Shown here: in pieces, positions 1 to 64,000 of the stretch
How the letters are laid out: the number at the start of each line of letters is the position of its first letter
Numbering within the stretch: position 1 is the first letter of the stretch
DNA from: Eubacterium sp. 14-2
GTDB taxonomy: Bacteria; Bacillota; Clostridia; Lachnospirales; Lachnospiraceae
Assembly: GCF_000403845.2 (NCBI RefSeq)
Contig: NZ_KE159567.1
Coordinates: forward strand, 51,081 to 115,080
DNA: 64,000 nucleotides
Direction of reading: 5' to 3'
Program-made: the position numbers and the translations under genes
Notes under the pieces: model-generated
Databases searched by the model: none
Seen by the model: the letters and a program-made list of their open reading frames with translations, nothing else
Told to the model about the DNA's origin: nothing

Positions 1-921
1 GACGGTATTTATCAGGCAGCGGAACATACGGACGGGACGTATTCCATCGGAATCGAATATGGCGGTAATCATGCTGTCCGTGACGCAAATAACCGAAATA
101 CCATTAACATCGAAATCTGTGTAAACAGCGACGGGGATTATGAAACAGCCCGTGCAAATGCCATTGCACTGGTGAAATATCTGATGGAGGAAACCGGGAT
201 TCCTGCAGACCGGGTCATTCGTCATTATGACGCCAAAGGGAAATACTGCCCCCGGAAGATGATGGACAGGACGGAGTTGTGGGAAGATTTCAAAAAGCAG
301 ATTTCCGGACAGGACGGAGCCGGAGAGGAAGCGGTGCAGCCGGAAGACAAAAAGCCGGAAAAACCTGTGGAAAATGAGAAAGAAATCTGGTACCGGGTGG
401 GTTCCGGCTGGAAAGGCGGTATCTGCCAGAAACAGACAGGGGCTTATCATAATAAGGATTTTGCCATTGCGGACTGTAAACCGGGCCAGAATGTCTATGA
501 CGAAAACGGAAAAATCATTTATTCCGGAAAGGATACAGCAGGCGGGTCCACAGGAGGAAATACATCCGCTCAGGGCTCTGTTGCAGGTTATACTCAGCGG
601 CAGTTCGTTCTGGATGTGCAGAAGGCTACCGGTTCCGGGCAGGATGGTATTGCCGGGGATGAAACACTTGGAAATACCGTGACAGTTTCCAGAAGCAGTC
701 ATAAATACCATGCGGTGGTGACTCCTCTGGAGCGGAGACTGAAAGCTCTGGGATATTATACCGGGGAAGTGGAAGCGGACAGAGGGGAGCCGCCCTGTTT
801 TGGAAAGGGGATGGAATCGGCAGTCAGTGAATATCAAAAAATAGTACTGAAGTATCAGAAAACGGATGGCGAGATTACCGCAAGAAAAAAAATGTGGAAG
901 TCCCTGCTTGGGATGATTTAA
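1..921 (+). CDS. phage-type N-acetylmuramoyl-L-alanine amidase (endolysin), 5' end missing
   Basis: The frame is open from base 1, so the start lies left of the window; 306 residues are visible. The first ~90 residues match the Amidase_2 (T7 lysozyme-like) fold: NTINIEIC is a core strand and RHYDAKGKYCP carries the His and Cys expected of the zinc site. The enzyme would cut the amide bond between MurNAc and L-Ala in peptidoglycan. An acidic, Glu/Lys/Pro-rich linker follows, then a middle domain with a WYRVGSGWKGG strand, a Gly/Ser linker and a C-terminal helical part (RQFVLDVQKATG, LERRLKALGYYTG) resembling a peptidoglycan-binding module. No signal peptide can be judged. It is followed by a terminator and opposed by a leftward cargo operon, typical of a prophage or ICE lysis/transfer end. 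Confidence 0.85.
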   Translation, partial: DGIYQAAEHTDGTYSIGIEYGGNHAVRDANNRNTINIEICVNSDGDYETARANAIALVKYLMEETGIPADRVIRHYDAKGKYCPRKMMDRTELWEDFKKQISGQDGAGEEAVQPEDKKPEKPVENEKEIWYRVGSGWKGGICQKQTGAYHNKDFAIADCKPGQNVYDENGKIIYSGKDTAGGSTGGNTSAQGSVAGYTQRQFVLDVQKATGSGQDGIAGDETLGNTVTVSRSSHKYHAVVTPLERRLKALGYYTGEVEADRGEPPCFGKGMESAVSEYQKIVLKYQKTDGEITARKKMWKSLLGMI

Positions 922-926
922 GAAAG

Positions 927-948
927 AGCCCCGGTTTTATCCGGGGCT
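927..948 (+). terminator. intrinsic terminator after the endolysin
   Basis: AGCCCCGG and CCGGGGCT are perfect 8-bp arms around a TTTTAT loop, six bases past the endolysin stop. The U tract is weak. It also lies just past the end of the opposing leftward operon and may serve both directions. Confidence 0.75.
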
Positions 949-953
949 TAAAT

Positions 954-1235
954 TCACATATTATTAAATTTTTCAAGGTACTCCCGGAGCCTTTTGGAAA
1001 GCTGAAAATCCTTCTCTATATGCTGAGCCCCTTTGTTTGCCGGGACTATTTTCCGGCTTCCCATGATATAGTCCCCAAGCTGCAAACCGGAGTCCAGAAG
1101 CTGGTCATTAAGCAGCATGTCCAGCTCAATACTGTTTAATTTTTTATGAAACCCTTCCGGAATCACAAACTCAAGGCTTTCCGGATTCAGGCTTTCAGCG
1201 TTTTTGTTTAAATTTTTAAAATATTCTCTGCTCAT
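954..1235 (-). CDS. small hypothetical protein of the mobile element
   Basis: A 93-residue protein starting MSREYFKNL. The ATG at 1235 is chosen because GGAGG sits five bases upstream; an in-frame ATG at 1247 lacks such a site. It is charged and helical, with no signal peptide or membrane segment. I do not recognise the family. It is the last gene of a leftward operon (start near 2632) made of short phage/ICE-type genes with spacings of a few bases, so co-expression with them is likely. Confidence 0.6.
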   Translation of the reverse strand: MSREYFKNLNKNAESLNPESLEFVIPEGFHKKLNSIELDMLLNDQLLDSGLQLGDYIMGSRKIVPANKGAQHIEKDFQLSKRLREYLEKFNNM

Positions 1236-1250
1236 ATTTTCCTCCATTTT

Positions 1251-1547
1251 TTATAATTCTGCACCGAATACCTGTACATATGTTACGCGTCCGGTTTTTT
1301 TATCTGTTATTTTTATTTCTTCCAGTGAAATGGAAGTCTCCCACTGGTCAAAATCCGGGTCATATGTTCTGCTGATTTCAATGTAATACTCCCATTTTTC
1401 AAGAGTATTATCCTGCCCGGCAATCCATCGGCTTCCTTCCTCAGCTTCTCCAGCGGCACGCTCAATTTCTTCCCAGATGGAACTCCCGGAGAAAGTGCGC
1501 CCTGTTTTCTTGAACAAAATTTCTTCTAAAATTCTATTTCTGTCCAT
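1251..1547 (-). CDS. small hypothetical protein of the mobile element
   Basis: A 98-residue acidic protein starting MDRNRILEEILF. The start at 1547 is set by GGAGGAG eight bases upstream and by the end of the preceding gene at 1549; a longer frame to 1589 would overlap that gene without a ribosome site. Visible features are a helical N-terminus and a strand-rich C-terminus (WEYYIEISRTYDP, ITDKKTGRVTYVQVFG). No known family recognised. Second-to-last gene of the leftward operon. Confidence 0.65.
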   Translation of the reverse strand: MDRNRILEEILFKKTGRTFSGSSIWEEIERAAGEAEEGSRWIAGQDNTLEKWEYYIEISRTYDPDFDQWETSISLEEIKITDKKTGRVTYVQVFGAEL

Positions 1548-1548
1548 C

Positions 1549-1911
1549 TTATTTTCTCCTCCTGTTATCTCTGTATTTCTCATTTTCACTTATCAGCCAG
1601 TCTCTTCCAGATTTTCTGGCTGTTTCAAAGCCACCTCTCAGGGCTTTCTGTCTTGCAGAATCCGGTGTTATACCGTTCCTTCTTGCCCACTCTGCAAGCG
1701 GGATCTCCCGACCCTCCTCTGCCTCAATCGTCACTTCTGAATGAGCCTCCTGGTCTAACCCATGCTCATATTCAGAAGCCATTACGGAAGCAACTTCTTT
1801 AATAGCCTCCACTTCGGATTCTGAGAATCCGAAGTGGTTATGAGTTGCGTAGAAATTTAAAACTTCTACAGTTATCCGGAGATCTTCTGCCCCGATTTTA
1901 ATTATCTTCAT
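1549..1911 (-). CDS. putative small DNA-binding protein with HTH-like C-terminus
   Basis: A 120-residue protein. The first ~70 residues are acidic and helical. The C-terminal ~45 residues (IPLAEWARRNGITPDSARQK, then ARKSGRDWLIS) look like the winged helix-turn-helix of MerR/excisionase-like proteins: a recognition helix followed by a strand that reads out a 'W(L/I)I' wing. Such proteins often regulate or direct excision in phages and ICEs. GGAGG of its ribosome site overlaps the end of the Cys-rich gene upstream, so translation may be coupled. The role as excisionase or regulator is inference. Confidence 0.7.
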   Translation of the reverse strand: MKIIKIGAEDLRITVEVLNFYATHNHFGFSESEVEAIKEVASVMASEYEHGLDQEAHSEVTIEAEEGREIPLAEWARRNGITPDSARQKALRGGFETARKSGRDWLISENEKYRDNRRRK

Positions 1912-1917
1912 TTTCTA

Positions 1918-2049
1918 TCACTCCTCCATTCCTCTGCAGTGACAGGTTACCCAGCAATTCTGCTGTCCGCAAGGCAGGTCAGCATTCGGGAAGTCTCCCT
2001 CATTGTGGGGGCAGGAATCGCAATTGTACTCATTTTCTATATTCTCCAT
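1918..2049 (-). CDS. very small Cys-rich protein (CxxCP ... LPCGQQNCW)
   Basis: A 43-residue frame from the ATG at 2049. It has the pattern CDSCPHN, then LPCGQQNCWVTCHC, i.e. six Cys in paired arrangements plus a His. I have seen similar LPCGQQxCW peptides among mobile-element genes of Lachnospiraceae; a zinc-binding fold is inferred. The start is uncertain: no ribosome site precedes the ATG, while GGGGAG precedes an in-frame ATT at 2088, which would add 13 residues. The stop overlaps the ribosome site of the next gene, supporting a real operon member. Confidence 0.6.
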   Translation of the reverse strand: MENIENEYNCDSCPHNEGDFPNADLPCGQQNCWVTCHCRGMEE

Positions 2050-2130
2050 GAATTTTCTGTATTTATTTATTTCTCTTTCTGTCTTAATATCTCCATTCTC
2101 CCCGTTATGCCGATAAGTCAGCTTTATTTT

Positions 2131-2601
2131 TTAAGCTGTTACAGTTACTCTTTGTTCTGTGTAGCCTTCGTGGCTCACACAGCAGCCCTTTTTATTATAA
2201 ACCGGGTTTACCGGAGAGATTTTTAAAATCTCAATGGTGTTCTTGTCAAGGACTTTTATCTGTCCCTGGCAAAACTCCATTCCCGGCTTTACTTTTGAAA
2301 CGTCAAGGTCTTCATGAAACCTCGCCATTTCGTTCCCACTTTTTAAGAAGCAATCAGATTCTTCTCTTACAGGTGTCCAGATAACTGTTTTTCCCCAGTA
2401 GCAGGAGAAAATCCGGTTTCCGTCCGTGTAGAACCCCTTCTTTATGTTTTGCACATTCATTTTACGCCTTCCTTTCTTCTTTGCCGGGCTTTTAAACTCT
2501 GCCCAGGCCATTTTAAGGCAGAGTGAGAAGATGTTTCTGGAATCTTCTCTTTTAATTTCCCATGCTCTTTTCATAATCTTTTTTATCTCTGCCTTTTTCA
2601 T
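2131..2601 (-). CDS. hypothetical protein, first gene of the mobile-element operon
   Basis: A 156-residue protein with GGAGG eight bases before the ATG at 2601. The first ~47 residues form a basic helical segment (AWEIKREDSRNIFSLCLKMAW) of a kind common in short proteins of clostridial phages and ICEs. The remainder (YTDGNRIFSCYWGKTVIW onward) is a separate strand-rich region ending CCVSHEGYTEQ. An internal ATG at codon 48 is preceded by GGAAGG, so two proteins may be made or two ancestral genes may be fused. Function unknown. Confidence 0.65.
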   Translation of the reverse strand: MKKAEIKKIMKRAWEIKREDSRNIFSLCLKMAWAEFKSPAKKKGRRKMNVQNIKKGFYTDGNRIFSCYWGKTVIWTPVREESDCFLKSGNEMARFHEDLDVSKVKPGMEFCQGQIKVLDKNTIEILKISPVNPVYNKKGCCVSHEGYTEQRVTVTA

Positions 2602-2631
2602 TTTCTTTTCCTCCGTTCCTTTGATGATTTT

Positions 2632-2660
2632 ATTATACTACGCTAACGTAGTATTGTCAA
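2632..2660 (-). promoter_or_regulatory. near-consensus sigma-A promoter with palindromic operator in the spacer
   Basis: Read leftward, TTGACA (2655-2660) and TATAAT (2632-2637) are separated by exactly 17 bases. The spacer and -10 hold a perfect inverted repeat, ATACTACG-CTAA-CGTAGTAT on the plus strand (2635-2654). A protein bound there would cover the promoter, so the operon at 954-2601 is probably tightly repressed. The repressor is not identified in the window. Confidence 0.85.
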
Positions 2661-2768
2661 GACATGAATTAAAAGTTTTTGAAAAAATATAAGGATTTAA
2701 AAAAAAGTGAAATGTCCGCAGAATGTACGCAAAAGATGATAAAACCACTTTAAATAAGGAAAAGATAC

Positions 2769-2815
2769 TTTGACTTTTAATCAAGTTGTCCGGGGTTCGA
2801 ATCCCCGATGTCTCA
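2769..2815 (+). other. tRNA-Lys(UUU) 3' fragment, right attachment site of the integrated element
   Basis: The segment holds the 3' part of a tRNA: anticodon loop CTTTTAA with anticodon TTT (2776-2778), the 3' arm TCAAG, a variable region, a full T arm around GTTCGAATC (stem CGGGG/CCCCG) and the acceptor strand ATGTCTCA. The D arm and 5' acceptor strand are absent. A tRNA 3' fragment at the junction between phage-type genes and core genes is the classic scar of integration into a tRNA. The intact tRNA-Lys should lie at the element's other end, left of the window. No CCA is encoded. Confidence 0.85.
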
Positions 2816-2852
2816 TTACTGAAAGCCTTTAAAACAGGCGTTTTCAGAAAGA

Positions 2853-2880
2853 AAGCACTCCGATTGCCGGGGTGCTTTTT
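2853..2880 (+). terminator. intrinsic terminator following the tRNA fragment
   Basis: AAGCACTCC pairs with GGGGTGCTT across a short loop and is followed by a T run. It is probably the original terminator of the tRNA-Lys transcription unit. Confidence 0.75.
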
Positions 2881-3052
2881 TATCTTACAGGAAATACCTT
2901 GTCACACTATAGAAGATGTCGCTAAAGCGACCGCGCTCGGCGCAGCAAACTGTCCAGGTCCCTCATGAATGAGGGATCCAGGGAGTTGAAGCGAACCTGT
3001 CCGCTTTGTTGTTTGTTTAGGCTGAAATCAGATAGCATCTTTTTGCCTCCTG
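2881..3052. other. intergenic sequence with small hairpins, no gene
   Basis: No convincing reading frame. Small hairpins are visible: GTCGCT/AGCGAC near 2918-2931, and CCCTCAT/ATGAGGG near 2962-2977. The start (CTTACAGGAAATACC..TGTCACAC) resembles the intergenic repeat motif seen near 6070 and 28070. Confidence 0.4.
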
Positions 3053-3367
3053 CTATCCCTGTTCTTCACAAAGCCGGTTGAGCAAACTTAGCACCAGAAT
3101 CATATCACTGTCATTCAGCAGCTTAAATTTGGACAGAGCTTTATTGACAAGCTCCGGATTTTGCTGCTGCCGGTCAAAAAATTCAGCAGGCGTTATCTGG
3201 AAATAGTCACATATGGAGAAAAATTCATTTAAAGAAGGAAGGGACTTACCGGAGGAAATATTGTTGATGTATCCCCGGCTGTGCCCTAAATCATAACTCA
3301 TCTGATATTCTGAAACACCTTTTCTGATACGAAGCTGCGTAATCCGATTTCTGACAAATTCATCCAT
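3053..3367 (-). CDS. XRE-family helix-turn-helix regulator
   Basis: A 104-residue cytoplasmic protein. Residues ~8-62 form a Cro/C1-type HTH (ITQLRIRKGVSEYQMSYDLG, then YINNISSGKSLPSLNEFFSI), followed by a short helical tail (LNDSDMILVLSLLNRLCEEQ) that may dimerise. The ATG at 3367 has AGGAGG upstream; a longer frame to 3409 has none. The gene lies on the chromosomal side of the tRNA scar and diverges from the secreted-protein gene at 3565. Its target is unknown. Confidence 0.85.
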   Translation of the reverse strand: MDEFVRNRITQLRIRKGVSEYQMSYDLGHSRGYINNISSGKSLPSLNEFFSICDYFQITPAEFFDRQQQNPELVNKALSKFKLLNDSDMILVLSLLNRLCEEQG

Positions 3368-3564
3368 TTCTATCTCCCCTCCTGCCTGTATACATATTAT
3401 AAAGGACAAAAAAACGACAATATTCTATGTAAAAATGTTATAATTCCTTGAAACATATATTTTAAAATGTTATTATATGATAGAAAATGATAAAAAGAAA
3501 AATATGTAAAAGAAAAACATTTATAAAATGATAATGGCATAAACGAAAGGCGTGGAGTACAGAA

Positions 3565-4299
3565 ATGCGGAAACGGACAGCAGAAAACCTGATGATGTTA
3601 TTATTATGCTTTAGTTTTGTTTTTTTATTTAGAGCCTCTACGGTAAATGCGGCCAGAATGGAGGAAGCGGAAGAATATGAACTGGGAACTGTTTTCCAGG
3701 GAAAACTGACTTTTGACGAAGGGGTACGGTATTTTCGCTTTGTGATACCGGAAAGATCCCGGGTTACCCTGTATCTGGAGCGCAGCGGGAAGGGCTGTGA
3801 AGGAGCCGTTTATAATAAGACAGGCAGTGAGATGATGAAAAAAGCCGATTTGGAATATAAGACAGATTATTTCACAGGCTGGTCTTCCGCAAGCCTGTCA
3901 AGGATTCTTGTTCCGGGTACTTATTATCTGGAAATCAGGAATCATGGAAAATGGAGCTGGCAGAAATATAAATTTTCTTTTTGCATTCAGGCGGAAAAAG
4001 AGATAAAATTGAACAGAGGTGTGATCCGTTCTCTGGAAAGCCCAACGGAAGGAGAACTTACAGTAATCTGTGAAAAAGCGGAATATGCCATCGGTTACCG
4101 GATTCAGTATGCAACGGATGAGCGGTTGAGGGAGGGGGTTAAGACAGTCTGTTCGTCAACCAGAGTGAAAACCCTTAAAAATCTGAAAAAGGGAGAACGT
4201 TACTATATCAGAGTATGCCCATATACCGTGTATGAGGATGGCACTTTTGTATATGGACAAAATTCTTACACAGAAACAATTGTAATCAGAAAAAACTGA
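3565..4299 (+). CDS. secreted protein with pre-peptidase-like and fibronectin III-like domains
   Basis: A 244-residue protein. Residues 1-29 are a signal peptide (basic start, hydrophobic LLLCFSFVFLF, likely cleavage after VNA). Residues ~40-150 look like a pre-peptidase C-terminal/bacterial beta-sandwich domain (YFRFVIPERSRVTLYLE ... LVPGTYYLEIRNHG). Residues ~155-240 resemble fibronectin type III (YRIQYATDERL ... LKKGERYYIRVCPYTVY). There is no catalytic domain and no LPXTG anchor, so the protein is probably released or loosely bound, with a binding role. The AT-rich upstream region contains promoter-like TTGAAA and TATATG. Confidence 0.75.
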   Translation: MRKRTAENLMMLLLCFSFVFLFRASTVNAARMEEAEEYELGTVFQGKLTFDEGVRYFRFVIPERSRVTLYLERSGKGCEGAVYNKTGSEMMKKADLEYKTDYFTGWSSASLSRILVPGTYYLEIRNHGKWSWQKYKFSFCIQAEKEIKLNRGVIRSLESPTEGELTVICEKAEYAIGYRIQYATDERLREGVKTVCSSTRVKTLKNLKKGERYYIRVCPYTVYEDGTFVYGQNSYTETIVIRKN

Positions 4300-4314
4300 G
4301 AAAATGGAGGAGAA

Positions 4315-4767
4315 ATGACAGAATTAAAAGAAATTGATGAAAATAACTGGCTCCAGGCGGCACAGTTAAAAGTGGCAGAAGAACAGAAATTTTTTGTGGC
4401 CCAATCTATAGGGATTCTGGCAAGAGGATATGTGTATCGAGAGGACAGAGCAAGGGTATTTGCCATATCTGACGGAAATGAACTGGTGGGACTTGCCATG
4501 GTCCGGGATCTGGATGAAGAACCGGCCTGTTACGATTTACAGCAGTTTATGATAGATGAAAAATTTCAGGGAAAAGGATATGGAACGGAAGCTCTGGAGA
4601 AAATTTTAAAAGTTCTGGGAGAAGAAGGAAAATATTCCTGTGTGGAAGTATGTGTGAAAAAAGAGGCAAAAGCAGCCTTCCATGTATACGAAAAAGCAGG
4701 TTTTCATGATACAGGCTATGTGGATGAAGATGCGCCGGGTTCCTGCAACCTGATGTACAGATTTTAA
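4315..4767 (+). CDS. GNAT-family N-acetyltransferase
   Basis: A 150-residue protein of typical single-domain GNAT length. QFMIDEKFQGKGYGTEAL (about residues 76-93) is motif A, the acetyl-CoA pyrophosphate loop (Q/R-x-x-G-x-G/A). AAFHVYEKAGFHDTG is the usual C-terminal motif B helix-strand. It should transfer an acetyl group from acetyl-CoA to an amine; the substrate cannot be read from sequence, but the layout resembles spermidine/spermine-type acetyltransferases. GGAGG precedes the ATG; 15 bases separate it from the secreted-protein gene, suggesting co-transcription. Confidence 0.85.
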   Translation: MTELKEIDENNWLQAAQLKVAEEQKFFVAQSIGILARGYVYREDRARVFAISDGNELVGLAMVRDLDEEPACYDLQQFMIDEKFQGKGYGTEALEKILKVLGEEGKYSCVEVCVKKEAKAAFHVYEKAGFHDTGYVDEDAPGSCNLMYRF

Positions 4768-4871
4768 ATGTGCGAAAAATGGAAAAGAGCTATTGAAATT
4801 TCAGAAGATTTCAGAGATAATAGAAATACAGTTTCAATTACGGAGCTGTATGACCAGAAAGGAGAAGGAAA

Positions 4872-6020
4872 ATGGCAAACAGATTTGTATTAAACGAGAC
4901 ATCGTATCATGGAGCAGGTGCAATTCAGGAAATTGCAACAGAGGCAAAAGGAAGGGGATTCCAGAAAGCATTTGTGTGCTCAGATCCGGATCTTGTAAAA
5001 TTTGGGGTAACAAAAAAAGTATTGGATGTATTGGACAAAGCCGGGCTGGTATATGAATTATATTCCAACATCAAGGCAAATCCCACCATCGAGAATGTAC
5101 AGACAGGTGTGGAAGCATGTAAGAAATCAGGGGCGGATTACCTGATTGCCATCGGCGGCGGTTCTTCCATGGATACTGCAAAAGCCATCGGTATCATTAT
5201 CAATAATCCGGATTTTGCAGATGTGGTAAGTCTGGAGGGAGTTGCTCCCACAAAGAATAAATCTGTTCCGATTTTTGCAGTACCTACCACAGCAGGAACT
5301 GCAGCAGAGGTTACTATTAATTATGTGATTACCGATGCCGCAAAGAATCGCAAAATGGTGTGTGTAGACCCCAAAGATATTCCGGTTGTGGCTTTTGTGG
5401 ATTCCGATATGATGACCACCATGCCAAAAGGACTGACAGCAGCTACCGGTATGGATGCCCTGACCCACGCTATTGAAGGTTATATTACAGCAGGCGCATG
5501 GGAATTATCCGATATGTTCCACATTAAAGCCATTGAAATTATTGCAAAACATCTTCGCGGTGCAGTGGAAAATACACCGGAAGGAAGAGAAGGAATGGCC
5601 CTTGGACAGTATGTGGCCGGAATGGGATTTTCCAATGTGGGACTTGGAATCGTACATTCCATGGCACATCCTTTGGGTGCACTGTACGATACGCCTCATG
5701 GTGTGGCCAACGCAATTATTCTTCCCACTGTTATGGAATACAATGCAGAATCAACGGGAGAAAAATACCGTGAAATTGCCAGAGCAATGGGTGTGGAAGG
5801 CGTAGACTCCATGAGTCAGGAGGAATACCGCAAAGCCGCAGTAGACGCAGTAAAGAAACTTTCTCAGGATGTTGGAATTCCTCAGGATTTGAAGGAAATC
5901 GTAAAGAAAGAAGATATTCCGTTCCTGGCACAGTCAGCTTATGATGACGCATGCAGACCTGGAAATCCAAAAGAAACCAGTGTGGAAGATATTACGAAAC
6001 TGTATGAATCTTTAATTTAA
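4872..6020 (+). CDS. fucO: lactaldehyde reductase (iron-dependent alcohol dehydrogenase)
   Basis: A 382-residue group III alcohol dehydrogenase that aligns end to end from memory with E. coli FucO (MANR..LNE, SGADYLIAIGGG, FAVPTTAGTAAEVTINYVIT). It would reduce L-lactaldehyde to 1,2-propanediol with NADH during fucose or rhamnose fermentation. GGGSSMD binds the nucleotide. The Fe(II) ligands Asp and His appear in GMDALTHAIEG and the two remaining His in GIVHSMAHPLGALYDTPHG. No fucose catabolic genes are next to it, so it may act as a general propanediol oxidoreductase. GGAGAAGG precedes the ATG. A terminator follows. Confidence 0.92.
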   Translation: MANRFVLNETSYHGAGAIQEIATEAKGRGFQKAFVCSDPDLVKFGVTKKVLDVLDKAGLVYELYSNIKANPTIENVQTGVEACKKSGADYLIAIGGGSSMDTAKAIGIIINNPDFADVVSLEGVAPTKNKSVPIFAVPTTAGTAAEVTINYVITDAAKNRKMVCVDPKDIPVVAFVDSDMMTTMPKGLTAATGMDALTHAIEGYITAGAWELSDMFHIKAIEIIAKHLRGAVENTPEGREGMALGQYVAGMGFSNVGLGIVHSMAHPLGALYDTPHGVANAIILPTVMEYNAESTGEKYREIARAMGVEGVDSMSQEEYRKAAVDAVKKLSQDVGIPQDLKEIVKKEDIPFLAQSAYDDACRPGNPKETSVEDITKLYESLI

Positions 6021-6033
6021 AAGAATAAAACAT

Positions 6034-6065
6034 GAGGGGCATTCCGTTTGGGATGCCTCTTTTAT
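6034..6065 (+). terminator. intrinsic terminator of fucO
   Basis: GAGGGGCATTCC and GGGATGCCTC pair across GTTT-rich loop sequence and are followed by TTTTATT. Confidence 0.85.
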
Positions 6066-6149
6066 TCTTCTATAGGAAAGACCCTGTCACGCTGAAGGGC
6101 ACACGAAAACCTCTTTTCAGATTCATTGAAAAACCCTTTGAATAAAACA

Positions 6150-6178
6150 TTGCATAATAGGAAGAATGGTATTATAAT
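6150..6178 (+). promoter_or_regulatory. sigma-A promoter for the DUF1858 gene
   Basis: TTGCAT (6150-6155), a 17-base spacer, then TATAAT (6173-6178), about 50 bases upstream of the ATG at 6231. Confidence 0.75.
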
Positions 6179-6230
6179 ATAGAAATGCATGTACTGTAAG
6201 ATGTATGTGAAACATAAGGAGGTAAGAAAA

Positions 6231-6431
6231 ATGGCTCAGGTGACAAAAGAAACCATGATTGGAGAACTGCTTCAGATTGATGAAAATATCGCGCCGATTT
6301 TACTGGAAATCGGTATGCATTGCCTTGGATGCCCTTCATCTCAGATGGAGACCATTGCAGAAGCAGCAATGGTACATGGAATAGAACCGGATGCACTGGT
6401 AAATAAAATTAATGATTTTCTGGCAAAATAA
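6231..6431 (+). CDS. DUF1858 domain protein
   Basis: A 66-residue single-domain protein. TKETMIGELLQIDENIAPILLEIGMHCLGCPSS is the DUF1858 signature: an amphipathic helix, then a CxxC-like pair in HCLGC. The domain also forms the N-terminus of ScdA/hybrid-cluster-type proteins, where the cysteines are thought to bind iron or a cluster. The free-standing form is common and its role unknown. AAGGAGG precedes the chosen ATG; an in-frame ATG at 6189 lies almost on the -10 and is unlikely. Confidence 0.85.
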   Translation: MAQVTKETMIGELLQIDENIAPILLEIGMHCLGCPSSQMETIAEAAMVHGIEPDALVNKINDFLAK

Positions 6432-6511
6432 TCATTATTCCGGCCAGGCTGCGGCGGCAGGATTAGATTCCCGCTGCGGCAGTTCACAGTGACGGAATGA
6501 TACAAAGGAAC

Positions 6512-6556
6512 GGAGTAATCACATTTGTTCAATTATGTGATTACCCCGCCTTTTCT
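6512..6556 (+). terminator. intrinsic terminator after the DUF1858 gene
   Basis: GGAGTAATCACAT (6512-6524) pairs with ATGTGATTACCCC (6535-6547), followed by GCCTTTTCTTTT. Confidence 0.75.
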
Positions 6557-7504
6557 TTTGTTCAAAACCAGCGGACAGTTCCCGTATACCTTGAAACAGT
6601 CCGGTTCATATATGATTCGTGAATAAGAATTCTCTTCTTATGCAAAATTTAAAATACCTGAACGATTCCCCCCTTTTGTTTCTTCATGACGATGAAGTTA
6701 TTTCGTGATATAACAAAGTTTTCAGATGGAACAGCGGTACGGGCTGTCCCACACAGATACGCTCCGGAATATTCCGGAATAAACAGAATCCCTGGAAATC
6801 CTGGTTCTTTTTTCTTTTCCCAAAGTATGGAATGGAATATTCCACAACTGCCAGCACAGCAATTTTTTGTAATGGCGATAAGGAAACCTTTCGCCCTGCG
6901 TTTACCGCAGATCACAGAGGATTTTCCAGAGAATCTGACTTGTCTGAAAAGGTCTTTCTGCCGAGATGTAAAGTAAGAAGTTCCATGGCGCCCCACAGGG
7001 CGGAACAAAGTCCGGAATACCGACGTTTTATGAAATGTATCTGAATATCAGCAGTCAGATGGCTGCCTGTTTCCGGGTTAATTTTATCGGATTTCCACAT
7101 ACTATATTTATTGAACTGCTCATGCTCCGTAAGGTATATTGGCTGAACCTGAACATTCACAGGGCATTGGTACGGGAATAAGATGATACAGAAACGGGGA
7201 AATACATGAAGAGATACGTTTACTGAAATGTGTCATTAAGACCTTGCAGACGGGCAGAACCATCATCTGGAAAGATTCTGCCATAAGTTCCCGACCCCGC
7301 AGCAGGTTACTTTTCAAAATAAAAGTGTTATAATAAGAAAGGAAAAGCAGCTGCAGGATGGAAAAATATTGCGGGCTCCTTTCTGTCGGAACCGAACTGA
7401 CATCTCTGAAACATTTATAGCATACAAATATTAGCAAATGCAATAGTTTTTGAAAAATGTTTAGAAAATTAATACTTTTTTTAGAAAAACGGGGGGAGTA
7501 CGAC
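6557..7504. other. long stretch without a recognisable gene
   Basis: About 950 bases. Frames of 60-140 codons exist on both strands, but none has a good ribosome site plus a plausible protein. A minus-strand piece at 6912-7160 (NKYSMWKSDKINPETGSHL) looks the most protein-like and could be a remnant of a decayed gene. GTGTTATAATAAG near 7326-7338 resembles a -10 region. Confidence 0.4.
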
Positions 7505-7534
7505 TTGACGAAATACAAGAATATGTAATATACT
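7505..7534 (+). promoter_or_regulatory. sigma-A promoter of the mecA-like gene
   Basis: TTGACG (7505-7510) and TATACT (7529-7534) with an 18-base spacer, leaving a ~110-base leader before the ATG at 7649. Confidence 0.7.
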
Positions 7535-7648
7535 TTGAGTACCATAAAAAGCAGTAAAATAACAGGATTTTTGCATAATTTATTTTGTTCTTTGTTGTAT
7601 TTATATAGAGATTCCCGATGTGGCCATTTAGAAGAAGGAAGGGATTAC

Positions 7649-8437
7649 ATGAAAATTGAGAAGGTAAATGAGAACCAGATTCGCTGTACGCTTACCAGAG
7701 AAGATCTGGCGGATCGGCAGCTCAAGTTAAGCGAGCTTGCATATGGGACCGAGAAGGCCAAAATGCTTTTCCGGGATATGATGCAGCAGGCAGCTTATGA
7801 ATGTGGATTTGAAGCAGAGGATATCCCGTTAATGATTGAAGCGATTCCTCTGTCAGCAGATACAATTATACTGATTATTACAAAAGTGGAGTATCCGGAA
7901 GAACTGGATACCCGGTTTTCCCAGTTTGCACCGGGAGAGCCGGAAGACGATACGAAAGAGGAATACACAGGAGAGGAAAGCGACAGGGTGTTTGAGACAG
8001 CGGGAGCAGATGACATTCTGGATCTGGTCCGTAAACTGCAGGAGCAGAGCAAGGGAGCGGAGACAGCCAACTGCGACAACGACTTTATTCCTCTTGAAAA
8101 AGCCATCCGGCAGAAGCAGGAAACAAAGGAACCCCTTGTGGTGGATATCACCAAACTGTTTGTGTTTGATGAGCTGGATGAAGTAAATCGGCTGGCACGG
8201 GTGCTGAAAGGATTTTATAACGGCTGCAACGTGCTGTATAAAAATAAACTGAACCGGAAGTATTACCTGATTATCAGTAAAAGTCAGCATACACCGGAGG
8301 AATTCAACAAGGTATGTAATATTTTGGCGGAATATGCACATCAGGAAAAATATTCATCTGCAATCAGAGCGTACTGTGAAGAACATTATGAGCTGATTTT
8401 GAAAGAGGACGCATTGCAGATACTGAGTAAAATTTGA
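7649..8437 (+). CDS. mecA: MecA-like adaptor protein
   Basis: A 262-residue protein. The N-terminal ~90 residues (MKIEKVNENQIRCTLTREDL ... FRDMMQQAAYECGFEAED) match the substrate-binding domain of MecA, and the C-terminal ~110 residues (FVFDELDEVNRLARVL ... YSSAIRAYCEEHYELIL) match the ClpC-binding domain; an acidic linker joins them. In Bacillus, MecA hands substrates such as ComK to ClpCP for proteolysis; which substrate applies here is unknown. GAAGGAAGGG precedes the chosen ATG; the frame extends to 7535, but that start would sit on the promoter. Terminators bracket it, so it is monocistronic. Confidence 0.88.
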   Translation: MKIEKVNENQIRCTLTREDLADRQLKLSELAYGTEKAKMLFRDMMQQAAYECGFEAEDIPLMIEAIPLSADTIILIITKVEYPEELDTRFSQFAPGEPEDDTKEEYTGEESDRVFETAGADDILDLVRKLQEQSKGAETANCDNDFIPLEKAIRQKQETKEPLVVDITKLFVFDELDEVNRLARVLKGFYNGCNVLYKNKLNRKYYLIISKSQHTPEEFNKVCNILAEYAHQEKYSSAIRAYCEEHYELILKEDALQILSKI

Positions 8438-8442
8438 GAATG

Positions 8443-8471
8443 ACCCCTTGTGTTTTTACATGAGGGGTTTT
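8443..8471 (+). terminator. intrinsic terminator of the mecA-like gene
   Basis: ACCCCTTGTG pairs with CATGAGGGGT around a T-rich loop, followed by TTTTCT. It lies directly before the ribosome site of the GH18 gene. Confidence 0.7.
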
Positions 8472-8488
8472 CTACATAGGAGGATGAA

Positions 8489-10360
8489 ATGTCAGAAACA
8501 GACAGGACGCCGGAAGAAATGGCGGGGAGAAACGAAGGGAAATCAGAAAATACAGAAAGCAGGAGAGGGCGGGGATCCGACAGGCAGAGGCCGCGGAGAG
8601 CTTCCAGGAGGAACCGGCGGAGGCGCCGCAGCAGAATGACGCCGGTGCTGGCAGCAGTTATTTTTATTACAGTGGTGGTTCTGCTGGCGCTGCTCAGTGT
8701 GGTGATTAAGAAATACAGTCCCAGTAAAGAACGTGCGGATTTGAATGAATACTATAATGTTCAGGGTGAAGAAGACCTGGCTGTGGTTCTGGATAACCAG
8801 CTTCTGGAGGAACAGGCAAAATACTGGGACGGTCATGTATATATGGACTATAAACTGGTACAGCAGTACCTGAACCAGCGGTTTTACTGGGATTCCAATG
8901 AAAATATCCTGCGGTATGTGACCAGTACGGATATTATTTCCGTAAATGCAGGCGCTATGGAATATGCGGTCACAAAGAAAAATGAAAGCACGGATTATGT
9001 AATTGTCCGGGTGGACGGAGAGCATATGTACCTGGCACTGGATTTTGTGCAGCAATATACAAATATTGATTTTGCCATGTATCAGAATCCCAATCGGGTG
9101 AAAATTACTGCAGCCTGGGGTGAGATTCAGACTGCGCCCATTCGGAAAAAAACGGAAATCCGTGTAAAAGGCGGTATTAAAAGTCCCATTGTGGCGGATT
9201 TGGAAAAAGACAGTACAGTAACCATTCTGGATACGGGAGAAGACTGGAGCAGGGTCTGCACGCAGGACGGTATGATAGGGTGGCTGAAAAATAAAAGACT
9301 GGGTGAGACAGGTACGGAAACGCTGGCAAGGGAGTTTGATGAGCCGGTATTTTCCCATTTACTGAAAGAGGGTCCGGTAAGCCTCGGATGGCATCAGGTG
9401 ACCAGCCAGGAGGCAAACGGAAGGATTTCCAATATCCTGCAGTCCACCAAAGGCGTGAATGTAATTTCTCCCACCTGGTTTTACCTGAATGACAATGACG
9501 GTAATATTTATTCTCTGGCCAGCCGGGATTACGTCAATTACTGCCATCAGAATAATGTGGAAGTCTGGGGGTTAATCAGTAATCTGGAAAATCCTGACGC
9601 TGACAGCACCTATGTGCTGACTCACAGTTCTGTCAGGGATTATCTTACCAGCCAGATTATTGCAGCAGCCATCGAATATGACCTGGACGGTATTAATCTG
9701 GATTTTGAGGCTTTAAGCGGTGAAGTGGGGGATGCCTATATTCAGTTTATCCGGGAACTGTCTCTGAAATGTGAGAATAATAACCTGGTGCTTTCTGTGG
9801 ATAATTATGTGCCCACGGATTATACTGCTTTTTATAACCGGGCAGAACAGGCAGTGTTTGCAGATTATGTGATTATTATGGGGTATGATGAGCATTACAG
9901 CGGCTCTGAAGATATTGGCTCTGTGGCCTCCATCGGTTTTGTACGGGATGGCGTGGAGAATACCCTGAAAGAGGTGCCGCCGGAACAGACCATTCTGGGT
10001 ATGCCCTTCTATAGCAGAATCTGGGAGCTGACGCCCAAAGACGGAGCCGGAGAGGATGTGGAATCTGCTTCTGAGGATTATCTGCCTTATACCTTTACCT
10101 GCACAGAAGAGGGTATGCAGACCGTAGAGAACCGTTATACCACCAACGGAGCCCAGCCTGTGTGGTCAGAGGAGGACGGACAGTATATTGCAGAGTATGA
10201 AAACGGAGGAAAGACTTACAAAATGTGGATTGAGAATGAGGCTTCTCTGGAGGAAAAGCTGAAGGTCATGAAACAGAATAATCTGGCGGGGGCAGCTTAC
10301 TGGAAACTGGGACTGGAGCGGCCATCTGCGTGGGATACCATTATAAAATATGTGAATTAG
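8489..10360 (+). CDS. membrane-anchored glycoside hydrolase family 18 protein with SH3 domain
   Basis: A 623-residue protein. Residues 1-49 are an unusually Arg-rich cytoplasmic tail (RRASRRNRRRRRSR); ~52-74 are a single membrane helix. Residues ~85-215 form a region with two copper amine oxidase-like/DUF3298-like strands sets, ~220-270 look like a bacterial SH3 domain (VKGGIKSPIVADLEKDSTVTI, WSRVCTQDGMIGWL), and ~295-620 are a GH18 barrel. The catalytic motif is intact as DGINLDFEAL. GH18 proteins of this layout (SH3 plus hydrolase, as in spore cortex SleL/YaaH relatives) bind or cut N-acetylglucosamine polymers in the cell wall. GGAGG precedes the ATG. Confidence 0.88.
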   Translation: MSETDRTPEEMAGRNEGKSENTESRRGRGSDRQRPRRASRRNRRRRRSRMTPVLAAVIFITVVVLLALLSVVIKKYSPSKERADLNEYYNVQGEEDLAVVLDNQLLEEQAKYWDGHVYMDYKLVQQYLNQRFYWDSNENILRYVTSTDIISVNAGAMEYAVTKKNESTDYVIVRVDGEHMYLALDFVQQYTNIDFAMYQNPNRVKITAAWGEIQTAPIRKKTEIRVKGGIKSPIVADLEKDSTVTILDTGEDWSRVCTQDGMIGWLKNKRLGETGTETLAREFDEPVFSHLLKEGPVSLGWHQVTSQEANGRISNILQSTKGVNVISPTWFYLNDNDGNIYSLASRDYVNYCHQNNVEVWGLISNLENPDADSTYVLTHSSVRDYLTSQIIAAAIEYDLDGINLDFEALSGEVGDAYIQFIRELSLKCENNNLVLSVDNYVPTDYTAFYNRAEQAVFADYVIIMGYDEHYSGSEDIGSVASIGFVRDGVENTLKEVPPEQTILGMPFYSRIWELTPKDGAGEDVESASEDYLPYTFTCTEEGMQTVENRYTTNGAQPVWSEEDGQYIAEYENGGKTYKMWIENEASLEEKLKVMKQNNLAGAAYWKLGLERPSAWDTIIKYVN

Positions 10361-10368
10361 CTCATAAA

Positions 10369-10410
10369 ACCGCCCCATTCATGAGGAAAATCATGGATGG
10401 GGCGGTTTTT
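10369..10410 (+). terminator. strong intrinsic terminator of the GH18 gene
   Basis: ACCGCCCCATTCATGA pairs with TCATGGATGGGGCGGT (one mismatch) around GGAAAA, followed by TTTT. An A run precedes the stem, so it could work in both directions. Confidence 0.85.
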
Positions 10411-10716
10411 ATGGTGCAGAAAATCCTCTGCGGATACATCTGCAAATCTCTCGTTCCTGAAAGTATCCAGTATTTTCCCTTCATAAAAGAGTCCCAAAAA
10501 GCCGAAAAAAAGAATAAGTCCGGAACCACTGAAAGTTATGAAGTGCCAAAGGGGTACTATGGCAGACACATGTTTCCCATTGCTTCTGACTGAAAGGGAG
10601 CCAGTCACAACATGGAGGTGTCCAGTCACTGCATTTTCAGAAATTCCGGGGAAAAAGTGTCGATAACATAAATGACCGGAATCCAGAGCTCCCGGAAAGT
10701 CATGAGGTGGAAGAAA
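10411..10716. other. intergenic region before the two-component genes
   Basis: About 305 bases with no supported gene. A 60-codon plus-strand frame from 10411 starts inside the terminator tail without a ribosome site. No AgrD-like propeptide with a ribosome site was found despite the AgrC/AgrA-like pair downstream. Confidence 0.4.
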
Positions 10717-11460
10717 TTGAACATAGCAATCTGTGATGACGAAGCGTATGTGCGCAGTTATCTGCGCGGTCTGACAGAAAAACAGCAGTCTGGCTGCAGG
10801 ATAACGGAATTTTCATCTGGAAAGGAGCTGCTGACACATCTGGAGAAGGAAATTCCGGATATCCTGTTCCTTGACATTTCCATGGAAGGAGCAGATGGAA
10901 TGGAAGTGGCCAGGAAATTTCGGATTCGGGCCGGAGAACAGGGCGAAGGCGCATGGGGAAGCCTGCCGCTGATGATTTTTGTAACAGGTTATCCGGAATA
11001 TGCCATGGAAGCCTTTTCTGTGCAGGCGTTTCAGTTTCTGGTGAAACCTGTGAAAGAACAGGAATTTGCAGCAGTGTTTGCACAGGCAGTCCGGGAATAC
11101 CGCTGCCTTACAGACAGAAAATCCAAAGAACCGGAAGAATTGCTGATTCGGATTGGAAATATCACAAGAAAAGTGTCAGCAGAAGATATTTATTATGTGG
11201 AAAGCTGCAACCGTAAGGTAATTCTCTGCCTGAATAACGAAAAAATCATATCTTATGACAGAATCAGCCGGCTGGAAGAAGAACTTCCGGAAAGTTTTTT
11301 CCGGGTGCACAGAGGGTATCTTATTAACATGAAGTATGTGGAGCGATACAGCCGGACAGAGGTGCGGATGAAAAACGGGGATACATTGTTAATTTCAAAA
11401 TACAAATATCAGGAGTTTGTGAAAGCATACCTGAACTATATTTCGGAGGAATCTCATTGA
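10717..11460 (+). CDS. LytTR-family response regulator (AgrA/ComE-like)
   Basis: A 247-residue protein. Residues ~1-125 are a receiver domain: acidic pair in ICDDEAY, phosphoacceptor Asp in DILFLDISM, the Thr in VTGYPEYA and Lys in LVKPVKE. Residues ~145-245 are a LytTR DNA-binding domain (DIYYVESCNRKVILCL ... FFRVHRGYLINMKYVERY). It should bind direct repeats at target promoters once phosphorylated by the kinase that follows. A TTG start at 10717 is chosen because AGGTGG sits just before it; ATG codons at 10672 and 10702 have no ribosome site. Its stop overlaps the kinase start. Confidence 0.88.
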   Translation: MNIAICDDEAYVRSYLRGLTEKQQSGCRITEFSSGKELLTHLEKEIPDILFLDISMEGADGMEVARKFRIRAGEQGEGAWGSLPLMIFVTGYPEYAMEAFSVQAFQFLVKPVKEQEFAAVFAQAVREYRCLTDRKSKEPEELLIRIGNITRKVSAEDIYYVESCNRKVILCLNNEKIISYDRISRLEEELPESFFRVHRGYLINMKYVERYSRTEVRMKNGDTLLISKYKYQEFVKAYLNYISEESH

Positions 11461-12869
11461 GTCAGGCGAATTATGAATGGCTGCTCAGCCTTTCCGGCAT
11501 TCTGCACATTACAGTGCAGATGCTGTGTTTTCTGGTGATGTGGCATGTTTTTTACCCGGAAAGAAATGTTTTGGATGTTGTCATGGCGGGAATGCTGGCC
11601 TGTGTGAATCTTCTGGCAGGCCTTTGGCCGGGACTGCCCGGATGGGTACGGTATGCTTTGTCAGCAGTTCTGATTCTGACCTGTGCTTTTGTGCGGTGTC
11701 AGAGGCGTCTGGAAAAACCGGTATTTGTATTGCTGCTGTTTTATAATTTCCACGGGCTTAGTTTCCTTATTACCAACAGCATATTCCAGTACGACAGTGA
11801 GAAAGTTTTTGATTCCCTGGATCCTTCCTCCCCGGATTATATGAGTCTGCTTTACCGGAATGCGGCTTTCAGCCAGATGATTCTGGTGTTTGCCTACGGT
11901 CTGATGTTTCTGGTTATGACAAAAATCCTGGGAAAAATAATAAAAGAGTTCTCAGATATGAAGTGGCAGGATGTGGTTTTTCTGTCTGCCTTCAACATTG
12001 CAGGAGCCATGCTGATGCGGATGGTACTGGATTTGTCCATGATAAAAACGGAACAGGGCATGTTTTTTCTGTTTGATGAAAAAAGAGATATGCGGTGGAG
12101 GATTCCCGTGATTGCACTGCTGCTCTGGGTAGGAGAAGTGACAGCCATCTGTATTTTTCAGCAGTATGAAAATCTGCAGCAGGAGCGGCAGAAACATTTT
12201 GTGGAAGAACAGCAGATGAAGCTGCTGAAACAGCGGCTGGAGGAAGCAGAACATTTTTACGGAAATATCCGTAAGGTCCGGCATGAAATGAAGAATCATA
12301 TGACCAGTATCAAAGGGCTGGCAATGGGCGGGAATTATCAGGAGGCCAGGCAGTACATGGAAAAACTGGAGGAAACCATGGAGAATCTGGACTATCGGTT
12401 TGCCACGGGAAATCCGGTGACAGATGTGGTAATCAATGACAAATATCAAAAAGCCGCCGCCCTTGGAATTGATTTTCAGGTGAAATTTTATTACAGGCCA
12501 GAGGATACCATCCCGGTATTTGACCTGGGGATTCTTCTGAACAATCTGCTGGATAACGCCATAGAAGCCAGTGAAAGGCTGGAAGAGGAGCATAAGCGCC
12601 GGATAAACCTTTCTCTGAGACGGAAACAGCAGTTTTTACTGCTTGAAGTGGAAAACAGCTTTGACGGGGCAGTAAACTGGCAGGAGGGCTGCGAACTTCC
12701 CTCCACCAGAAAAGCAGAAGGGCCTTCCGGCCGGATGGAGCATGGAATCGGCCTGAAAAATGTAAAAGAGATTGCAGAGCGCTATCTTGGAAGTATGGAT
12801 ATCAAAATAAACGGTGACACATTTAAAGTTACAGTAATGCTGCAGCAGGAGGCAGAAACGGAGGTATAA
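11457..12869 (+). CDS. AgrC-like sensor histidine kinase (GHKL type)
   Basis: A 470-residue protein. Residues ~1-240 contain about six hydrophobic membrane segments, the usual sensor of AgrC/ComD-type peptide receptors. A coiled coil (~240-275) leads to VRHEMKNHMTSIKG with the phosphoacceptor His, and the GHKL ATPase domain follows (NNLLDNAIEASER, the N box; MEHGIGLKNVKEIAERY, the G box). It starts at TTG 11457, overlapping the regulator's stop, with GGAGG upstream, so the two are translationally coupled. No AgrB/AgrD genes adjoin, so the signal is unknown. Confidence 0.88.
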   Translation: MSQANYEWLLSLSGILHITVQMLCFLVMWHVFYPERNVLDVVMAGMLACVNLLAGLWPGLPGWVRYALSAVLILTCAFVRCQRRLEKPVFVLLLFYNFHGLSFLITNSIFQYDSEKVFDSLDPSSPDYMSLLYRNAAFSQMILVFAYGLMFLVMTKILGKIIKEFSDMKWQDVVFLSAFNIAGAMLMRMVLDLSMIKTEQGMFFLFDEKRDMRWRIPVIALLLWVGEVTAICIFQQYENLQQERQKHFVEEQQMKLLKQRLEEAEHFYGNIRKVRHEMKNHMTSIKGLAMGGNYQEARQYMEKLEETMENLDYRFATGNPVTDVVINDKYQKAAALGIDFQVKFYYRPEDTIPVFDLGILLNNLLDNAIEASERLEEEHKRRINLSLRRKQQFLLLEVENSFDGAVNWQEGCELPSTRKAEGPSGRMEHGIGLKNVKEIAERYLGSMDIKINGDTFKVTVMLQQEAETEV

Positions 12870-12871
12870 AG

Positions 12872-13522
12872 ATGCGGGTGACAGACCAGATTTTGAATGC
12901 AACAGCAAGGAGAGCCGGGGTTCCGGTAAATATGTCTCTGGTAGATTATCTGAACAAAAACAGTAACAGTCTGGAAGATATATTTGGGGAAGACAAAACC
13001 GTAAATCCGGTTGGGAAAAAGAACTGCGAGAAGCTGGAAAAAGCAGCGGAGGAACTGGCACAGAACGTCCAGGCATTTCTGGAAGAAGGACAGGATTCCA
13101 TGTTTGCCAGAGCAAAAGAAAGCGGCAGCAGTGAGGAAATACAAAAACAGGTGGAAAAACTGCTGGAGCATTATAACAGTACCATGAAAAATTTAAAATC
13201 CGGCGATTCTTCCATGGATTACTATTATCGTAAGATGCTTCAGGATGTGGCGGGAGAAAACAGCGAAGCCTTAAAGACGGCAGGAATTACCATAAAGAAA
13301 GACGGAACCTTAAGTCTGGATAAAGACAAATTAAAGGAAGCGGATCTGGACAGTCTGGAGAAACTGTTCGGCCCTTCCGGAACCTTTTCTGATAAAGTTG
13401 CTTTTCTTGGAGAACAGATTGCGGACAGTGCCAGAGCCAATGGCCTGAGCTATTCCGGCAAATACAATTCCAGTGGAAACAGTTATGGACTTCCGGGAAA
13501 CAAATATGAATTTTGGGCATAG
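12872..13522 (+). CDS. hypothetical helical protein co-transcribed with the two-component system
   Basis: A 216-residue soluble protein, two bases after the kinase stop, with GGAGG before its ATG. The middle is charged and helical (ACidic segments near 60-110). The C-terminal half (GITIKKDGTLSLDKDKLKEA ... LFGPSGTFSDKVAFLGEQIA ... SYSGKYNSSG) resembles the C-terminal region of flagellar cap protein FliD, but no other flagellar gene is present. It has no signal peptide. Being the third gene of a signalling operon, it may be a regulated effector; that is inference. Confidence 0.65.
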   Translation: MRVTDQILNATARRAGVPVNMSLVDYLNKNSNSLEDIFGEDKTVNPVGKKNCEKLEKAAEELAQNVQAFLEEGQDSMFARAKESGSSEEIQKQVEKLLEHYNSTMKNLKSGDSSMDYYYRKMLQDVAGENSEALKTAGITIKKDGTLSLDKDKLKEADLDSLEKLFGPSGTFSDKVAFLGEQIADSARANGLSYSGKYNSSGNSYGLPGNKYEFWA

Positions 13523-13531
13523 AGAATAAGC

Positions 13532-13569
13532 AAAAACAGGACTTCTTTCATAAGGCAGTCCTGTTTTTT
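13532..13569 (+). terminator. intrinsic terminator of the two-component operon
   Basis: AAAAACAGGACT (13532-13543) pairs with AGTCCTGTTTTTT (13557-13569). Confidence 0.85.
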
Positions 13570-13682
13570 GTATGTCACCCTGTATTTTTGCAGGTTGACC
13601 TGCTCCTTTTGCATGTTACCCTCTTGCCTGTTGCATTCCTGCTGCAATCTGGTAAAGTGAGTGAAAAAGGAGGGAGACAGAA

Positions 13683-14639
13683 ATGAAAGCAGCCATAACC
13701 GCAGAACATCTGAAAAAATATTATGGAGACGTAAAGGCGGTGGACGATATCAGTTTTTCTGTGGAACAGGGAGAACTGTTTGGATTTCTGGGCGTGAACG
13801 GCGCGGGAAAGTCCACCACCATCAATATGCTGTGCACCCTGCAGGAGCCCACAGCCGGGAAAGCTGTGATTCAGGGGCTTGAGCTTGGAAAAGATAATGA
13901 AAAAATCAGGAGCCATATCGGCGTGGTATATCAGAATAACTGTCTGGATAAATTCCTGACCGTAAAGGAGAATCTGCTGATCCGCGGAAGCCTGTATGAG
14001 AAAGACACTGGAAAATTAAAGAAAAATCTCACCCATGTAACGGAAATTCTGGGACTTGGGGATGTGCTGAAACGCCCCTTTGGAAAACTGTCCGGCGGAC
14101 AGAAACGGAAATGTGAGATTGCCAGAGCTTTAATGCATACGCCGGATATCCTGTTTCTGGATGAACCTGCCACGGGACTTGACCCGGCCACCAGGAAAAC
14201 CATGTGGGAAACCATACACAGCCTCAGGAAAAATATGAATATGACGGTATTTCTGACGACTCATTATATGGAGGAAGCGGCAAAGGCAGATCATATCGGG
14301 ATTATGCACCGGGGCCATTTTGTGGAATATGGAACACCCTTTTTCCTGAAGGAAAAATATGCAAAAGACAAACTGTACCTGGTGCCGAAAAAAGAATATT
14401 ATCAGGAGATTCAGAAAGAACTGGAAGTCCGGAACCTGAACTGGTCCCTGCGGGAAGAACGGATTCTGGTGCGGATAAACGATACGCTGTCCGCCATTCC
14501 CCTGGTGAAATCCCTGGAGCAGAAAATCGCCGGATTTGAGGTGCTGCAGGGCACCATGGACGACGTATTTCTGAATGTTACGGAGATGCAGGAAAAAAGC
14601 GAGGCTGCGGGAAACACTGCAGGAGGGGGTGCATTATGA
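13683..14639 (+). CDS. ABC transporter ATP-binding protein
   Basis: A 318-residue nucleotide-binding subunit of the drug/antibiotic exporter type (DrrA/CcmA-like). Walker A is GVNGAGKSTT (about residue 38), the signature is LSGGQKRKCEIARAL, Walker B is ILFLDEPATGLDP and the switch His is in LTTHYMEEA. Residues beyond ~225 form the usual C-terminal extension. Its ATGA overlap with the permease shows translational coupling. The downstream LytTR and DUF3021 genes suggest it is regulated by a small non-phosphorylated LytTR system. Substrate unknown. Confidence 0.9.
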   Translation: MKAAITAEHLKKYYGDVKAVDDISFSVEQGELFGFLGVNGAGKSTTINMLCTLQEPTAGKAVIQGLELGKDNEKIRSHIGVVYQNNCLDKFLTVKENLLIRGSLYEKDTGKLKKNLTHVTEILGLGDVLKRPFGKLSGGQKRKCEIARALMHTPDILFLDEPATGLDPATRKTMWETIHSLRKNMNMTVFLTTHYMEEAAKADHIGIMHRGHFVEYGTPFFLKEKYAKDKLYLVPKKEYYQEIQKELEVRNLNWSLREERILVRINDTLSAIPLVKSLEQKIAGFEVLQGTMDDVFLNVTEMQEKSEAAGNTAGGGAL

Positions 14640-15550
14640 AAAAATTCTTAAGTCTGACCAGGAGGAACTGTCTGATATTTCTGAGAGACCGGGGCGCGGT
14701 ATTCTTTTCTCTGCTGTCCATGTTGATTGTGTTGATGCTGATGGGTGTATTCCTGGGGAATATGAATGAAGAAGGTGTGGTGAACCTGCTGGAAGAGTAT
14801 GGCGGCCTTCGAGATGGGGCCAAAGACCAGGCCCATGCGAAAGAACTGGTGCAATACTGGACGCTGGCAGGAATTCTGATTGTAAATGCAGTAACCGTTA
14901 CCCTGACCGTTCTTGGAAACCGGGTGGCAGATTTGTCTGAGCACAGGCTGGCCAGTCTGTATTCTGCTCCGGTAAACCGGAGTGTGGTTGCCCTCTCCTA
15001 TATGGCTTCTGCTGTACTGGCAGGAATTTTCATGTGTATGCTGACACTGGGAATTGCCCTTTGCTATATTACAGCCACCGGAGGAGAATGGCTGAGTTTT
15101 GGCGCCCTGATTCAGATTGTGGGCCTGATTGTGCTGAACACCTGCGTATTTGCGGTCATCATGTATTTCCTTACATTGTTTGTAAAGAGCAGCAGCGCCT
15201 GGTCCGGCATTGGCACAGTAGTGGGCACGCTGGTGGGATTTGTGGGAGCTATCTATCTGCCCATGGGCAATCTTCCAAAAGGGGTGGCCGGGGTGCTGAA
15301 ATATATTCCCATACTCCACGGAGCTTCCCTGATGCGCAGTGTCTGCTGCGGGCAGGCGCTGGAAACCACTTTTGCAGGTACCCCGGCAGAATTGCTGACA
15401 GAATATCAGGAACACATGGGAATTACGGTGGAAATGGGAGGAGAAACAGTGGATTCCCTTTTTCAGGTGTTATTTCTGGCAGGCTGTGGTATAATTGCAT
15501 TTATATTGACTGTACTGATGCAGAAAAGAAAGGATATCAGTGACCGCTAA
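14636..15550 (+). CDS. ABC-2 type transporter permease
   Basis: A 304-residue membrane protein with about six hydrophobic segments: one near residues 20-40, a large extracellular loop, then helices near 75-95, 125-150, 160-190, 195-215 and the C-terminus. Features of ABC-2 permeases are visible (LASLYSAPVNRS coupling helix; YLPMGNLPKGVAGVLKYIPILHG). It pairs with the ATPase through a 4-base overlap and would form an exporter as a homodimer with two ATPase chains. Confidence 0.88.
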   Translation: MKKFLSLTRRNCLIFLRDRGAVFFSLLSMLIVLMLMGVFLGNMNEEGVVNLLEEYGGLRDGAKDQAHAKELVQYWTLAGILIVNAVTVTLTVLGNRVADLSEHRLASLYSAPVNRSVVALSYMASAVLAGIFMCMLTLGIALCYITATGGEWLSFGALIQIVGLIVLNTCVFAVIMYFLTLFVKSSSAWSGIGTVVGTLVGFVGAIYLPMGNLPKGVAGVLKYIPILHGASLMRSVCCGQALETTFAGTPAELLTEYQEHMGITVEMGGETVDSLFQVLFLAGCGIIAFILTVLMQKRKDISDR

Positions 15551-15552
15551 TT

Positions 15553-15990
15553 ATGAAAGTGACTATTTTAGATACGGGGCCGGAGGAGGAAGACGAGATT
15601 ATCATCCGCTGCAGTTCTCTGAATGAAGACCTGGTGAAGCTGATTAACCGGCTGAAACAGGGCGGGAACAAACTTACGGTATATCAGGACAACGGCATGT
15701 TTTTTGTGGAACCGGAGGATGTGTTTTATTTTGAGGCAGTGGACCAGAAAGTATTTGCATACTGCAGCTCGGAGGTATATCAGGTAAAAAGCCGGCTTTA
15801 TGAGCTGTTGGAAGAACTGCCGGGCCGGGAGTTCCTGCGGGTGTCCAAATCTTCCATTCTGAATCTGAATAAAATCCGGAGGCTGGCCCCGGCATTCGGC
15901 GGGCGCTACGAGGCCCTTCTGGAAAACGGGGAAAGAGTGATTATTTCCAGACAGTATGTAGCGCTGCTGAAAGAAAAGCTGGGTGTGTGA
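15553..15990 (+). CDS. stand-alone LytTR DNA-binding regulator
   Basis: A 145-residue protein lacking a receiver domain. The first ~45 residues are a short lead (IIIRCSSLNEDLVKLINRL), and residues ~48-142 are a LytTR domain (DVFYFEAVDQKVFAYC ... EFLRVSKSSILNLNKIRRL ... RVIISRQYVALLKEKL). Stand-alone LytTR proteins paired with a DUF3021 membrane partner form a regulator/inhibitor pair in Firmicutes. The start lies two bases after the permease stop, so the exporter and its regulator are in one operon, suggesting autoregulation. Confidence 0.88.
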   Translation: MKVTILDTGPEEEDEIIIRCSSLNEDLVKLINRLKQGGNKLTVYQDNGMFFVEPEDVFYFEAVDQKVFAYCSSEVYQVKSRLYELLEELPGREFLRVSKSSILNLNKIRRLAPAFGGRYEALLENGERVIISRQYVALLKEKLGV

Positions 15991-16002
15991 GGAGGGAAAA
16001 TT

Positions 16003-16440
16003 ATGGCAAAGCGACTGGAGACAATGCTGTTCCTTTATGTAAAAATTACGACAGGAATACTTTTTGTGACAGCTTTGTACATTACCGTATTTTATGGATG
16101 GGAACTGGAACTTAAAGTGGATATTCTCTGGCAGATTCTGGGGCTTTCTTTCGCCTGTGCTCTGGGCAGCCTGGTAATGCCTGAGGAAACAGAACGGGAG
16201 CTGTCCGGGAAATCCATGCTGGCATGTATTCTGCTTTATTATGTTTATGTCAATCTGGTGGTGCTGTTCAGCGGTTTCCGGTTTGGCTGGTTTTCCTTTG
16301 ACAGCCTGAAACAGGTGCTTGGAATGGTGGCAGCCATTGCTTTTGTATACATTGGAGTGATGCTTCTCTCTTTCTGGAAGGAATACCGGGAGGCAGAGCG
16401 GATCAACCGAAAGCTGGAGGGAAGAAAAGCTGTAAAATAA
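16003..16440 (+). CDS. DUF3021 membrane protein
   Basis: A 145-residue protein with four predicted membrane helices (around residues 8-32, 38-60, 72-92, 100-125) and a basic C-terminal tail (YREAERINRKLEGRK). Length and layout match DUF3021, which is nearly always encoded beside a stand-alone LytTR regulator and is thought to restrain it at the membrane. GGAGGG precedes the ATG. It is the last gene of the ABC-LytTR operon. Confidence 0.85.
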   Translation: MAKRLETMLFLYVKITTGILFVTALYITVFYGWELELKVDILWQILGLSFACALGSLVMPEETERELSGKSMLACILLYYVYVNLVVLFSGFRFGWFSFDSLKQVLGMVAAIAFVYIGVMLLSFWKEYREAERINRKLEGRKAVK

Positions 16441-16523
16441 GAAATGGTATTTTTACACAATGCTGTACTAGTCTTTTATGTTCCGTCATACCTTATTTAT
16501 AAAGATAATCAGGTGAATCGGAT

Positions 16524-17264
16524 ATGAAGAAAAGAATAGAAGTTGTGATGGCCCTGGTATTGCTGGTGGGAGCTTATTTTTTTGCCAGAGAGGGAGCCCA
16601 TATGGTGGAAAATATGCGGGCTCAGAAAGGGGAAATCTGTATTGTGATTGACGCCGGGCATGGAGGCGATGATCCCGGAAAAATCGGTATTAACAAAGAA
16701 AAGGAAAAGGATATTAACCTGAAAATTGCCAGGGAACTGCAAAAGCAGCTGGAAAAAGAGGGAATTAAAATTGTCATGACCCGGACAGATGAAAACGGCC
16801 TTTACCGGCAGTCTTCCAATAACAAAAAAGTAGAAGATATGAGGAAACGCTGTGAGATTATTACGGAAACAAAGCCGGTATTTACCGTGAGTATCCATCA
16901 GAACAGTTATCCGGAAGAATCGGTCAAAGGCGCACAGGTGTTCTATTACGGGCAGTCAGCAGAAGGGAAAAAACTGGCGGAAACTCTGCAGAAGGCCATG
17001 GTAGCCGGGCTGGACCCCCAGAATCACAGGCAGGCAAAGGCCAATGAAAGCTATTATCTTCTGAAAAAGACGCCCACACCCACGGTAATTGTGGAATGCG
17101 GCTTTCTGAGCAATTCCCAGGAAGCCTCGCTTCTGGCAACAGAGGAATATCAGAAGAAAGTGGCGGAAGCGGTGAAAGCAGGTATACTGGAGTATCTGGG
17201 CCGGAACGCCAGCGGGCCGGAAGGAGAAAGCAGTCCGGAAGGGGAGAAACAGACAGAGATGTAA
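16524..17264 (+). CDS. cwlD: N-acetylmuramoyl-L-alanine amidase, CwlD type
   Basis: A 246-residue Amidase_3 enzyme. Residues ~8-25 form an uncleaved signal anchor. The zinc ligands are visible: His in DAGHGGDDPG, Glu in the following KEKDINLKIA helix, and His in SIHQNSYPEE; the catalytic Glu is in VIVECGFLSN. Its length fits CwlD, which strips peptides from MurNAc so that muramic-delta-lactam can form in the spore cortex, needed for germination. This supports a spore-forming ancestry. It is flanked by intergenic gaps and a terminator. A different cell-separation amidase cannot be excluded. Confidence 0.85.
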   Translation: MKKRIEVVMALVLLVGAYFFAREGAHMVENMRAQKGEICIVIDAGHGGDDPGKIGINKEKEKDINLKIARELQKQLEKEGIKIVMTRTDENGLYRQSSNNKKVEDMRKRCEIITETKPVFTVSIHQNSYPEESVKGAQVFYYGQSAEGKKLAETLQKAMVAGLDPQNHRQAKANESYYLLKKTPTPTVIVECGFLSNSQEASLLATEEYQKKVAEAVKAGILEYLGRNASGPEGESSPEGEKQTEM

Positions 17265-17287
17265 AATCATATAGGGCAGCCATCTGA

Positions 17288-17326
17288 GAGAACCATTTTT
17301 ACAATAGTGTGGAAATGGTTCTTTTC
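17288..17326 (+). terminator. intrinsic terminator of cwlD
   Basis: AGAACCATTT pairs with AAATGGTTCT around an ~18-base loop, followed by TTTCC. Confidence 0.7.
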
Positions 17327-17416
17327 CTACAGGATGTAGTGGTTGCGAAGATTACCTGATTATGGGATAATATGATTCAGAAGAAAACAGGCAGGACAGA
17401 AACGACAGGTAATCGT

Positions 17417-18478
17417 ATGGAAACAGTAATTGTAAATGTTACGGATGATAATCAGGACAGTGAGCAGATCAGAGAAAAGATACTTGCAGCAGGCCGGATT
17501 ATAAAACAGGGAGGCCTGGTGGCGTTTCCCACAGAAACGGTATACGGACTGGGAGCAGACGCCCTGAACCCTCAGGCTTCCCGCAGAATATATGAGGCCA
17601 AGGGACGTCCCTCGGACAATCCGCTGATTGTACATATTTCCAGTATGGAAGCTCTGGAAAAAATTGCCGAAAGGGTGCCGGAACAGGCCAGGAAGCTGGC
17701 AGAGAAATTCTGGCCGGGCCCTCTGACCATGATTTTTGAAAAAAAGGAACTTGTTCCTCTGGAAACCACAGGGGGACTGGAGACGGTGGCAGTGCGTATG
17801 CCCGGCCATCCCACAGCCCTGGCACTGACAGAGGCGGGCGGCGGATTTATTGCGGCCCCCAGCGCAAATCTTTCCGGCAGGCCCAGCCCTACCACAGCAA
17901 AGCATGTGGCGCAGGACCTTAAGGGGCGTATCCCCATGATTCTGGACGGAGGCCCGGTGGGCATCGGCATTGAGTCTACCATTGTGGATTTTTCTGAGGA
18001 AATCCCCATGATTTTAAGACCGGGCTATCTTACGGAAGAAATGATACGGAATGTAATTGGAACGCTCAGGACAGATCCCGGCCTTAAAACGGAGAATCCC
18101 AGGGTCCGCCCCAGAGCGCCCGGAATGAAATACAGGCATTATGCCCCGAAAGGTGAGCTGATTCTGGTGTCCGGGGCCGGGGAAAAGGTTCGGGAGAAAA
18201 TCAATGAACTGGCCCGGAAAGCCGGCGAGGAAGGCAGAGCTGCAGGGATTATAGGGACCGATGAGACCAGAGGGGAATACCGGTACGGCCTGGTGAAAAG
18301 TATCGGAACCAGAGCGGATGAGGATACCATAGCCCGGCGTCTGTATGGAATTTTAAGGGAATTTGATGAGCTGGATGTGGATATCATATATTCTGAGAGC
18401 TTTTCCACAGCCGGAATCGGACAGGCCATCATGAACCGTCTGCTGAAAGCGGCCGGTCATCAGATTATAGAGGTATAG
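17417..18478 (+). CDS. L-threonylcarbamoyladenylate synthase (Sua5 type)
   Basis: A 353-residue two-domain Sua5. Residues ~20-200 are the YrdC domain (GGLVAFPTETVYGLG; KGRPSDNPL with the conserved K-x-R; AAPSANLSGRPSPT). A linker (APGMKYRHYAPKGEL) leads to the C-terminal Sua5 domain. The enzyme makes threonylcarbamoyl-AMP from Thr, bicarbonate and ATP for t6A37 modification of ANN-decoding tRNAs. The start at 17417 fits family N-termini; an in-frame ATG at 17372 adds 15 residues, and neither has a strong ribosome site. The phosphatase and upp genes follow closely. Confidence 0.9.
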   Translation: METVIVNVTDDNQDSEQIREKILAAGRIIKQGGLVAFPTETVYGLGADALNPQASRRIYEAKGRPSDNPLIVHISSMEALEKIAERVPEQARKLAEKFWPGPLTMIFEKKELVPLETTGGLETVAVRMPGHPTALALTEAGGGFIAAPSANLSGRPSPTTAKHVAQDLKGRIPMILDGGPVGIGIESTIVDFSEEIPMILRPGYLTEEMIRNVIGTLRTDPGLKTENPRVRPRAPGMKYRHYAPKGELILVSGAGEKVREKINELARKAGEEGRAAGIIGTDETRGEYRYGLVKSIGTRADEDTIARRLYGILREFDELDVDIIYSESFSTAGIGQAIMNRLLKAAGHQIIEV

Positions 18479-18503
18479 AGGGGAAACCGGAAAGGCGGCG
18501 GAT

Positions 18504-19010
18504 ATGAAAAGATATGACAGGATTATTTTCGTATGTAACAGCGGAACAGCGCGTGCACCCATGGCAGAGGCGATTATGAAAGAATATATCCTGAAATTTC
18601 CGATGGAAATAGAAAGCCGGGGAATGGTGGTGCTTTTTCCGGAGCCTCTGAATCAGAAAGTGGAGGCAGTGCTGATCAGCAACGGTATCAATGTGGAAAA
18701 TCAGATGTCGAAACAGCTTTCCGGAGAAGATCTGCTTCCGGAAAATCTGATTATTACCATGGAAGCCGCTCAGAAACAGAAAATACTGGAAGAGCACAGG
18801 GACATTTCCGGTGTGGATGTGGAGGTTCTGACGGATTTGACAGGAGATGAACTGGAGATTCTCAATCCTTATGGAGGGACTCTTCAGTCCTATGGAATCT
18901 GTTATGAAACATTGAACAAAACCATCCGAAAGCTGGTAAATCTTATAAACGAAGGAGAAGAAGCATATGGGAAAAGTAACAATTATGGAACATCCGCTGA
19001 TTCAGCATAA
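18504..19010 (+). CDS. low-molecular-weight protein phosphatase-like protein
   Basis: A 168-residue protein of the LMW-PTP/YwlE fold. The P-loop is CNSGTAR (CX5R, Cys at about residue 11), immediately after strand IIFV. In the family the loop Arg is followed by Ser and the general acid lies in a DP motif; here the residue after Arg is Ala, and the matching C-terminal motif reads [11 protein letters not shown], with Asn for Asp. So catalysis may be altered. The position next to sua5 is familiar from other Firmicutes, where the arginine phosphatase ywlE neighbours ywlC (sua5). The last 44 bases overlap upp. Confidence 0.78.
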
Positions 19011-19596
19011 AATCGGCTGGCTGCGCAGGAGTTCTACCGGCTCCAGAGATTTTCGGGGAATGGTAGGAGAAATCGCCATGCTGATGTGTTATGAGGCCAC
19101 CAGGAATCTGGAATTAACGGATATTGAAATCGAGACCCCAATCTGCACCGCTACGGTAAAAGAATTAAAAGGGAAGAAACTGGCGGTAGTTCCTATTCTG
19201 CGGGCGGGACTTGGCATGGTGGACGGTATGCTGGCCATGATTCCGGCGGCAAAAGTGGGGCATATCGGCCTGTACCGGGATCCGGATACACTGGAGCCTG
19301 TGGAATATTACTGCAAGCTGCCGGAAGACTGTCCGGAACGGGAAGTGTTTGTGGTGGATCCCATGCTGGCCACAGGAGGCTCGGCAGTGGCAGCCATTCA
19401 GATGCTGAAGGACAAAGGCGTTCGGAATATACATTTTCTGTGTATCATTGCGGCTCCGGAGGGAGTGGAGGCCATGAAGCAGATACATCCGGATGTGGAT
19501 TTGTATATTGGAGCGCTGGATAAAGGTCTGAACGAGCACAGCTATATTGTACCGGGGCTGGGAGATGCGGGGGACCGGATTTTCGGTACGAAGTAG
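18967..19596 (+). CDS. upp: uracil phosphoribosyltransferase
   Basis: A 209-residue enzyme, the standard Upp length. [14 protein letters not shown] is the PRPP-binding loop, and the C-terminus [17 protein letters not shown] is the uracil-binding signature of the family. It salvages uracil with PRPP to UMP. GAAGGAG precedes the ATG. The gene starts within the 3' end of the phosphatase gene, indicating coupled translation, and is followed by the dCMP deaminase. Confidence 0.97.
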
Positions 19597-19652
19597 CCTG
19601 CGGCAGGCCAACTTCAGGAACGGAATGTTTTGAGGAATAGATGAGGTGTAAA

Positions 19653-20138
19653 ATGAGCAGTAAAAGACAGGATTATCTCACCTGGGATGAATATTTTATG
19701 GGAGTTGCAATGCTTTCCGCCATGCGTTCCAAAGATCCCGGAACGCAGGTGGGAGCCTGTATTGTCAGTCCGGACAATAAAATTCTGTCCATGGGCTACA
19801 ATGGGTTTCCCATGGGGTGTTCCGATGATGAATTTCCATGGAACCGGGAAGGAGAGCCTCTGGACAACAAGTATTTTTATACGACCCACAGCGAATTAAA
19901 CGCTATTCTGAATTACCGGGGCGGCAGTCTGGAAGGGGCGAAACTTTATGTTTCTCTGTTTCCGTGTAATGAGTGCGCCAAGGCAATTATTCAGGCAGGC
20001 ATCAGAACCATAGTGTACGACAGTGACAAATATAAAGATACTCCTTCTGTGATTGCTTCCAGGCGGATGCTGGATGCGGCAGGTGTTAAGTATTACCAGT
20101 ATACCCGTACAAACCGAGAGGTAAAGATGGTTCTGTGA
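19653..20138 (+). CDS. deoxycytidylate (dCMP) deaminase, ComEB-like
   Basis: A 161-residue protein of the cytidine/deoxycytidylate deaminase family. The zinc site is THSELNAI (His and catalytic Glu) and FPCNECAKAI (PCxxC). The LTWDEYFMGVAMLSAMRSKDPGTQVGA start and the YNGFPMGCSD segment match dCMP deaminases, which make dUMP for dTMP synthesis. GAGGTG precedes the chosen ATG; an ATG four codons earlier lies inside this ribosome site. It follows upp, giving a small pyrimidine salvage cluster. Confidence 0.92.
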   Translation: MSSKRQDYLTWDEYFMGVAMLSAMRSKDPGTQVGACIVSPDNKILSMGYNGFPMGCSDDEFPWNREGEPLDNKYFYTTHSELNAILNYRGGSLEGAKLYVSLFPCNECAKAIIQAGIRTIVYDSDKYKDTPSVIASRRMLDAAGVKYYQYTRTNREVKMVL

Positions 20139-20155
20139 AAAATGAAAGAAATGAA

Positions 20156-20184
20156 TAGACATTTGTATGAAAAATGGATATAAT
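20156..20184 (+). promoter_or_regulatory. probable promoter of the ATP synthase operon
   Basis: TAGACA (20156-20161), a 17-base spacer and TATAAT (20179-20184), about 45 bases ahead of atpZ. Confidence 0.7.
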
Positions 20185-20230
20185 AATTTCATATGTATGG
20201 AAATTACTGTATGACAGCGGAGGTACCCAT

Positions 20231-20524
20231 GTGAAATACAAAAAAAGCGTATATCGTTCTCTCACATTAATTACGCAGTTTGGAATCAACATGCTGGTGC
20301 CGATTTTTTTATGTGTACTGGCAGGTGTTTATATCGGGAAAAAATTTTCCATGGACTGGATTACCATTCCGCTGTTTGCAGTGGGAGCGCTGGCCGGATT
20401 CCGCAATATTTTTATTATGGCCAGGAAAATTTATTCCGATGATACTTCTTCCCGGCGTCATGGTGGTTCCGGGGAGCAGTGCAGTCAGAAAGAAAAGGAT
20501 ACCGTTCATGTTAAGAAGGATTAA
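20231..20524 (+). CDS. atpZ: AtpZ/AtpI-family membrane protein
   Basis: A 97-residue protein with two membrane helices (INMLVPIFLCVLAGVYIG and ITIPLFAVGALAGFRNIFIM), matching the short AtpZ/ATPase gene 1 family. It is thought to work with AtpI in ion (Mg2+/Ca2+) supply or c-ring assembly for the F1Fo ATPase. A GTG start at 20231 is chosen because GGAGG lies upstream. The end overlaps the next gene by 17 bases. Confidence 0.82.
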   Translation: MKYKKSVYRSLTLITQFGINMLVPIFLCVLAGVYIGKKFSMDWITIPLFAVGALAGFRNIFIMARKIYSDDTSSRRHGGSGEQCSQKEKDTVHVKKD

Positions 20525-20933
20525 TCAGGTACTTCCGGAACTGTTATGTGGTATTATAATATACGGAGCGCTGATTCAGGCTGCCGGCATATGGTTTGCA
20601 GAGGATAAGGTACGATATACCACGGGACTCTGGGCGGGCATTATTCTGGCCATGGGGATGGCAGTCAATATGGCGGTGGTGATTCTCGATACAGTGGACG
20701 CCATGGCAGAGAAAAGATATTACCGGAAAGCTGCACTGTATGCGGTGCTGCGCTATCTGGCAGTGGTTTTTGCATTTGTCGTTGTCTGGTATTTTGAACT
20801 GGGCAACGTGATTGTTATGTTTGCAGGGGTGATGGGGCTGAAGATAGCTGCTTATTTACAGCCCATTACACATAAATTTATTGTTACCATGCGGGGGAAA
20901 AATTCCCGCAGCCATGAAAATAAAAAGAGGTGA
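20508..20933 (+). CDS. atpI: AtpI-like ATP synthase assembly/accessory subunit
   Basis: A 141-residue protein with four hydrophobic segments in the AtpI pattern (ELLCGIIIYGALIQAAGIWF, WAGIILAMGMAVNMAVVIL, AVLRYLAVVFAFVVVWYFE, VIVMFAGVMGLKIAAYLQPI) and a basic C-terminus. The start at 20508 lies within the end of atpZ; the frame extends further upstream over atpZ but without a ribosome site. AtpI is a chaperone-like subunit for c-ring assembly, especially in sodium-type ATPases. Confidence 0.82.
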   Translation: MLRRINQVLPELLCGIIIYGALIQAAGIWFAEDKVRYTTGLWAGIILAMGMAVNMAVVILDTVDAMAEKRYYRKAALYAVLRYLAVVFAFVVVWYFELGNVIVMFAGVMGLKIAAYLQPITHKFIVTMRGKNSRSHENKKR

Positions 20934-21031
20934 TGGCTTCGAACTGACAGCAGGAATGTTATGGATTCTGCCCCATGGCAGATGAGACATGATGAAAATT
21001 TTATAAAGAAACAATATAAGGAGGTGAGAGA

Positions 21032-21766
21032 GTGCAGAGTTCAATTTTACTGTCTTCCGGGGCAGACATTGACATTATGGTACATGGTCTGTTTTCCTAT
21101 GAGCTGTTTGGACATACATTCTGGATTACCACAACTCATGTGAGTATTTTAATCGTTATGATAGTCCTGATCGGGTTTTCTCTTGCAGCTAACCGAGCCA
21201 TGAAACATGCGGCAGATGTACCGGGAGGCTTTCAGAATGTGGTGGAACTGATTGTGGAAAAACTGGACGGCATGGTTTGCGGCGTTATGGGTAAAAGCGG
21301 CGGAAAATTTGTCAACTATGTGGGAACCATCTTTATCTTTATTCTGGTATCCAACCTTTCCGGGCTGTTTGGGCTGCGGCCGCCCACAGCAGACTATGGC
21401 GTAACCTTTCCGCTGGCCCTTCTGAGTTTTATTCTGATTCATTTTAATCAGTTTAAGTATCAGACGCCAAAGGCAATATGGACAGATATGTGTTCCCCGC
21501 TGCCGCCCTGGCTGCCAATCTGGTTTCCGATTAACCTGATCAGTGAAATCGCGGTGCCGATTTCCCTGTCTCTGCGTTTATTTGCAAACGTATTGTCAGG
21601 AACCATTATTATGGCGCTGATCTATGCTTTGCTGTCAAAAGTTGCATATTTCTGGCCAGGCGTATTACATGCGTATTTTGATGTATTTTCAGGCTGTATC
21701 CAGACGTATGTGTTCTGTATGCTGACGATGACATACATCAGCAATGCAATCGGGGAGGAAGAGTAA
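21032..21766 (+). CDS. atpB: F1Fo ATP synthase subunit a
   Basis: A 244-residue Fo subunit with five to six membrane helices. The essential stator Arg is in PISLSLRLFANVLSGT, the segment that faces the c-ring. It forms the two ion half-channels. GTG start with AAGGAGG upstream. The ion specificity is better read from subunit c. A 169-base gap containing small inverted repeats separates it from atpE. Confidence 0.96.
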   Translation: MQSSILLSSGADIDIMVHGLFSYELFGHTFWITTTHVSILIVMIVLIGFSLAANRAMKHAADVPGGFQNVVELIVEKLDGMVCGVMGKSGGKFVNYVGTIFIFILVSNLSGLFGLRPPTADYGVTFPLALLSFILIHFNQFKYQTPKAIWTDMCSPLPPWLPIWFPINLISEIAVPISLSLRLFANVLSGTIIMALIYALLSKVAYFWPGVLHAYFDVFSGCIQTYVFCMLTMTYISNAIGEEE

Positions 21767-21911
21767 CGCTGTTAAGGAAGAACCCCGGTTATGGAAAACC
21801 GACGTAAGAAAGGCCGCTTTTTGGCTGCCTACGGCGGATATGTGTAAGCTGTGGAAGAGGAACCTTGCGCAGCGAAAAAAGAGTTCAATTTAATTTAAAA
21901 AATAATTATAA

Positions 21912-22193
<282 letters not shown>

Positions 22194-22205
22194 GGGGATT
22201 ACTTA

Positions 22206-22340
22206 ATGTGCGGAAAGCAGCGCAATATCAAAGAAGCGCCTTTCAGGCATACCCTTATGTGCAGAAAGCGGCACAATATCAAAGAAGCGCCTTTCAGGCA
22301 TACCTTGATGTGCGAAAAGCGGCACAATATCAATGAAAGG
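22206..22340 (+). repeat. three 51-bp tandem repeats between atpE and atpF
   Basis: Copies start at 22206, 22257 and 22308, with a period of exactly 51 bp. Each starts ATGTGCRRAAAGC and contains CAATATCAAAGAAGCGCC and TTTCAGGCATACC; the third is cut short by the atpF ribosome site. The period is a multiple of three, so frames stay open through it, but no copy has a ribosome site. CGCCTTTC of one copy can pair with GAAAGCG of the next. Confidence 0.9.
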
Positions 22341-22350
22341 AGGACAGGCC

Positions 22351-22853
22351 TTGGAACAGTTATTTGGCTTAAATCCACAGCTTTTGCATGACGCGGTTCT
22401 CTCGATTCTCGCCATTCTGTTTCTGTTTACATTAATGTCTTATCTGCTGTTTAATCCGGCAAAAAAGATGTTAAAGGACAGACAGGACCGTATTAAAAAT
22501 GATATAGATACTGCCAGAAAAGACAGAGAAGAAGCTGCTGCTGTTAAAGCAGAGTATGATGAGAAAATCAGAGGAATCGAAAAAGAAGCTGAGGAGATCT
22601 TAAGTGAGGCCCGCCAGAAAGCCCTGAAAAATGAAAGCAGGATTGTAGATGAGGCGAAGGAAGAGGCAGCCCGTATCATAAAACGTGCCAACGAAGAAGC
22701 GCTGTTGGAGAAAAAACGTATTATGGACGAGGCGAAACAGGAAATGATTGCCATTGCCTCCATGATGGCAGGCAAGGTAGTGACAGCCTCCATTGATACA
22801 TCCATTCAGGACGCACTGGTGGAGGAAACATTGAAGGAAATAGGTGAGAGTAC

Positions 22854-22866
<13 letters not shown>
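22351..22866 (+). CDS. atpF: F1Fo ATP synthase subunit b
   Basis: A 171-residue stator subunit: an N-terminal membrane helix (~residues 10-32), then a long charged coiled coil (ARKDREEAAAVKAEYDEKIR) and a C-terminal delta-binding part. A TTG start at 22351 is chosen because GGAGG lies six bases before it; the ATG at 22333 lies upstream of this site and would add six residues. It overlaps atpH by 13 bases. Confidence 0.95.
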
Positions 22867-24922
<2,056 letters not shown>

Positions 24923-24939
24923 ACGGGTGGTGAATGTTT

Positions 24940-25797
24940 ATGGCGTCCATGAGGGACATAAAAAGAAGAAAAGGCAGCATACAAAGTACGCAGCAAATCA
25001 CAAAAGCCATGAAGCTCGTTTCTACCGTTAAACTGCAGAAAGCGAAAAATCGTGCGGAACAGTCCAATCCATATTTTAATTATATGTACCAGACGGTAAC
25101 TTCAATGCTTGCAAGGTCAGGAAATATGAATCATCCCTACCTGAAAGCGGGAAATTCTCAGAAGAAAGCAATCATTACCATTGCTTCTAACCGCGGACTT
25201 GCCGGCGGATACAATTCCAATATTGTGAAGCTGGTTACCGACAGCGGTATTCCCAGAGAAGAAGTCCAGATTTACATTATCGGACGTAAAGCCAGGGAAT
25301 CCCTGCAGCGGAAAGGCTACGAAATGAAAGGGGACTATTCAGATGTAATCGAAGGTCCCACTTATGAGGATGCTGCCGCAATCTGTAAGGAGGTTCTGGG
25401 CGCTTTTACCAGAGGGGAAATCGGGGAAATTTACCTTGCATATACCCACTTTAAAAATACCGTCAGCCATGAGCCCACTCTGATGAAGCTGCTTCCGGTG
25501 GAATTTGATGAAGCAGAACTGAAAGAGGCAGACAGCAATGTGCTGATGAATTATGAGCCAAACGAGGAAGAGGCCCTGGATTTAATTATACCCAAGTATA
25601 TGACAAGCCTTTTCTATGGCGCTCTGGTGGAGGCGGTTGCCAGTGAGAACGGCGCCAGAATGCAGGCCATGGATTCCGCAACAAGCAATGCAGAAGAAAT
25701 GATCAGTGATTTGACATTGAAATATAACAGAGCGCGCCAGGGCTCCATTACCCAGGAGCTGACAGAGATTATTGCCGGCGCTGAGGCCATATCTTAA
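24940..25797 (+). CDS. atpG: F1Fo ATP synthase subunit gamma
   Basis: A 285-residue central-shaft subunit. N-terminal MASMRDIKRRKGSIQSTQQI and the C-terminal MDSATSNAEEMISDLTLKYN helix are the conserved coiled-coil ends that rotate within the alpha-beta ring. The ATG at 24940 follows GGGTGGTGA. Its stop falls in a small perfect hairpin (AAAGCGC-TTT-GCGCTTT, 25796-25812), followed by a large repeat cluster before atpD. Confidence 0.96.
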   Translation: MASMRDIKRRKGSIQSTQQITKAMKLVSTVKLQKAKNRAEQSNPYFNYMYQTVTSMLARSGNMNHPYLKAGNSQKKAIITIASNRGLAGGYNSNIVKLVTDSGIPREEVQIYIIGRKARESLQRKGYEMKGDYSDVIEGPTYEDAAAICKEVLGAFTRGEIGEIYLAYTHFKNTVSHEPTLMKLLPVEFDEAELKEADSNVLMNYEPNEEEALDLIIPKYMTSLFYGALVEAVASENGARMQAMDSATSNAEEMISDLTLKYNRARQGSITQELTEIIAGAEAIS

Positions 25798-25830
25798 AGC
25801 GCTTTGCGCTTTAAGAACATGGCCCGTTTA

Positions 25831-27583
<1,753 letters not shown>

Positions 27584-27594
27584 GGGGTGAGCAT

Positions 27595-28002
27595 ATGGCA
27601 GAGGAAAACAAATACTTTCAGTTGGAAATTATCACGCCGGACCGTGTATTTTACAGAGGAGAGGCTTCCATGGTGGAATTTACTTCCGTGGACGGAGAGA
27701 TGGGTGTCTATAAACACCATATCCCTCTGACCACCGTACTTGCTCCTGGAATTGTAACTGTTACAGAAGCAGACGGTAAAAAGGAAGCAGCAGTTCACGC
27801 AGGTTTTGTGCAGATTCTTGGAGATAAAGTGACATTTCTTGCAGAAATTGCCGAATGGCCGGATGAGATTGATGTAAACCGCGCGCAGGCAGCCAAAGCC
27901 CGTGCAGAGGAGCGCCTTCGCAATCACAGTGCCGAGGTAGACGTGGCCCGTGCAGAGATTGCGCTGAAAAAAGCACTGGTGCGTATTGATGTGAAACAGT
28001 AA
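27595..28002 (+). CDS. atpC: F1Fo ATP synthase subunit epsilon
   Basis: A 135-residue subunit: an N-terminal beta barrel (FQLEIITPDRVFYRGEA ... VDGEMGVYKHHIPLTTVL) and a C-terminal helical hairpin (AKARAEERLRNHSAEVDVAR). It regulates ATPase activity and couples the shaft to the c-ring. It is the last gene of the operon, 11 bases after atpD, and is followed by a terminator. Confidence 0.96.
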   Translation: MAEENKYFQLEIITPDRVFYRGEASMVEFTSVDGEMGVYKHHIPLTTVLAPGIVTVTEADGKKEAAVHAGFVQILGDKVTFLAEIAEWPDEIDVNRAQAAKARAEERLRNHSAEVDVARAEIALKKALVRIDVKQ

Positions 28003-28009
28003 ACATACA

Positions 28010-28055
28010 AGGCATTGCAGATACCGGGGAAATCTGGTATCCGCGGTGCTTTGTT
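28010..28055 (+). terminator. intrinsic terminator of the atp operon
   Basis: A long stem: AAGGCATTGCAGATACC pairs with GGTATCCGCGGTGCTT with mismatches, followed by TGTTATT. Its 3' arm overlaps the left end of the palindromic repeat at 28048. Confidence 0.8.
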
Positions 28056-28300
28056 ATTCTATGGAACGCTCTCACCACATTAAGATGTGAAAGTATCTTT
28101 CCATAGAATAACAAAGCTCATATCGCACTGCGGCGGATAAGAAATAAGTCCCAGAGGGACCCGCCGCAGGCGGAGAATCCAGCAAGGCAGGATTCAGTTA
28201 ATGTTACAGGATATTCTATGAAAAGCTCTCACCGCATTAAGGTATGAAACATCTTTCCATAGAATAACAAAGCCCTTACCACACTAAGGTGTGAAAGCAG
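28048..28300. repeat. cluster of palindromic repeats after the atp operon
   Basis: Unit A (28048-28117) has perfect 19-bp ends, GCTTTGTTATTCTATGGAA and its complement, around CTCACCACATTAAGATGTGA. Unit B (about 28211-28274) is a diverged copy with CTCACCGCATTAAGGTATGA. A third core, TTACCACACTAAGGTGTGA, follows at about 28275. In each core the sequence folds on TAAG. Between A and B lies a GC-rich segment with CCCAGAGGGACCCGCCGC. No gene is seen here. Confidence 0.8.
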
Positions 28301-28317
28301 AAAGGCGGATTATAATT

Positions 28318-29085
28318 ATGAAAGATACAGACATACTGTTTCAGGATGTTTTGGAATATCTGTACAGGAATCTGTCCGGTAAAAAAGCAGAAGAAAATGT
28401 CTGCAATTCAGAAAAACCATACGGTATTTTATGGGAACAGGGACTCCGCTTTATGGATGCAGGTTTTTCAGAAGACGCCATACAGATAGCGTTGGAATAT
28501 GAAAAGGCAAAAATAATCAGAGACAGAGAACTGTCAGAGGAGGAATTACTCCAGCTGCTGGTGATGGAGCGGATGATTCGCTGCATTCACACCGGAGAAT
28601 ACGGTAAGACAGCATCCATAGTTCAGGCCTTTGCCTCTCAGGAACTTCTTGCAAAGTACGGATTTGTGCTGAATCTGCTGTATCAGATGGAAGATACGGA
28701 GCAGGACAGAAAAGAAACATTCTGTCTGGAACATGATATTCCGCAAACCTGCAGAAATCAGAGCAATTCCAGGATGCAGGAGTTTTTTACAGCCATAAAT
28801 ACGCTGTACAGCAGTTTACTGGAAAAAGAGAAGATAAATATGGTCCGAAATATGCTGCGGCATAAAGTTCCGGATCTGACTATTCGGGAAATTGCAGGAA
28901 TCAGTGAGGAATATCTGCAGATCATAAAAAACGGTATAAAAAACCAGTGGGATAAAAATACCATATATGCCGGTATCGCAGGCATTTTAAAGAATGAAAA
29001 TAAGAAAACAGGATATAAAGATCTGAGTACGGATGAAGCATTGCTGTATCAGACAATTGCATTTTATGCCGGAAAATGGTTTTAG
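28318..29085 (+). CDS. hypothetical soluble helical protein
   Basis: A 255-residue acidic protein, predicted all-helical, no signal peptide or membrane segment. I do not recognise its family. Recognisable stretches: WEQGLRFMDAGFSEDAIQIA near residue 50 and MLRHKVPDLTIREIAGISEE near 185, the latter resembling a helix-turn-helix-like turn. The ATG at 28318 is used (AAAGGCGG upstream); ATG 28291 lies inside the repeat region. It stands alone between repeats and a bidirectional terminator. Confidence 0.6.
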   Translation: MKDTDILFQDVLEYLYRNLSGKKAEENVCNSEKPYGILWEQGLRFMDAGFSEDAIQIALEYEKAKIIRDRELSEEELLQLLVMERMIRCIHTGEYGKTASIVQAFASQELLAKYGFVLNLLYQMEDTEQDRKETFCLEHDIPQTCRNQSNSRMQEFFTAINTLYSSLLEKEKINMVRNMLRHKVPDLTIREIAGISEEYLQIIKNGIKNQWDKNTIYAGIAGILKNENKKTGYKDLSTDEALLYQTIAFYAGKWF

Positions 29086-29138
29086 GAAAAGACTGTTCGA
29101 AGACGGAAAATCCAATGGAAAAATTCTGGCTGTTAAAA

Positions 29139-29226
29139 AAAGGCTGCCGCAGCCGGCAGGAAGTATACAGAGATTACCATGCAAATAGTTATCTGCTGCT
29201 GTTTCCTGCCGGCTGCAGCGGCCTTT
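29139..29226. terminator. long bidirectional terminator between convergent genes
   Basis: AAGGCTGCCGCAGCCGGCAGGAA pairs with the segment 29203-29225 (TTCCTGCCGGCTGCAGCGGCC) with few mismatches, around a ~40-base loop. An A run precedes and TTTT follows, so it can end transcription from both sides. Confidence 0.8.
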
Positions 29227-31073
29227 TATGATTTCATTCCATCATAAATCTGGCGGTATGCCTCACGGCATCCTTCTGTGAAAGCAGTCTTAAGCTGCAA
29301 TATAGTTCTTTCATCCTGCAGCCGGACAGTCAGAAGGGGAGAAAAGCGTTTGCCTCCCAGTGCAATGGCATCTTCAATGGCTTCCTCAAAGGTTTTTTCA
29401 AAGCCCATGTACAGACGCTGCATGTCAGTTATGTCATGGAGCCAGTCAATCAGGCCGATAAGATCTGTCATCTGACGGTACTGGCATTCCAGACGGTGAT
29501 AGGAATCCGGATAGCCATGGGTACAGTCATACCAGGAATGATGTCCATGGGCAATGGCAGCATAAGGCCGGGTGGAATTTCTGGCAGACAGAGCAGCTTC
29601 CCCTGCCAGGGTGTGAAGATGGGCCATTTCATATTCTTCCTCAAACCACTGACGCCCTGCCTGGGAATACAGATTGATAAAATTCACTTTGCCGATATCG
29701 TGCAGCATACCGGCTTCCATGGCATAATTCAGAATGCACTGTTTCTTTTCCGTGGGGTCAGAAATCGCCCGGAACATGGCGGCATCATCAAAAAATTCAG
29801 GTTCTTCCTCCAGAATAATGCGGCAGAGAGTCACAGCGCCTTTTCCCACAGCCCAGGAATGTACAAAAATCTCCGGAGCAAAGCGCATTTGTACTTTTAT
29901 CAGGAATTCCTTGTAGGAAATACTGTTTTCCGTTTCCAGAAAGGTGGAGGAAAGCTGCCGCAGATAGAGGAACAGCGTCTCGTTCTGAGAGTCATCCGGA
30001 ACAGAGTCCATGTATTTTAAAATCCGGTGATAGAGGCTTTCCAGATATTCTGTCCGTTTCGGAATTCGCTCCGGGTAATCATTTAAATACTGACAGTAAA
30101 AAGCCGGCAGAGAGATAATGCCGTACATGCTGTCCGTGGAAAAATCTGTGAGATCTGCTTTATCCATTAAAAGTTCCATTTTGTTCAGAAGACCGTCCAG
30201 GCTGTTCAGTCCGCAGTAATATTCTATGGCATAATAGGCAAACCGCGGACGGATGGGCGGATGTTCATTTCGGGCGTCTGCCTCCTGGAACCTCCGTTCG
30301 TGGACAATATAGACAGATTCCATGATATCAGTCACATCTGCAGAAGTCATGGTAGTTTCCCTGCTGTGGGAAATGCTGGCTGCCATCTGCTGATGGGTCA
30401 GATAAATATATTTGTCCCAGGGGAGATCCGGCGCCTTTTCCTGATAATCCTTATCCTGCAGAATTTCCAGGGAACGTTTGATCATATGGATTTTTTCACT
30501 GGCAGATCTGAATTTACCCAGAGACATATTTGCCCGGGAACGCAGAATATAACCCCGTGTTTCTGTGTCGTCAATTTCATCATAATATTTCAGGTAAGCG
30601 GCTGCTTCTGTAAAACAGAGACGCATCTGGGAGGTGTATTTATCCGTAATGGAGAGATCCAGCCCCACCAGTTTGTTGCACTGATTGTTGTGGGCCATGC
30701 CGAGCCAGTACAATTCCCGAATCATGGCATTTCGGTCTCTGGTTAGCCGGGAAAGTGTCAGCAGCGCTTTATGAATCTGACAGAACAGCCCTGCATCCAA
30801 CGCATCTCTGCCGTTTTCATATAAAAGTGCGTCTGCAAATTCCCGCAGCTCCTGCAGTTTATCTTCACTGATGTTGTGTATATGGTCCAGAACCGGAAAC
30901 AGTTCTCCGCGCAGTAATTCCATATTACGCTTTATTTTCTGCTCTGCCTGCATACGGTCCCGAAAGACTTCCTCCAGATATTCGTCAAAAGAGAGGTTTC
31001 CCGGATGTTTACGGGTTCTGAGGGCAGAAATATCTTTTAAACTGGCAATGTATTCTTCCTGATATGGCTGCAT
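29226..31073 (-). CDS. HD-GYP-like signalling protein
   Basis: A 615-residue soluble protein. The first ~400 residues are helical, perhaps TPR-like, with no recognised sensor. Residues ~440-590 resemble an HD-GYP domain: MLHDIGKVNF holds the HD pair, EMAHLHTLAGE the next His, and AHGHHSWYDCTHGYPDSYH stands where HHExxDGxGYP is expected. HD-GYP proteins hydrolyse c-di-GMP; here Glu and Gly of the motif are replaced, so activity is uncertain. AGAAGGA precedes the ATG. It lies 47 bases downstream of a hybrid kinase gene and is probably in one operon with it. Confidence 0.75.
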   Translation of the reverse strand: MQPYQEEYIASLKDISALRTRKHPGNLSFDEYLEEVFRDRMQAEQKIKRNMELLRGELFPVLDHIHNISEDKLQELREFADALLYENGRDALDAGLFCQIHKALLTLSRLTRDRNAMIRELYWLGMAHNNQCNKLVGLDLSITDKYTSQMRLCFTEAAAYLKYYDEIDDTETRGYILRSRANMSLGKFRSASEKIHMIKRSLEILQDKDYQEKAPDLPWDKYIYLTHQQMAASISHSRETTMTSADVTDIMESVYIVHERRFQEADARNEHPPIRPRFAYYAIEYYCGLNSLDGLLNKMELLMDKADLTDFSTDSMYGIISLPAFYCQYLNDYPERIPKRTEYLESLYHRILKYMDSVPDDSQNETLFLYLRQLSSTFLETENSISYKEFLIKVQMRFAPEIFVHSWAVGKGAVTLCRIILEEEPEFFDDAAMFRAISDPTEKKQCILNYAMEAGMLHDIGKVNFINLYSQAGRQWFEEEYEMAHLHTLAGEAALSARNSTRPYAAIAHGHHSWYDCTHGYPDSYHRLECQYRQMTDLIGLIDWLHDITDMQRLYMGFEKTFEEAIEDAIALGGKRFSPLLTVRLQDERTILQLKTAFTEGCREAYRQIYDGMKS

Positions 31074-31120
31074 AATCCTTCTACTCTTTTCTGTTATCTG
31101 ATCAGGGTATCAATGTAAAA

Positions 31121-32836
31121 TCACTGACAGCCTGACCCCTGTTTATATTTCAGTCGATTGCGCAAAATTTCCTGCAGACGTTCCGGGTCTACAGGTTTGG
31201 AACAATGTTCGTTCATTCCGGCTTCCCGTGACAGGCGGATATCTTCCACGAAAGCATTTGCAGTCATGGCCACAATCCAGACACTTTCCGCATCTGCTCT
31301 GGAAAGCTGCCTGATTTTTCTGGTAGCTTCGTATCCGTTCAGAACAGGCATTTGGATATCCATAAAAATAACATCGTAATAGCCTTCCGGAGATGCTGCG
31401 AATTTTTCCACAGCCTGGGCGCCGTTGTCGGCCACATCTGTCTGAACTCCGATAAGAGAGAAAATTTCCACTGCAATCTCCTGATTCAGCTCCACATCTT
31501 CTACCAGCAGAACCCGGTACTGGCTGTAATCCATGTCAGGACTGGCATATGGGTCATCTTCCATATCCTCCTGATTAATCAAACCGGAAATGGTTTCCAG
31601 CAGTCTGCTTTTAAAGAGAGGACATGGCACGAAAGCGTTGATGCCGGTACGGGTGGCCTGATATTCCATCTGTGCCCAGTCTGATTCCGATACCAGCAGA
31701 ATTGGAAAATCCTGTCCTGCCAGATGGCGCACATGAGTGGCCAGCTCCAGTACCGCCATGTCGTCCAGTTCCTGCCCCAGCAGCATGGCACAGGGCATAC
31801 GGTTTTCGTACTGTTCTTCCGTCAGCCATGTGACCACGTCCAGTCCCCGTTTCATATGTACCGGAACCAGCCCGCCGTCTTTTAAATATTCCAGAATGGG
31901 CGGAAGCCTGCTTTCCATGCTTTCTGCCACCAGTATCTGCTGTCCCTTTGGAAGGTTCAGTTCTTCCCGCTCCTGAAGAGCCACTTTGAAAGGAAGTGTT
32001 ACATAAAACGTGCTGCCTTCCCCTTCCTGGCTTTCAGCGCGGATCTGTCCTTCCATCCGGTCTACCAGGTTTTTCACAATAGACATGCCCAGACCGGTTC
32101 CCTCAATCTTGCTGGTGGCAGCGTTAGTCACCCGTTCAAAGGGCAGAAAGATTTTCTTCAGAAATTCCTGACTCATTCCCATGCCGTTGTCTTTGCACAT
32201 AAAATCGAACCATACCTGCCGGTGTCCGGAATCATCGGGTTCATCCGGGCGCTGGCAGATGCGAATCAGAATGTCTCCTTCTTTCTGGGTGTATTTTACT
32301 GCATTTCCAATAATATTCACCAGAATCTGACGCAGATGCAGGGGATCTCCAATGAGATTTTCCTCATGAATTACACCCAGTTCAATCTGCAGGTTCTGAT
32401 TTTTCTGAGCCGCCTGCGGGCGTATGATGACAGCGATGTCATGAACCAGATCTGCCAGAGAAAATTCCTCTTCATTTAAGGAAAGACGTCCACTGTCAAT
32501 ACGGGACATATCCAGCACATCATTGACCAGACTCATCAGGTGAGTGGAGGACGTTTTGATTTTAAGCAGACAGTCCTGCACCCTTGCCTTTTCATCAATA
32601 TGGGATAACCCAATGGAGGTCATTCCGATAATGGCATTCATGGGGGTGCGGATATCATGAGACATGTTGGACAGGAAAATGCTTTTTGCCCTGTTGGCCT
32701 CTTCTGCTTCCTGCAAAGATTTTTCCAGAGAGGCGATACGCTGTTCCAGTTCCGCAATCTTCTGCTGGTTTCGGGCGGAATCTGATATTCTGTTCTGATT
32801 TGATTTTGTTACAGGATAATCTTTGTTTTCGCTCAT
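31121..32836 (-). CDS. cytoplasmic hybrid histidine kinase with C-terminal receiver
   Basis: A 571-residue protein without membrane segments or a named sensor domain. A coiled coil (IAELEQRIASLEKSLQEAEE) leads to HisKA with phospho-His in FLSNMSHDIRTPMNAIIGM (about residue 60). HATPase_c follows (NIIGNAVKYTQKEG; GTGLGMSIVKNLVDRM). Residues ~300-420 look like a receiver lacking the Asp (QQILVAESMES). Residues ~435-565 are a true receiver (RVLLVEDVELNQEIA; VIFMDIQMPVLNGYEA; CSKPVDPERL). The sensory input is probably a partner protein. Confidence 0.88.
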   Translation of the reverse strand: MSENKDYPVTKSNQNRISDSARNQQKIAELEQRIASLEKSLQEAEEANRAKSIFLSNMSHDIRTPMNAIIGMTSIGLSHIDEKARVQDCLLKIKTSSTHLMSLVNDVLDMSRIDSGRLSLNEEEFSLADLVHDIAVIIRPQAAQKNQNLQIELGVIHEENLIGDPLHLRQILVNIIGNAVKYTQKEGDILIRICQRPDEPDDSGHRQVWFDFMCKDNGMGMSQEFLKKIFLPFERVTNAATSKIEGTGLGMSIVKNLVDRMEGQIRAESQEGEGSTFYVTLPFKVALQEREELNLPKGQQILVAESMESRLPPILEYLKDGGLVPVHMKRGLDVVTWLTEEQYENRMPCAMLLGQELDDMAVLELATHVRHLAGQDFPILLVSESDWAQMEYQATRTGINAFVPCPLFKSRLLETISGLINQEDMEDDPYASPDMDYSQYRVLLVEDVELNQEIAVEIFSLIGVQTDVADNGAQAVEKFAASPEGYYDVIFMDIQMPVLNGYEATRKIRQLSRADAESVWIVAMTANAFVEDIRLSREAGMNEHCSKPVDPERLQEILRNRLKYKQGSGCQ

Positions 32837-33168
32837 ATTAGTTCTCTACACTTTCTGTTTGTGAATTGTTACTGTTCCTTTCTTAATTAAAAGTAAACAG
32901 CAACCATGAATCTGTCATAACTGCTGTGCAGTACAGGCCCTGAGGGCGGTATAATATCAGCATTATACCACAGAAAATATAAAAATTCCATACCTGTTAA
33001 GTTTCTGAATTATATAATATTTTATAATGAAAAGGAGTCCATTATATGTTATGATAAAAACAGAAAAAAATATGTTGCCGGGATGCAAGGATTTTTCGGA
33101 ATATATCGTATTATAAGTAGAAAACAAAATAATAGCAATATATTCAGAGAAAATCAGGAGGTTATATT
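32837..33168. other. AT-rich divergent promoter region
   Basis: About 330 bases between the leftward kinase and the rightward secreted-protein gene. No gene. AT-rich promoter-like stretches (TATAATATTTTATAATG near 33015-33031) are present. AGGAGG lies at 33156-33161 ahead of the next ATG. Confidence 0.5.
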
Positions 33169-33855
33169 ATGAAAAACGGTAAGAAAATGTTAGTTGCAGG
33201 GTTAGCCTGTCTTGTAGTATTGGGGATTGCTGTTCCCACAGCAGCTTTCCGTCTGCAGAATCAGGAAACGCCGCTGAAAAAAGAACAGGTGGAACAGAAG
33301 ACTGAGGTGAGACAGTCCGGAGCGGAGGATATGCTGAAACAGGCTGTACAGACGGTAAGTACAAAGGGTGCAGAGGTTACTGACCCGGAAGATGTGATAC
33401 TGCCGGTAGTGACACCCACAGAGGAGCCGGAAGACAACAGCGAAGTACCGCCTGCTGAGAATAACAGCGACGAAGCACAGGATACGGAAGCACCGGCGGA
33501 GGATAATACAGACACAGAGGCACCGGTGGAAGATAATACAGACACAGAAGCACCGGCAGACGTAACAGAGAATACAGATCCTGGCACAACAGCGGCAGTC
33601 TGTCCTTACTATGCAGATGCGAACGGTGACGGATACTGTGACCATTGTGCTCATAACGGAGCCTGCGGCAACAACTTTACGGATGTCAACGGAGATGGAA
33701 TCTGTGATTACTGTACCCATAACGGCAGCGGACATTGCGGCAATTATTCAGATACCAACGGCGACGGATACTGTGACAACTGGAACGGTTACGGTAATGG
33801 AAACGGTGGCGGCGGACACCATGGCGGCGGACACCATGGAGGACGTCACTGGTAG
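33169..33855 (+). CDS. secreted protein with DxNGDGxCD repeats and His/Gly-rich tail
   Basis: A 228-residue protein. Residues 1-24 are a signal peptide (MLVAGLACLVVLGIAVPTAA). Residues ~30-145 are acidic and Thr/Glu/Pro-rich, with short repeats of APxEDNTDTE. Residues ~146-205 carry three calcium-loop-like motifs (DANGDGYCD, DVNGDGICD, DTNGDGYCD), each with Cys and His (CDHCAHNGACG). The tail is GGGGHHGGGHHGG-rich. The motifs suggest Ca2+ binding, and the Cys/His content suggests transition-metal binding. It lies 21 bases before a sigma factor gene. Enzymatic function is not evident. Confidence 0.75.
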   Translation: MKNGKKMLVAGLACLVVLGIAVPTAAFRLQNQETPLKKEQVEQKTEVRQSGAEDMLKQAVQTVSTKGAEVTDPEDVILPVVTPTEEPEDNSEVPPAENNSDEAQDTEAPAEDNTDTEAPVEDNTDTEAPADVTENTDPGTTAAVCPYYADANGDGYCDHCAHNGACGNNFTDVNGDGICDYCTHNGSGHCGNYSDTNGDGYCDNWNGYGNGNGGGGHHGGGHHGGRHW

Positions 33856-33876
33856 GAAGAACAAAGGGGATATTTT

Positions 33877-34359
33877 ATGCGTGGTGAACAGGAGGTTGAA
33901 CAGGCAATAAAGACGTATGCCGATATGATACGGAGGATTTGCCTTTTACATCTGAATAACCATGAAGATACGGAGGATGTGCTTCAGGAGGTGTTTTTGA
34001 AGTATGTCCTCCATTCTGCGGTCTTTGAAAATTCTGAGCATGAAAAAGCGTGGCTTATCCGGGTCACACTCAATGCCTGCAAAGACCTGAAGAGAAAGCT
34101 GTTTCGACACGGGACAGTGCCGCTGGAAGTGCTTTCAGAAGAAGCTGCCAGTGTGGAGCCGGAGCAGATGGAAATACTGGAGACAGTGCTTGGTCTGCCG
34201 GCAAAGTATAAAGACGTAATATATCTCCATTATTATGAAGGGTATACTGCCAGGGAAATAGGAACTATGCTGCATAAGAAAGAAAATACCATATATTCTC
34301 TTTTATCGCGGGGACGGGATATACTGAAACAGAAGTTAGGAGGTGGCGGCAGTGCATGA
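33877..34359 (+). CDS. ECF-type RNA polymerase sigma factor
   Basis: A 160-residue sigma-70 family protein with regions 2 and 4 only. Region 2 (residues ~8-75): IRRICLLHLNNHEDTEDVLQ is the -10-reading helix pair, DVLQEVFLKY the typical core-binding motif. Region 4 (~100-155): LPAKYKDVIYLHYYEGYTAREI and KENTIYSLLSRGRDILK form the -35-binding HTH. It overlaps the anti-sigma gene by 8 bases and follows the secreted metal-motif protein, so the three form one regulatory unit, probably self-controlled. Confidence 0.9.
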   Translation: MRGEQEVEQAIKTYADMIRRICLLHLNNHEDTEDVLQEVFLKYVLHSAVFENSEHEKAWLIRVTLNACKDLKRKLFRHGTVPLEVLSEEAASVEPEQMEILETVLGLPAKYKDVIYLHYYEGYTAREIGTMLHKKENTIYSLLSRGRDILKQKLGGGGSA

Positions 34360-35143
34360 TGAGATTCGGAAAGCATTTGGACAGATTCGTGCAACTGAGC
34401 AGATGAAACAGTCCGTGTCGGAACATCTGACTCAGAACAGAAGGAAAACTGCAAAAAGCTCCATACGGGTCAGTCTGGCCCCTCTGGTGTCAGCCTGCGC
34501 CCTTTTACTGCTCTGTGTCGGAATCGGAAACTGGTATTTTTTCCAGGAAATGCCAGTATCCTATGTCAGTGTGGATGTTAATCCTTCTGTGGAACTGACG
34601 CTGAACCGCAGGAATCGTGTGACCGCTGCGGAGAGCCGGAATAAAGAAGGAGAGATTGTTCTGGCACATCTGGAGCTGGAGGGAAAAGACTATCTGGAGG
34701 CGGTGGAACTGCTGGTGGGAAGTCAGGCCATGCAGAAATATCTCACAGGAGATGCGGAACTGACGGTTACCGTGGCTTCATCAAATGCGGAGGAACTGCT
34801 CTCCGGACTGGAAAACAGCGAGATAACCACCCACTATCATGGTATGTGCCGAAGCGCTGATATGGATACGGTGAGGTCTGCTCATGAAATTGATATGTCT
34901 CTGGGGAAATATCAGATGTATCAGCTTCTTTCCCAGTATAATGCTGAACTGACAGCAGAGGAATGCCAGTCAATTCCCATGTGCCAGCTGGGACGTCTTC
35001 TTGCCCAGTATGAAAACGGCAGGCAGGAAGCGGTGGGAGAAGAGGAACTGAGAGAAATGGAAACGGGCTGCGGTCATGATGGCGGCAGCCATCATAGCCA
35101 AAAAGGCCATCACAATGGAAAAGGCCATCATAATGTAAACTGA
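34352..35143 (+). CDS. membrane anti-sigma factor with RsgI-like domain and His-rich tail
   Basis: A 263-residue protein. Residues 1-45 are cytoplasmic and would bind the sigma factor. One membrane helix follows (LAPLVSACALLLLCVGIG). Outside, YVSVDVNPSVELTLNRRNRV is the conserved segment of RsgI-type anti-sigma factors. The last ~25 residues are His-rich (HHSQKGHHNGKGHHN), a likely metal ligand cluster, matching the His-rich tail of the secreted partner. The GTG at 34352 is used for its spacing to AGGAGG. Metal sensing is inference. Confidence 0.82.
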   Translation: MHDEIRKAFGQIRATEQMKQSVSEHLTQNRRKTAKSSIRVSLAPLVSACALLLLCVGIGNWYFFQEMPVSYVSVDVNPSVELTLNRRNRVTAAESRNKEGEIVLAHLELEGKDYLEAVELLVGSQAMQKYLTGDAELTVTVASSNAEELLSGLENSEITTHYHGMCRSADMDTVRSAHEIDMSLGKYQMYQLLSQYNAELTAEECQSIPMCQLGRLLAQYENGRQEAVGEEELREMETGCGHDGGSHHSQKGHHNGKGHHNVN

Positions 35144-35157
35144 TTAAAGAAATTAAG

Positions 35158-35213
35158 TTGACAATAAGAGCGATTCTGTGTATATTATTTTTTATAAATG
35201 AAAAATATACACA
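35158..35213 (+). promoter_or_regulatory. bioY promoter with palindromic operator
   Basis: TTGACA (35158-35163), a 17-base spacer and TATATT (35181-35186). Overlapping the -10 is an inverted repeat: TGTGTATATT (35177-35186) and AATATACACA (35204-35213), separated by 17 bases and ending just before the ribosome site. Given the genes, a biotin repressor (BirA-type) is the likely ligand. Confidence 0.8.
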
Positions 35214-35223
35214 GGAGGGCATT

Positions 35224-35796
35224 ATGGGAAAAAAATTAACAGTGAAAGAAATTGTCTGCGGGGGTTTGTTCACAGCATTGGTAGCGGCAGGAGCCTTTAT
35301 TCAGGTTCCCATACCAGGAATGGACTATTTTACCCTGCAGTTTTTATTTGTGCTGCTGGCAGGAATGATACTTGGATATAAAATGGGGGCAGTCAGTATA
35401 GGAGCGTATGTGCTGCTGGGGCTGTGCGGCTTGCCGATTTTTGCCGCAGGCGGCGGAATCGCCTATATTTTCCGCCCCAGTTTCGGCTATCTGGTGGGTT
35501 TTATCCTGGCAGCTTTTGTGGTGGGACTGGTTGTGGAGAAGTCCGGGATTCGGGGATACGCAAAATATTTAACCGCAGCCTTTGGGGGATTTACAGTTAC
35601 CTATGCAATCGGGCTGGTATACAAATATATGATGCTGAATTATTATGTGGGGGAAAAAACAGCCTTTGCCATGGTACTGGCAGATTGTTTTCCGCTGGAT
35701 ATGCCAGGTGACCTGGTTCTGTGTTTTCTGGCTGCCGGGCTGGCAGTTCGGCTGGTACCGGCTTCCCGGAGTATTCTGGGAACCCTGGCGGAATAA
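35224..35796 (+). CDS. bioY: biotin transporter substrate-binding (S) component BioY
   Basis: A 190-residue membrane protein with about six helices. The family hallmarks GAFIQVPIPGMDYFTLQFLF near the N-terminus and GLCGLPIFAAGGGIAYIFRPSFGYLVG are intact. BioY binds biotin at the outer face and works with the shared ECF energy module. The start at 35224 follows GGAGGG; the frame extends upstream over the promoter. First gene of bioY-bioB-bioD. Confidence 0.95.
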   Translation: MGKKLTVKEIVCGGLFTALVAAGAFIQVPIPGMDYFTLQFLFVLLAGMILGYKMGAVSIGAYVLLGLCGLPIFAAGGGIAYIFRPSFGYLVGFILAAFVVGLVVEKSGIRGYAKYLTAAFGGFTVTYAIGLVYKYMMLNYYVGEKTAFAMVLADCFPLDMPGDLVLCFLAAGLAVRLVPASRSILGTLAE

Positions 35797-35845
35797 AAGT
35801 GTAACTCTGAATCAAGACTTTATGACAGTAAGGTGGAGGGAAACC

Positions 35846-36814
35846 ATGAAAAACAGGCTTGAAATGCTGAAGGAAAAGGTTCTGAACGGATATCAGATTT
35901 ATAAAAAAGAAGCCCTTTTTCTGGCAGAGCAGCCTCTGGAAGAATTATGTAAGGCAGCCGATGAAATTCGCCGGGCCTTTTGTGGAAATGCTTTCGATTT
36001 ATGTACAATTATCAACGGGAAAAGTGGAAAATGTTCTGAAAACTGCAAATATTGTGCACAGTCCTCTTTTTATCAGACCCATGTGGAGAGTTATCCTCTG
36101 CTTGGTACAGAGGAACTGGTACAACAGGCGGAGTACAACAGCCAGCGCGGTGTGCCCAGATATTCCATTGTCACATCCGGAAAAAAACTGAACAGTGAAG
36201 AAGTGGAACAGGTCTGTGAAAGTATCCGGCAGATAAAAAAATCAGTAAATATTTCGGTATGCGTGTCTTTCGGTCTGCTGGAAGAGGAAGATTTCCGCAA
36301 AATAAAAGAAGCCGGAGCAGAACGGGTACATAACAATCTGGAAACTTCAGAGGTTTATTTTCCAAAGGTATGTACCACCCATACCTGGCAGGATAAAATC
36401 AGAGCCCTGAAAAATGCCAGAGCCGCCGGAATGAGCGTGTGCAGCGGCGGCATAATGGGTCTGGGAGAAACGATGGAGGACCGCATTGACCTTGCGCTGA
36501 CTCTGCAGAACCTGGGGGTGAATTCTGTTCCGATTAATATGCTGAATCCCATACCAGGTACTCCATATGAAAAAAATCCGAAGCTGACAGAGGAAGATAT
36601 GCGCCGGATTATCGCAGTGTTCCGGTTTATTCTGCCGAAATCTTTCATCCGCCTGGCAGGAGGCAGAGGACTGATGGAAGATCAGGGACGGAACTGTTTC
36701 CGTTCCGGTGCAAATGCGGCCATTACCGGAGATATGCTGACTACAGCGGGAATTACCATCAGACGGGATATGGAAATGCTGAAGGAACTGGGATATCAGG
36801 TGGTGAAAGTATGA
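35846..36814 (+). CDS. bioB: biotin synthase
   Basis: A 322-residue radical SAM enzyme. The [4Fe-4S] site is CSENCKYCAQSS. Downstream markers include CVSFGLLEEEDF, RVHNNLETSEVYFPKVCTTH and FIRLAGGRGLMEDQG, where an Arg ligates the auxiliary cluster. It inserts sulfur into dethiobiotin. GGTGGAGGG precedes the ATG. It overlaps bioD by four bases. Confidence 0.95.
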   Translation: MKNRLEMLKEKVLNGYQIYKKEALFLAEQPLEELCKAADEIRRAFCGNAFDLCTIINGKSGKCSENCKYCAQSSFYQTHVESYPLLGTEELVQQAEYNSQRGVPRYSIVTSGKKLNSEEVEQVCESIRQIKKSVNISVCVSFGLLEEEDFRKIKEAGAERVHNNLETSEVYFPKVCTTHTWQDKIRALKNARAAGMSVCSGGIMGLGETMEDRIDLALTLQNLGVNSVPINMLNPIPGTPYEKNPKLTEEDMRRIIAVFRFILPKSFIRLAGGRGLMEDQGRNCFRSGANAAITGDMLTTAGITIRRDMEMLKELGYQVVKV

Positions 36815-37497
36815 GCAGAGGAATTTTTGTTACCGGCACAGGAACCGATGTGGGAAAAACGTATGTAACAGCTCTTCTGGTGCGGACTTTGCGTAAAGCA
36901 GGTGTAAAAGCGGCATATTATAAGGCGGCGGTCAGCGGAAATGAACGGGACGTCCATGGGAGGCTTATACCGGGAGATGCAGATTGGGTCAGGGCTGTTT
37001 CCGGGATTGCCCAGCCGCTGGAATCCATGGTGCCCTATATTTATGAACAGGCAGTTTCCCCTCATCTGGCAGCCAGAAAGGAGGGGAATCCGGTTGAACT
37101 GTCCGTAGTGTGTCAGGGGTATGAGAAACTTTGTCAGGAATACGAATATATCACCATGGAAGGCAGCGGAGGGATTTTATGCCCTATGCGGCAGGAGGAA
37201 GGGAAGGAACTGTGGCTGGAAGATATTATCAGAGAGCTGCAGCTTCCCTGCCTGGTAGTTGCAGAGGCGGGCCTGGGCACCATTAACCATACCATTCTGA
37301 CCCTGGAATATCTTAAGATGAGAGGAATTGAGGCCAGGGGCGTGATTTTGAATCATTTTCATCCGGAACTGGAAATGGAGCAGGAGAACCGCAGCATGAT
37401 AGAACAGCGCGGAAAAGTCCCGGTTCTTGCATGTATACCGAACTATGGAGAAGAAGTGGATATACCAGCGGAAAAACTGATGGAGCTGTATCAGTGA
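36811..37497 (+). CDS. bioD: dethiobiotin synthetase
   Basis: A 228-residue P-loop enzyme. GTGTDVGKTYVTALL is Walker A and the substrate-binding site; MEGSGGILCPM carries the second conserved loop. It closes the ureido ring of 7,8-diaminopelargonate with CO2 and ATP. No bioA, bioF, bioW, bioC or bioH is present here, so the pathway's early steps must lie elsewhere or be missing. Confidence 0.94.
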   Translation: MSRGIFVTGTGTDVGKTYVTALLVRTLRKAGVKAAYYKAAVSGNERDVHGRLIPGDADWVRAVSGIAQPLESMVPYIYEQAVSPHLAARKEGNPVELSVVCQGYEKLCQEYEYITMEGSGGILCPMRQEEGKELWLEDIIRELQLPCLVVAEAGLGTINHTILTLEYLKMRGIEARGVILNHFHPELEMEQENRSMIEQRGKVPVLACIPNYGEEVDIPAEKLMELYQ

Positions 37498-37596
37498 ACC
37501 GGCATTTGCAGTGAGGAATCCTGAGTGAGGAAAACCTGCGTAATACACAGTGATTTATGATATAATAAGATAAAAACTTTCAGGAGGAATGATAAC

Positions 37597-38769
37597 ATGA
37601 ATCACACGATATTAATCAGACAGGGAACCCTTCACGATGGAATTCACAGAGAGCCTTATACAGCCGATATTCTGGTGGAAAACGGGAAAATTGCCAGAAT
37701 AGAACCCACCCTGGAAATGGAAAACGTTCCGAATATTCAGGTGCTGGAGGCGTCAGGACTGCAGGTATATCCCGGTTTTGTGGAAGCCCACTGTCATCTG
37801 GGGCTGGACGGCTATGCCATCGGATTTGAGGGTGCGGATTATAATGAAATGACGGATTCCGTAACTCCGCAGCTGTCCGCCACAGACGGACTGAATCCGC
37901 AGGATGAGAGTATCCGGCTTGCCATGGAAGGCGGCGTAACCTGCGTGGCGTCCGGGCCGGGAAGCTCTAACGTACTGGGAGGAACCTTTACCGTATTCAA
38001 AACCACAGGGAAGCGGATTGACGACATGATAGTGAAAGAGAAAGCAGCCATGAAATGCGCCTTTGGAGAAAATCCCAAACGCTGTTATAAAGACAAAGAT
38101 ATCTATTCCCGGATGACTACCGCCTCCATACTCCGGAATATGCTGGAAAAAGCCAGAGAATACATGAAACGAAAAGAGGCGGCGGGAGATGACGTACTGA
38201 AACAGCCAGCCTGGGACGCAAAACTGGAGGCGCTGATTCCCGTTCTGAAGGGAGAGATGCCTCTGAAGGCCCATGCCCATCAGGCGAATGACATTTACAC
38301 AGCCATCCGTATTGCAAAAGAGTTTCAGGTGAAACTTACCATTGACCACTGTACGGACGGTTCTCTGATTGCCGAAGATCTGGCAAAAGAAGGGTATCCT
38401 GTGGCAGTTGGCCCCACGCTGACCCATGCCAGCAAATTTGAACTGAAAAATAAGAGCTTTGCCACACCGGGAGACCTGGCAAGGGCAGGATGCCAGGTTT
38501 CGGTCATCACAGATTCCCCGGTGATTCCCCAGCAGTATCTTGCCCTGTGTGCAGGGCTCGCAGTGAAATCCGGCATGGATGAATTTGACGCTCTGCAGGC
38601 AATTACAATCAATGCGGCGAAACATATCGGTGTGGAAGAAAGAACAGGTTCTCTGGAAATCGGTAAGGACGGAGATTTTGTGATCGCAGACGGCAATCCC
38701 ATGGTGTCAGACACAAATATTAAATATGTATTGATTGACGGGAACATCACATATCAGGAACAGAAATAG
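37597..38769 (+). CDS. amidohydrolase-family enzyme (imidazolonepropionase-like)
   Basis: A 390-residue TIM-barrel amidohydrolase with the flanking beta-sandwich. Metal ligands: HCH in VEAHCHLGLDG, His in KAHAHQANDI and TIDHCTDG, and Asp in VITDSPV. The sequence most resembles the subfamily annotated as amidohydrolase/imidazolonepropionase-related. The real substrate is unknown; no histidine-degradation genes are near. AGGAGG precedes the ATG, and an extended -10 (TGATATAAT) lies at 37558-37566. It stands alone with its own terminator. Confidence 0.85.
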   Translation: MNHTILIRQGTLHDGIHREPYTADILVENGKIARIEPTLEMENVPNIQVLEASGLQVYPGFVEAHCHLGLDGYAIGFEGADYNEMTDSVTPQLSATDGLNPQDESIRLAMEGGVTCVASGPGSSNVLGGTFTVFKTTGKRIDDMIVKEKAAMKCAFGENPKRCYKDKDIYSRMTTASILRNMLEKAREYMKRKEAAGDDVLKQPAWDAKLEALIPVLKGEMPLKAHAHQANDIYTAIRIAKEFQVKLTIDHCTDGSLIAEDLAKEGYPVAVGPTLTHASKFELKNKSFATPGDLARAGCQVSVITDSPVIPQQYLALCAGLAVKSGMDEFDALQAITINAAKHIGVEERTGSLEIGKDGDFVIADGNPMVSDTNIKYVLIDGNITYQEQK

Positions 38770-38791
38770 TTTTCTGTAAAAGGACGGAAGG

Positions 38792-38817
38792 AAAGCGTTG
38801 CCAGAGGCAACGCTTTT
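38792..38817 (+). terminator. intrinsic terminator of the amidohydrolase gene
   Basis: AAAGCGTTGCC-AGA-GGCAACGCTTTTT is a perfect 11-bp stem with T run. Confidence 0.92.
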
Positions 38818-39260
38818 TGGGGGAGTAAATTTATGAAATGTTTCATGGGGTGCCACATCTTGGGCGGTGGCACCGGTTTATGTAAGATAACTTTCTGAAA
38901 ATAAAGTTATATTGTTGTTTGTCGAAGCTGATAACGGTGCGCGCATGTTTGAGCTATCAACTTCATTTGATATACTGAGTATAAGATATAAATGTGTGCA
39001 AATTATGGACAATTTCTAAAAGAAACATAAAGAATTCGAAAGAAATTATGAAGAAAAAGTAAAAAAAACGTTAGCGGAAAAAGGGATTTGGCCATGGAAA
39101 AAAACAGGGATAAACAGCGGAAAAATAAAGCACATATCGGGACAAATAAATTGAAAAAAAACTACGGGTGATGTAGAATAGGATATACCCTGTGAGCACA
39201 GCGGGTATCTGAACAGCGGGTGAATTTTAAATACATATCATGAGAGAAGGAGAATTTCAT
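38818..39260 (+). promoter_or_regulatory. long leader/intergenic region before the DUF362 gene
   Basis: About 440 bases without a gene. A perfect 8-bp hairpin, GGTGCCAC/GTGGCACC, lies at 38849-38874. A promoter is likely near TTGAAA (39151) and TAGAAT about 18 bases on. ATACCC/GGGTAT forms a hairpin in the leader at 39184-39210. GAAGGAG precedes the ATG. Confidence 0.5.
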
Positions 39261-40376
39261 ATGGAAAAATCAAAAGTATATTTTACAACCTTTAAAACCT
39301 CATTTACGGAAAACATTCCGGACAAATTAAAACGTCTGATTCTGACGGCAGGCATCAGAGACATTGATTTTACCGATAAATATGCGGCCATAAAAATACA
39401 TTTCGGAGAACTGGGCAATCTTGCATTTCTTCGTCCGAATTATGCCAAAGCAGTGGCGGATGTGGTGAAAGAGCTGGGCGGAAAAGTATTTCTGACAGAC
39501 TGTAATACATTGTATGTGGGAAGCCGGAAAAATGCACTGGATCATCTGGATACCGCCTGTATAAACGGATTTACCCCATATTCCACAGGCTGCCATGTGA
39601 TTATCGGGGACGGTCTGAAAGGAACGGATGAAGTGCTGGTGCCGATAAACGGAGAATATGTAAAAGAAGCCAAAATCGGACGGGCAGTGATGGACGCAGA
39701 CGTTTTCATTTCCCTCAACCATTTCAAGGGCCATGAAATGACAGGATTCGGCGGAGCTCTGAAAAATATCGGCATGGGCTGCGGATCCAGAGCAGGAAAA
39801 ATGGAAATGCACAGCGAGGGCAAGCCCAATGTGAATCAGGACAACTGTATCGGCTGCGGCATGTGTACCAGAGTCTGTGCCCATCAGGGAGTTGCCGTTA
39901 CCGACAAAAAAGCAGCGATTGACCATGAAAAATGTGCGGGCTGCGGACGGTGTATCGGGGTCTGCCCCAAAGATGCCATTGTGCCCAGTTTTGGAAAATC
40001 CAATGATGTGCTGAACTGCAAAATGGCGGAATACAGCAAAGCAGTGCTTCAGGGACGGCCCCATTTCCATATTTCCATTGTGTGCGACGTATCTCCCAAC
40101 TGTGACTGCCATGCGGAGAATGATATTCCCATTATTCCGGACGTGGGAATGTTTGCTTCCTTTGACCCGGTGGCCCTGGACGTGGCATGTGCGGACGCCT
40201 GCAACCGGCAGCCTGTGATTTCCGGCAGCATTCTGCATGAAAACAGGGAACATGACCATGATGAAAGCCATGATCATTTCCACATTACCCATCCGGATAC
40301 CAACTGGAAATCCTGTGTGGAACACGCAGAAAAAATCGGTATCGGCAGCCGGGAATATGAGCTGATTGAAATTTAA
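39261..40376 (+). CDS. DUF362 domain protein with two 4Fe-4S clusters
   Basis: A 371-residue protein. Residues ~1-180 and the C-terminus form the DUF362 domain (AAIKIHFGELGN, VFISLNHFKGHEMTGFGGALKN). A ferredoxin insert carries CIGCGMCTRVCAH and CAGCGRCIGVCPK, ligands for two [4Fe-4S] clusters. A His/Asp-rich segment (ENREHDHDESHDHFHITHPD) near the C-terminus is unusual and may bind metal. Such proteins are common in anaerobes as predicted redox proteins; their reaction is not known. The ATG at 39261 is chosen by its ribosome site. Confidence 0.88.
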   Translation: MEKSKVYFTTFKTSFTENIPDKLKRLILTAGIRDIDFTDKYAAIKIHFGELGNLAFLRPNYAKAVADVVKELGGKVFLTDCNTLYVGSRKNALDHLDTACINGFTPYSTGCHVIIGDGLKGTDEVLVPINGEYVKEAKIGRAVMDADVFISLNHFKGHEMTGFGGALKNIGMGCGSRAGKMEMHSEGKPNVNQDNCIGCGMCTRVCAHQGVAVTDKKAAIDHEKCAGCGRCIGVCPKDAIVPSFGKSNDVLNCKMAEYSKAVLQGRPHFHISIVCDVSPNCDCHAENDIPIIPDVGMFASFDPVALDVACADACNRQPVISGSILHENREHDHDESHDHFHITHPDTNWKSCVEHAEKIGIGSREYELIEI

Positions 40377-40396
40377 GGACACGGAGAAACAGTTCT

Positions 40397-42352
40397 ATGA
40401 AAATAATAAAAAAAATGTGGAATGTGCTGCTGTTGTCTCTTATTGGGATTGGGGTGTCAGGAGTGACTGTGCTGGCAGAAGAATCAAAAGAAATTAATGT
40501 GGTATTTACCCATGATCTTCATTCCCATCTGGAATCCTTTTATCTGGAGGAAGACGGAAAAGGACAGAATGTGGGAGGAGCCGCCAGAATCATGGGTTAT
40601 CTGGAAGAACAGCGGCAGGAAAACGAAAATCTGCTGTATCTGGACGGCGGAGATTTTTCCATGGGAACCCTGTATCAGACTGTATATGCCACACAGGCGG
40701 CGGAACTTCGGATGCTGGGTTATCTGGGAGCGGACGCAGCCACTTTTGGAAATCATGAGTTCGATTACCGCAGCCAGGGACTTGCAGATATGCTCCACAG
40801 GGCGAAAGACAGCGGAGATGAGGTGCCGCCTCTGGTGGTCTGCAATGTTGACTGGGAAGGAACACTGGCCGCAGAACAGGCAGAAGACGGTGCACTGCTG
40901 CAGGAAGCCTTTGAGAATTATGGAGTAAAACCCTATATTGTAGTGGAAAAAGGCGGCGTCAACATTGCCATAACAGGAGTATTCGGGAAAGATGCGCTGG
41001 CCTGTGCACCTACCTGTGCTCTGACTTTCCGCGACCCGGTGGAAGCAGTGAAGGAAACGGTGGAGGAAATAAAGAGTCAGGAAAATGTGGACATGATTGT
41101 ATGCGTTTCTCACAGCGGCACCTGGGAGGAAGAGAAGAAATCAGAGGATGAACTGCTGGCAAAAGGCGTACCGGATCTGGATTTGATTATCAGCGGCCAT
41201 ACCCACAGTATTCTTAAGGAGCCCATCATCCATGGAGATACCGCTGTTGTGTCTGCCGGAGAATACGGCGCCCGCGTGGGTTTCCTGCGTATGGTTCAGA
41301 AAGAAGACGGCCGCTGGAATCTGGAAGATTATCAGCTGACGCTGATGGATGAGACATGGAAGGAACATGAGGATGCGGGGAAGAAAGTGGAAGAACTGGG
41401 GCTTACCATTGATTCGGAATATCTCTCCGGATTTGGCTATACCAGAGAGCAGATACTGGTGCACAATCCCTGGGAATTTACGGAAATAAATGGTCTGGGG
41501 GAAAAACTGCAGGAGGAGACACTGGGAAATCTTCTGGCAGATTCCTATCTGTATATGGTCAACAGCAATGATACGGGAGACGAGAATCCGGCAGTGGTGG
41601 CAGTGGTTCCCAGCGGCTGTATCCGGGATACCTTTCACAAAGATAAAGATATCACAGTGTCAGATGCATTTCAGGTACTTTCACTGGGAATCGGGCCGGA
41701 CGGAGTGCCGGGCTATCCTCTGATCAGTGCGTATTTTACCGGAGAAGAGCTGAAAACAATGGCAGAAGTGGACGCTTCCATTTCTCCGATGATGTCCACG
41801 GCCCAGCTTTACAGCAGCGGCCTTACCTATACCATCAATCCCAGCCGGATGATGATGAACAGAGTGACAGAAGTGGAGCTGCAGGACATGTCCGGAAAAG
41901 TACAGGAACTGGAGGATGATAAGCTGTACCGGATGGTGGCGGATCTTTACAGCGGCCAGATGCTGGGAGCGGTAACAGACCAGTCTCACGGTATTCTGTC
42001 TATTGTGCCAAAGGACGCTCAGGGAAATGAGATTCCCATGGACAGGATGGAAGACCATATTGTATATATAAACGGAAAGGAACTGAAAGCCTGGGTCTGT
42101 GTGGCTGAGTATCTGGACTCCTTTGAAAAAAACGGCGGAGACTCTGAAATACCGGAATATTACAGCACGGTTCAGAACCGGAAAGTCATCAGAGATGACA
42201 GCAGCATAGGGGCGGTACTGAGTAATCCCAATAAAATTGCCGTTGCAGTTTTCTGCATTGGAGCAGGCGTTGTGATTTTACTGGTTCTGCTGACGGTTCT
42301 GATTGTGAGAAGCATTAAGAAACGGAGAAGGAAGCGGGACAGCCTGTACTGA
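40397..42352 (+). CDS. surface-anchored 5'-nucleotidase / metallophosphoesterase
   Basis: A 651-residue protein. Residues 1-28 are a signal peptide. Residues ~35-300 are a calcineurin-like phosphoesterase (FTHDLHSHLE, YLDGGDFSMG, FGNHEFDYR, ISGHTHS) with the two-metal site. Residues ~350-560 are the 5'-nucleotidase C-terminal domain (GNLLADSYLY; PSGCIRDTF). The end is a membrane helix (VAVFCIGAGVVILLVLLTVLIV) and a basic tail. It likely releases phosphate or nucleosides from extracellular nucleotides. It follows the DUF362 gene by 20 bases. Confidence 0.92.
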   Translation: MKIIKKMWNVLLLSLIGIGVSGVTVLAEESKEINVVFTHDLHSHLESFYLEEDGKGQNVGGAARIMGYLEEQRQENENLLYLDGGDFSMGTLYQTVYATQAAELRMLGYLGADAATFGNHEFDYRSQGLADMLHRAKDSGDEVPPLVVCNVDWEGTLAAEQAEDGALLQEAFENYGVKPYIVVEKGGVNIAITGVFGKDALACAPTCALTFRDPVEAVKETVEEIKSQENVDMIVCVSHSGTWEEEKKSEDELLAKGVPDLDLIISGHTHSILKEPIIHGDTAVVSAGEYGARVGFLRMVQKEDGRWNLEDYQLTLMDETWKEHEDAGKKVEELGLTIDSEYLSGFGYTREQILVHNPWEFTEINGLGEKLQEETLGNLLADSYLYMVNSNDTGDENPAVVAVVPSGCIRDTFHKDKDITVSDAFQVLSLGIGPDGVPGYPLISAYFTGEELKTMAEVDASISPMMSTAQLYSSGLTYTINPSRMMMNRVTEVELQDMSGKVQELEDDKLYRMVADLYSGQMLGAVTDQSHGILSIVPKDAQGNEIPMDRMEDHIVYINGKELKAWVCVAEYLDSFEKNGGDSEIPEYYSTVQNRKVIRDDSSIGAVLSNPNKIAVAVFCIGAGVVILLVLLTVLIVRSIKKRRRKRDSLY

Positions 42353-42619
42353 CCGGGCTGGAAATATCATGTATCCTGTTGAAATTTTTGAAAAACCATG
42401 GTACCATAGGAAAAACAGGTGACCGGAAAGAGATTCTGACCGGCAACCTGATTACAGCACAGGAAATCTGTTCCTGCATTAAGAAAAGAAAAAAGCAGAC
42501 CAGACCACAAGGGGTTCCTGAAGGGGAAGGTACAGCGAAGCAAAAATAAGAAATATTACAGAATTTCCATATTATACCGTTCTGTCCGGCCTGTGGGAAA
42601 GCAGGCCGTCAGACTGACG

Positions 42620-42693
42620 CTGTCTCCTCAGGAAAGAATCACAGAAGAAAGAGTTTCCCCGTTCTGTGATTCTGGCCCTGAGGGGGCAGTTTT
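42620..42693 (+). promoter_or_regulatory. long two-segment hairpin in the hydE leader
   Basis: CTGTCTCCTCAGG (42620-42632) pairs over all 13 positions (two G-U) with CCTGAGGGGGCAG (42677-42689). Inside, AGAATCACAGAA (42635-42646) pairs perfectly with TTCTGTGATTCT (42662-42673). TTTT follows, and AGGAGG is 12 bases further on. It can act as a terminator or attenuator. The rest of the 42353-42711 gap has no gene; a smaller hairpin GGCCTG/CAGGCC lies near 42589-42606. Confidence 0.8.
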
Positions 42694-42711
42694 GCATTTA
42701 CAGGAGGAACC

Positions 42712-43764
42712 ATGAAACAGTCCGGACAACTGATTGACAAACTGGAAGCAGAATCACATCTCACAAAAGAAGAATGGATTTGGCTGATATCTGACCGCAG
42801 CCCCGAAACCGCAGAATACCTTTTTGAAAAATCCAGATACTGGCAGCAGAAATATTACGGCAATAAAGTTTACACCAGAGGACTGATTGAATTTACCAAT
42901 TACTGCAGAAACGACTGTTACTACTGCGGCATTCGCAGAAGCAACCGTGCGGCCAGACGATACCGGCTGACAAAAGACCAGATACTGGAATGCTGTCATC
43001 AGGGATATGAACTGGGATTTCGGACTTTTGTGCTCCAGGGCGGAGAGGACAGCCGCTTCTCTCAGGAAATGCTGGAAGACATTGTAAGCACCATGAAACA
43101 GAACTGGCCCGACTGTGCCGTTACCCTGTCCCTGGGAGAACGTACTTACGAGAGTTATCTGGGACTGTATCAGGCGGGAGCGGACCGTTATCTGCTGCGC
43201 CATGAAACGGCACAGGAGGCTCATTACAAAAAACTGCACCCGCCGGAGCTGTCTTTGGAGCACCGGAAAAAGTGTCTGTTCCAGCTGAAAGAAATCGGTT
43301 ATCAGACAGGAACCGGATTTATGGTGGGAAGCCCCGGACAGACGCCGGAACAGCTTGCGGAGGATATGCTGTTTATCCGGGAGCTGGAACCCCATATGGT
43401 GGGGATTGGACCTTTTGTACCCCACCATGACACGCCTTTTGCCAGAGAACAGGGAGGAACCGTGGAACTGACACTGTTCCTGACAGGCCTGCTGCGGGTC
43501 ATGATGCCAAAATTGCTGCTGCCCGCCACCACATCCCTTGGGACCATAGACCCCAGGGGCCGGGAAAAAGGGATTCAGGCAGGAGCCAATGTGGTGATGC
43601 CCAATCTGTCGCCTGTCTCTGTGCGGAAAAAATACGATCTGTACGACAACAAAATCTGCACCGGCGAGGAGGCAGCCGAGTGCAGAGGATGTCTGGAACG
43701 AAGGATGAAATCTATTGGTTATGAACTGGTAACAGACCGGGGAGATTTTCCCGGTGATTTATAG
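42712..43764 (+). CDS. hydE: [FeFe] hydrogenase maturase HydE (radical SAM)
   Basis: A 350-residue radical SAM enzyme. The cluster motif is CRNDCYYCGI (CxxxCxxC), near residue 65, preceded by GLIEFTNY. Typical HydE segments follow: FRTFVLQGGEDSRFSQE, LRHETAQEAHYKKLHP and GTGFMVGSPGQT. It works with HydG and HydF to build the 2Fe subcluster of the H-cluster. AGGAGG precedes the ATG. hydG follows 18 bases on; hydF and hydrogenase structural genes are not in the window. Confidence 0.93.
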   Translation: MKQSGQLIDKLEAESHLTKEEWIWLISDRSPETAEYLFEKSRYWQQKYYGNKVYTRGLIEFTNYCRNDCYYCGIRRSNRAARRYRLTKDQILECCHQGYELGFRTFVLQGGEDSRFSQEMLEDIVSTMKQNWPDCAVTLSLGERTYESYLGLYQAGADRYLLRHETAQEAHYKKLHPPELSLEHRKKCLFQLKEIGYQTGTGFMVGSPGQTPEQLAEDMLFIRELEPHMVGIGPFVPHHDTPFAREQGGTVELTLFLTGLLRVMMPKLLLPATTSLGTIDPRGREKGIQAGANVVMPNLSPVSVRKKYDLYDNKICTGEEAAECRGCLERRMKSIGYELVTDRGDFPGDL

Positions 43765-43782
43765 GATCAAAGGAGGAACAAT

Positions 43783-45201
43783 ATGTATAATGTCATGTCG
43801 CCAAAAGCAGAAGAATTCATCAGCCATGAAGAAATTCTGGATTCTCTGGAATACGGTGAAAAAAATAAAGAGAACCGGGAGCTGATTGACAGAATACTGG
43901 CAAAGGCCAGAGAGCGCAGAGGCCTTTCCCACAGAGAAGCCATGGTGCTGCTGGACTGTGAACTGGAGGATAAAATACAGGAAATATTTGCTCTCGCAGA
44001 ACAGATTAAAAAGGATTTTTACGGAAACCGCATCGTTATGTTTGCACCGCTGTATCTGTCCAATTACTGTGTCAACGGATGCGAATACTGTCCCTATCAT
44101 GCAAAAAACAAACACATTGCCCGGAAGAAACTGACGCAGGAAGAGATTGTAAAAGAAGTTACCGCGCTGCAGGATATGGGCCATAAAAGGCTGGCGCTGG
44201 AAGCCGGAGAAGATCCGGTACACAACCCCATTGAGTATATTCTGGAATGTATCCATACCATCTACGGCATCCGGCACAAAAACGGAGCTATCCGGCGGGT
44301 TAATGTGAACATAGCCGCCACCACAGTGGAAAATTACCGTAAATTAAAAGAAGCAGGCATCGGTACCTATATTCTGTTTCAGGAAACCTATCACAGGGAA
44401 TCCTATGAAAAACTTCATCCCACCGGGCCGAAGCATGACTATGCATACCATACGGAAGCCATGGACCGGGCCATGGAAGGCGGCATTGACGATGTAGGCC
44501 TGGGGGTGCTGTTCGGCCTGAATAATTACCGTTATGATTTTGCGGGAATTCTGATGCATGCGGAACATCTGGAGGCTTATAAAGGAGTGGGGCCCCATAC
44601 CATCAGCGTACCCAGGCTGCGCCGGGCAGACGATATTGACCCGGATGCATTTGACAATGGAATTACCGACGAGACTTTTGCCAGAATTGTGGCATGTATC
44701 CGGATTGCAGTGCCCTATACCGGTATGATAGTATCCACCAGAGAAAGCCAGTCCTGCCGGGAGAAAGTGCTCCATCTGGGTATTTCCCAGATAAGCGGCG
44801 GTTCCAGAACAAGTGTGGGCGGATATGCAGGGCCGGAACCGGAAGAAGAAAATTCTGCTCAGTTTGATGTGAGCGATAACCGCACGCTGGACCAGGTGGT
44901 AAAATGGCTGATGGAAATGGATTATGTACCCAGTTTCTGTACGGCATGTTACCGGGAAGGCAGAACCGGAGACCGGTTTATGACGTTGTTAAAAAGCGGT
45001 CAGATTGTGAACTGCTGCCATCCAAATGCGCTGATGACGCTGAAAGAATATCTGGAAGACTATGCGGCAGAAGAAACAAAAGCAATCGGAGATAAACTGA
45101 TTGAAAAGGAACTGGATGTAATCACCAATCCGAAGGTGAAAGAGAAAGTTGTGGATTATCTGAAAAACATTCACAACGGACAGCGTGATTTCAGATTCTG
45201 A
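43783..45201 (+). CDS. hydG: [FeFe] hydrogenase maturase HydG (tyrosine lyase)
   Basis: A 472-residue radical SAM enzyme. SAM cluster motif CVNGCEYCPYH near residue 93. The C-terminal CTACYREGRTGDRFM and NCCHPNA hold the second, auxiliary cluster. It cleaves tyrosine to supply CO and cyanide as an Fe(CO)2CN unit. A ThiH relationship is expected, but the C-terminal cluster and the HydE neighbour make HydG secure. AAGGAGG precedes the ATG. A very long terminator follows. Confidence 0.95.
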   Translation: MYNVMSPKAEEFISHEEILDSLEYGEKNKENRELIDRILAKARERRGLSHREAMVLLDCELEDKIQEIFALAEQIKKDFYGNRIVMFAPLYLSNYCVNGCEYCPYHAKNKHIARKKLTQEEIVKEVTALQDMGHKRLALEAGEDPVHNPIEYILECIHTIYGIRHKNGAIRRVNVNIAATTVENYRKLKEAGIGTYILFQETYHRESYEKLHPTGPKHDYAYHTEAMDRAMEGGIDDVGLGVLFGLNNYRYDFAGILMHAEHLEAYKGVGPHTISVPRLRRADDIDPDAFDNGITDETFARIVACIRIAVPYTGMIVSTRESQSCREKVLHLGISQISGGSRTSVGGYAGPEPEEENSAQFDVSDNRTLDQVVKWLMEMDYVPSFCTACYREGRTGDRFMTLLKSGQIVNCCHPNALMTLKEYLEDYAAEETKAIGDKLIEKELDVITNPKVKEKVVDYLKNIHNGQRDFRF

Positions 45202-45207
45202 TAAATG

Positions 45208-45269
45208 ACAGCTAAAATAAAAGACAGGTGTTCCCGGAAGGCAGAACACCTGTCTTTTATTTTAGCTGT
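45208..45269 (+). terminator. very long terminator after hydG
   Basis: ACAGCTAAAATAAAAGACAG continues into GTGTTC and pairs perfectly with 45244-45269 around an 11-base loop; roughly 25 bp of uninterrupted stem. T-rich 3' arm. It probably works in both directions and separates hydG from the converging pseudogene. Confidence 0.92.
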
Positions 45270-45295
45270 CTGAAATACTCTTTATTTCTGCGGCG

Positions 45296-45847
45296 TTATC
45301 CGGGAGAAATGGTTTTTACCTCAAATTCGGAACAATACGTTCTGCAAGGAAATCTCTGTCCTTTTTTGTCATACAGGGAAGCGTCAGCACATACAGCAAG
45401 TGAATGACCCGGAAGGCAGCCCGAAAATATCTGAAACAGGCAGGCGCATGCACAGAGCTTTCCGGTATGTTTCGGCGGCCGGCGCATAGAATTTATGGAG
45501 GATATGGAAAATTCCGGCAGAAGCACCTGGAGGAATTCATAAACCTCCTCTTTTTTCCGGCACAGAGAAAGCTGGGCCAGTTCTTCTCCGTTGTCTCCGA
45601 TTCCCACACAGATAATCCGGGCTTCGCAGCGGCCGGTGAGCCGGGCAATGGGAGGCTGTACAATACGCAGGGCCTGAATCCGGGCGGTGGGAATGATATA
45701 ATCCTGCTTTCGAAAAAAAAACATGGTGAATGTAAATATCATCGCCCTGACGGAAGGCGGAAAAATGATAGAAATTCAACAGGTGCCGGATCATCTGAAA
45801 CACATAAGTAATCACATGGCTTTTTTGTGTAATGACTGAAATTCCAT
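45296..45847 (-). pseudogene. broken bacterial PH-domain (YdbS/YdbT-like) gene
   Basis: Read leftward, three frames in turn give pieces of one protein. A ribosome site (AAGGAG) and ATG at 45847 start MEFQSLHKKAM, then a stop. The next frame gives YVFQMIRHLLNFYHFSAFRQ and GDDIYIHH. After a run of nine T (plus-strand A, 45713-45721) the frame shifts to RKQDYIIPTARIQALRIVQ, the core of bPH_2 domains. With eight T the last two pieces would be in frame. The C-terminal end also looks altered. Two or more frameshifts make it a pseudogene unless the tract is variable. Confidence 0.8.
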
Positions 45848-46053
45848 AATACTCCTTTCTGAAACCGGCGAAAATTCCGGAACAAATGATGTTTTCACAG
45901 AAAAAGTGTAGCATAGTTACTGCAGGGAGAAAAGCGGCCGGAGCGGATTGTAAGGTGAAAGTAAGGCTGCTGTAAGAAAAAATGCAAAGCTGTCAGGAAG
46001 AAGGGAACCACAGACGGAAACAGGGGTATTTACAGCCCGGATAAGATTATTTC

Positions 46054-46082
46054 TTGCAACGGGAAAGGAATTCTGTTAAAAT
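46054..46082 (+). promoter_or_regulatory. sigma-A promoter of the coiled-coil gene
   Basis: TTGCAA (46054-46059), 17-base spacer, TAAAAT (46077-46082), about 28 bases before the ATG at 46111. An in-frame ATG at 46054 lies on this promoter and is not a start. Confidence 0.75.
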
Positions 46083-46110
46083 TAATCAGTCAGAACAGGG
46101 GAATAAAATC

Positions 46111-47181
46111 ATGAGTGTACAGGATAAATTAGAACATATTTTAAAAAAAATACATCTGCTGTTTTCAGAGAGCCCTTCCTACGGAGAAAACAGCGATAAA
46201 ATAATTGTGGAAAAAAAGGCGGTTTTTGATTTGCTGGAGCAGCTGAATCTGGCTGTTTATGAAGCCATGGACCAGTATGAGGTCACATCTCAGAAACATG
46301 AGCTGGCAGAGCGGCGCTGTGAGAAGCGCGGTGAGGAAATTATTCAGAAGGCCAGCAGGCATGCAGATGATATTTATGCGGCTTCTATTATGTATACCGA
46401 CGATGCAATTAATCGAATCTGCTATATTATGGACGATGCCAGCCATGCGGTCCGGGACATATATCATAAAATGAACGCGGAGATGGAAGAACACCGGGAG
46501 CGGGTGCGGCGCAATCAGCTGGAACTTACGGGGCAGCTCAGGGATTTTGCCGATACGGATAAATATGTAAAGCTGATTCAGGAAGTAAATAAGGAGCTGG
46601 AGCGGGAACACCGCCGGGAAATGGAAGGGAAAAAGGAAAAACGGATTCAGAATGAAGGAAAATCCTATTCCGCTGTGAAACCGGAAATCAAAATCAACCA
46701 GGCCTATTTTGAGCGTACAGGCAAAACTTACGATTTGGACCGGGAGGAATCCGACAGCAAAAAAGATACCTCTGACAGCATGATACGGATAACCGGAAAA
46801 GAATTTGCAGAAAATCTGCGCCGCAGAGCAGCCAGAAGCCGGGAAAAAGGGCTGGAAGTGGAAGATATGTCTCAGGAGCCGGATTCCGGGACGGACGCCA
46901 GGGATTCGAAAGAGGCAGGCATACAGGACATTCTGGCCCAGGCGGGAGCCGGGCTGGCAGCACTGGCAGAAGCAGAACTGAAAGAGCTGAAAGCAGCCGT
47001 GGCCCAGGAGAAAACGGAAGAAACACCGGAATCTGTTTCTGAAGGAGAGACGGATGGGAAACAGCTGCTGCCGGAAATACATGTGGATCTGGACGCCGAG
47101 TATTTTAAATGGAAGGCAGGGGAAGAACAGCCGCCCCAGGAAAAAAAGGAGCGGCATTTTCTGTTTGGAAGGAAGTCCTGA
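46111..47181 (+). CDS. coiled-coil protein, DivIVA-like or cytoskeletal-type, function unknown
   Basis: A 356-residue soluble protein. Residues ~1-165 are a long charged coiled coil (VFDLLEQLNLAVYEAMDQYE; HELAERRCEKRGEEIIQKA; INRICYIMDDASHAVRDIYH), reminiscent of DivIVA/ATP synthase b-like helices. Residues ~200-350 are acidic, low-complexity and probably disordered, with alternating Lys/Glu tracts, ending in KKERHFLFGRKS. Such proteins occur widely in Lachnospiraceae with no assigned role. The start follows AGGGGAAT. No partner gene is evident. Confidence 0.75.
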   Translation: MSVQDKLEHILKKIHLLFSESPSYGENSDKIIVEKKAVFDLLEQLNLAVYEAMDQYEVTSQKHELAERRCEKRGEEIIQKASRHADDIYAASIMYTDDAINRICYIMDDASHAVRDIYHKMNAEMEEHRERVRRNQLELTGQLRDFADTDKYVKLIQEVNKELEREHRREMEGKKEKRIQNEGKSYSAVKPEIKINQAYFERTGKTYDLDREESDSKKDTSDSMIRITGKEFAENLRRRAARSREKGLEVEDMSQEPDSGTDARDSKEAGIQDILAQAGAGLAALAEAELKELKAAVAQEKTEETPESVSEGETDGKQLLPEIHVDLDAEYFKWKAGEEQPPQEKKERHFLFGRKS

Positions 47182-47235
47182 AAAAGAGCAGTACCCGTAT
47201 AATGCCAGGGACTGTCGGCTAACAGACAGCCATGA

Positions 47236-47276
47236 ACAGGGAGGCATGTGACTCGATGAGTCACATGCCTCCCTGT
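47236..47276. repeat. perfect 19-bp inverted repeat with 3-base loop
   Basis: ACAGGGAGGCATGTGACTC (47236-47254), GAT, then the exact complement (47258-47276). No T tract follows on either strand, so it is not a standard intrinsic terminator. It marks the boundary between the core-like and the AT-rich accessory region. Confidence 0.85.
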
Positions 47277-47365
47277 AATTATCCCTGTAAAAACATAATT
47301 ATCAGAACCAGTTTTTTGAATTTGGGCAGCAGAAAATGAACTTCAAATTTGATGGATTTGCAGTC

Positions 47366-47418
47366 TTGACAGGCAGCATAAGATTTGTTACGCTAACAAT
47401 AGTCAATAAATTGACTAT
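47366..47418 (+). promoter_or_regulatory. MarR-gene promoter with palindromic operator
   Basis: TTGACA (47366-47371), 17 bases, weak -10 TACGCT (47389-47394). Overlapping the transcription start region is ATAGTCAA-TAAA-TTGACTAT (47399-47418), a perfect 8-bp palindrome, the size expected for a MarR dimer. Autorepression is likely. Confidence 0.75.
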
Positions 47419-47440
47419 ACTGCAATTGACTTTACAGGAG

Positions 47441-47914
47441 GTGGATGGTATAACAAAGGAAACCAGGAAAAACGCATATCTGTATTGCAAATTTCGGGAT
47501 GAGCAGCTTGCATTGTATGATGAGTACGCGAAACGTCACGGAATGCTGATGAAAACACTGTTAGTAGTTAATGTTTTATTTTATGATGATTTCTATGGCA
47601 GGGGCGGCGTAACACAGACGGAGATTTGCAGGCGCACCTTTCAGTCTAAACAGACAGTCAATCTGATTATACGAAATCTTTTAAGTGAGGCATATGTAAC
47701 GGTTGAAGAGCGAAAAGAAAATAAACGGGAGAAATTAGTGCGGATAACCGAAGCGGGCAAGGCTTACTGTGAAAAAGTCGTCCGCCACATCACATGGGCA
47801 GAAGATACGGCAATGTCCATGTTTACACAGGAGGAGCAAAAACAATTAATTGACCTTTCACGGACGTTTACAAAAAATCTGACAGAACTTATCAATCGGG
47901 AAACGGAGGATTAA
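47441..47914 (+). CDS. MarR-family transcriptional regulator
   Basis: About 157 residues. Helices before and after a winged HTH are visible: GGVTQTEICRRTFQSKQTVNLIIRN is the HTH, YVTVEERKENKREKLVRIT the wing, and the C-terminal helix (SRTFTKNLTELINRE) the dimer contact. The start is uncertain: GTG 47441 overlaps the GGAGG site, while ATA 47450 has ideal spacing. One base separates it from the nitroreductase, so it probably represses this operon in response to a small aromatic or redox ligand. Confidence 0.88.
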   Translation: MDGITKETRKNAYLYCKFRDEQLALYDEYAKRHGMLMKTLLVVNVLFYDDFYGRGGVTQTEICRRTFQSKQTVNLIIRNLLSEAYVTVEERKENKREKLVRITEAGKAYCEKVVRHITWAEDTAMSMFTQEEQKQLIDLSRTFTKNLTELINRETED

Positions 47915-48544
47915 ATGATGGAACTTTACGAAGCAATGAACAGAAGGAAAACGACGAGGGAATTTTTAGATACAGAAGTTGATTTTGAGGTCATTAAAAG
48001 AATTTTGGAAGCAGGAAACAAAGCTCCCACCTGGGATCATAACCGTAACTGGCAGTTTATCATTTTAAGAACCGATGAAGAAAAAGAATATGCTTTTTCC
48101 GAAGCCAAAGCGATTGCGGATAAATTCGATGCCCACAGGTATCTGAATATGCCCAGACCTTATCAGATTACATTGGGGCAAAAAATGTACGGTTATGCCA
48201 TGCCCAAACAATATACCATGCTGAAAGAAGCACCGTATGTGATTATACCATTATTCAAGTCAAAGGAATTGAATGGCGAGTATGTTTCCAAATTAAATCC
48301 TTTTGCTACTATTTGGTGTGTGATAGAAAATATCTTTTTAGCGGCAACAGCAGAAGGACTGTCCTGCTCCATGCGTATACCGCTGAATAAAGAACACGAT
48401 ATTGTTAAGAAAAAACTGAAAGTGCCGCCGACCTATATGATACCCGTGTTTATCGGTATTGGCTACGCAAATCCCGATGAAGTGCAATTAGAGCAATATA
48501 ATCCTGATATAGAGAAACAAATCCGCTTTGGGAGATGGAAATGA
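47915..48544 (+). CDS. nitroreductase-family flavoprotein
   Basis: A 209-residue protein. The N-terminal RRKTTREFLDTEVD and APTWDHNRNWQFIIL segments are the FMN-binding parts of nitroreductases. The C-terminal IGYANPDEV is also typical. It likely reduces nitro groups, quinones or related compounds with NAD(P)H. It immediately follows the MarR gene and overlaps the radical SAM gene by four bases, suggesting a three-gene operon. Confidence 0.85.
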   Translation: MMELYEAMNRRKTTREFLDTEVDFEVIKRILEAGNKAPTWDHNRNWQFIILRTDEEKEYAFSEAKAIADKFDAHRYLNMPRPYQITLGQKMYGYAMPKQYTMLKEAPYVIIPLFKSKELNGEYVSKLNPFATIWCVIENIFLAATAEGLSCSMRIPLNKEHDIVKKKLKVPPTYMIPVFIGIGYANPDEVQLEQYNPDIEKQIRFGRWK

Positions 48545-49878
48545 TTATAAAAGAAATTACGGCAAAAAGTATTATATCAAAATCAAATCTGCCCGTCTGT
48601 GAGTATGCGGTCAACCCCTATGTGGGTTGTACTCACGCTTGCAAATACTGTTATGCTTCTTTTATGAAACGCTTTACAAACCATCCCGAACCGTGGGGCG
48701 AGTTTCTTGACGTAAAGTATTGGGATAAAATAAAAAACCCGAAAAAGTATGCGGGCAGGGAATTGTTTATCGGCTCTGTTACAGACCCATATAATCCCCA
48801 GGAAGAAGTCTATGGGCGCACAAGAACTTTGCTGACTGAACTGAAAGGCAGCGGAGCAAAACTCTCTATCGCAACAAAATCAGACCTGATTATGCGTGAT
48901 TTAGATTTGATAAAGGATTTTCCCGATGTTCGTGTATCATGGTCAATCAATACACTTGATGAAACTTTCAAAGATGATATGGATAAGGCGGTGTCTGTTG
49001 AACGTCGTTTTGCTGCTATGAAAGCGTTTCACAGAGCCGGTGTTCGTACTACCTGTTTTATCTCGCCTGTTTTCCCGATGATTACTGATGTAAAAGCGAT
49101 TATTGGACAGGCAAAAGAATACTGTAATTTGATTTGGCTGGAAAACCTCAATCTCCGTGGCAGTTATACGAGGAAGGTGATTATATTGAGCAATAAGGTA
49201 TATGTTGATGTACTTGCAGAGTTTTCAAAGGACGGACTGCTCATTCCCAAAGAGATAACATGGGAAGATGGCAGAAAGTATGAGATTACACAAGTAAAAG
49301 ACAGGGTGTATGAAGAATACAAAAAGTATGTAACAGAGCATGATAAAGCCCCTGATTTACTGGCAGATGAACAGATTGTTGAAGCTGTACTTGATAAGAT
49401 AAATGAGGCACAAATCTGGATACCTGATGGAGAAATATACGATTATTATCGAAGAAAGAAACCACAACTTCAAAAGAGGCTGGATAATGAAAAGGTGATT
49501 AAGTTTAAATCCTATGTCAGTTTTTATAAGAGCATTGTTGATCAGGATAGGGCATCCGTTGTTATATGCAATCTCAAGCATGAGATTATTTACATGAATC
49601 CGGCAGCTGTTATCAGCTATGCAAAGAGAGGTGGCGATAAACTTATTGGAAGAAGTCTGTTAGATTGCCATAATCCAGAATCCAGGGATAAAATACAGCA
49701 GGTTGTGGACTGGTTTGCAGCAGATGAAAGCCATAATATCGTCTATATTTTTCACAATGAGAAACAGAATAAAGATGTTTACATGGTGGCACTCAGAGAC
49801 GAGGGTAAGCTGATAGGATATTATGAGAAACATGAATATCGAAATTCAGAAACCATGAAACTATATGATTTGTGGTGA
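48541..49878 (+). CDS. mosaic ORF: SplB-type radical SAM domain joined to other gene pieces and a PAS domain
   Basis: A 445-residue frame. Residues ~1-210 are a radical SAM domain (NPYVGCTHACKYCYASFMKR, CxxxCxxC; FIGSVTDPYNPQEE). At residue 216, AGGAAGGTG is followed by an in-frame TTG and SNKVYVDVLAEFSKDG plus WEDGRKYEITQVKD, which looks like the start of a separate small protein. Residues ~318-445 form a PAS domain (FYKSIVDQDRASVVICNLKH ... IIYMNPAAV). The pieces seem to have joined by deletion within a gene cluster. Whether the chimera works is unknown. It overlaps the nitroreductase stop. Confidence 0.7.
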   Translation: MIIKEITAKSIISKSNLPVCEYAVNPYVGCTHACKYCYASFMKRFTNHPEPWGEFLDVKYWDKIKNPKKYAGRELFIGSVTDPYNPQEEVYGRTRTLLTELKGSGAKLSIATKSDLIMRDLDLIKDFPDVRVSWSINTLDETFKDDMDKAVSVERRFAAMKAFHRAGVRTTCFISPVFPMITDVKAIIGQAKEYCNLIWLENLNLRGSYTRKVIILSNKVYVDVLAEFSKDGLLIPKEITWEDGRKYEITQVKDRVYEEYKKYVTEHDKAPDLLADEQIVEAVLDKINEAQIWIPDGEIYDYYRRKKPQLQKRLDNEKVIKFKSYVSFYKSIVDQDRASVVICNLKHEIIYMNPAAVISYAKRGGDKLIGRSLLDCHNPESRDKIQQVVDWFAADESHNIVYIFHNEKQNKDVYMVALRDEGKLIGYYEKHEYRNSETMKLYDLW

Positions 49879-49882
49879 TGAT

Positions 49883-50250
49883 ATGACTAAGGATGAATGG
49901 TACAGGCGGTTATTTGAGCGGCTGGATAATTCCAAGTTCTGAAGCAGTTTCCATCTGAAGCAGAAAGATATTGATTACATAAATGAAAAAGGGTTGGACA
50001 CAATCAGACAACATGCAAAGGATTTCATTACAAAAAGAGAAGCTCCGTCATATATAGCAAATGAAGGCAAACAGACACCAATGCGTGGTCATCCGGTATT
50101 TATTGCCCAACATGCAACGGCAACATGCTGTAGGGAGTGTATCCGAAAGTGGCATAAAATGCAACCGGGAAAGGAACTAAGTCAGGTGCAGCGGATTATC
50201 TTGTAGATGTAATTATGACATGGATTCAACGAGAAATGGAGAGAGGTTAG
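49883..50250 (+). pseudogene. DUF4186 pseudogene with a stop and a frameshift
   Basis: MTKDEWYRRLFERLDNSKF is followed by TGA at 49940-49942, where Arg would be expected (CGA to TGA). The same frame continues with FHLKQKDIDYINEKGLDTIR and KQTPMRGHPVFIAQHATATC, the DUF4186 core. Around 50185-50200 a one-base shift breaks the end; the other frame reads LVDVIMTWIQREMERG, the expected C-terminus, and ends at 50250. The gene is thus inactivated twice. Confidence 0.85.
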
Positions 50251-50591
50251 TGCAGATATTTGTAGATGCAGATGCAGTAGATTATAAACTGATCAGCATT
50301 TGTCATAAAGGGGATGTAGTAGTATCGCAGGATTATGGTGTCGCTGCTATGGCACTTGGGAAAGGTGTATATGCTATTCACCAATCAGGCAAGTGGTACA
50401 CGAATGAGAACATAGATCAGATGCTTATGGAGCGACATCTTAACAAGAAGGCAAGACGCAGCTCTCATAAGAATCATATGAAAGGACCGAGAAAGCGTAC
50501 AGAAGATGATGATGTACGCTTTGCACAGTCCTTTGAAAAACTCATACTGATGGCAAAGTCAAAAGAAGGTGCTCAGAGTGGGACTATTTAA
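50250..50591 (+). CDS. DUF188 (YaiI/YqxD-type) protein with internal deletion
   Basis: A 113-residue frame from GTG 50250, overlapping the previous stop. VQIFVDADA is the family's N-terminus, but the next residues are already VDYKLISICHKGDVVVSQDYG, which lie ~50 residues later in full-length members (~150 aa). So a deletion between similar DADA-coding stretches probably removed the middle, including most of the nuclease-like (PIN-type) fold. The rest (AAMALGKGVYAIHQSG, KGPRKRTEDDDVRFAQSF) is well preserved. Probably non-functional. Confidence 0.75.
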   Translation: MQIFVDADAVDYKLISICHKGDVVVSQDYGVAAMALGKGVYAIHQSGKWYTNENIDQMLMERHLNKKARRSSHKNHMKGPRKRTEDDDVRFAQSFEKLILMAKSKEGAQSGTI

Positions 50592-50796
50592 GAAAAAGAT
50601 AGTTACAAAGACATATGATAAAGAAAATAAGAAACCAGTAATCAAAGCGAGCATATGTAATGGCGAGCAGGTTGCAGGCTTTAAGGACATTCATACAGGT
50701 AAGATAGAAGAGGTCATGCTGATTAAAAATCAAGCAGACCTTGATGCATTCAAGAAAATGTATGCAATAGATGAAGAGATAGAGAAGGAATATTAA
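50578..50796 (+). CDS. small hypothetical protein
   Basis: A 72-residue protein from GTG 50578 (GLFKKKIVTKTYDKENKK), overlapping the DUF188 frame by 14 bases. It is basic at the start and acidic at the end (FKKMYAIDEEIEKEY), with strand-rich VIKASICNGEQVAGFKDIHT. I recall similar short proteins in Lachnospiraceae but no assigned function. It precedes the macrodomain gene by three bases. Confidence 0.6.
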   Translation: MGLFKKKIVTKTYDKENKKPVIKASICNGEQVAGFKDIHTGKIEEVMLIKNQADLDAFKKMYAIDEEIEKEY

Positions 50797-50799
50797 ACA

Positions 50800-51324
50800 A
50801 TGTATTTGATTAAGACGATAAAAGGTGACATAACAAAAGTAACAGATGTGCAGACAATCGTAAATGCGGCTAACAATTCACTTCTTGGTGGAGGCGGTGT
50901 AGATGGTGCAATTCACAGAGCAGCAGGATCGGAATTTCTGGCGGAGTGCAGGACACTTAACGGATGTGAGACTGGAGAAGCAAAGATAACAAAAGCCTAT
51001 AATCTGCCATGTGATTATGTGATACATACTGTAGGACCGATATGGAATGCAGGAAGGAATAGAGAAGAGGAACTTCTTGCTAACTGCTATTTTAATTCTA
51101 TGCAACTGGCAATGGATAATGGAATTAGGTCTATTGCATTTCCTTCTATATCAACGGGAGTATATAGTTTCCCGGTTGAGTTGGCAGCAAAGATTGCAAT
51201 ACATACAGTAAATAGGTTCTTGCAGGATAATCCGGATTGTTTTGATCTGGTGGAGTGGGTGCTATTTGATACTCATACTGAATCGGTGTATGAAGCTGAG
51301 GTTGATAAATTATACGATAAATAA
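50800..51324 (+). CDS. macrodomain protein (O-acetyl-ADP-ribose deacetylase-like)
   Basis: A 174-residue protein spanning one macrodomain. Hallmarks: [21 protein letters not shown] (ADP-ribose distal site with the catalytic Asn and Asp-Gly region) and [13 protein letters not shown] (phosphate loop). The MacroD/YmdB type removes ADP-ribose from proteins or hydrolyses O-acetyl-ADP-ribose. Three bases separate it from the small upstream gene. Confidence 0.92.
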
Positions 51325-51344
51325 AATGACAAAAGGGAGCTTTT

Positions 51345-51734
51345 ATGTACGCTGAAAAAACAGATTATGATGATATTGAAATGTCGAGCAGGTTACGGAA
51401 TATTCTCAGAAGAAATGGATTTGAGTCATTGGAAGGATTGGGAGAATATCCAAAGGAACATTTTATAAAGTTTCGTAATATGGGACCAACAACATTGCAG
51501 GAGCTGTATACGATTTGTGAGAATCAGGGGATAAAACTGCGTAGTATAGAAGATCTGAATGATATGGAGCATGGAGTCAGATTTGATGACTTTTTATGCA
51601 TGGATGCGTTTAGAATGGGGATAAAAAGCAAAGATGATTTGAGAAGATATAGTCTTGAGGAACTTGAAAATATGTGCCCGAAGGATAAAAGGTTGTTTGT
51701 AAGATTAAAGAAGTTGAAAACAATACAGGGGTAA
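51345..51734 (+). CDS. protein with RNA polymerase alpha C-terminal-like domains
   Basis: A 129-residue soluble protein. SSRLRNILRRNGFESLEGLG with KFRNMGPTTLQELYTICENQG has the helix-hairpin-helix pattern of the RNA polymerase alpha C-terminal domain, and the second half (AFRMGIKSKDDLRRYSLEE) may be a related repeat. It may bind DNA or RNA polymerase. GGAG lies upstream of the ATG. Function is inferred from fold only. Confidence 0.65.
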   Translation: MYAEKTDYDDIEMSSRLRNILRRNGFESLEGLGEYPKEHFIKFRNMGPTTLQELYTICENQGIKLRSIEDLNDMEHGVRFDDFLCMDAFRMGIKSKDDLRRYSLEELENMCPKDKRLFVRLKKLKTIQG

Positions 51735-51738
51735 TCTT

Positions 51739-51882
51739 ATGTTTAACATGATAATTAGTGGAAACTCAATTTTGTCGGGTGGCAACTGTAAAATTGAAGG
51801 TAGTATAGTTGTACTGTTTGTAAATTTGATTTTAATGTTTGGATTTGTAATGGCAAAAAAGAAAAGGGATAAAAATCTATAA
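51739..51882 (+). CDS. possible 47-residue membrane peptide
   Basis: A short frame: a polar start, one hydrophobic helix (SIVVLFVNLILMFGFVMA) and a basic end (KKKRDKN), fitting a single-pass small protein. The ribosome site is weak (GGGGTAATC). In the following 190 bases a further 37-codon frame (from 51948) is possible but unsupported. Confidence 0.35.
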   Translation: MFNMIISGNSILSGGNCKIEGSIVVLFVNLILMFGFVMAKKKRDKNL

Positions 51883-52072
51883 ATCCAATTTTATTGATCC
51901 AAAATCAAGGAAGATTCATAATAAGCGAGAAAACAGAGATTAATTATATGCAGACAAAACTCATCCGGCTTCCTTCAGAGGAGTGGCATTTACCCGTTGA
52001 GCAGATTGTTCACTTTAACCACCTCAAAGGATTGGGAGGAAGAAACGCCTATTTGGCATAAAGGAGAATAAA

Positions 52073-52606
52073 ATGGAATACCAGTACAAACTTCGTCCAC
52101 ATCACGGATTGTGTATCTCCTTTTTCTCAGTGAAAAAGTATAATGAAAAATATAAAGAATATATAAAGAAAATAATAGCTGAATTAGAAAACACTTCAAT
52201 TGTTTGTGTCACATTGCAGTTAGATATTTTTTGTGAGGGATGTTCCAGTAGATTACAAGATGGAAGCTGTAGTGTTGCTGATAAGGTTCGAGAATATGAT
52301 CAAAAGATTCTTGAATTATGTGGATGGAAAGAAGGAATGCTACTTCCGTATTCTGAATTTAAACAAGCTATTCATGATAATATTTTGTCTTGTAAAAAGT
52401 GTGAAATAATTTGTGGTGATTGTGAATGGAGCGAAATTTGTTACATAAATGAAAGAAAAAATAAAAAGCTAATATGTTGGATTAATGAACAAGATAAAAT
52501 ATTGTCTTTCCACCAAGAAGAAGGATTTGTGCAAAAGGAATTTACAGACAGAGACGAGCTTCGATGCTTCTTGCTTGCAGTGTATGGAATATATAGGATA
52601 CAGTAA
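52073..52606 (+). CDS. DUF1284 Cys-rich protein
   Basis: A 177-residue protein. LRPHHGLCISFFSVKKYNEKY matches the DUF1284 start (LRxHHxLCxxFF.GKGYSxxF). Cysteines follow in DIFCEGCSSRLQDGSCS and in CKKCEIICGDCEWSEICY, suggesting one or two metal or Fe-S sites. Function is unknown; some relatives are annotated as iron-sulfur proteins. AAAGGAG precedes the ATG. Confidence 0.8.
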   Translation: MEYQYKLRPHHGLCISFFSVKKYNEKYKEYIKKIIAELENTSIVCVTLQLDIFCEGCSSRLQDGSCSVADKVREYDQKILELCGWKEGMLLPYSEFKQAIHDNILSCKKCEIICGDCEWSEICYINERKNKKLICWINEQDKILSFHQEEGFVQKEFTDRDELRCFLLAVYGIYRIQ

Positions 52607-52756
52607 TAAAAACTGTAAGGTTATATATGAATCCGCTATATAAGCTCTTTCGTTTATCTGGCAAACTAGACAGGCTTAAAAATCATATTCTACCTTCGAG
52701 GGGTATGTTTTTTCTCTAAAAAAGAGTACGATCAATATAAAAAAGGAGGTAGATGG

Positions 52757-53653
52757 ATGGATCTTATCAAAATTGGAAAATACATTGCAGGTAAGAGAAA
52801 GTCATTGGGGATGACGCAAAAGCAACTGGCAGAAAAATTAGGTATGAGTGATAAGTCTGTTTCTAAATGGGAGAGAGGAATCTGTTTGCCGGATGTATCA
52901 GTATACTTAGAATTATGCGGAATATTAGGTATTAGTCTTAATGAGTTCTTGGCTGGTGAAGATATTGAAATAGATAATATTGAAAAAAAATCAGAAGATA
53001 CATTGATACAGATAACAAAGGACAGTGGCCGCAAACAACGATACTTAAAGAGAATCATTATAGTGCTTCTTATTGTAGTGGGAATATCTATGGTTACTTT
53101 TGGATCCATCGTATGTAATAAATTGCGACAACCACAAAACTATATTGAAGCAGTAGATTCAGATAGTATAGGAATGAAAACTGCTGAATTGTTATCAGGA
53201 ATTGATGGAACAATGATGTTTCGATACAATTCAAGGGATACATTTAAAACGTTATCTATTTATTTGTCAGAATATCAGCTTGGACAACGAGTTTCACATA
53301 AAAAAGTTTTGGAACTTTCCTATGAAGATGTGAAATCTTCCACAAATGGATTGATTGTCATTACACCGGATTTTGATAATTTTACTGCAAAGCTCATCGC
53401 AGCAGATAAATATTCAAAATATATGACAGAAATACCAATTTTGGAGGGAGTTACAAACAGGGAATATTATGGAAGATCAGCAACGTCTATTGAAAACAAA
53501 TGCAAGATAGAGTATGGAACAGAGCAAGGATTAGCGGCACTGATTTATGGAGAAAAGGGGTTAAGTTCGTTGCCAATACAGGATATTACAGGGGAGCATA
53601 TAGATACCGATAATGAGTACATGTATTACTATTCGGTTGAATTCATAAAATAG
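52757..53653 (+). CDS. XRE-family regulator with membrane helix and extracellular domain
   Basis: A 298-residue protein. Residues ~6-62 are an XRE HTH (IAGKRKSLGMTQKQLAEKLG, SDKSVSKWERGICLPD). A basic stretch and a membrane helix (IIIVLLIVVGISMVTFGSIV, ~97-117) follow, then an external domain of ~180 residues of unknown fold. HTH proteins anchored in the membrane of this type may sense envelope signals. AAGGAGG precedes the ATG; a terminator follows. Its gene stands alone. Confidence 0.85.
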   Translation: MDLIKIGKYIAGKRKSLGMTQKQLAEKLGMSDKSVSKWERGICLPDVSVYLELCGILGISLNEFLAGEDIEIDNIEKKSEDTLIQITKDSGRKQRYLKRIIIVLLIVVGISMVTFGSIVCNKLRQPQNYIEAVDSDSIGMKTAELLSGIDGTMMFRYNSRDTFKTLSIYLSEYQLGQRVSHKKVLELSYEDVKSSTNGLIVITPDFDNFTAKLIAADKYSKYMTEIPILEGVTNREYYGRSATSIENKCKIEYGTEQGLAALIYGEKGLSSLPIQDITGEHIDTDNEYMYYYSVEFIK

Positions 53654-53670
53654 CACTAATAAAAAGAAGA

Positions 53671-53712
53671 GGATGTCACGTAATCTGCTTTGATTCGGTG
53701 GCATCCTTTTTT
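53671..53712 (+). terminator. terminator after the membrane XRE gene
   Basis: GGATGTCAC pairs with GTGGCATCC around a ~18-base loop, followed by TTTTTT. Confidence 0.85.
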
Positions 53713-53743
53713 GGCATTTGGTTTTTTACGGGCATTATAGATT

Positions 53744-54607
53744 TCATAACTTATTTCTTATTTTTCTGTATTCTCTTGGCGAATATCCTTTCAGCTTGTG
53801 AAAAAGCCGGCTGAAATAAAGCTGGTTATCATATCCGACAATCTTAGAAATCTCATTGATGGAATAAGTTGTTGTTTCAAGTAACATCTGAGCATTGTTG
53901 ATACGGATTCCCACAATGAATTGCATTGGTGTAGAACCGGTATATTTTTTGAAATTTCGGATAAACCAGCTGACACTCATGCCTCGTGAGGCAGCATAAT
54001 CATCAATATTGATATTTTGATTGTAGTTTTCACTGAAAAAGGTAACAGCATTATCCATCTCATGATCAAGATATTCATTTTTTAATATGTGCTCTCTTGT
54101 CAGTTCCCGGTGGAAACTGATCAGAAGATGACGTAGCAAAAGGACAAGCATTTCCTCATAATTGTCTTGACAGCGTTGGAGCTCGATAATGATACGTTTG
54201 AAAATTTGTTCATATTCATTAGATGTACCCACTTGAAAGACACGTTCTTTATCCGGAAACCCATATTGACGTAAGATATTTTTCACATTGCTTCCTGTGA
54301 AGTGAATCCAGTATACTTCTGTCTTATCTTCTCCGTAATATTCATATTTTTGGAGTTCTTTCGGTCTGTACAGTACAATGTTGCCGGCTGGAACAATCGT
54401 TTCATTATTTACATTATCAAAATGAAAATGCCCACAACCAGCAGTGATATATATAATCTGATAATCCAGACGACCCCTTGGACGGTAGGACGGAAGTTTG
54501 GGATGTCTGGAAAGACGGTAAGTACCACAGCTACCGACAATCAGCGGACGACTTTTGTCTTTGAAATCCATATGTGAGTGGTTCAAATAACCGGTGTTCA
54601 AATGCAT
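53744..54607 (-). CDS. AraC-family regulator, divergent from the beta-galactosidase gene
   Basis: A 287-residue protein. Residues ~20-110 are a cupin-like sugar-sensing domain (YIITAGCGHFHFDNVNNETIV, IVLYRPKELQKYEYYG, EVYWIHFTG). Residues ~185-285 carry the two AraC helix-turn-helix motifs (INIDDYAASRGMSVSWFIRNF; INEISKIVGYDNQLYFSRLF). It reads away from lacZ, so it is the likely activator of the galactoside cassette, responding to a sugar. Confidence 0.9.
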   Translation of the reverse strand: MHLNTGYLNHSHMDFKDKSRPLIVGSCGTYRLSRHPKLPSYRPRGRLDYQIIYITAGCGHFHFDNVNNETIVPAGNIVLYRPKELQKYEYYGEDKTEVYWIHFTGSNVKNILRQYGFPDKERVFQVGTSNEYEQIFKRIIIELQRCQDNYEEMLVLLLRHLLISFHRELTREHILKNEYLDHEMDNAVTFFSENYNQNINIDDYAASRGMSVSWFIRNFKKYTGSTPMQFIVGIRINNAQMLLETTTYSINEISKIVGYDNQLYFSRLFHKLKGYSPREYRKIRNKL

Positions 54608-54806
54608 AGGACAGCACCTCTTTTCGTACTTTTTATCATTGTATCATTTAGTGCATATTTTGTCTAATCCAATTCATAGACATATTTTGCGAATTAGGAT
54701 AAGCTATATATAGCATAACTAAGGAACGTAAACAAAAAGTAAAGTATAAGGTTTGCTTTAGGAAAACAAAGAACAAAAAAGTATATGTATTGGAGGAGAG
54801 CTATTT
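54608..54806. promoter_or_regulatory. divergent control region of the beta-galactosidase cassette
   Basis: About 200 bases. TCTAATCC and AGGAT-rich arms (54662-54700) form an imperfect inverted repeat around the centre, and GCTATATATAGC (54703-54714) is a perfect 12-bp palindrome. These are candidate sites for AraC-type binding and the -10 of lacZ. GGAGGAG lies at 54793 ahead of the lacZ start. Confidence 0.55.
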
Positions 54807-57800
54807 ATGATCGTACCACGTTATTATGAAAATCTAAGCGTACTGCACGAAAACACAATGCCAGCCAGAGCCTATTATATTCCGGCATCCAGAAGAATGG
54901 ATAACTTGGTGGAACACAGAGAAGAGTCAGATCGTATGCAGTTATTGAATGGAACTTGGAAATTCCAGTATTTTAACAGCATCTATGACATTAAGGATTC
55001 TTTCTTTGAGAAGAATTATGATACAGAAAATTTTGATGAGATTCAGGTTCCAAGTGTATGGCAGATGGCTGGATATGATACACACCAGTATACAAACATC
55101 CGGTATCCATTTCCGTTTGATCCACCATATATGCCACAGGACATTCCGTGTGGAGCCTATGTACATACTTTTGAGTACAGTAGAGATGAGAAAGCGCCAA
55201 AATCTTTTTTGAACTTTGAAGGAGTAGACAGTTGCTTTTACGTATGGATCAATGGCTCTTACATAGGATACAGCCAGGTTTCGCATATGACCAGTGAGTT
55301 TGATGTTACCGATGTACTTCAGGATGGAACGAATACGGTGGCAGTGTTGGTAATGAAGTGGTGTGATGGTTCCTATTTGGAAGATCAGGACAAATTCCGT
55401 ATGAGTGGTATTTTCCGGGATGTGTACATTTTGAAACGCCCAAAACAGGCAATCAGTGATTATCATATTAAAACAAGAATTGAGGATATGCTTGCGAAAG
55501 TAGAAATTGAAATGAAATTCTACTCTCCGTTAAATGTAAAAATTTCGATTGAAGATAGAAACGGAGCAGTTGTAGCACTAGGAAGTATTGCTGAAGAAGG
55601 AACAGCTGTATTAGAAATCGCAAGTCCGGAACTTTGGAATACAGAAAATCCATATCTATATAAACTGATTCTTGAAACAGAGAATGAAGTAATTGTAGAT
55701 CACATTGCATTAAGAAAGATAGAGATTAAAGACCAGGTTATTTATTTAAATGGACAGAAGATTAAATTCCGTGGTGTCAATCGACATGATTCTGATCCGG
55801 TTACTGGATTTACAATCAATCCGGAACAGATTACAACCGATCTTACGTTAATGAAGCAGCATAATTTTAATGCGATCCGTTCCAGCCACTATCCGAACGC
55901 ACCATTTTTCTATGAAATGTGTGACAAGTATGGATTCATGGTAATAGATGAAGCAGATATTGAAGCTCATGGTCCATTTATGATCTACAGAAAAGAAGAC
56001 ACTGATTACAATCGGTTCAAACGATGGAATGAGAAGATTGCAGATGATCCGGTATGGGAAGAGGCAATCGTTGATCGCGTAAAACTCATGGTGGAACGTG
56101 ACAAAAACCGTTTCTGTATTGTTATGTGGTCAATGGGAAATGAGAGTGCTTATGGCTGCAACTTTGAAAAAGCACTGGAATGGACAAAGAATTTTGATCC
56201 AGACCGTATCACACAATATGAGAGTGCAAGATACCGTAATTATGATGAAACATATGATTACAGCAATCTGGATGTGTACAGCCGGATGTACCCAGCGCTT
56301 TCCGAAATTCAGGAATATCTGGATAAAGATGGAAGCAAACCCTTCCTTTTGGTAGAGTACTGTCACAGCATGGGAAACGGACCTGGAGATTTTGAAGATT
56401 ACTTCCAGATGATTCAGGATAATGATAAAATGTGCGGCGGCTTTGTCTGGGAATGGTGTGACCATGCGATTGCTCATGGAACTGCTGAGAATGGAAAGAC
56501 TATATATGCTTATGGGGGCGACCATGGCGAAGAAATTCATGATGGCAACTTCTGTATGGATGGATTAGTATATCCGGACAGAACGGTACATACAGGACTT
56601 TTCGAATACAAGAATGTTTATCGCCCGGCAAGAGTTATTTCCTATAACAAAGAAAGCGGAGAACTGGTGCTTCATAACTACATGGATTTTGATGACTTGA
56701 AAGATTATGTGAAGATTAGTTATGAGCTGACACAGGATGGTCTTGTGATCAGCAAAGGCATACTTCCGGAGTTTTCTGTGGCACCACACGGGGAAGGAAA
56801 AACAAACCTGAAGATCAATGTTCCAGAGAATGGGAAATGTTATTTAAAACTTATTTACCATCTGAAAAAAGAATTGCCACTGTTGGATGAAGACCATATT
56901 CTTGGATTTGATGAAATTGAGGTAAGTAAAGAGGATACAAAATGTAAACTTGCAGAGAAATGGATACCAAAAACAGTAGTGGACTCTGAATTACAGGTAA
57001 ATGAAAATGATACACAGATTCATATCAAGGGGCGTGAATTTGCTTATACCATAGACAAACGTACTGCACTCTTTACAGAGATGAAATTCGCAGGGCGGGA
57101 ATACTTGAACCATCCGATGGAATTAAATATTTGGAGAGCTCCAACAGATAACGATATGTACATCAAGTCTGAATGGAAGAAAGCCCACTATGATAAGGCT
57201 TACACAAGAGCCTATACGACAGAGGTTGTGCAGGGAAAACATGGTGTGAAGATTACAAGCCATGCTTCCGTTGTGGCAGAGACAGTACAGAAGATTCTTG
57301 ATGTGACGATTACATGGAAAATAGAAGCTGCTGGAAAGATTGATGCAGATATTGCAGTAACAAAAGACGATGAATTCCCGGATCTTCCGAGATTTGGTGT
57401 GAGGATGTTCCTGGATAAAAAACTTTCAGCTGTAAGATACTTTGGAATGGGACCACAGGAAAGTTATTGTGATAAACATCAGGCTGCGAGCCACGGTTTG
57501 TACCGGGCAGATGTAGGGGATTTACATGAGGACTATATCCGTCCACAGGAAAATGGAAGCCATTATGATTGTGAATATGTAGAGCTTAACAACAGCCGAT
57601 ATGGAATTGTGGCATCCGCAGAAAAGGCATTTTCATTCAATGCTTCTTATTATACACAGGAAGAACTTGAGAAGAAAACGCATAATTATGAATTAATAGA
57701 ATCAGATAGTGTAGTATTCTGTGTTGACTACGCATTAAATGGCATTGGTTCTAATAGTTGTGGTCCAGTTGTATTGGAGCAGTACCGATTTGATGATGTA

Positions 57801-57845
57801 TTATTCCGGTTTCAGTTTACACTGATACCGTATGTAAAGGGATAA
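54807..57845 (+). CDS. beta-galactosidase, glycoside hydrolase family 2
   Basis: A 1012-residue GH2 enzyme of LacZ length. Domains in order: sugar-binding (~45-210), immunoglobulin-like (~210-300), TIM barrel (~300-600) and C-terminal beta domains. The acid/base Glu is in MWSMGNESAYG and the nucleophile Glu in LLVEYCHSMGNG. RGVNRHDSDPVTG and IRSSHYPN are further GH2 markers. It would hydrolyse lactose or plant/host beta-galactosides in the cytoplasm. No signal peptide. A transporter gene follows. Confidence 0.95.
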   Translation: MIVPRYYENLSVLHENTMPARAYYIPASRRMDNLVEHREESDRMQLLNGTWKFQYFNSIYDIKDSFFEKNYDTENFDEIQVPSVWQMAGYDTHQYTNIRYPFPFDPPYMPQDIPCGAYVHTFEYSRDEKAPKSFLNFEGVDSCFYVWINGSYIGYSQVSHMTSEFDVTDVLQDGTNTVAVLVMKWCDGSYLEDQDKFRMSGIFRDVYILKRPKQAISDYHIKTRIEDMLAKVEIEMKFYSPLNVKISIEDRNGAVVALGSIAEEGTAVLEIASPELWNTENPYLYKLILETENEVIVDHIALRKIEIKDQVIYLNGQKIKFRGVNRHDSDPVTGFTINPEQITTDLTLMKQHNFNAIRSSHYPNAPFFYEMCDKYGFMVIDEADIEAHGPFMIYRKEDTDYNRFKRWNEKIADDPVWEEAIVDRVKLMVERDKNRFCIVMWSMGNESAYGCNFEKALEWTKNFDPDRITQYESARYRNYDETYDYSNLDVYSRMYPALSEIQEYLDKDGSKPFLLVEYCHSMGNGPGDFEDYFQMIQDNDKMCGGFVWEWCDHAIAHGTAENGKTIYAYGGDHGEEIHDGNFCMDGLVYPDRTVHTGLFEYKNVYRPARVISYNKESGELVLHNYMDFDDLKDYVKISYELTQDGLVISKGILPEFSVAPHGEGKTNLKINVPENGKCYLKLIYHLKKELPLLDEDHILGFDEIEVSKEDTKCKLAEKWIPKTVVDSELQVNENDTQIHIKGREFAYTIDKRTALFTEMKFAGREYLNHPMELNIWRAPTDNDMYIKSEWKKAHYDKAYTRAYTTEVVQGKHGVKITSHASVVAETVQKILDVTITWKIEAAGKIDADIAVTKDDEFPDLPRFGVRMFLDKKLSAVRYFGMGPQESYCDKHQAASHGLYRADVGDLHEDYIRPQENGSHYDCEYVELNNSRYGIVASAEKAFSFNASYYTQEELEKKTHNYELIESDSVVFCVDYALNGIGSNSCGPVVLEQYRFDDVLFRFQFTLIPYVKG

Positions 57846-58012
57846 TAAAGTTTCATGTAACCCGTAAACAAGGAAAGAGAGTCTGATTGTAATGTAAAGT
57901 CCGGATATACAGAGCAATCAGACAAAATCAGAGAAAAAAACAGAATTAGATATCATACGGTTAGCCATATTGAGATTCTAAGTGCGATGAAGATGAGGAG
58001 CAAAGAAATTCG

Positions 58013-59410
58013 ATGGAAGAAAAAAAGTATTTGAAATGGTATAACAAAATTGGATACGGATCAGGTGATATTGCAGGTAATGTAGTCTATGCGTTCCTGA
58101 CATCTTTTATGATGGTCTATCTGACGGACTCGGTAGGACTTGCTGCAGGTGTCGTGGGTACCCTGATTGCCGTATCAAAACTATTTGATGGTTTTACGGA
58201 TATATTTTTTGGAACAATGATTGACAAAACACACAGTAAAATGGGAAAAGCGAAACCCTGGATGCTATACGGATATATTGGTTGTGCCATTACGCTGGTC
58301 GGCTGCTTTGCAGTACCGGTGAGTTTGGGAACAACGGCTAAATATGCATGGTTCTTTATTTCTTATACGCTGTTAAATGGTGGGTTTTATACAGCAAACA
58401 ATATTGCTTATTCAGCACTTACGTCACTGATTACAAAGAACAGCAAAGAGCGTGTACAGATGGGATCTTACCGTTTTATTTTTGCATTTTCAACAAGTCT
58501 TCTGATTCAGGCGATTACAGTTGGATTTGTAGATAAATGTGGTGGAGATGCTGCGGCATGGAGAACGGTTGCTATTATCTATGCAATCATTGGTCTGGTC
58601 GTAAATACGATTTCAGCACTTTCTGTTAAGGAACTTCCGGAGGAAGAACTTAATGAAGGAGAAGTAAAGAATGATAATGAAAAGTATGGAATGGTACAGG
58701 CATTCAAGCTTCTTGTCAAAAACAAATATTACATGATGATTTGTGGAACATATATTTTACAGCAGTTATATGGTGCCATGATTGGAGCTGGCATTTATTA
58801 CATGACATGGGTACTGAAAAATAAGAATTTGTTTGGACAATTTGCATGGGCAGTAAATATTCCACTGATCATTGCCCTGATTTTTACACCGACATTAGTT
58901 GGTAAGTGGAAAGGCATGTATAAACTGAACTTAAGAGGTTATGTCTTAGCAGTCATCGGTAGAGCACTTGTTGTTGTTGCCGGATATATGGGTAGTGTTC
59001 CGCTGATGATGGCGTTTACAGCTCTTGCAGCCTTAGGTCAGGGACCATGGCAGGGAGATATGAATGCTGTTATTGCATCCTGCTCTGAATACACTTATCT
59101 TACACAGGGAAAGAGAATTGATGGAACGATGTACTCTTGTACTTCTCTTGGTGTAAAAATCGGTGGAGGTATTGGAACCGCTGTTGTTGGATGGATGCTT
59201 GAGCTCAGTGGATATGTCGGAACAAATGCAACTCAGCCACAGTCTGCACTTGATATGATGCAGTTCATGTATCTTTGGCTTCCGTTAATCTTTGATGTAT
59301 TGATTATGTTTGCACTTTCAAGAATGAATGTTGAAGATGCAAATAAAAAACTGAAAGCAGAAAAAGGAATTGCTGCAGATGAAGTAACAGATGCATCAGA
59401 CATAAATTAG
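58013..59410 (+). CDS. GPH-family sugar:cation symporter
   Basis: A 465-residue MFS protein with about 12 membrane helices. The N-terminal GYGSGDIAGNVVYAFLTSFMMVYLTDSVG and FDGFTDIFFGTMIDKTHSKMGKAKPW (the inter-helix 2-3 motif) match the glycoside-pentoside-hexuronide family (LacS/MelB). It probably imports lactose or a related galactoside for the upstream hydrolase. It follows lacZ by ~165 bases and has its own terminator. Confidence 0.9.
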   Translation: MEEKKYLKWYNKIGYGSGDIAGNVVYAFLTSFMMVYLTDSVGLAAGVVGTLIAVSKLFDGFTDIFFGTMIDKTHSKMGKAKPWMLYGYIGCAITLVGCFAVPVSLGTTAKYAWFFISYTLLNGGFYTANNIAYSALTSLITKNSKERVQMGSYRFIFAFSTSLLIQAITVGFVDKCGGDAAAWRTVAIIYAIIGLVVNTISALSVKELPEEELNEGEVKNDNEKYGMVQAFKLLVKNKYYMMICGTYILQQLYGAMIGAGIYYMTWVLKNKNLFGQFAWAVNIPLIIALIFTPTLVGKWKGMYKLNLRGYVLAVIGRALVVVAGYMGSVPLMMAFTALAALGQGPWQGDMNAVIASCSEYTYLTQGKRIDGTMYSCTSLGVKIGGGIGTAVVGWMLELSGYVGTNATQPQSALDMMQFMYLWLPLIFDVLIMFALSRMNVEDANKKLKAEKGIAADEVTDASDIN

Positions 59411-59422
59411 AATTGACAAGAG

Positions 59423-59464
59423 AAAGCGTTGTCTGATCGTTGTTCGATGAGACAGTGCTTTTTT
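59423..59464 (+). terminator. terminator of the galactoside cassette
   Basis: AAAGCGTTGTCT..ATCG pairs with CGAT..AGACAGTGCTTT around TTGTT, followed by TTTT. Confidence 0.85.
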
Positions 59465-59563
59465 CTATAATATAAAGTGATAGAACTGTATTTTGAAAAT
59501 AAAAAGGACCACTTCATTTTTATGAAATGGCTTTAAGAAAATATTCAGTTTTCACAAAATAGT

Positions 59564-59623
59564 CCTTTTAGTATTTATACATGGTAAGGATGCTCAAAAT
59601 ATTCAGTGTAGAATACTAAAAGG
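59564..59623. repeat. 12-bp inverted repeat upstream of the AraC gene
   Basis: CCTTTTAGTATT (59564-59575) and AATACTAAAAGG (59612-59623) are exact complements, and ATATTCAG occurs between and before them. This could be an RNA leader hairpin or an operator for the regulator at 59762. Confidence 0.7.
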
Positions 59624-59761
59624 TCATTCAGATATTTTTTTAGGTTGCTCATTTGCAATTCCTCCTTTCCTTATTTACAAGTTGATTATAAGATAGGTGT
59701 AAAAGGATTGCTTGCCAAATCGAAAGAAGATATAGACAAATGTTGCAAAGGGGAGTATTTC

Positions 59762-60562
59762 ATGCAGTTAAAATATGTTGACACAAAAGAGGAGATCATA
59801 GCAATAAATAGGAAGTCAAAACATATTGAACCACATCTTCATAATGCATTGGAGATTGTTTGTGTAACAAGTGGAGCATTAGAACTTGGTGTCGGACAGG
59901 AACTATATCATATGGATAAAGGAGATATAGGCTTTGTATTTCCAGATGTTATTCATCACTATCAGGTACTGACACCCAGTGTAAATAAAGCGACTTATCT
60001 GATTGCATCGCCATTTACGATTGCCAAATTTGCAGATATCATGCAATCCATGGCTCCTGAATACCCGATCATCAAAGCGGAAAAGGTTGAACCGGAGGTA
60101 TATAGGGTTATAAATGCGATTTTAGAGACAGAACAGTCGGATATTACTGTTGCACAGGCATATCTTCAAATTGTGTTGGCACGCTGCATAGGAAAATTAA
60201 ATTTGGTAGAAAAGAGTAATGTGGGGAGCAACGATCTTATTTACCAGACAGTTTCCTATATATCAGCAAATTTTAAGAAGAAATTTTCGCTGGAAGAGAT
60301 GGCAAAAGATCTGGGGGTGAGCAAATATGTTTTATCCAGACTCTTTTCCAAAACATTCCATAGAAACTTTAATCAATATCTTAACGAGGCAAGGCTGAAC
60401 TATGCATGCCAGCGTTTGGAAAATACGAGTGATTCTATTACAAACATTTGTCTGGATAGTGGATTTGAAAGTCAGAGAACATTTAACCGAGTATTTAAAG
60501 AAAGATATAAAATATCACCGAGTGATTATCGGAGTATTTGTGTGAAAGAGATGTTGTCATAA
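59762..60562 (+). CDS. AraC-family transcriptional regulator
   Basis: A 266-residue protein. Residues ~10-110 are a cupin-like domain (HIEPHLHNALEIVCVTSGAL, YHMDKGDIGFVFPDVIHHY). Residues ~165-262 carry two HTH motifs (FSLEEMAKDLGVSKYVLSRLF and ITNICLDSGFESQRTFNRVF). The ATG at 59762 follows AGGGGAG; an in-frame ATG at 59645 has no ribosome site. Its target is unknown; the galactoside genes before or the HAD gene after are candidates. Confidence 0.88.
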   Translation: MQLKYVDTKEEIIAINRKSKHIEPHLHNALEIVCVTSGALELGVGQELYHMDKGDIGFVFPDVIHHYQVLTPSVNKATYLIASPFTIAKFADIMQSMAPEYPIIKAEKVEPEVYRVINAILETEQSDITVAQAYLQIVLARCIGKLNLVEKSNVGSNDLIYQTVSYISANFKKKFSLEEMAKDLGVSKYVLSRLFSKTFHRNFNQYLNEARLNYACQRLENTSDSITNICLDSGFESQRTFNRVFKERYKISPSDYRSICVKEMLS

Positions 60563-60723
60563 AAGGTTCTGTTGATAGAAATATTTACTTCGATTTCACA
60601 GTACTATGTATTTGATTTTATGTGTGGATGATATAATATGAAAATATTTGTAGAAAATAGCGCTTTATTTTATTATGAAAAGAGCAAGGTGTATTCTAAA
60701 GAAACAAGAAAGGCAGGGCGCAT

Positions 60724-61536
60724 ATGAACATGAGAAAATCCATAATCGATTTTAATGAAAAAAAAGGATTCATCTGTGATATGGATGGTGTGATTTATCA
60801 TGGCAATCAGATATTGCCAGGTGTTCCAGAATTCATCCAGTGGTTGCATGATGAAAAGAAAGAATATTTATTTTTGACAAATAATAGTGGATATACACCA
60901 CGGGAATTAAATCAGAAACTGGCAAGGATGGGACTTGATGTGCCAGAAGAACATTTTTATACCAGCGCATTGGCAACAGCCGCTTTTTTAAAGGAACAGG
61001 CGGCAGGCTGTTCAGCATTTGTGATAGGAGAAGCTGGTCTCTTAAATGCACTTTATGACGTTGGCATTACAATGAATGATGTAAATCCGGATTATGTTGT
61101 TGTGGGAGAGGGACGTTCCTATTCATTGGATACTTTAACGAAAGCAACGAATTTAGTTCTGAAGGGAGCTAAGCTGATTGGAGCAAACTCGGATGTTTCC
61201 GGACCGATCGAGAACGGAATCGCTCCTGCCTGTCGTGCATTGATTGCACCCATTGAAATGGCAACAGGTACACAGGCATATTTCTGTGGGAAACCGAATC
61301 CACTGATGATGAGAACAGGATTGAATATGCTTGGATGTCATTCAGCAGAAGCTGTAATGGTTGGGGATCGTATGGATACAGATGTGATTTCAGGAATGGA
61401 AAGTGGTATGTCTACTGTATTGGTTCTCTCTGGATGTTCAACGAAGGATACACTCAAAACTTATGCTTATCTTCCGACAATGGTATTGAATGGAGTGGGA
61501 GATATCGCCAGTATGGCAAAAGCAAAAGAGGAATAG
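60724..61536 (+). CDS. HAD-superfamily phosphatase, NagD-like
   Basis: A 270-residue protein of the HAD-IIA (NagD/p-nitrophenyl phosphatase) type. Motif I is FICDMDGVIYHG (nucleophile and acid Asp), motif II FLTNNSG, motif III Lys in FCGKPNP, motif IV MVGDRMDTDV. It would dephosphorylate sugar phosphates or nucleotides. The GAxxD-rich cap (CRALIAPIEMATG) is of C2a type. No operon partner is certain; the next gene starts 33 bases on. Confidence 0.9.
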   Translation: MNMRKSIIDFNEKKGFICDMDGVIYHGNQILPGVPEFIQWLHDEKKEYLFLTNNSGYTPRELNQKLARMGLDVPEEHFYTSALATAAFLKEQAAGCSAFVIGEAGLLNALYDVGITMNDVNPDYVVVGEGRSYSLDTLTKATNLVLKGAKLIGANSDVSGPIENGIAPACRALIAPIEMATGTQAYFCGKPNPLMMRTGLNMLGCHSAEAVMVGDRMDTDVISGMESGMSTVLVLSGCSTKDTLKTYAYLPTMVLNGVGDIASMAKAKEE

Positions 61537-61568
61537 TGTGATTAGGCAAATACCAGGAGGTAAAGTAT

Positions 61569-62117
61569 ATGATGAAACTTGATAATTTTGTAGGAATGAT
61601 GACAGGACATTTTGATAATAAGGATCAATTTAAGAAAATGCAGGCAGAGGGGAAAACATATCCATATGCGGAACATGTAAATACAATCTGTAATGACAAA
61701 ATAAATAACCTTCCTGAAGATTTCAAAGGAAAATTTGTTGTTGAAGAGAGTTATTATGAAATTAATGGGAAACGTCATGCATCTCCACATCTTTTCCTTA
61801 TCACGGAAATAGAACAGGGAATTTTACTTTCTTCTTATGAAATTCCAAAAGGAGAAGATAAAAATACATTTTCATATGATTCTATGAAGAATGTTGATTA
61901 CTCTAAACTAGAAAAATCTGAAAAATTTACTCCGGCACTTTATCATGAAAAGGACGGAATCTGGGAGGGAGGCAGCACAAGCCAGTTCTCTCCGGTAATG
62001 ACATTCAAACTTTGGGAAAAGTTTTCCAACAATTTTCTGGAAGTATCAGAAAGCATGGAAGTTAATGGAAAGAGAACTTTTGGATATGATGAACCAATAA
62101 TTTATAAGCGTGTATAA
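61569..62117 (+). CDS. hypothetical protein, possibly CpeT/lipocalin-like
   Basis: A 182-residue soluble protein. MMTGHFDNKDQFKKM near the start and later strand-rich segments (HLFLITEIEQGILLSSYEIP; MEVNGKRTFGYDEPIIYKR) resemble, faintly, the CpeT/CpcT beta-barrel family, whose members bind small ligands. This is only a shape match. AGGAGG precedes the ATG; 33 bases separate it from the HAD gene. Confidence 0.6.
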   Translation: MMKLDNFVGMMTGHFDNKDQFKKMQAEGKTYPYAEHVNTICNDKINNLPEDFKGKFVVEESYYEINGKRHASPHLFLITEIEQGILLSSYEIPKGEDKNTFSYDSMKNVDYSKLEKSEKFTPALYHEKDGIWEGGSTSQFSPVMTFKLWEKFSNNFLEVSESMEVNGKRTFGYDEPIIYKRV

Positions 62118-62210
62118 TCAAAGGTCTGCACATTGGGATAGACTTCAGTTTGTTTGTAAAAGAGCATTGAAAGCAAGTGCAAAAGCTGGCGGAGCGTCAT
62201 TGATGATATA

Positions 62211-62376
62211 CTAGAGCGTGTTTGAAAATTCATTCCCGCCAGATGCACGCCCCACTTCGCGGGAGATTTGAGCCAAATTCAGGTTACATAGCCCACTATG
62301 CACCCTTCATTTGGCTCAAATCTCCCACAAATTGTGACGCACATCTGTCAGAAAGCAATTTTCAAACACGCTCTAG
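62211..62376. mobile_element. MITE-like 166-bp palindromic element
   Basis: Perfect 20-bp terminal inverted repeats, CTAGAGCGTGTTTGAAAATT (62211-62230) and its complement (62357-62376). Inside, GGGAGATTTGAGCCAAAT (62261-62278) and its exact complement (62309-62326). The arms between are imperfectly complementary. No coding capacity. CTAG at both ends could be part of the ends or a target duplication. Confidence 0.88.
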
Positions 62377-62483
62377 AAGGGTAAGCAGATAAGTAAAATT
62401 TGTAATATTACAGATTGGAATAGAGGGACTCTGAACAGGAGACTATGAGAAAATCTCTGTAAATTAGATTCTTCTATGATAAT

Positions 62484-62525
62484 GAGGGTGAGAAGCTTAC
62501 AAATCAGGCTTTTCACCCTTGTTTT
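62484..62525. terminator. terminator between converging genes
   Basis: AGGGTGAGAAGC pairs with GCTTTTCACCCTT around an 11-base loop and is followed by GTTTTAT. The remainder of 62118-62581 beyond the MITE and this hairpin holds no gene. Confidence 0.75.
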
Positions 62526-62581
62526 ATATATAACAGTTATTGCCAGGCATGTCCTGAACAGGGAATCTCTGATTCCCCAGT

Positions 62582-62782
62582 TCAATCCGCTACATGAAAT
62601 ACATCTTCTACCAGCATATTAAAGTACTTTGATATCCGCAGCATAAATTCGGCAGATGGGGTACTGTCCCCACGTTCTATCCTGCCGACAGTTTTGGTAC
62701 TGTATCCGATAGCAGCGGCAAGGTCATCCTGGTAAATGCCTCGTTGTTCACGGATTTCTCTGATATTATTGGTAACCGCCAT
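62582..62782 (-). CDS. small XRE-family DNA-binding protein
   Basis: A 66-residue protein that is a single HTH: IREIREQRGIYQDDLAAAIG, STKTVGRIERGDSTPSAEFM. This is the length of Cro-like/YozG-type small repressors. The start at 62782 follows GAAGGG; the frame extends to 62848 without a ribosome site. It lies downstream of the S24 repressor gene, in the same direction. Confidence 0.8.
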   Translation of the reverse strand: MAVTNNIREIREQRGIYQDDLAAAIGYSTKTVGRIERGDSTPSAEFMLRISKYFNMLVEDVFHVAD

Positions 62783-62866
62783 AAAGATCCCTTCTTTCAG
62801 TTCTATAGATATTTTCTTATTGTCAATTATGCAAAATAATGTGTCCAATAAAAAGGACTTGCAATT

Positions 62867-63601
62867 TTATCGGCAATGTCCTGTGATAGCAGAAGCATCA
62901 GATTTTCCAAGAACTTTTCCAAATATGTCTAAGCGGTCATTTTCACTAACCTTGATAGGTGCATACTTTTCATTAAGTGAGATAAGGAAAATTCCGTCTT
63001 TATCGTTTTGTAATTTCTTAATATAGGCTTCTCCGTTTAGAGCGAAGATGCCGATTTCTCCATTAGCAACAGATTCCTGTTGTAATACCCATGCAATCTG
63101 ACCATCGTGGAATTCAGGTTCCATACTGTCACCACTAATGCGTACACCGAAAGTAGTATCTTCCGGCAGGATAAATTCATCTATGCGTACAGTATCTTTC
63201 GGTCCGTCTATAAGGAAGTTACCGGTTCCGGCTGATACGGCATTTTCAAAAATATCAATGCTACGGAATGGAATTATCTTAGCAGTCTGCTTTTCATACA
63301 TTCCGGATGCGTGGAGCAGATTGATATAATCCATAGCTTTTTCCCTGCCTTCATCAGTTAGTGATGAGAAAGAATCGGCAGGATTTACTCCAAAATATGC
63401 TTCATACATGTTAGTAATACCAAGGATTCTACACACTTTGTAAAATATGGTAACGCTCGGCTCAGCAAGATTTCTCTCCCAGTTGGATATGGCTTTATAG
63501 GAAATGGTAATGCCTTCCTTTGCCAGTTCATCAGCGAGATCCTGTTGGAGCAAGCCTTTCTTTTTTCTATATGTTGAAATGATTTCTCCGATTGAGTACA
63601 T
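62867..63601 (-). CDS. LexA/CI-like repressor: XRE HTH plus S24 peptidase
   Basis: A 244-residue protein. Residues ~5-62 are an XRE HTH (ISTYRKKKGLLQQDLADELA, YKAISNWERNLAEPSVTIFY). Residues ~145-240 are the S24 domain with the catalytic Ser in GVRISGDSMEPEFHDG and Lys in YIKKLQND. The cleavage-site region would be the AG/CG-type dipeptide around AVSAGTG. RecA-stimulated self-cleavage is expected. It diverges from a Y-family polymerase gene and probably represses it. Confidence 0.9.
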   Translation of the reverse strand: MYSIGEIISTYRKKKGLLQQDLADELAKEGITISYKAISNWERNLAEPSVTIFYKVCRILGITNMYEAYFGVNPADSFSSLTDEGREKAMDYINLLHASGMYEKQTAKIIPFRSIDIFENAVSAGTGNFLIDGPKDTVRIDEFILPEDTTFGVRISGDSMEPEFHDGQIAWVLQQESVANGEIGIFALNGEAYIKKLQNDKDGIFLISLNEKYAPIKVSENDRLDIFGKVLGKSDASAITGHCR

Positions 63602-63656
63602 ACATACGCCTCTTTTCTTTCATTTTGTTGATTTCAAATGTCTCTTTTCACTCCAT

Positions 63657-63757
63657 AGTATATAGCAATAGTGCCAATTATTCAAGTTAAAAATCCAATA
63701 TAATGAGAAAAAGGACACATGTGTCTGTTGACAGTCGATTATTCTTGGGGTTATACT
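63657..63757. promoter_or_regulatory. divergent promoters with GACACATGTGTC operator
   Basis: Leftward: TTGAAT (63680-63685) and TATACT (63657-63662) with a 17-base spacer. Rightward: TTGACA (63728-63733), 18 bases, TATACT (63752-63757). GACACATGTGTC (63714-63725), a perfect 12-bp palindrome, abuts the rightward -35 and is the likely binding site of the S24 repressor. Confidence 0.8.
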
Positions 63758-63836
63758 ATGCCCTGTAAGGAACATTACTCATATACTTGGACTAAAGGTT
63801 ATGGTAGTGACAGATTAAATGCAGGAGGTGATGCAG

Positions 63837-64000
63837 ATGGGAGACAGGGTAATACTTCATTCAGATATCAACTGTTGTTATGCTTCGATTGAACATTTGC
63901 ATCATCCTGAGCTTGCAGGAAAGCCACTGGCAGTAGGCGGTGACCCGGAGGCAAGACATGGGATTGTCTTAACAGCCGACTATATTGCCAAAAAGTACGG
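63837..64000 (+). CDS. Y-family DNA polymerase (DinB/UmuC type), 3' end outside window
   Basis: The first 54 residues are visible. HSDINCCYASIEHLHHPELA is the palm start with the catalytic Asp, followed by KPLAVGGDPEARHGIVLTADYIAKKYG, the nucleotide-binding region; AGGAGGTG precedes the ATG. It copies past damaged bases. Adjacent to an S24-type repressor it forms a damage-inducible module, as on many clostridial mobile elements. Confidence 0.9.
   Translation, partial: MGDRVILHSDINCCYASIEHLHHPELAGKPLAVGGDPEARHGIVLTADYIAKKY

Follow-up and report, generated by a model that had tools for sequence, protein, structure and literature searches.

The window, which is the whole 64,000-nucleotide stretch of Eubacterium sp. 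14-2 DNA analysed here, encodes an ECF sigma factor and an adjoining membrane anti-sigma factor, and one type of predicted promoter lies before their operon and before one more gene for a secreted His/Cys-repeat protein. The anti-sigma factor appears to be a receptor that senses something outside the cell, probably a metal ion. The regulon seems to be little more than secreted metal sponges, with metal binding and induction both predicted. We consider it an even call whether the whole constitutes a self-contained envelope switch that responds to metal and whose signal is shut off by secreted chelators.

All three ORFs are present on the forward strand at 33169-35143, and the sigma factor, RsgI-like anti-sigma factor, three motifs and His tails that the sequence-only reading had described there were all found. 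A putative autoregulatory ECF-type operon promoter, TGCAAG-N17-CGTATTATAAGT, is located at 33084-33118 (+), and was identified from its retention in relatives and a genome-wide pattern scan. The ribosome-binding site of the secreted gene, AGGAGG, follows at 33156-33161 (+). The secreted Cys/His-rich protein (33169-33855, +; 228 aa), the proposed extracellular metal-binding output, was defined by its ORF, a Pfam scan and orthologues. The ECF sigma factor (160 aa) occupies 33877-34359 (+) and the membrane anti-sigma factor (263 aa) 34352-35143 (+). Although the anti-sigma ORF is open from both GTG 34343 and GTG 34352, the latter is the better candidate start because of the AGGAGG spacing and because it was picked by a ribosome-binding-site rule; with this start the gene overlaps the sigma gene by 8 bases. 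The same arrangement is seen again in many genomes and so is not due to chance. Directly downstream, in window positions 35218-37497, a Pfam scan identified bioY, followed by ORFs that we take from their sequences to be biotin-synthase-like and dethiobiotin-synthetase-like; these genes were excluded from the module.

The secreted protein has a hydrophobic N-terminal signal peptide and a linker that is acidic and contains a 30-base repeat. Three DxNGDGxCD repeats are encoded at 33616-33642, 33682-33708 and 33751-33777 (+), the first two followed by CxxCxH elements, and the protein ends in a His-rich tail, GHHGGGHHGGRHW (33814-33852, +). When the residues after position 30 were shuffled, not one DxNGDGxCD motif arose in 20000 trials. 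Pfam and NCBIfam scans of the protein returned no family above cut-off, and Pfam gave no excalibur, dockerin or carbohydrate-binding match at E<=1. Pfam scans of two further partner types from relatives also yielded no family above cut-off. A calcium domain in the secreted protein was rejected, as Pfam provided no family match. Using a crude AxA rule, His was placed within the first three mature residues in 35 of the 99 partners from relatives (signal-peptide partners picked blind to His and Cys), and at the first residue in 20. Such a His position near the mature N-terminus is used by Cu and Ni sites.

The sigma factor carries Sigma70_r2 and r4_2 domains above the Pfam cut-off, scores 72.6 with TIGR02937 (sigma70-ECF; cut-off 42.9), and its best solved chain by E-value is SigW 5wuq. 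The gene is accompanied, as expected of an ECF factor, by an adjoining anti-sigma gene and by its own ECF-type promoter, whose function is predicted.

The anti-sigma factor matches RsgI_M (PF23750) in Pfam with an E of 7.7e-24. In an AlphaFold2 model (mean pLDDT 86.7, pTM 0.72) the helices at the N-terminus are short, a single long helix and an RsgI periplasmic domain are formed, and the His-rich C-terminus is unstructured and of low confidence. The long helix (residues 43-66; 34478-34549, +) is, judging by its hydrophobicity, the probable transmembrane helix. The RsgI_M or RsgI periplasmic (self-cleaving) domain spans 34556-34924 (+). The ten best Foldseek matches of the model are all RsgI periplasmic domains, and a profile search returned the same RsgI entries. 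By alignment, the predicted Asn-Pro self-cleavage site is VNPS (34577-34588, +; N77/P78 of the 263-aa protein). Five solved RsgI chains match from their own first residue at profile position 81, which is Pro in the two alignments shown. A chain starting at Pro is what Asn-Pro self-cleavage would leave. The Asn-Pro site is present in 85/86 loci and invariant in a 67-row alignment; H178 and C205, after the site, are each at least 90% conserved. The His-rich extracellular tail is encoded at 35066-35131 (+). RsgI_N (PF12791) had no match in the protein at E<=1 and none genome-wide at E<=0.001, where the B. subtilis control was positive. The earlier description of the protein as an RsgI-like anti-sigma factor thus holds for the extracellular domain and only there.

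The His tail, with at least three His within the last 60 residues, is found in 85/86 loci. It is not universal: some loci of the family sample have a poor tail or none, with 23/32 carrying at least three His in that stretch and five carrying no His there. Tail His and secreted-protein His are correlated in the raw data (Spearman 0.62), and the correlation is gone in phylogenetic contrasts (r 0.08, p 0.44). Matched His content was for this reason dropped as proof of a common ligand.

By homology, signalling may proceed as follows. The RsgI_M extracellular domain would cut itself at Asn-Pro and the pieces would stay associated. The ligand would act on the C-terminal piece, whose end here is the His-rich tail. 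A site-2 protease would then cut the membrane stub, freeing the sigma factor; the genome holds a single RsgI_M match and one M50 protease match, a candidate for this step. C. thermocellum RsgI is reported to undergo autocleavage, RseP and ClpXP steps (PMC12203970), and we infer the same proteolytic route for the anti-sigma factor. Composition suggests that the ligand may be a transition metal present in excess outside the cell, Zn, Cu or Ni being likelier than Ca. It likewise suggests that the secreted His/Cys-rich proteins could be extracellular chelators that bind the ligand and so shut the signal off.

The sequence-only reading had proposed looking for a shared promoter, and one was found: besides its site upstream of 33169 the genome has one more, before a secreted His/Cys-rich gene. 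With up to three mismatches the pattern has two matches in the 3.99-Mb genome, both perfect, and the same scan with the pattern reversed has none. The second match is 1.36 Mb from the operon (G000:C1:1441177, minus strand); 24-30 bases downstream of it begins a gene encoding a secreted MAHGHHGGGHH...(NYCSYHKTVHKNLKSC)n protein. This second target, outside the window (L032 958-1476, minus strand), has tandem NYCSYHKTVHKNLKSC-type units, is unrelated to the secreted protein of the trio, and had no family above cut-off in a Pfam scan. As another secreted His/Cys-rich protein by its sequence, it fits a metal theme. No efflux gene was found in the predicted regulon, both genomic matches at up to three mismatches preceding secreted-protein genes, a scan that may miss weaker sites.

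The promoter upstream of the secreted gene is kept in relatives. At up to two mismatches, 18/29 genomes of the genus have a match (24 sites; reversed control 0). These are 18 of the 22 genomes with the module vs none of the 7 without it (Fisher 0.0002), a comparison that treats related genomes as if they were independent. Among the 7 module-less genomes, two are only 63% and 74% complete, and G019 is placed among the carriers on the basis of a secreted gene plus a sigma gene that the contig end truncates. Of 41 further genomes, 16 have matches to a stricter pattern (17 sites), and 19 genomes of clades with a TGAAAG -35 box gave 19 sites in 17 genomes; both controls were 0. A secreted Cys- or His-rich gene follows 58/60 promoter sites (56/58 when two sites seen twice are counted once), mostly the module's own operons, which were the source of the patterns, so that the count is not independent; at four of the sites (L050, L191, L194, L204) an out-of-frame ORF was printed and the gene was taken by coordinates from other listings. 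The first gene after the matches was never a metal transporter. Across 1065 kb of module loci, TG[CA]AAG-N17-CGT[AG]T has 91 matches on the two strands vs 1 for the reversed pattern. Of these, 83 sit at the partner gene, partly by construction since partners with a promoter were preferred. These strict counts replace an earlier 66/69, which used relaxed patterns, some of them weak. At four loci (L017, L018, L118, L121) the promoter can be read as coding, and mechanical ORF calls then extend the secreted genes falsely at the N-terminus (MQGF..., MKGF...) through ATGCAAGGATTT or ATGAAAGGATTT.

Matches away from the module loci provide an independent test. Eight of ten distinct matches of this kind precede a secreted Cys- or His-rich gene (L032, L046, L054, L050, L051, L146, L151 and L192), while those at L052 and L187 precede other ORFs. 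Seven of the eight positives are of one HKTH-repeat kind and six of these seven genes adjoin one common gene, presumably dehydrogenase-like; sharing one neighbour, they represent few independent events. The match at L192 (1555-1893), in the TGAAAG clade, precedes a gene for a Cys-rich, His-free DADGDGICDN protein. Its neighbour is an ORF that we take to be glutamate-synthase-like, and no sigma gene was seen within the 3-kb stretch.

The anti-sigma gene is present in 21/29 genomes of the genus. At 20 of the 21 best loci a secreted Cys/His-rich gene adjoins the sigma/anti-sigma pair, the remaining locus (L015) being cut off. Four kinds of secreted protein occur at these loci: DxNGDGxCD repeats (L001-L010), a short VDENHxxxC type (L011-L013, L016), CxHTDGNHPxDCPNW repeats (L014, L017), and a small HKTH-type protein whose gene lies beside the operon and not inside it (L018-L021). 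The DxNGDGxCD motif is missing from many partners of relatives. A scan of named genomes confirmed at least 547 relatives, of which 80 were kept. Among the matches listed, titles that name a group point to Clostridia, many of them Lachnospiraceae, and carriers include [Clostridium] symbiosum, with strain ATCC 14940 (L064, L145), Anaerotruncus colihominis, Petralouisia muris and Faecalimonas umbilicata. In a family sample of almost one genome per genus the receptor was matched in 46/299 genomes at E <= 1e-25; weaker matches include longer, probably paralogous proteins. The family loci examined are the best 32 of 50 matches outside the genus.

All sets together gave 133 loci, reduced to 120 distinct ones, and conservation of the trio, which the sequence-only reading had asked about, is borne out there: the sigma gene adjoins in 114/120, and a signal-peptide partner picked blind to His and Cys was obtained in 99. 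By source, partners were obtained at 20/21 genus, 59/71 named-genome and 20/28 family-sample loci, and the strict promoter is found at 20, 53 and 10 of them, respectively. At least 4% His or at least 4% Cys is found in 94/99 partners. The baseline for this rule is 14/74 signal-bearing ORFs with a ribosome-binding site lying more than 1.6 kb away, and the rule is lenient, as 249/495 mechanical signal-bearing ORFs, many surely spurious, pass when the ribosome-binding-site filter is omitted. A stricter cut (His >=4% and Cys >=3%) is passed by 75/99 partners. With a strict His filter in 86 distinct loci, 60/134 signal-bearing ORFs within 1.5 kb pass vs 0/96 further out. The distinct repeat types of the partners have the promoter and His/Cys richness in common. 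Relatives retain the predicted promoter, the sigma and anti-sigma genes as a pair, and a secreted product rich in His/Cys, but they do not retain the sequence of that product.

The blind rule found no partner in 21/120 loci. Six of these do show a secreted Cys/His gene in other listings of the loci (L076, L092, L108, L179, L182, L183), L176 has a Cys-rich secreted gene, and L015 is the locus that is cut off. On a second look, 13 sigma-bearing loci lacked a secreted partner; two of them (L066, L097) are truncated where the contig starts. Four others (L081, L126, L172, L180) have a strict promoter directly before the sigma gene itself, which speaks for autoregulation if the promoter functions as predicted. 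There being no secreted gene nearby, the target in these four genomes, if any, lies elsewhere.

The module shares features with two known systems. Like SigI-RsgI of Bacillus subtilis and Clostridium thermocellum it has an RsgI_M domain, with fold matches 8t9n, 8her, 8hdj, 8hep, 8heq and 8u9o, and solved RsgI chains begin at the residue that aligns with its Asn-Pro site. In contrast to SigI-RsgI, the partner is a short ECF factor and not SigI, RsgI_N is absent from the protein and the genome, a His-rich tail is present and no carbohydrate-binding domain was found, and the targets are genes for secreted Cys/His-rich proteins. CnrYXH of Cupriavidus metallidurans is reported to be released by Ni or Co (PMC4803752). 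It combines an ECF sigma factor, a membrane anti-sigma factor and a third component under autoregulation, as the module appears to do. The receptor domain differs, judging by a Pfam scan that gave only RsgI_M for the anti-sigma factor here and nothing above cut-off for the secreted protein; CnrX is a sensor whereas the secreted protein here looks like an output; and Cnr controls an efflux pump, of which there is none among the promoter matches. The module is RsgI-like outside the membrane and CnrYXH-like in logic, and belongs to neither, since it lacks RsgI_N and SigI and its promoter matches are followed by no efflux gene.

The ECF partner had been thought unusual for an RsgI protein. The partner here is indeed an ECF factor and not SigI, but an ECF gene also lies directly before the RsgI_M membrane protein in 9/9 other same-genus pairs (L022-L030), which rules out the pairing itself as new. 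All nine sigma genes are above the TIGR02937 cut-off in a profile scan and differ from that of the trio. These pairs constitute a second ECF/RsgI_M family in congeners, each with its own ECF gene, the complete anti-sigma proteins being about 440-530 aa. Compared with the trio's receptor their N-terminus is different, and their tails are long and acidic/Pro-rich, the final 60 residues containing 0-1 His (four complete ones compared). Among the literature matches listed, no title or abstract start concerned an ECF/RsgI_M/His-rich module. One source on chromium-impacted soil mentions RsgI transcripts, and its available text contains nothing on such a module (PMC12234377).

The role of the secreted protein bears on two alternatives. 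The sequence-only reading had allowed for metal acting through this protein, and by analogy with CnrX it might itself sense the metal and contact the anti-sigma factor. The secreted gene is usually first in the operon, as that of a cognate sensor might be. However, a partner that fits the conserved RsgI_M domain should itself be conserved, and the secreted protein is swapped for other repeat types between relatives; its gene sometimes adjoins the pair under a promoter of its own, another secreted type occurs unlinked in the same genome, and some loci have the sigma and anti-sigma genes with no partner nearby. We regard such a sensor as improbable. The secreted protein is more likely an output, because its sequence is replaced between relatives and because in some of them its gene adjoins the sigma operon and is not within it. 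Retention of composition without sequence is what selection for binding capacity would produce in an output, and is less expected in a sensor that has to fit a receptor. Sensing of calcium or carbohydrate, with Ca bound by the DxNGDGxCD loops and the module acting as a regulator of wall or cellulosome type in the manner of RsgI, is suggested by the RsgI domain together with the calcium-loop-like motifs, which we take to resemble dockerin- or excalibur-like motifs. It is very improbable, as Pfam gave no carbohydrate-binding, dockerin or excalibur match, the motif is absent from many partners, and the partner sigma is an ECF factor and not SigI.

An excess metal as the ligand has to be weighed against two other signals. 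Cys/His-rich proteins may answer oxidative, electrophile, haem, acid or antimicrobial envelope stress. Several family-sample partners are Cys-rich with little His, several of the corresponding anti-sigma tails have few His, and His-rich tails could presumably titrate near pH 6. Recurrent His-plus-Cys repeats such as YCSYHKTVHKNLKSC and CxxCxH nevertheless resemble metal ligands, and an acid or redox sensor would have no need of such repeats in its output, so we consider a non-metal signal unlikely while giving it some weight. Somewhat more doubtful is a metal starvation response, with secreted proteins scavenging scarce metal as a zincophore does and the anti-sigma factor firing when its His tail is empty. 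Its anatomy would be identical, and secreted His-rich proteins could capture metal as well as detoxify it, but the first gene after the promoter sites found was never an uptake transporter or receptor.

We therefore return to the metal-responsive switch with secreted chelators. In its broadest form, to which we give a little less than even chances, it would be a widespread, undescribed system of gut Clostridia for buffering extracellular metal, in which an RsgI-type self-cleaving receptor with a His-rich metal-binding tail frees an ECF factor dedicated to it. The entire regulon of this factor would comprise one or two secreted metal sponges, which would evolve through complete turnover of their sequence while promoter and metal-ligand composition are kept. 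If this is true, many gut Clostridia carry a dedicated sensor and a secreted chelator for extracellular metals, and RsgI-type self-cleaving receptors would gain a non-carbohydrate ligand. It would also provide a function for a set of Cys/His-rich secreted proteins, three types of which were scanned and fall in no Pfam family above cut-off, and the regulon would be small and directly testable.
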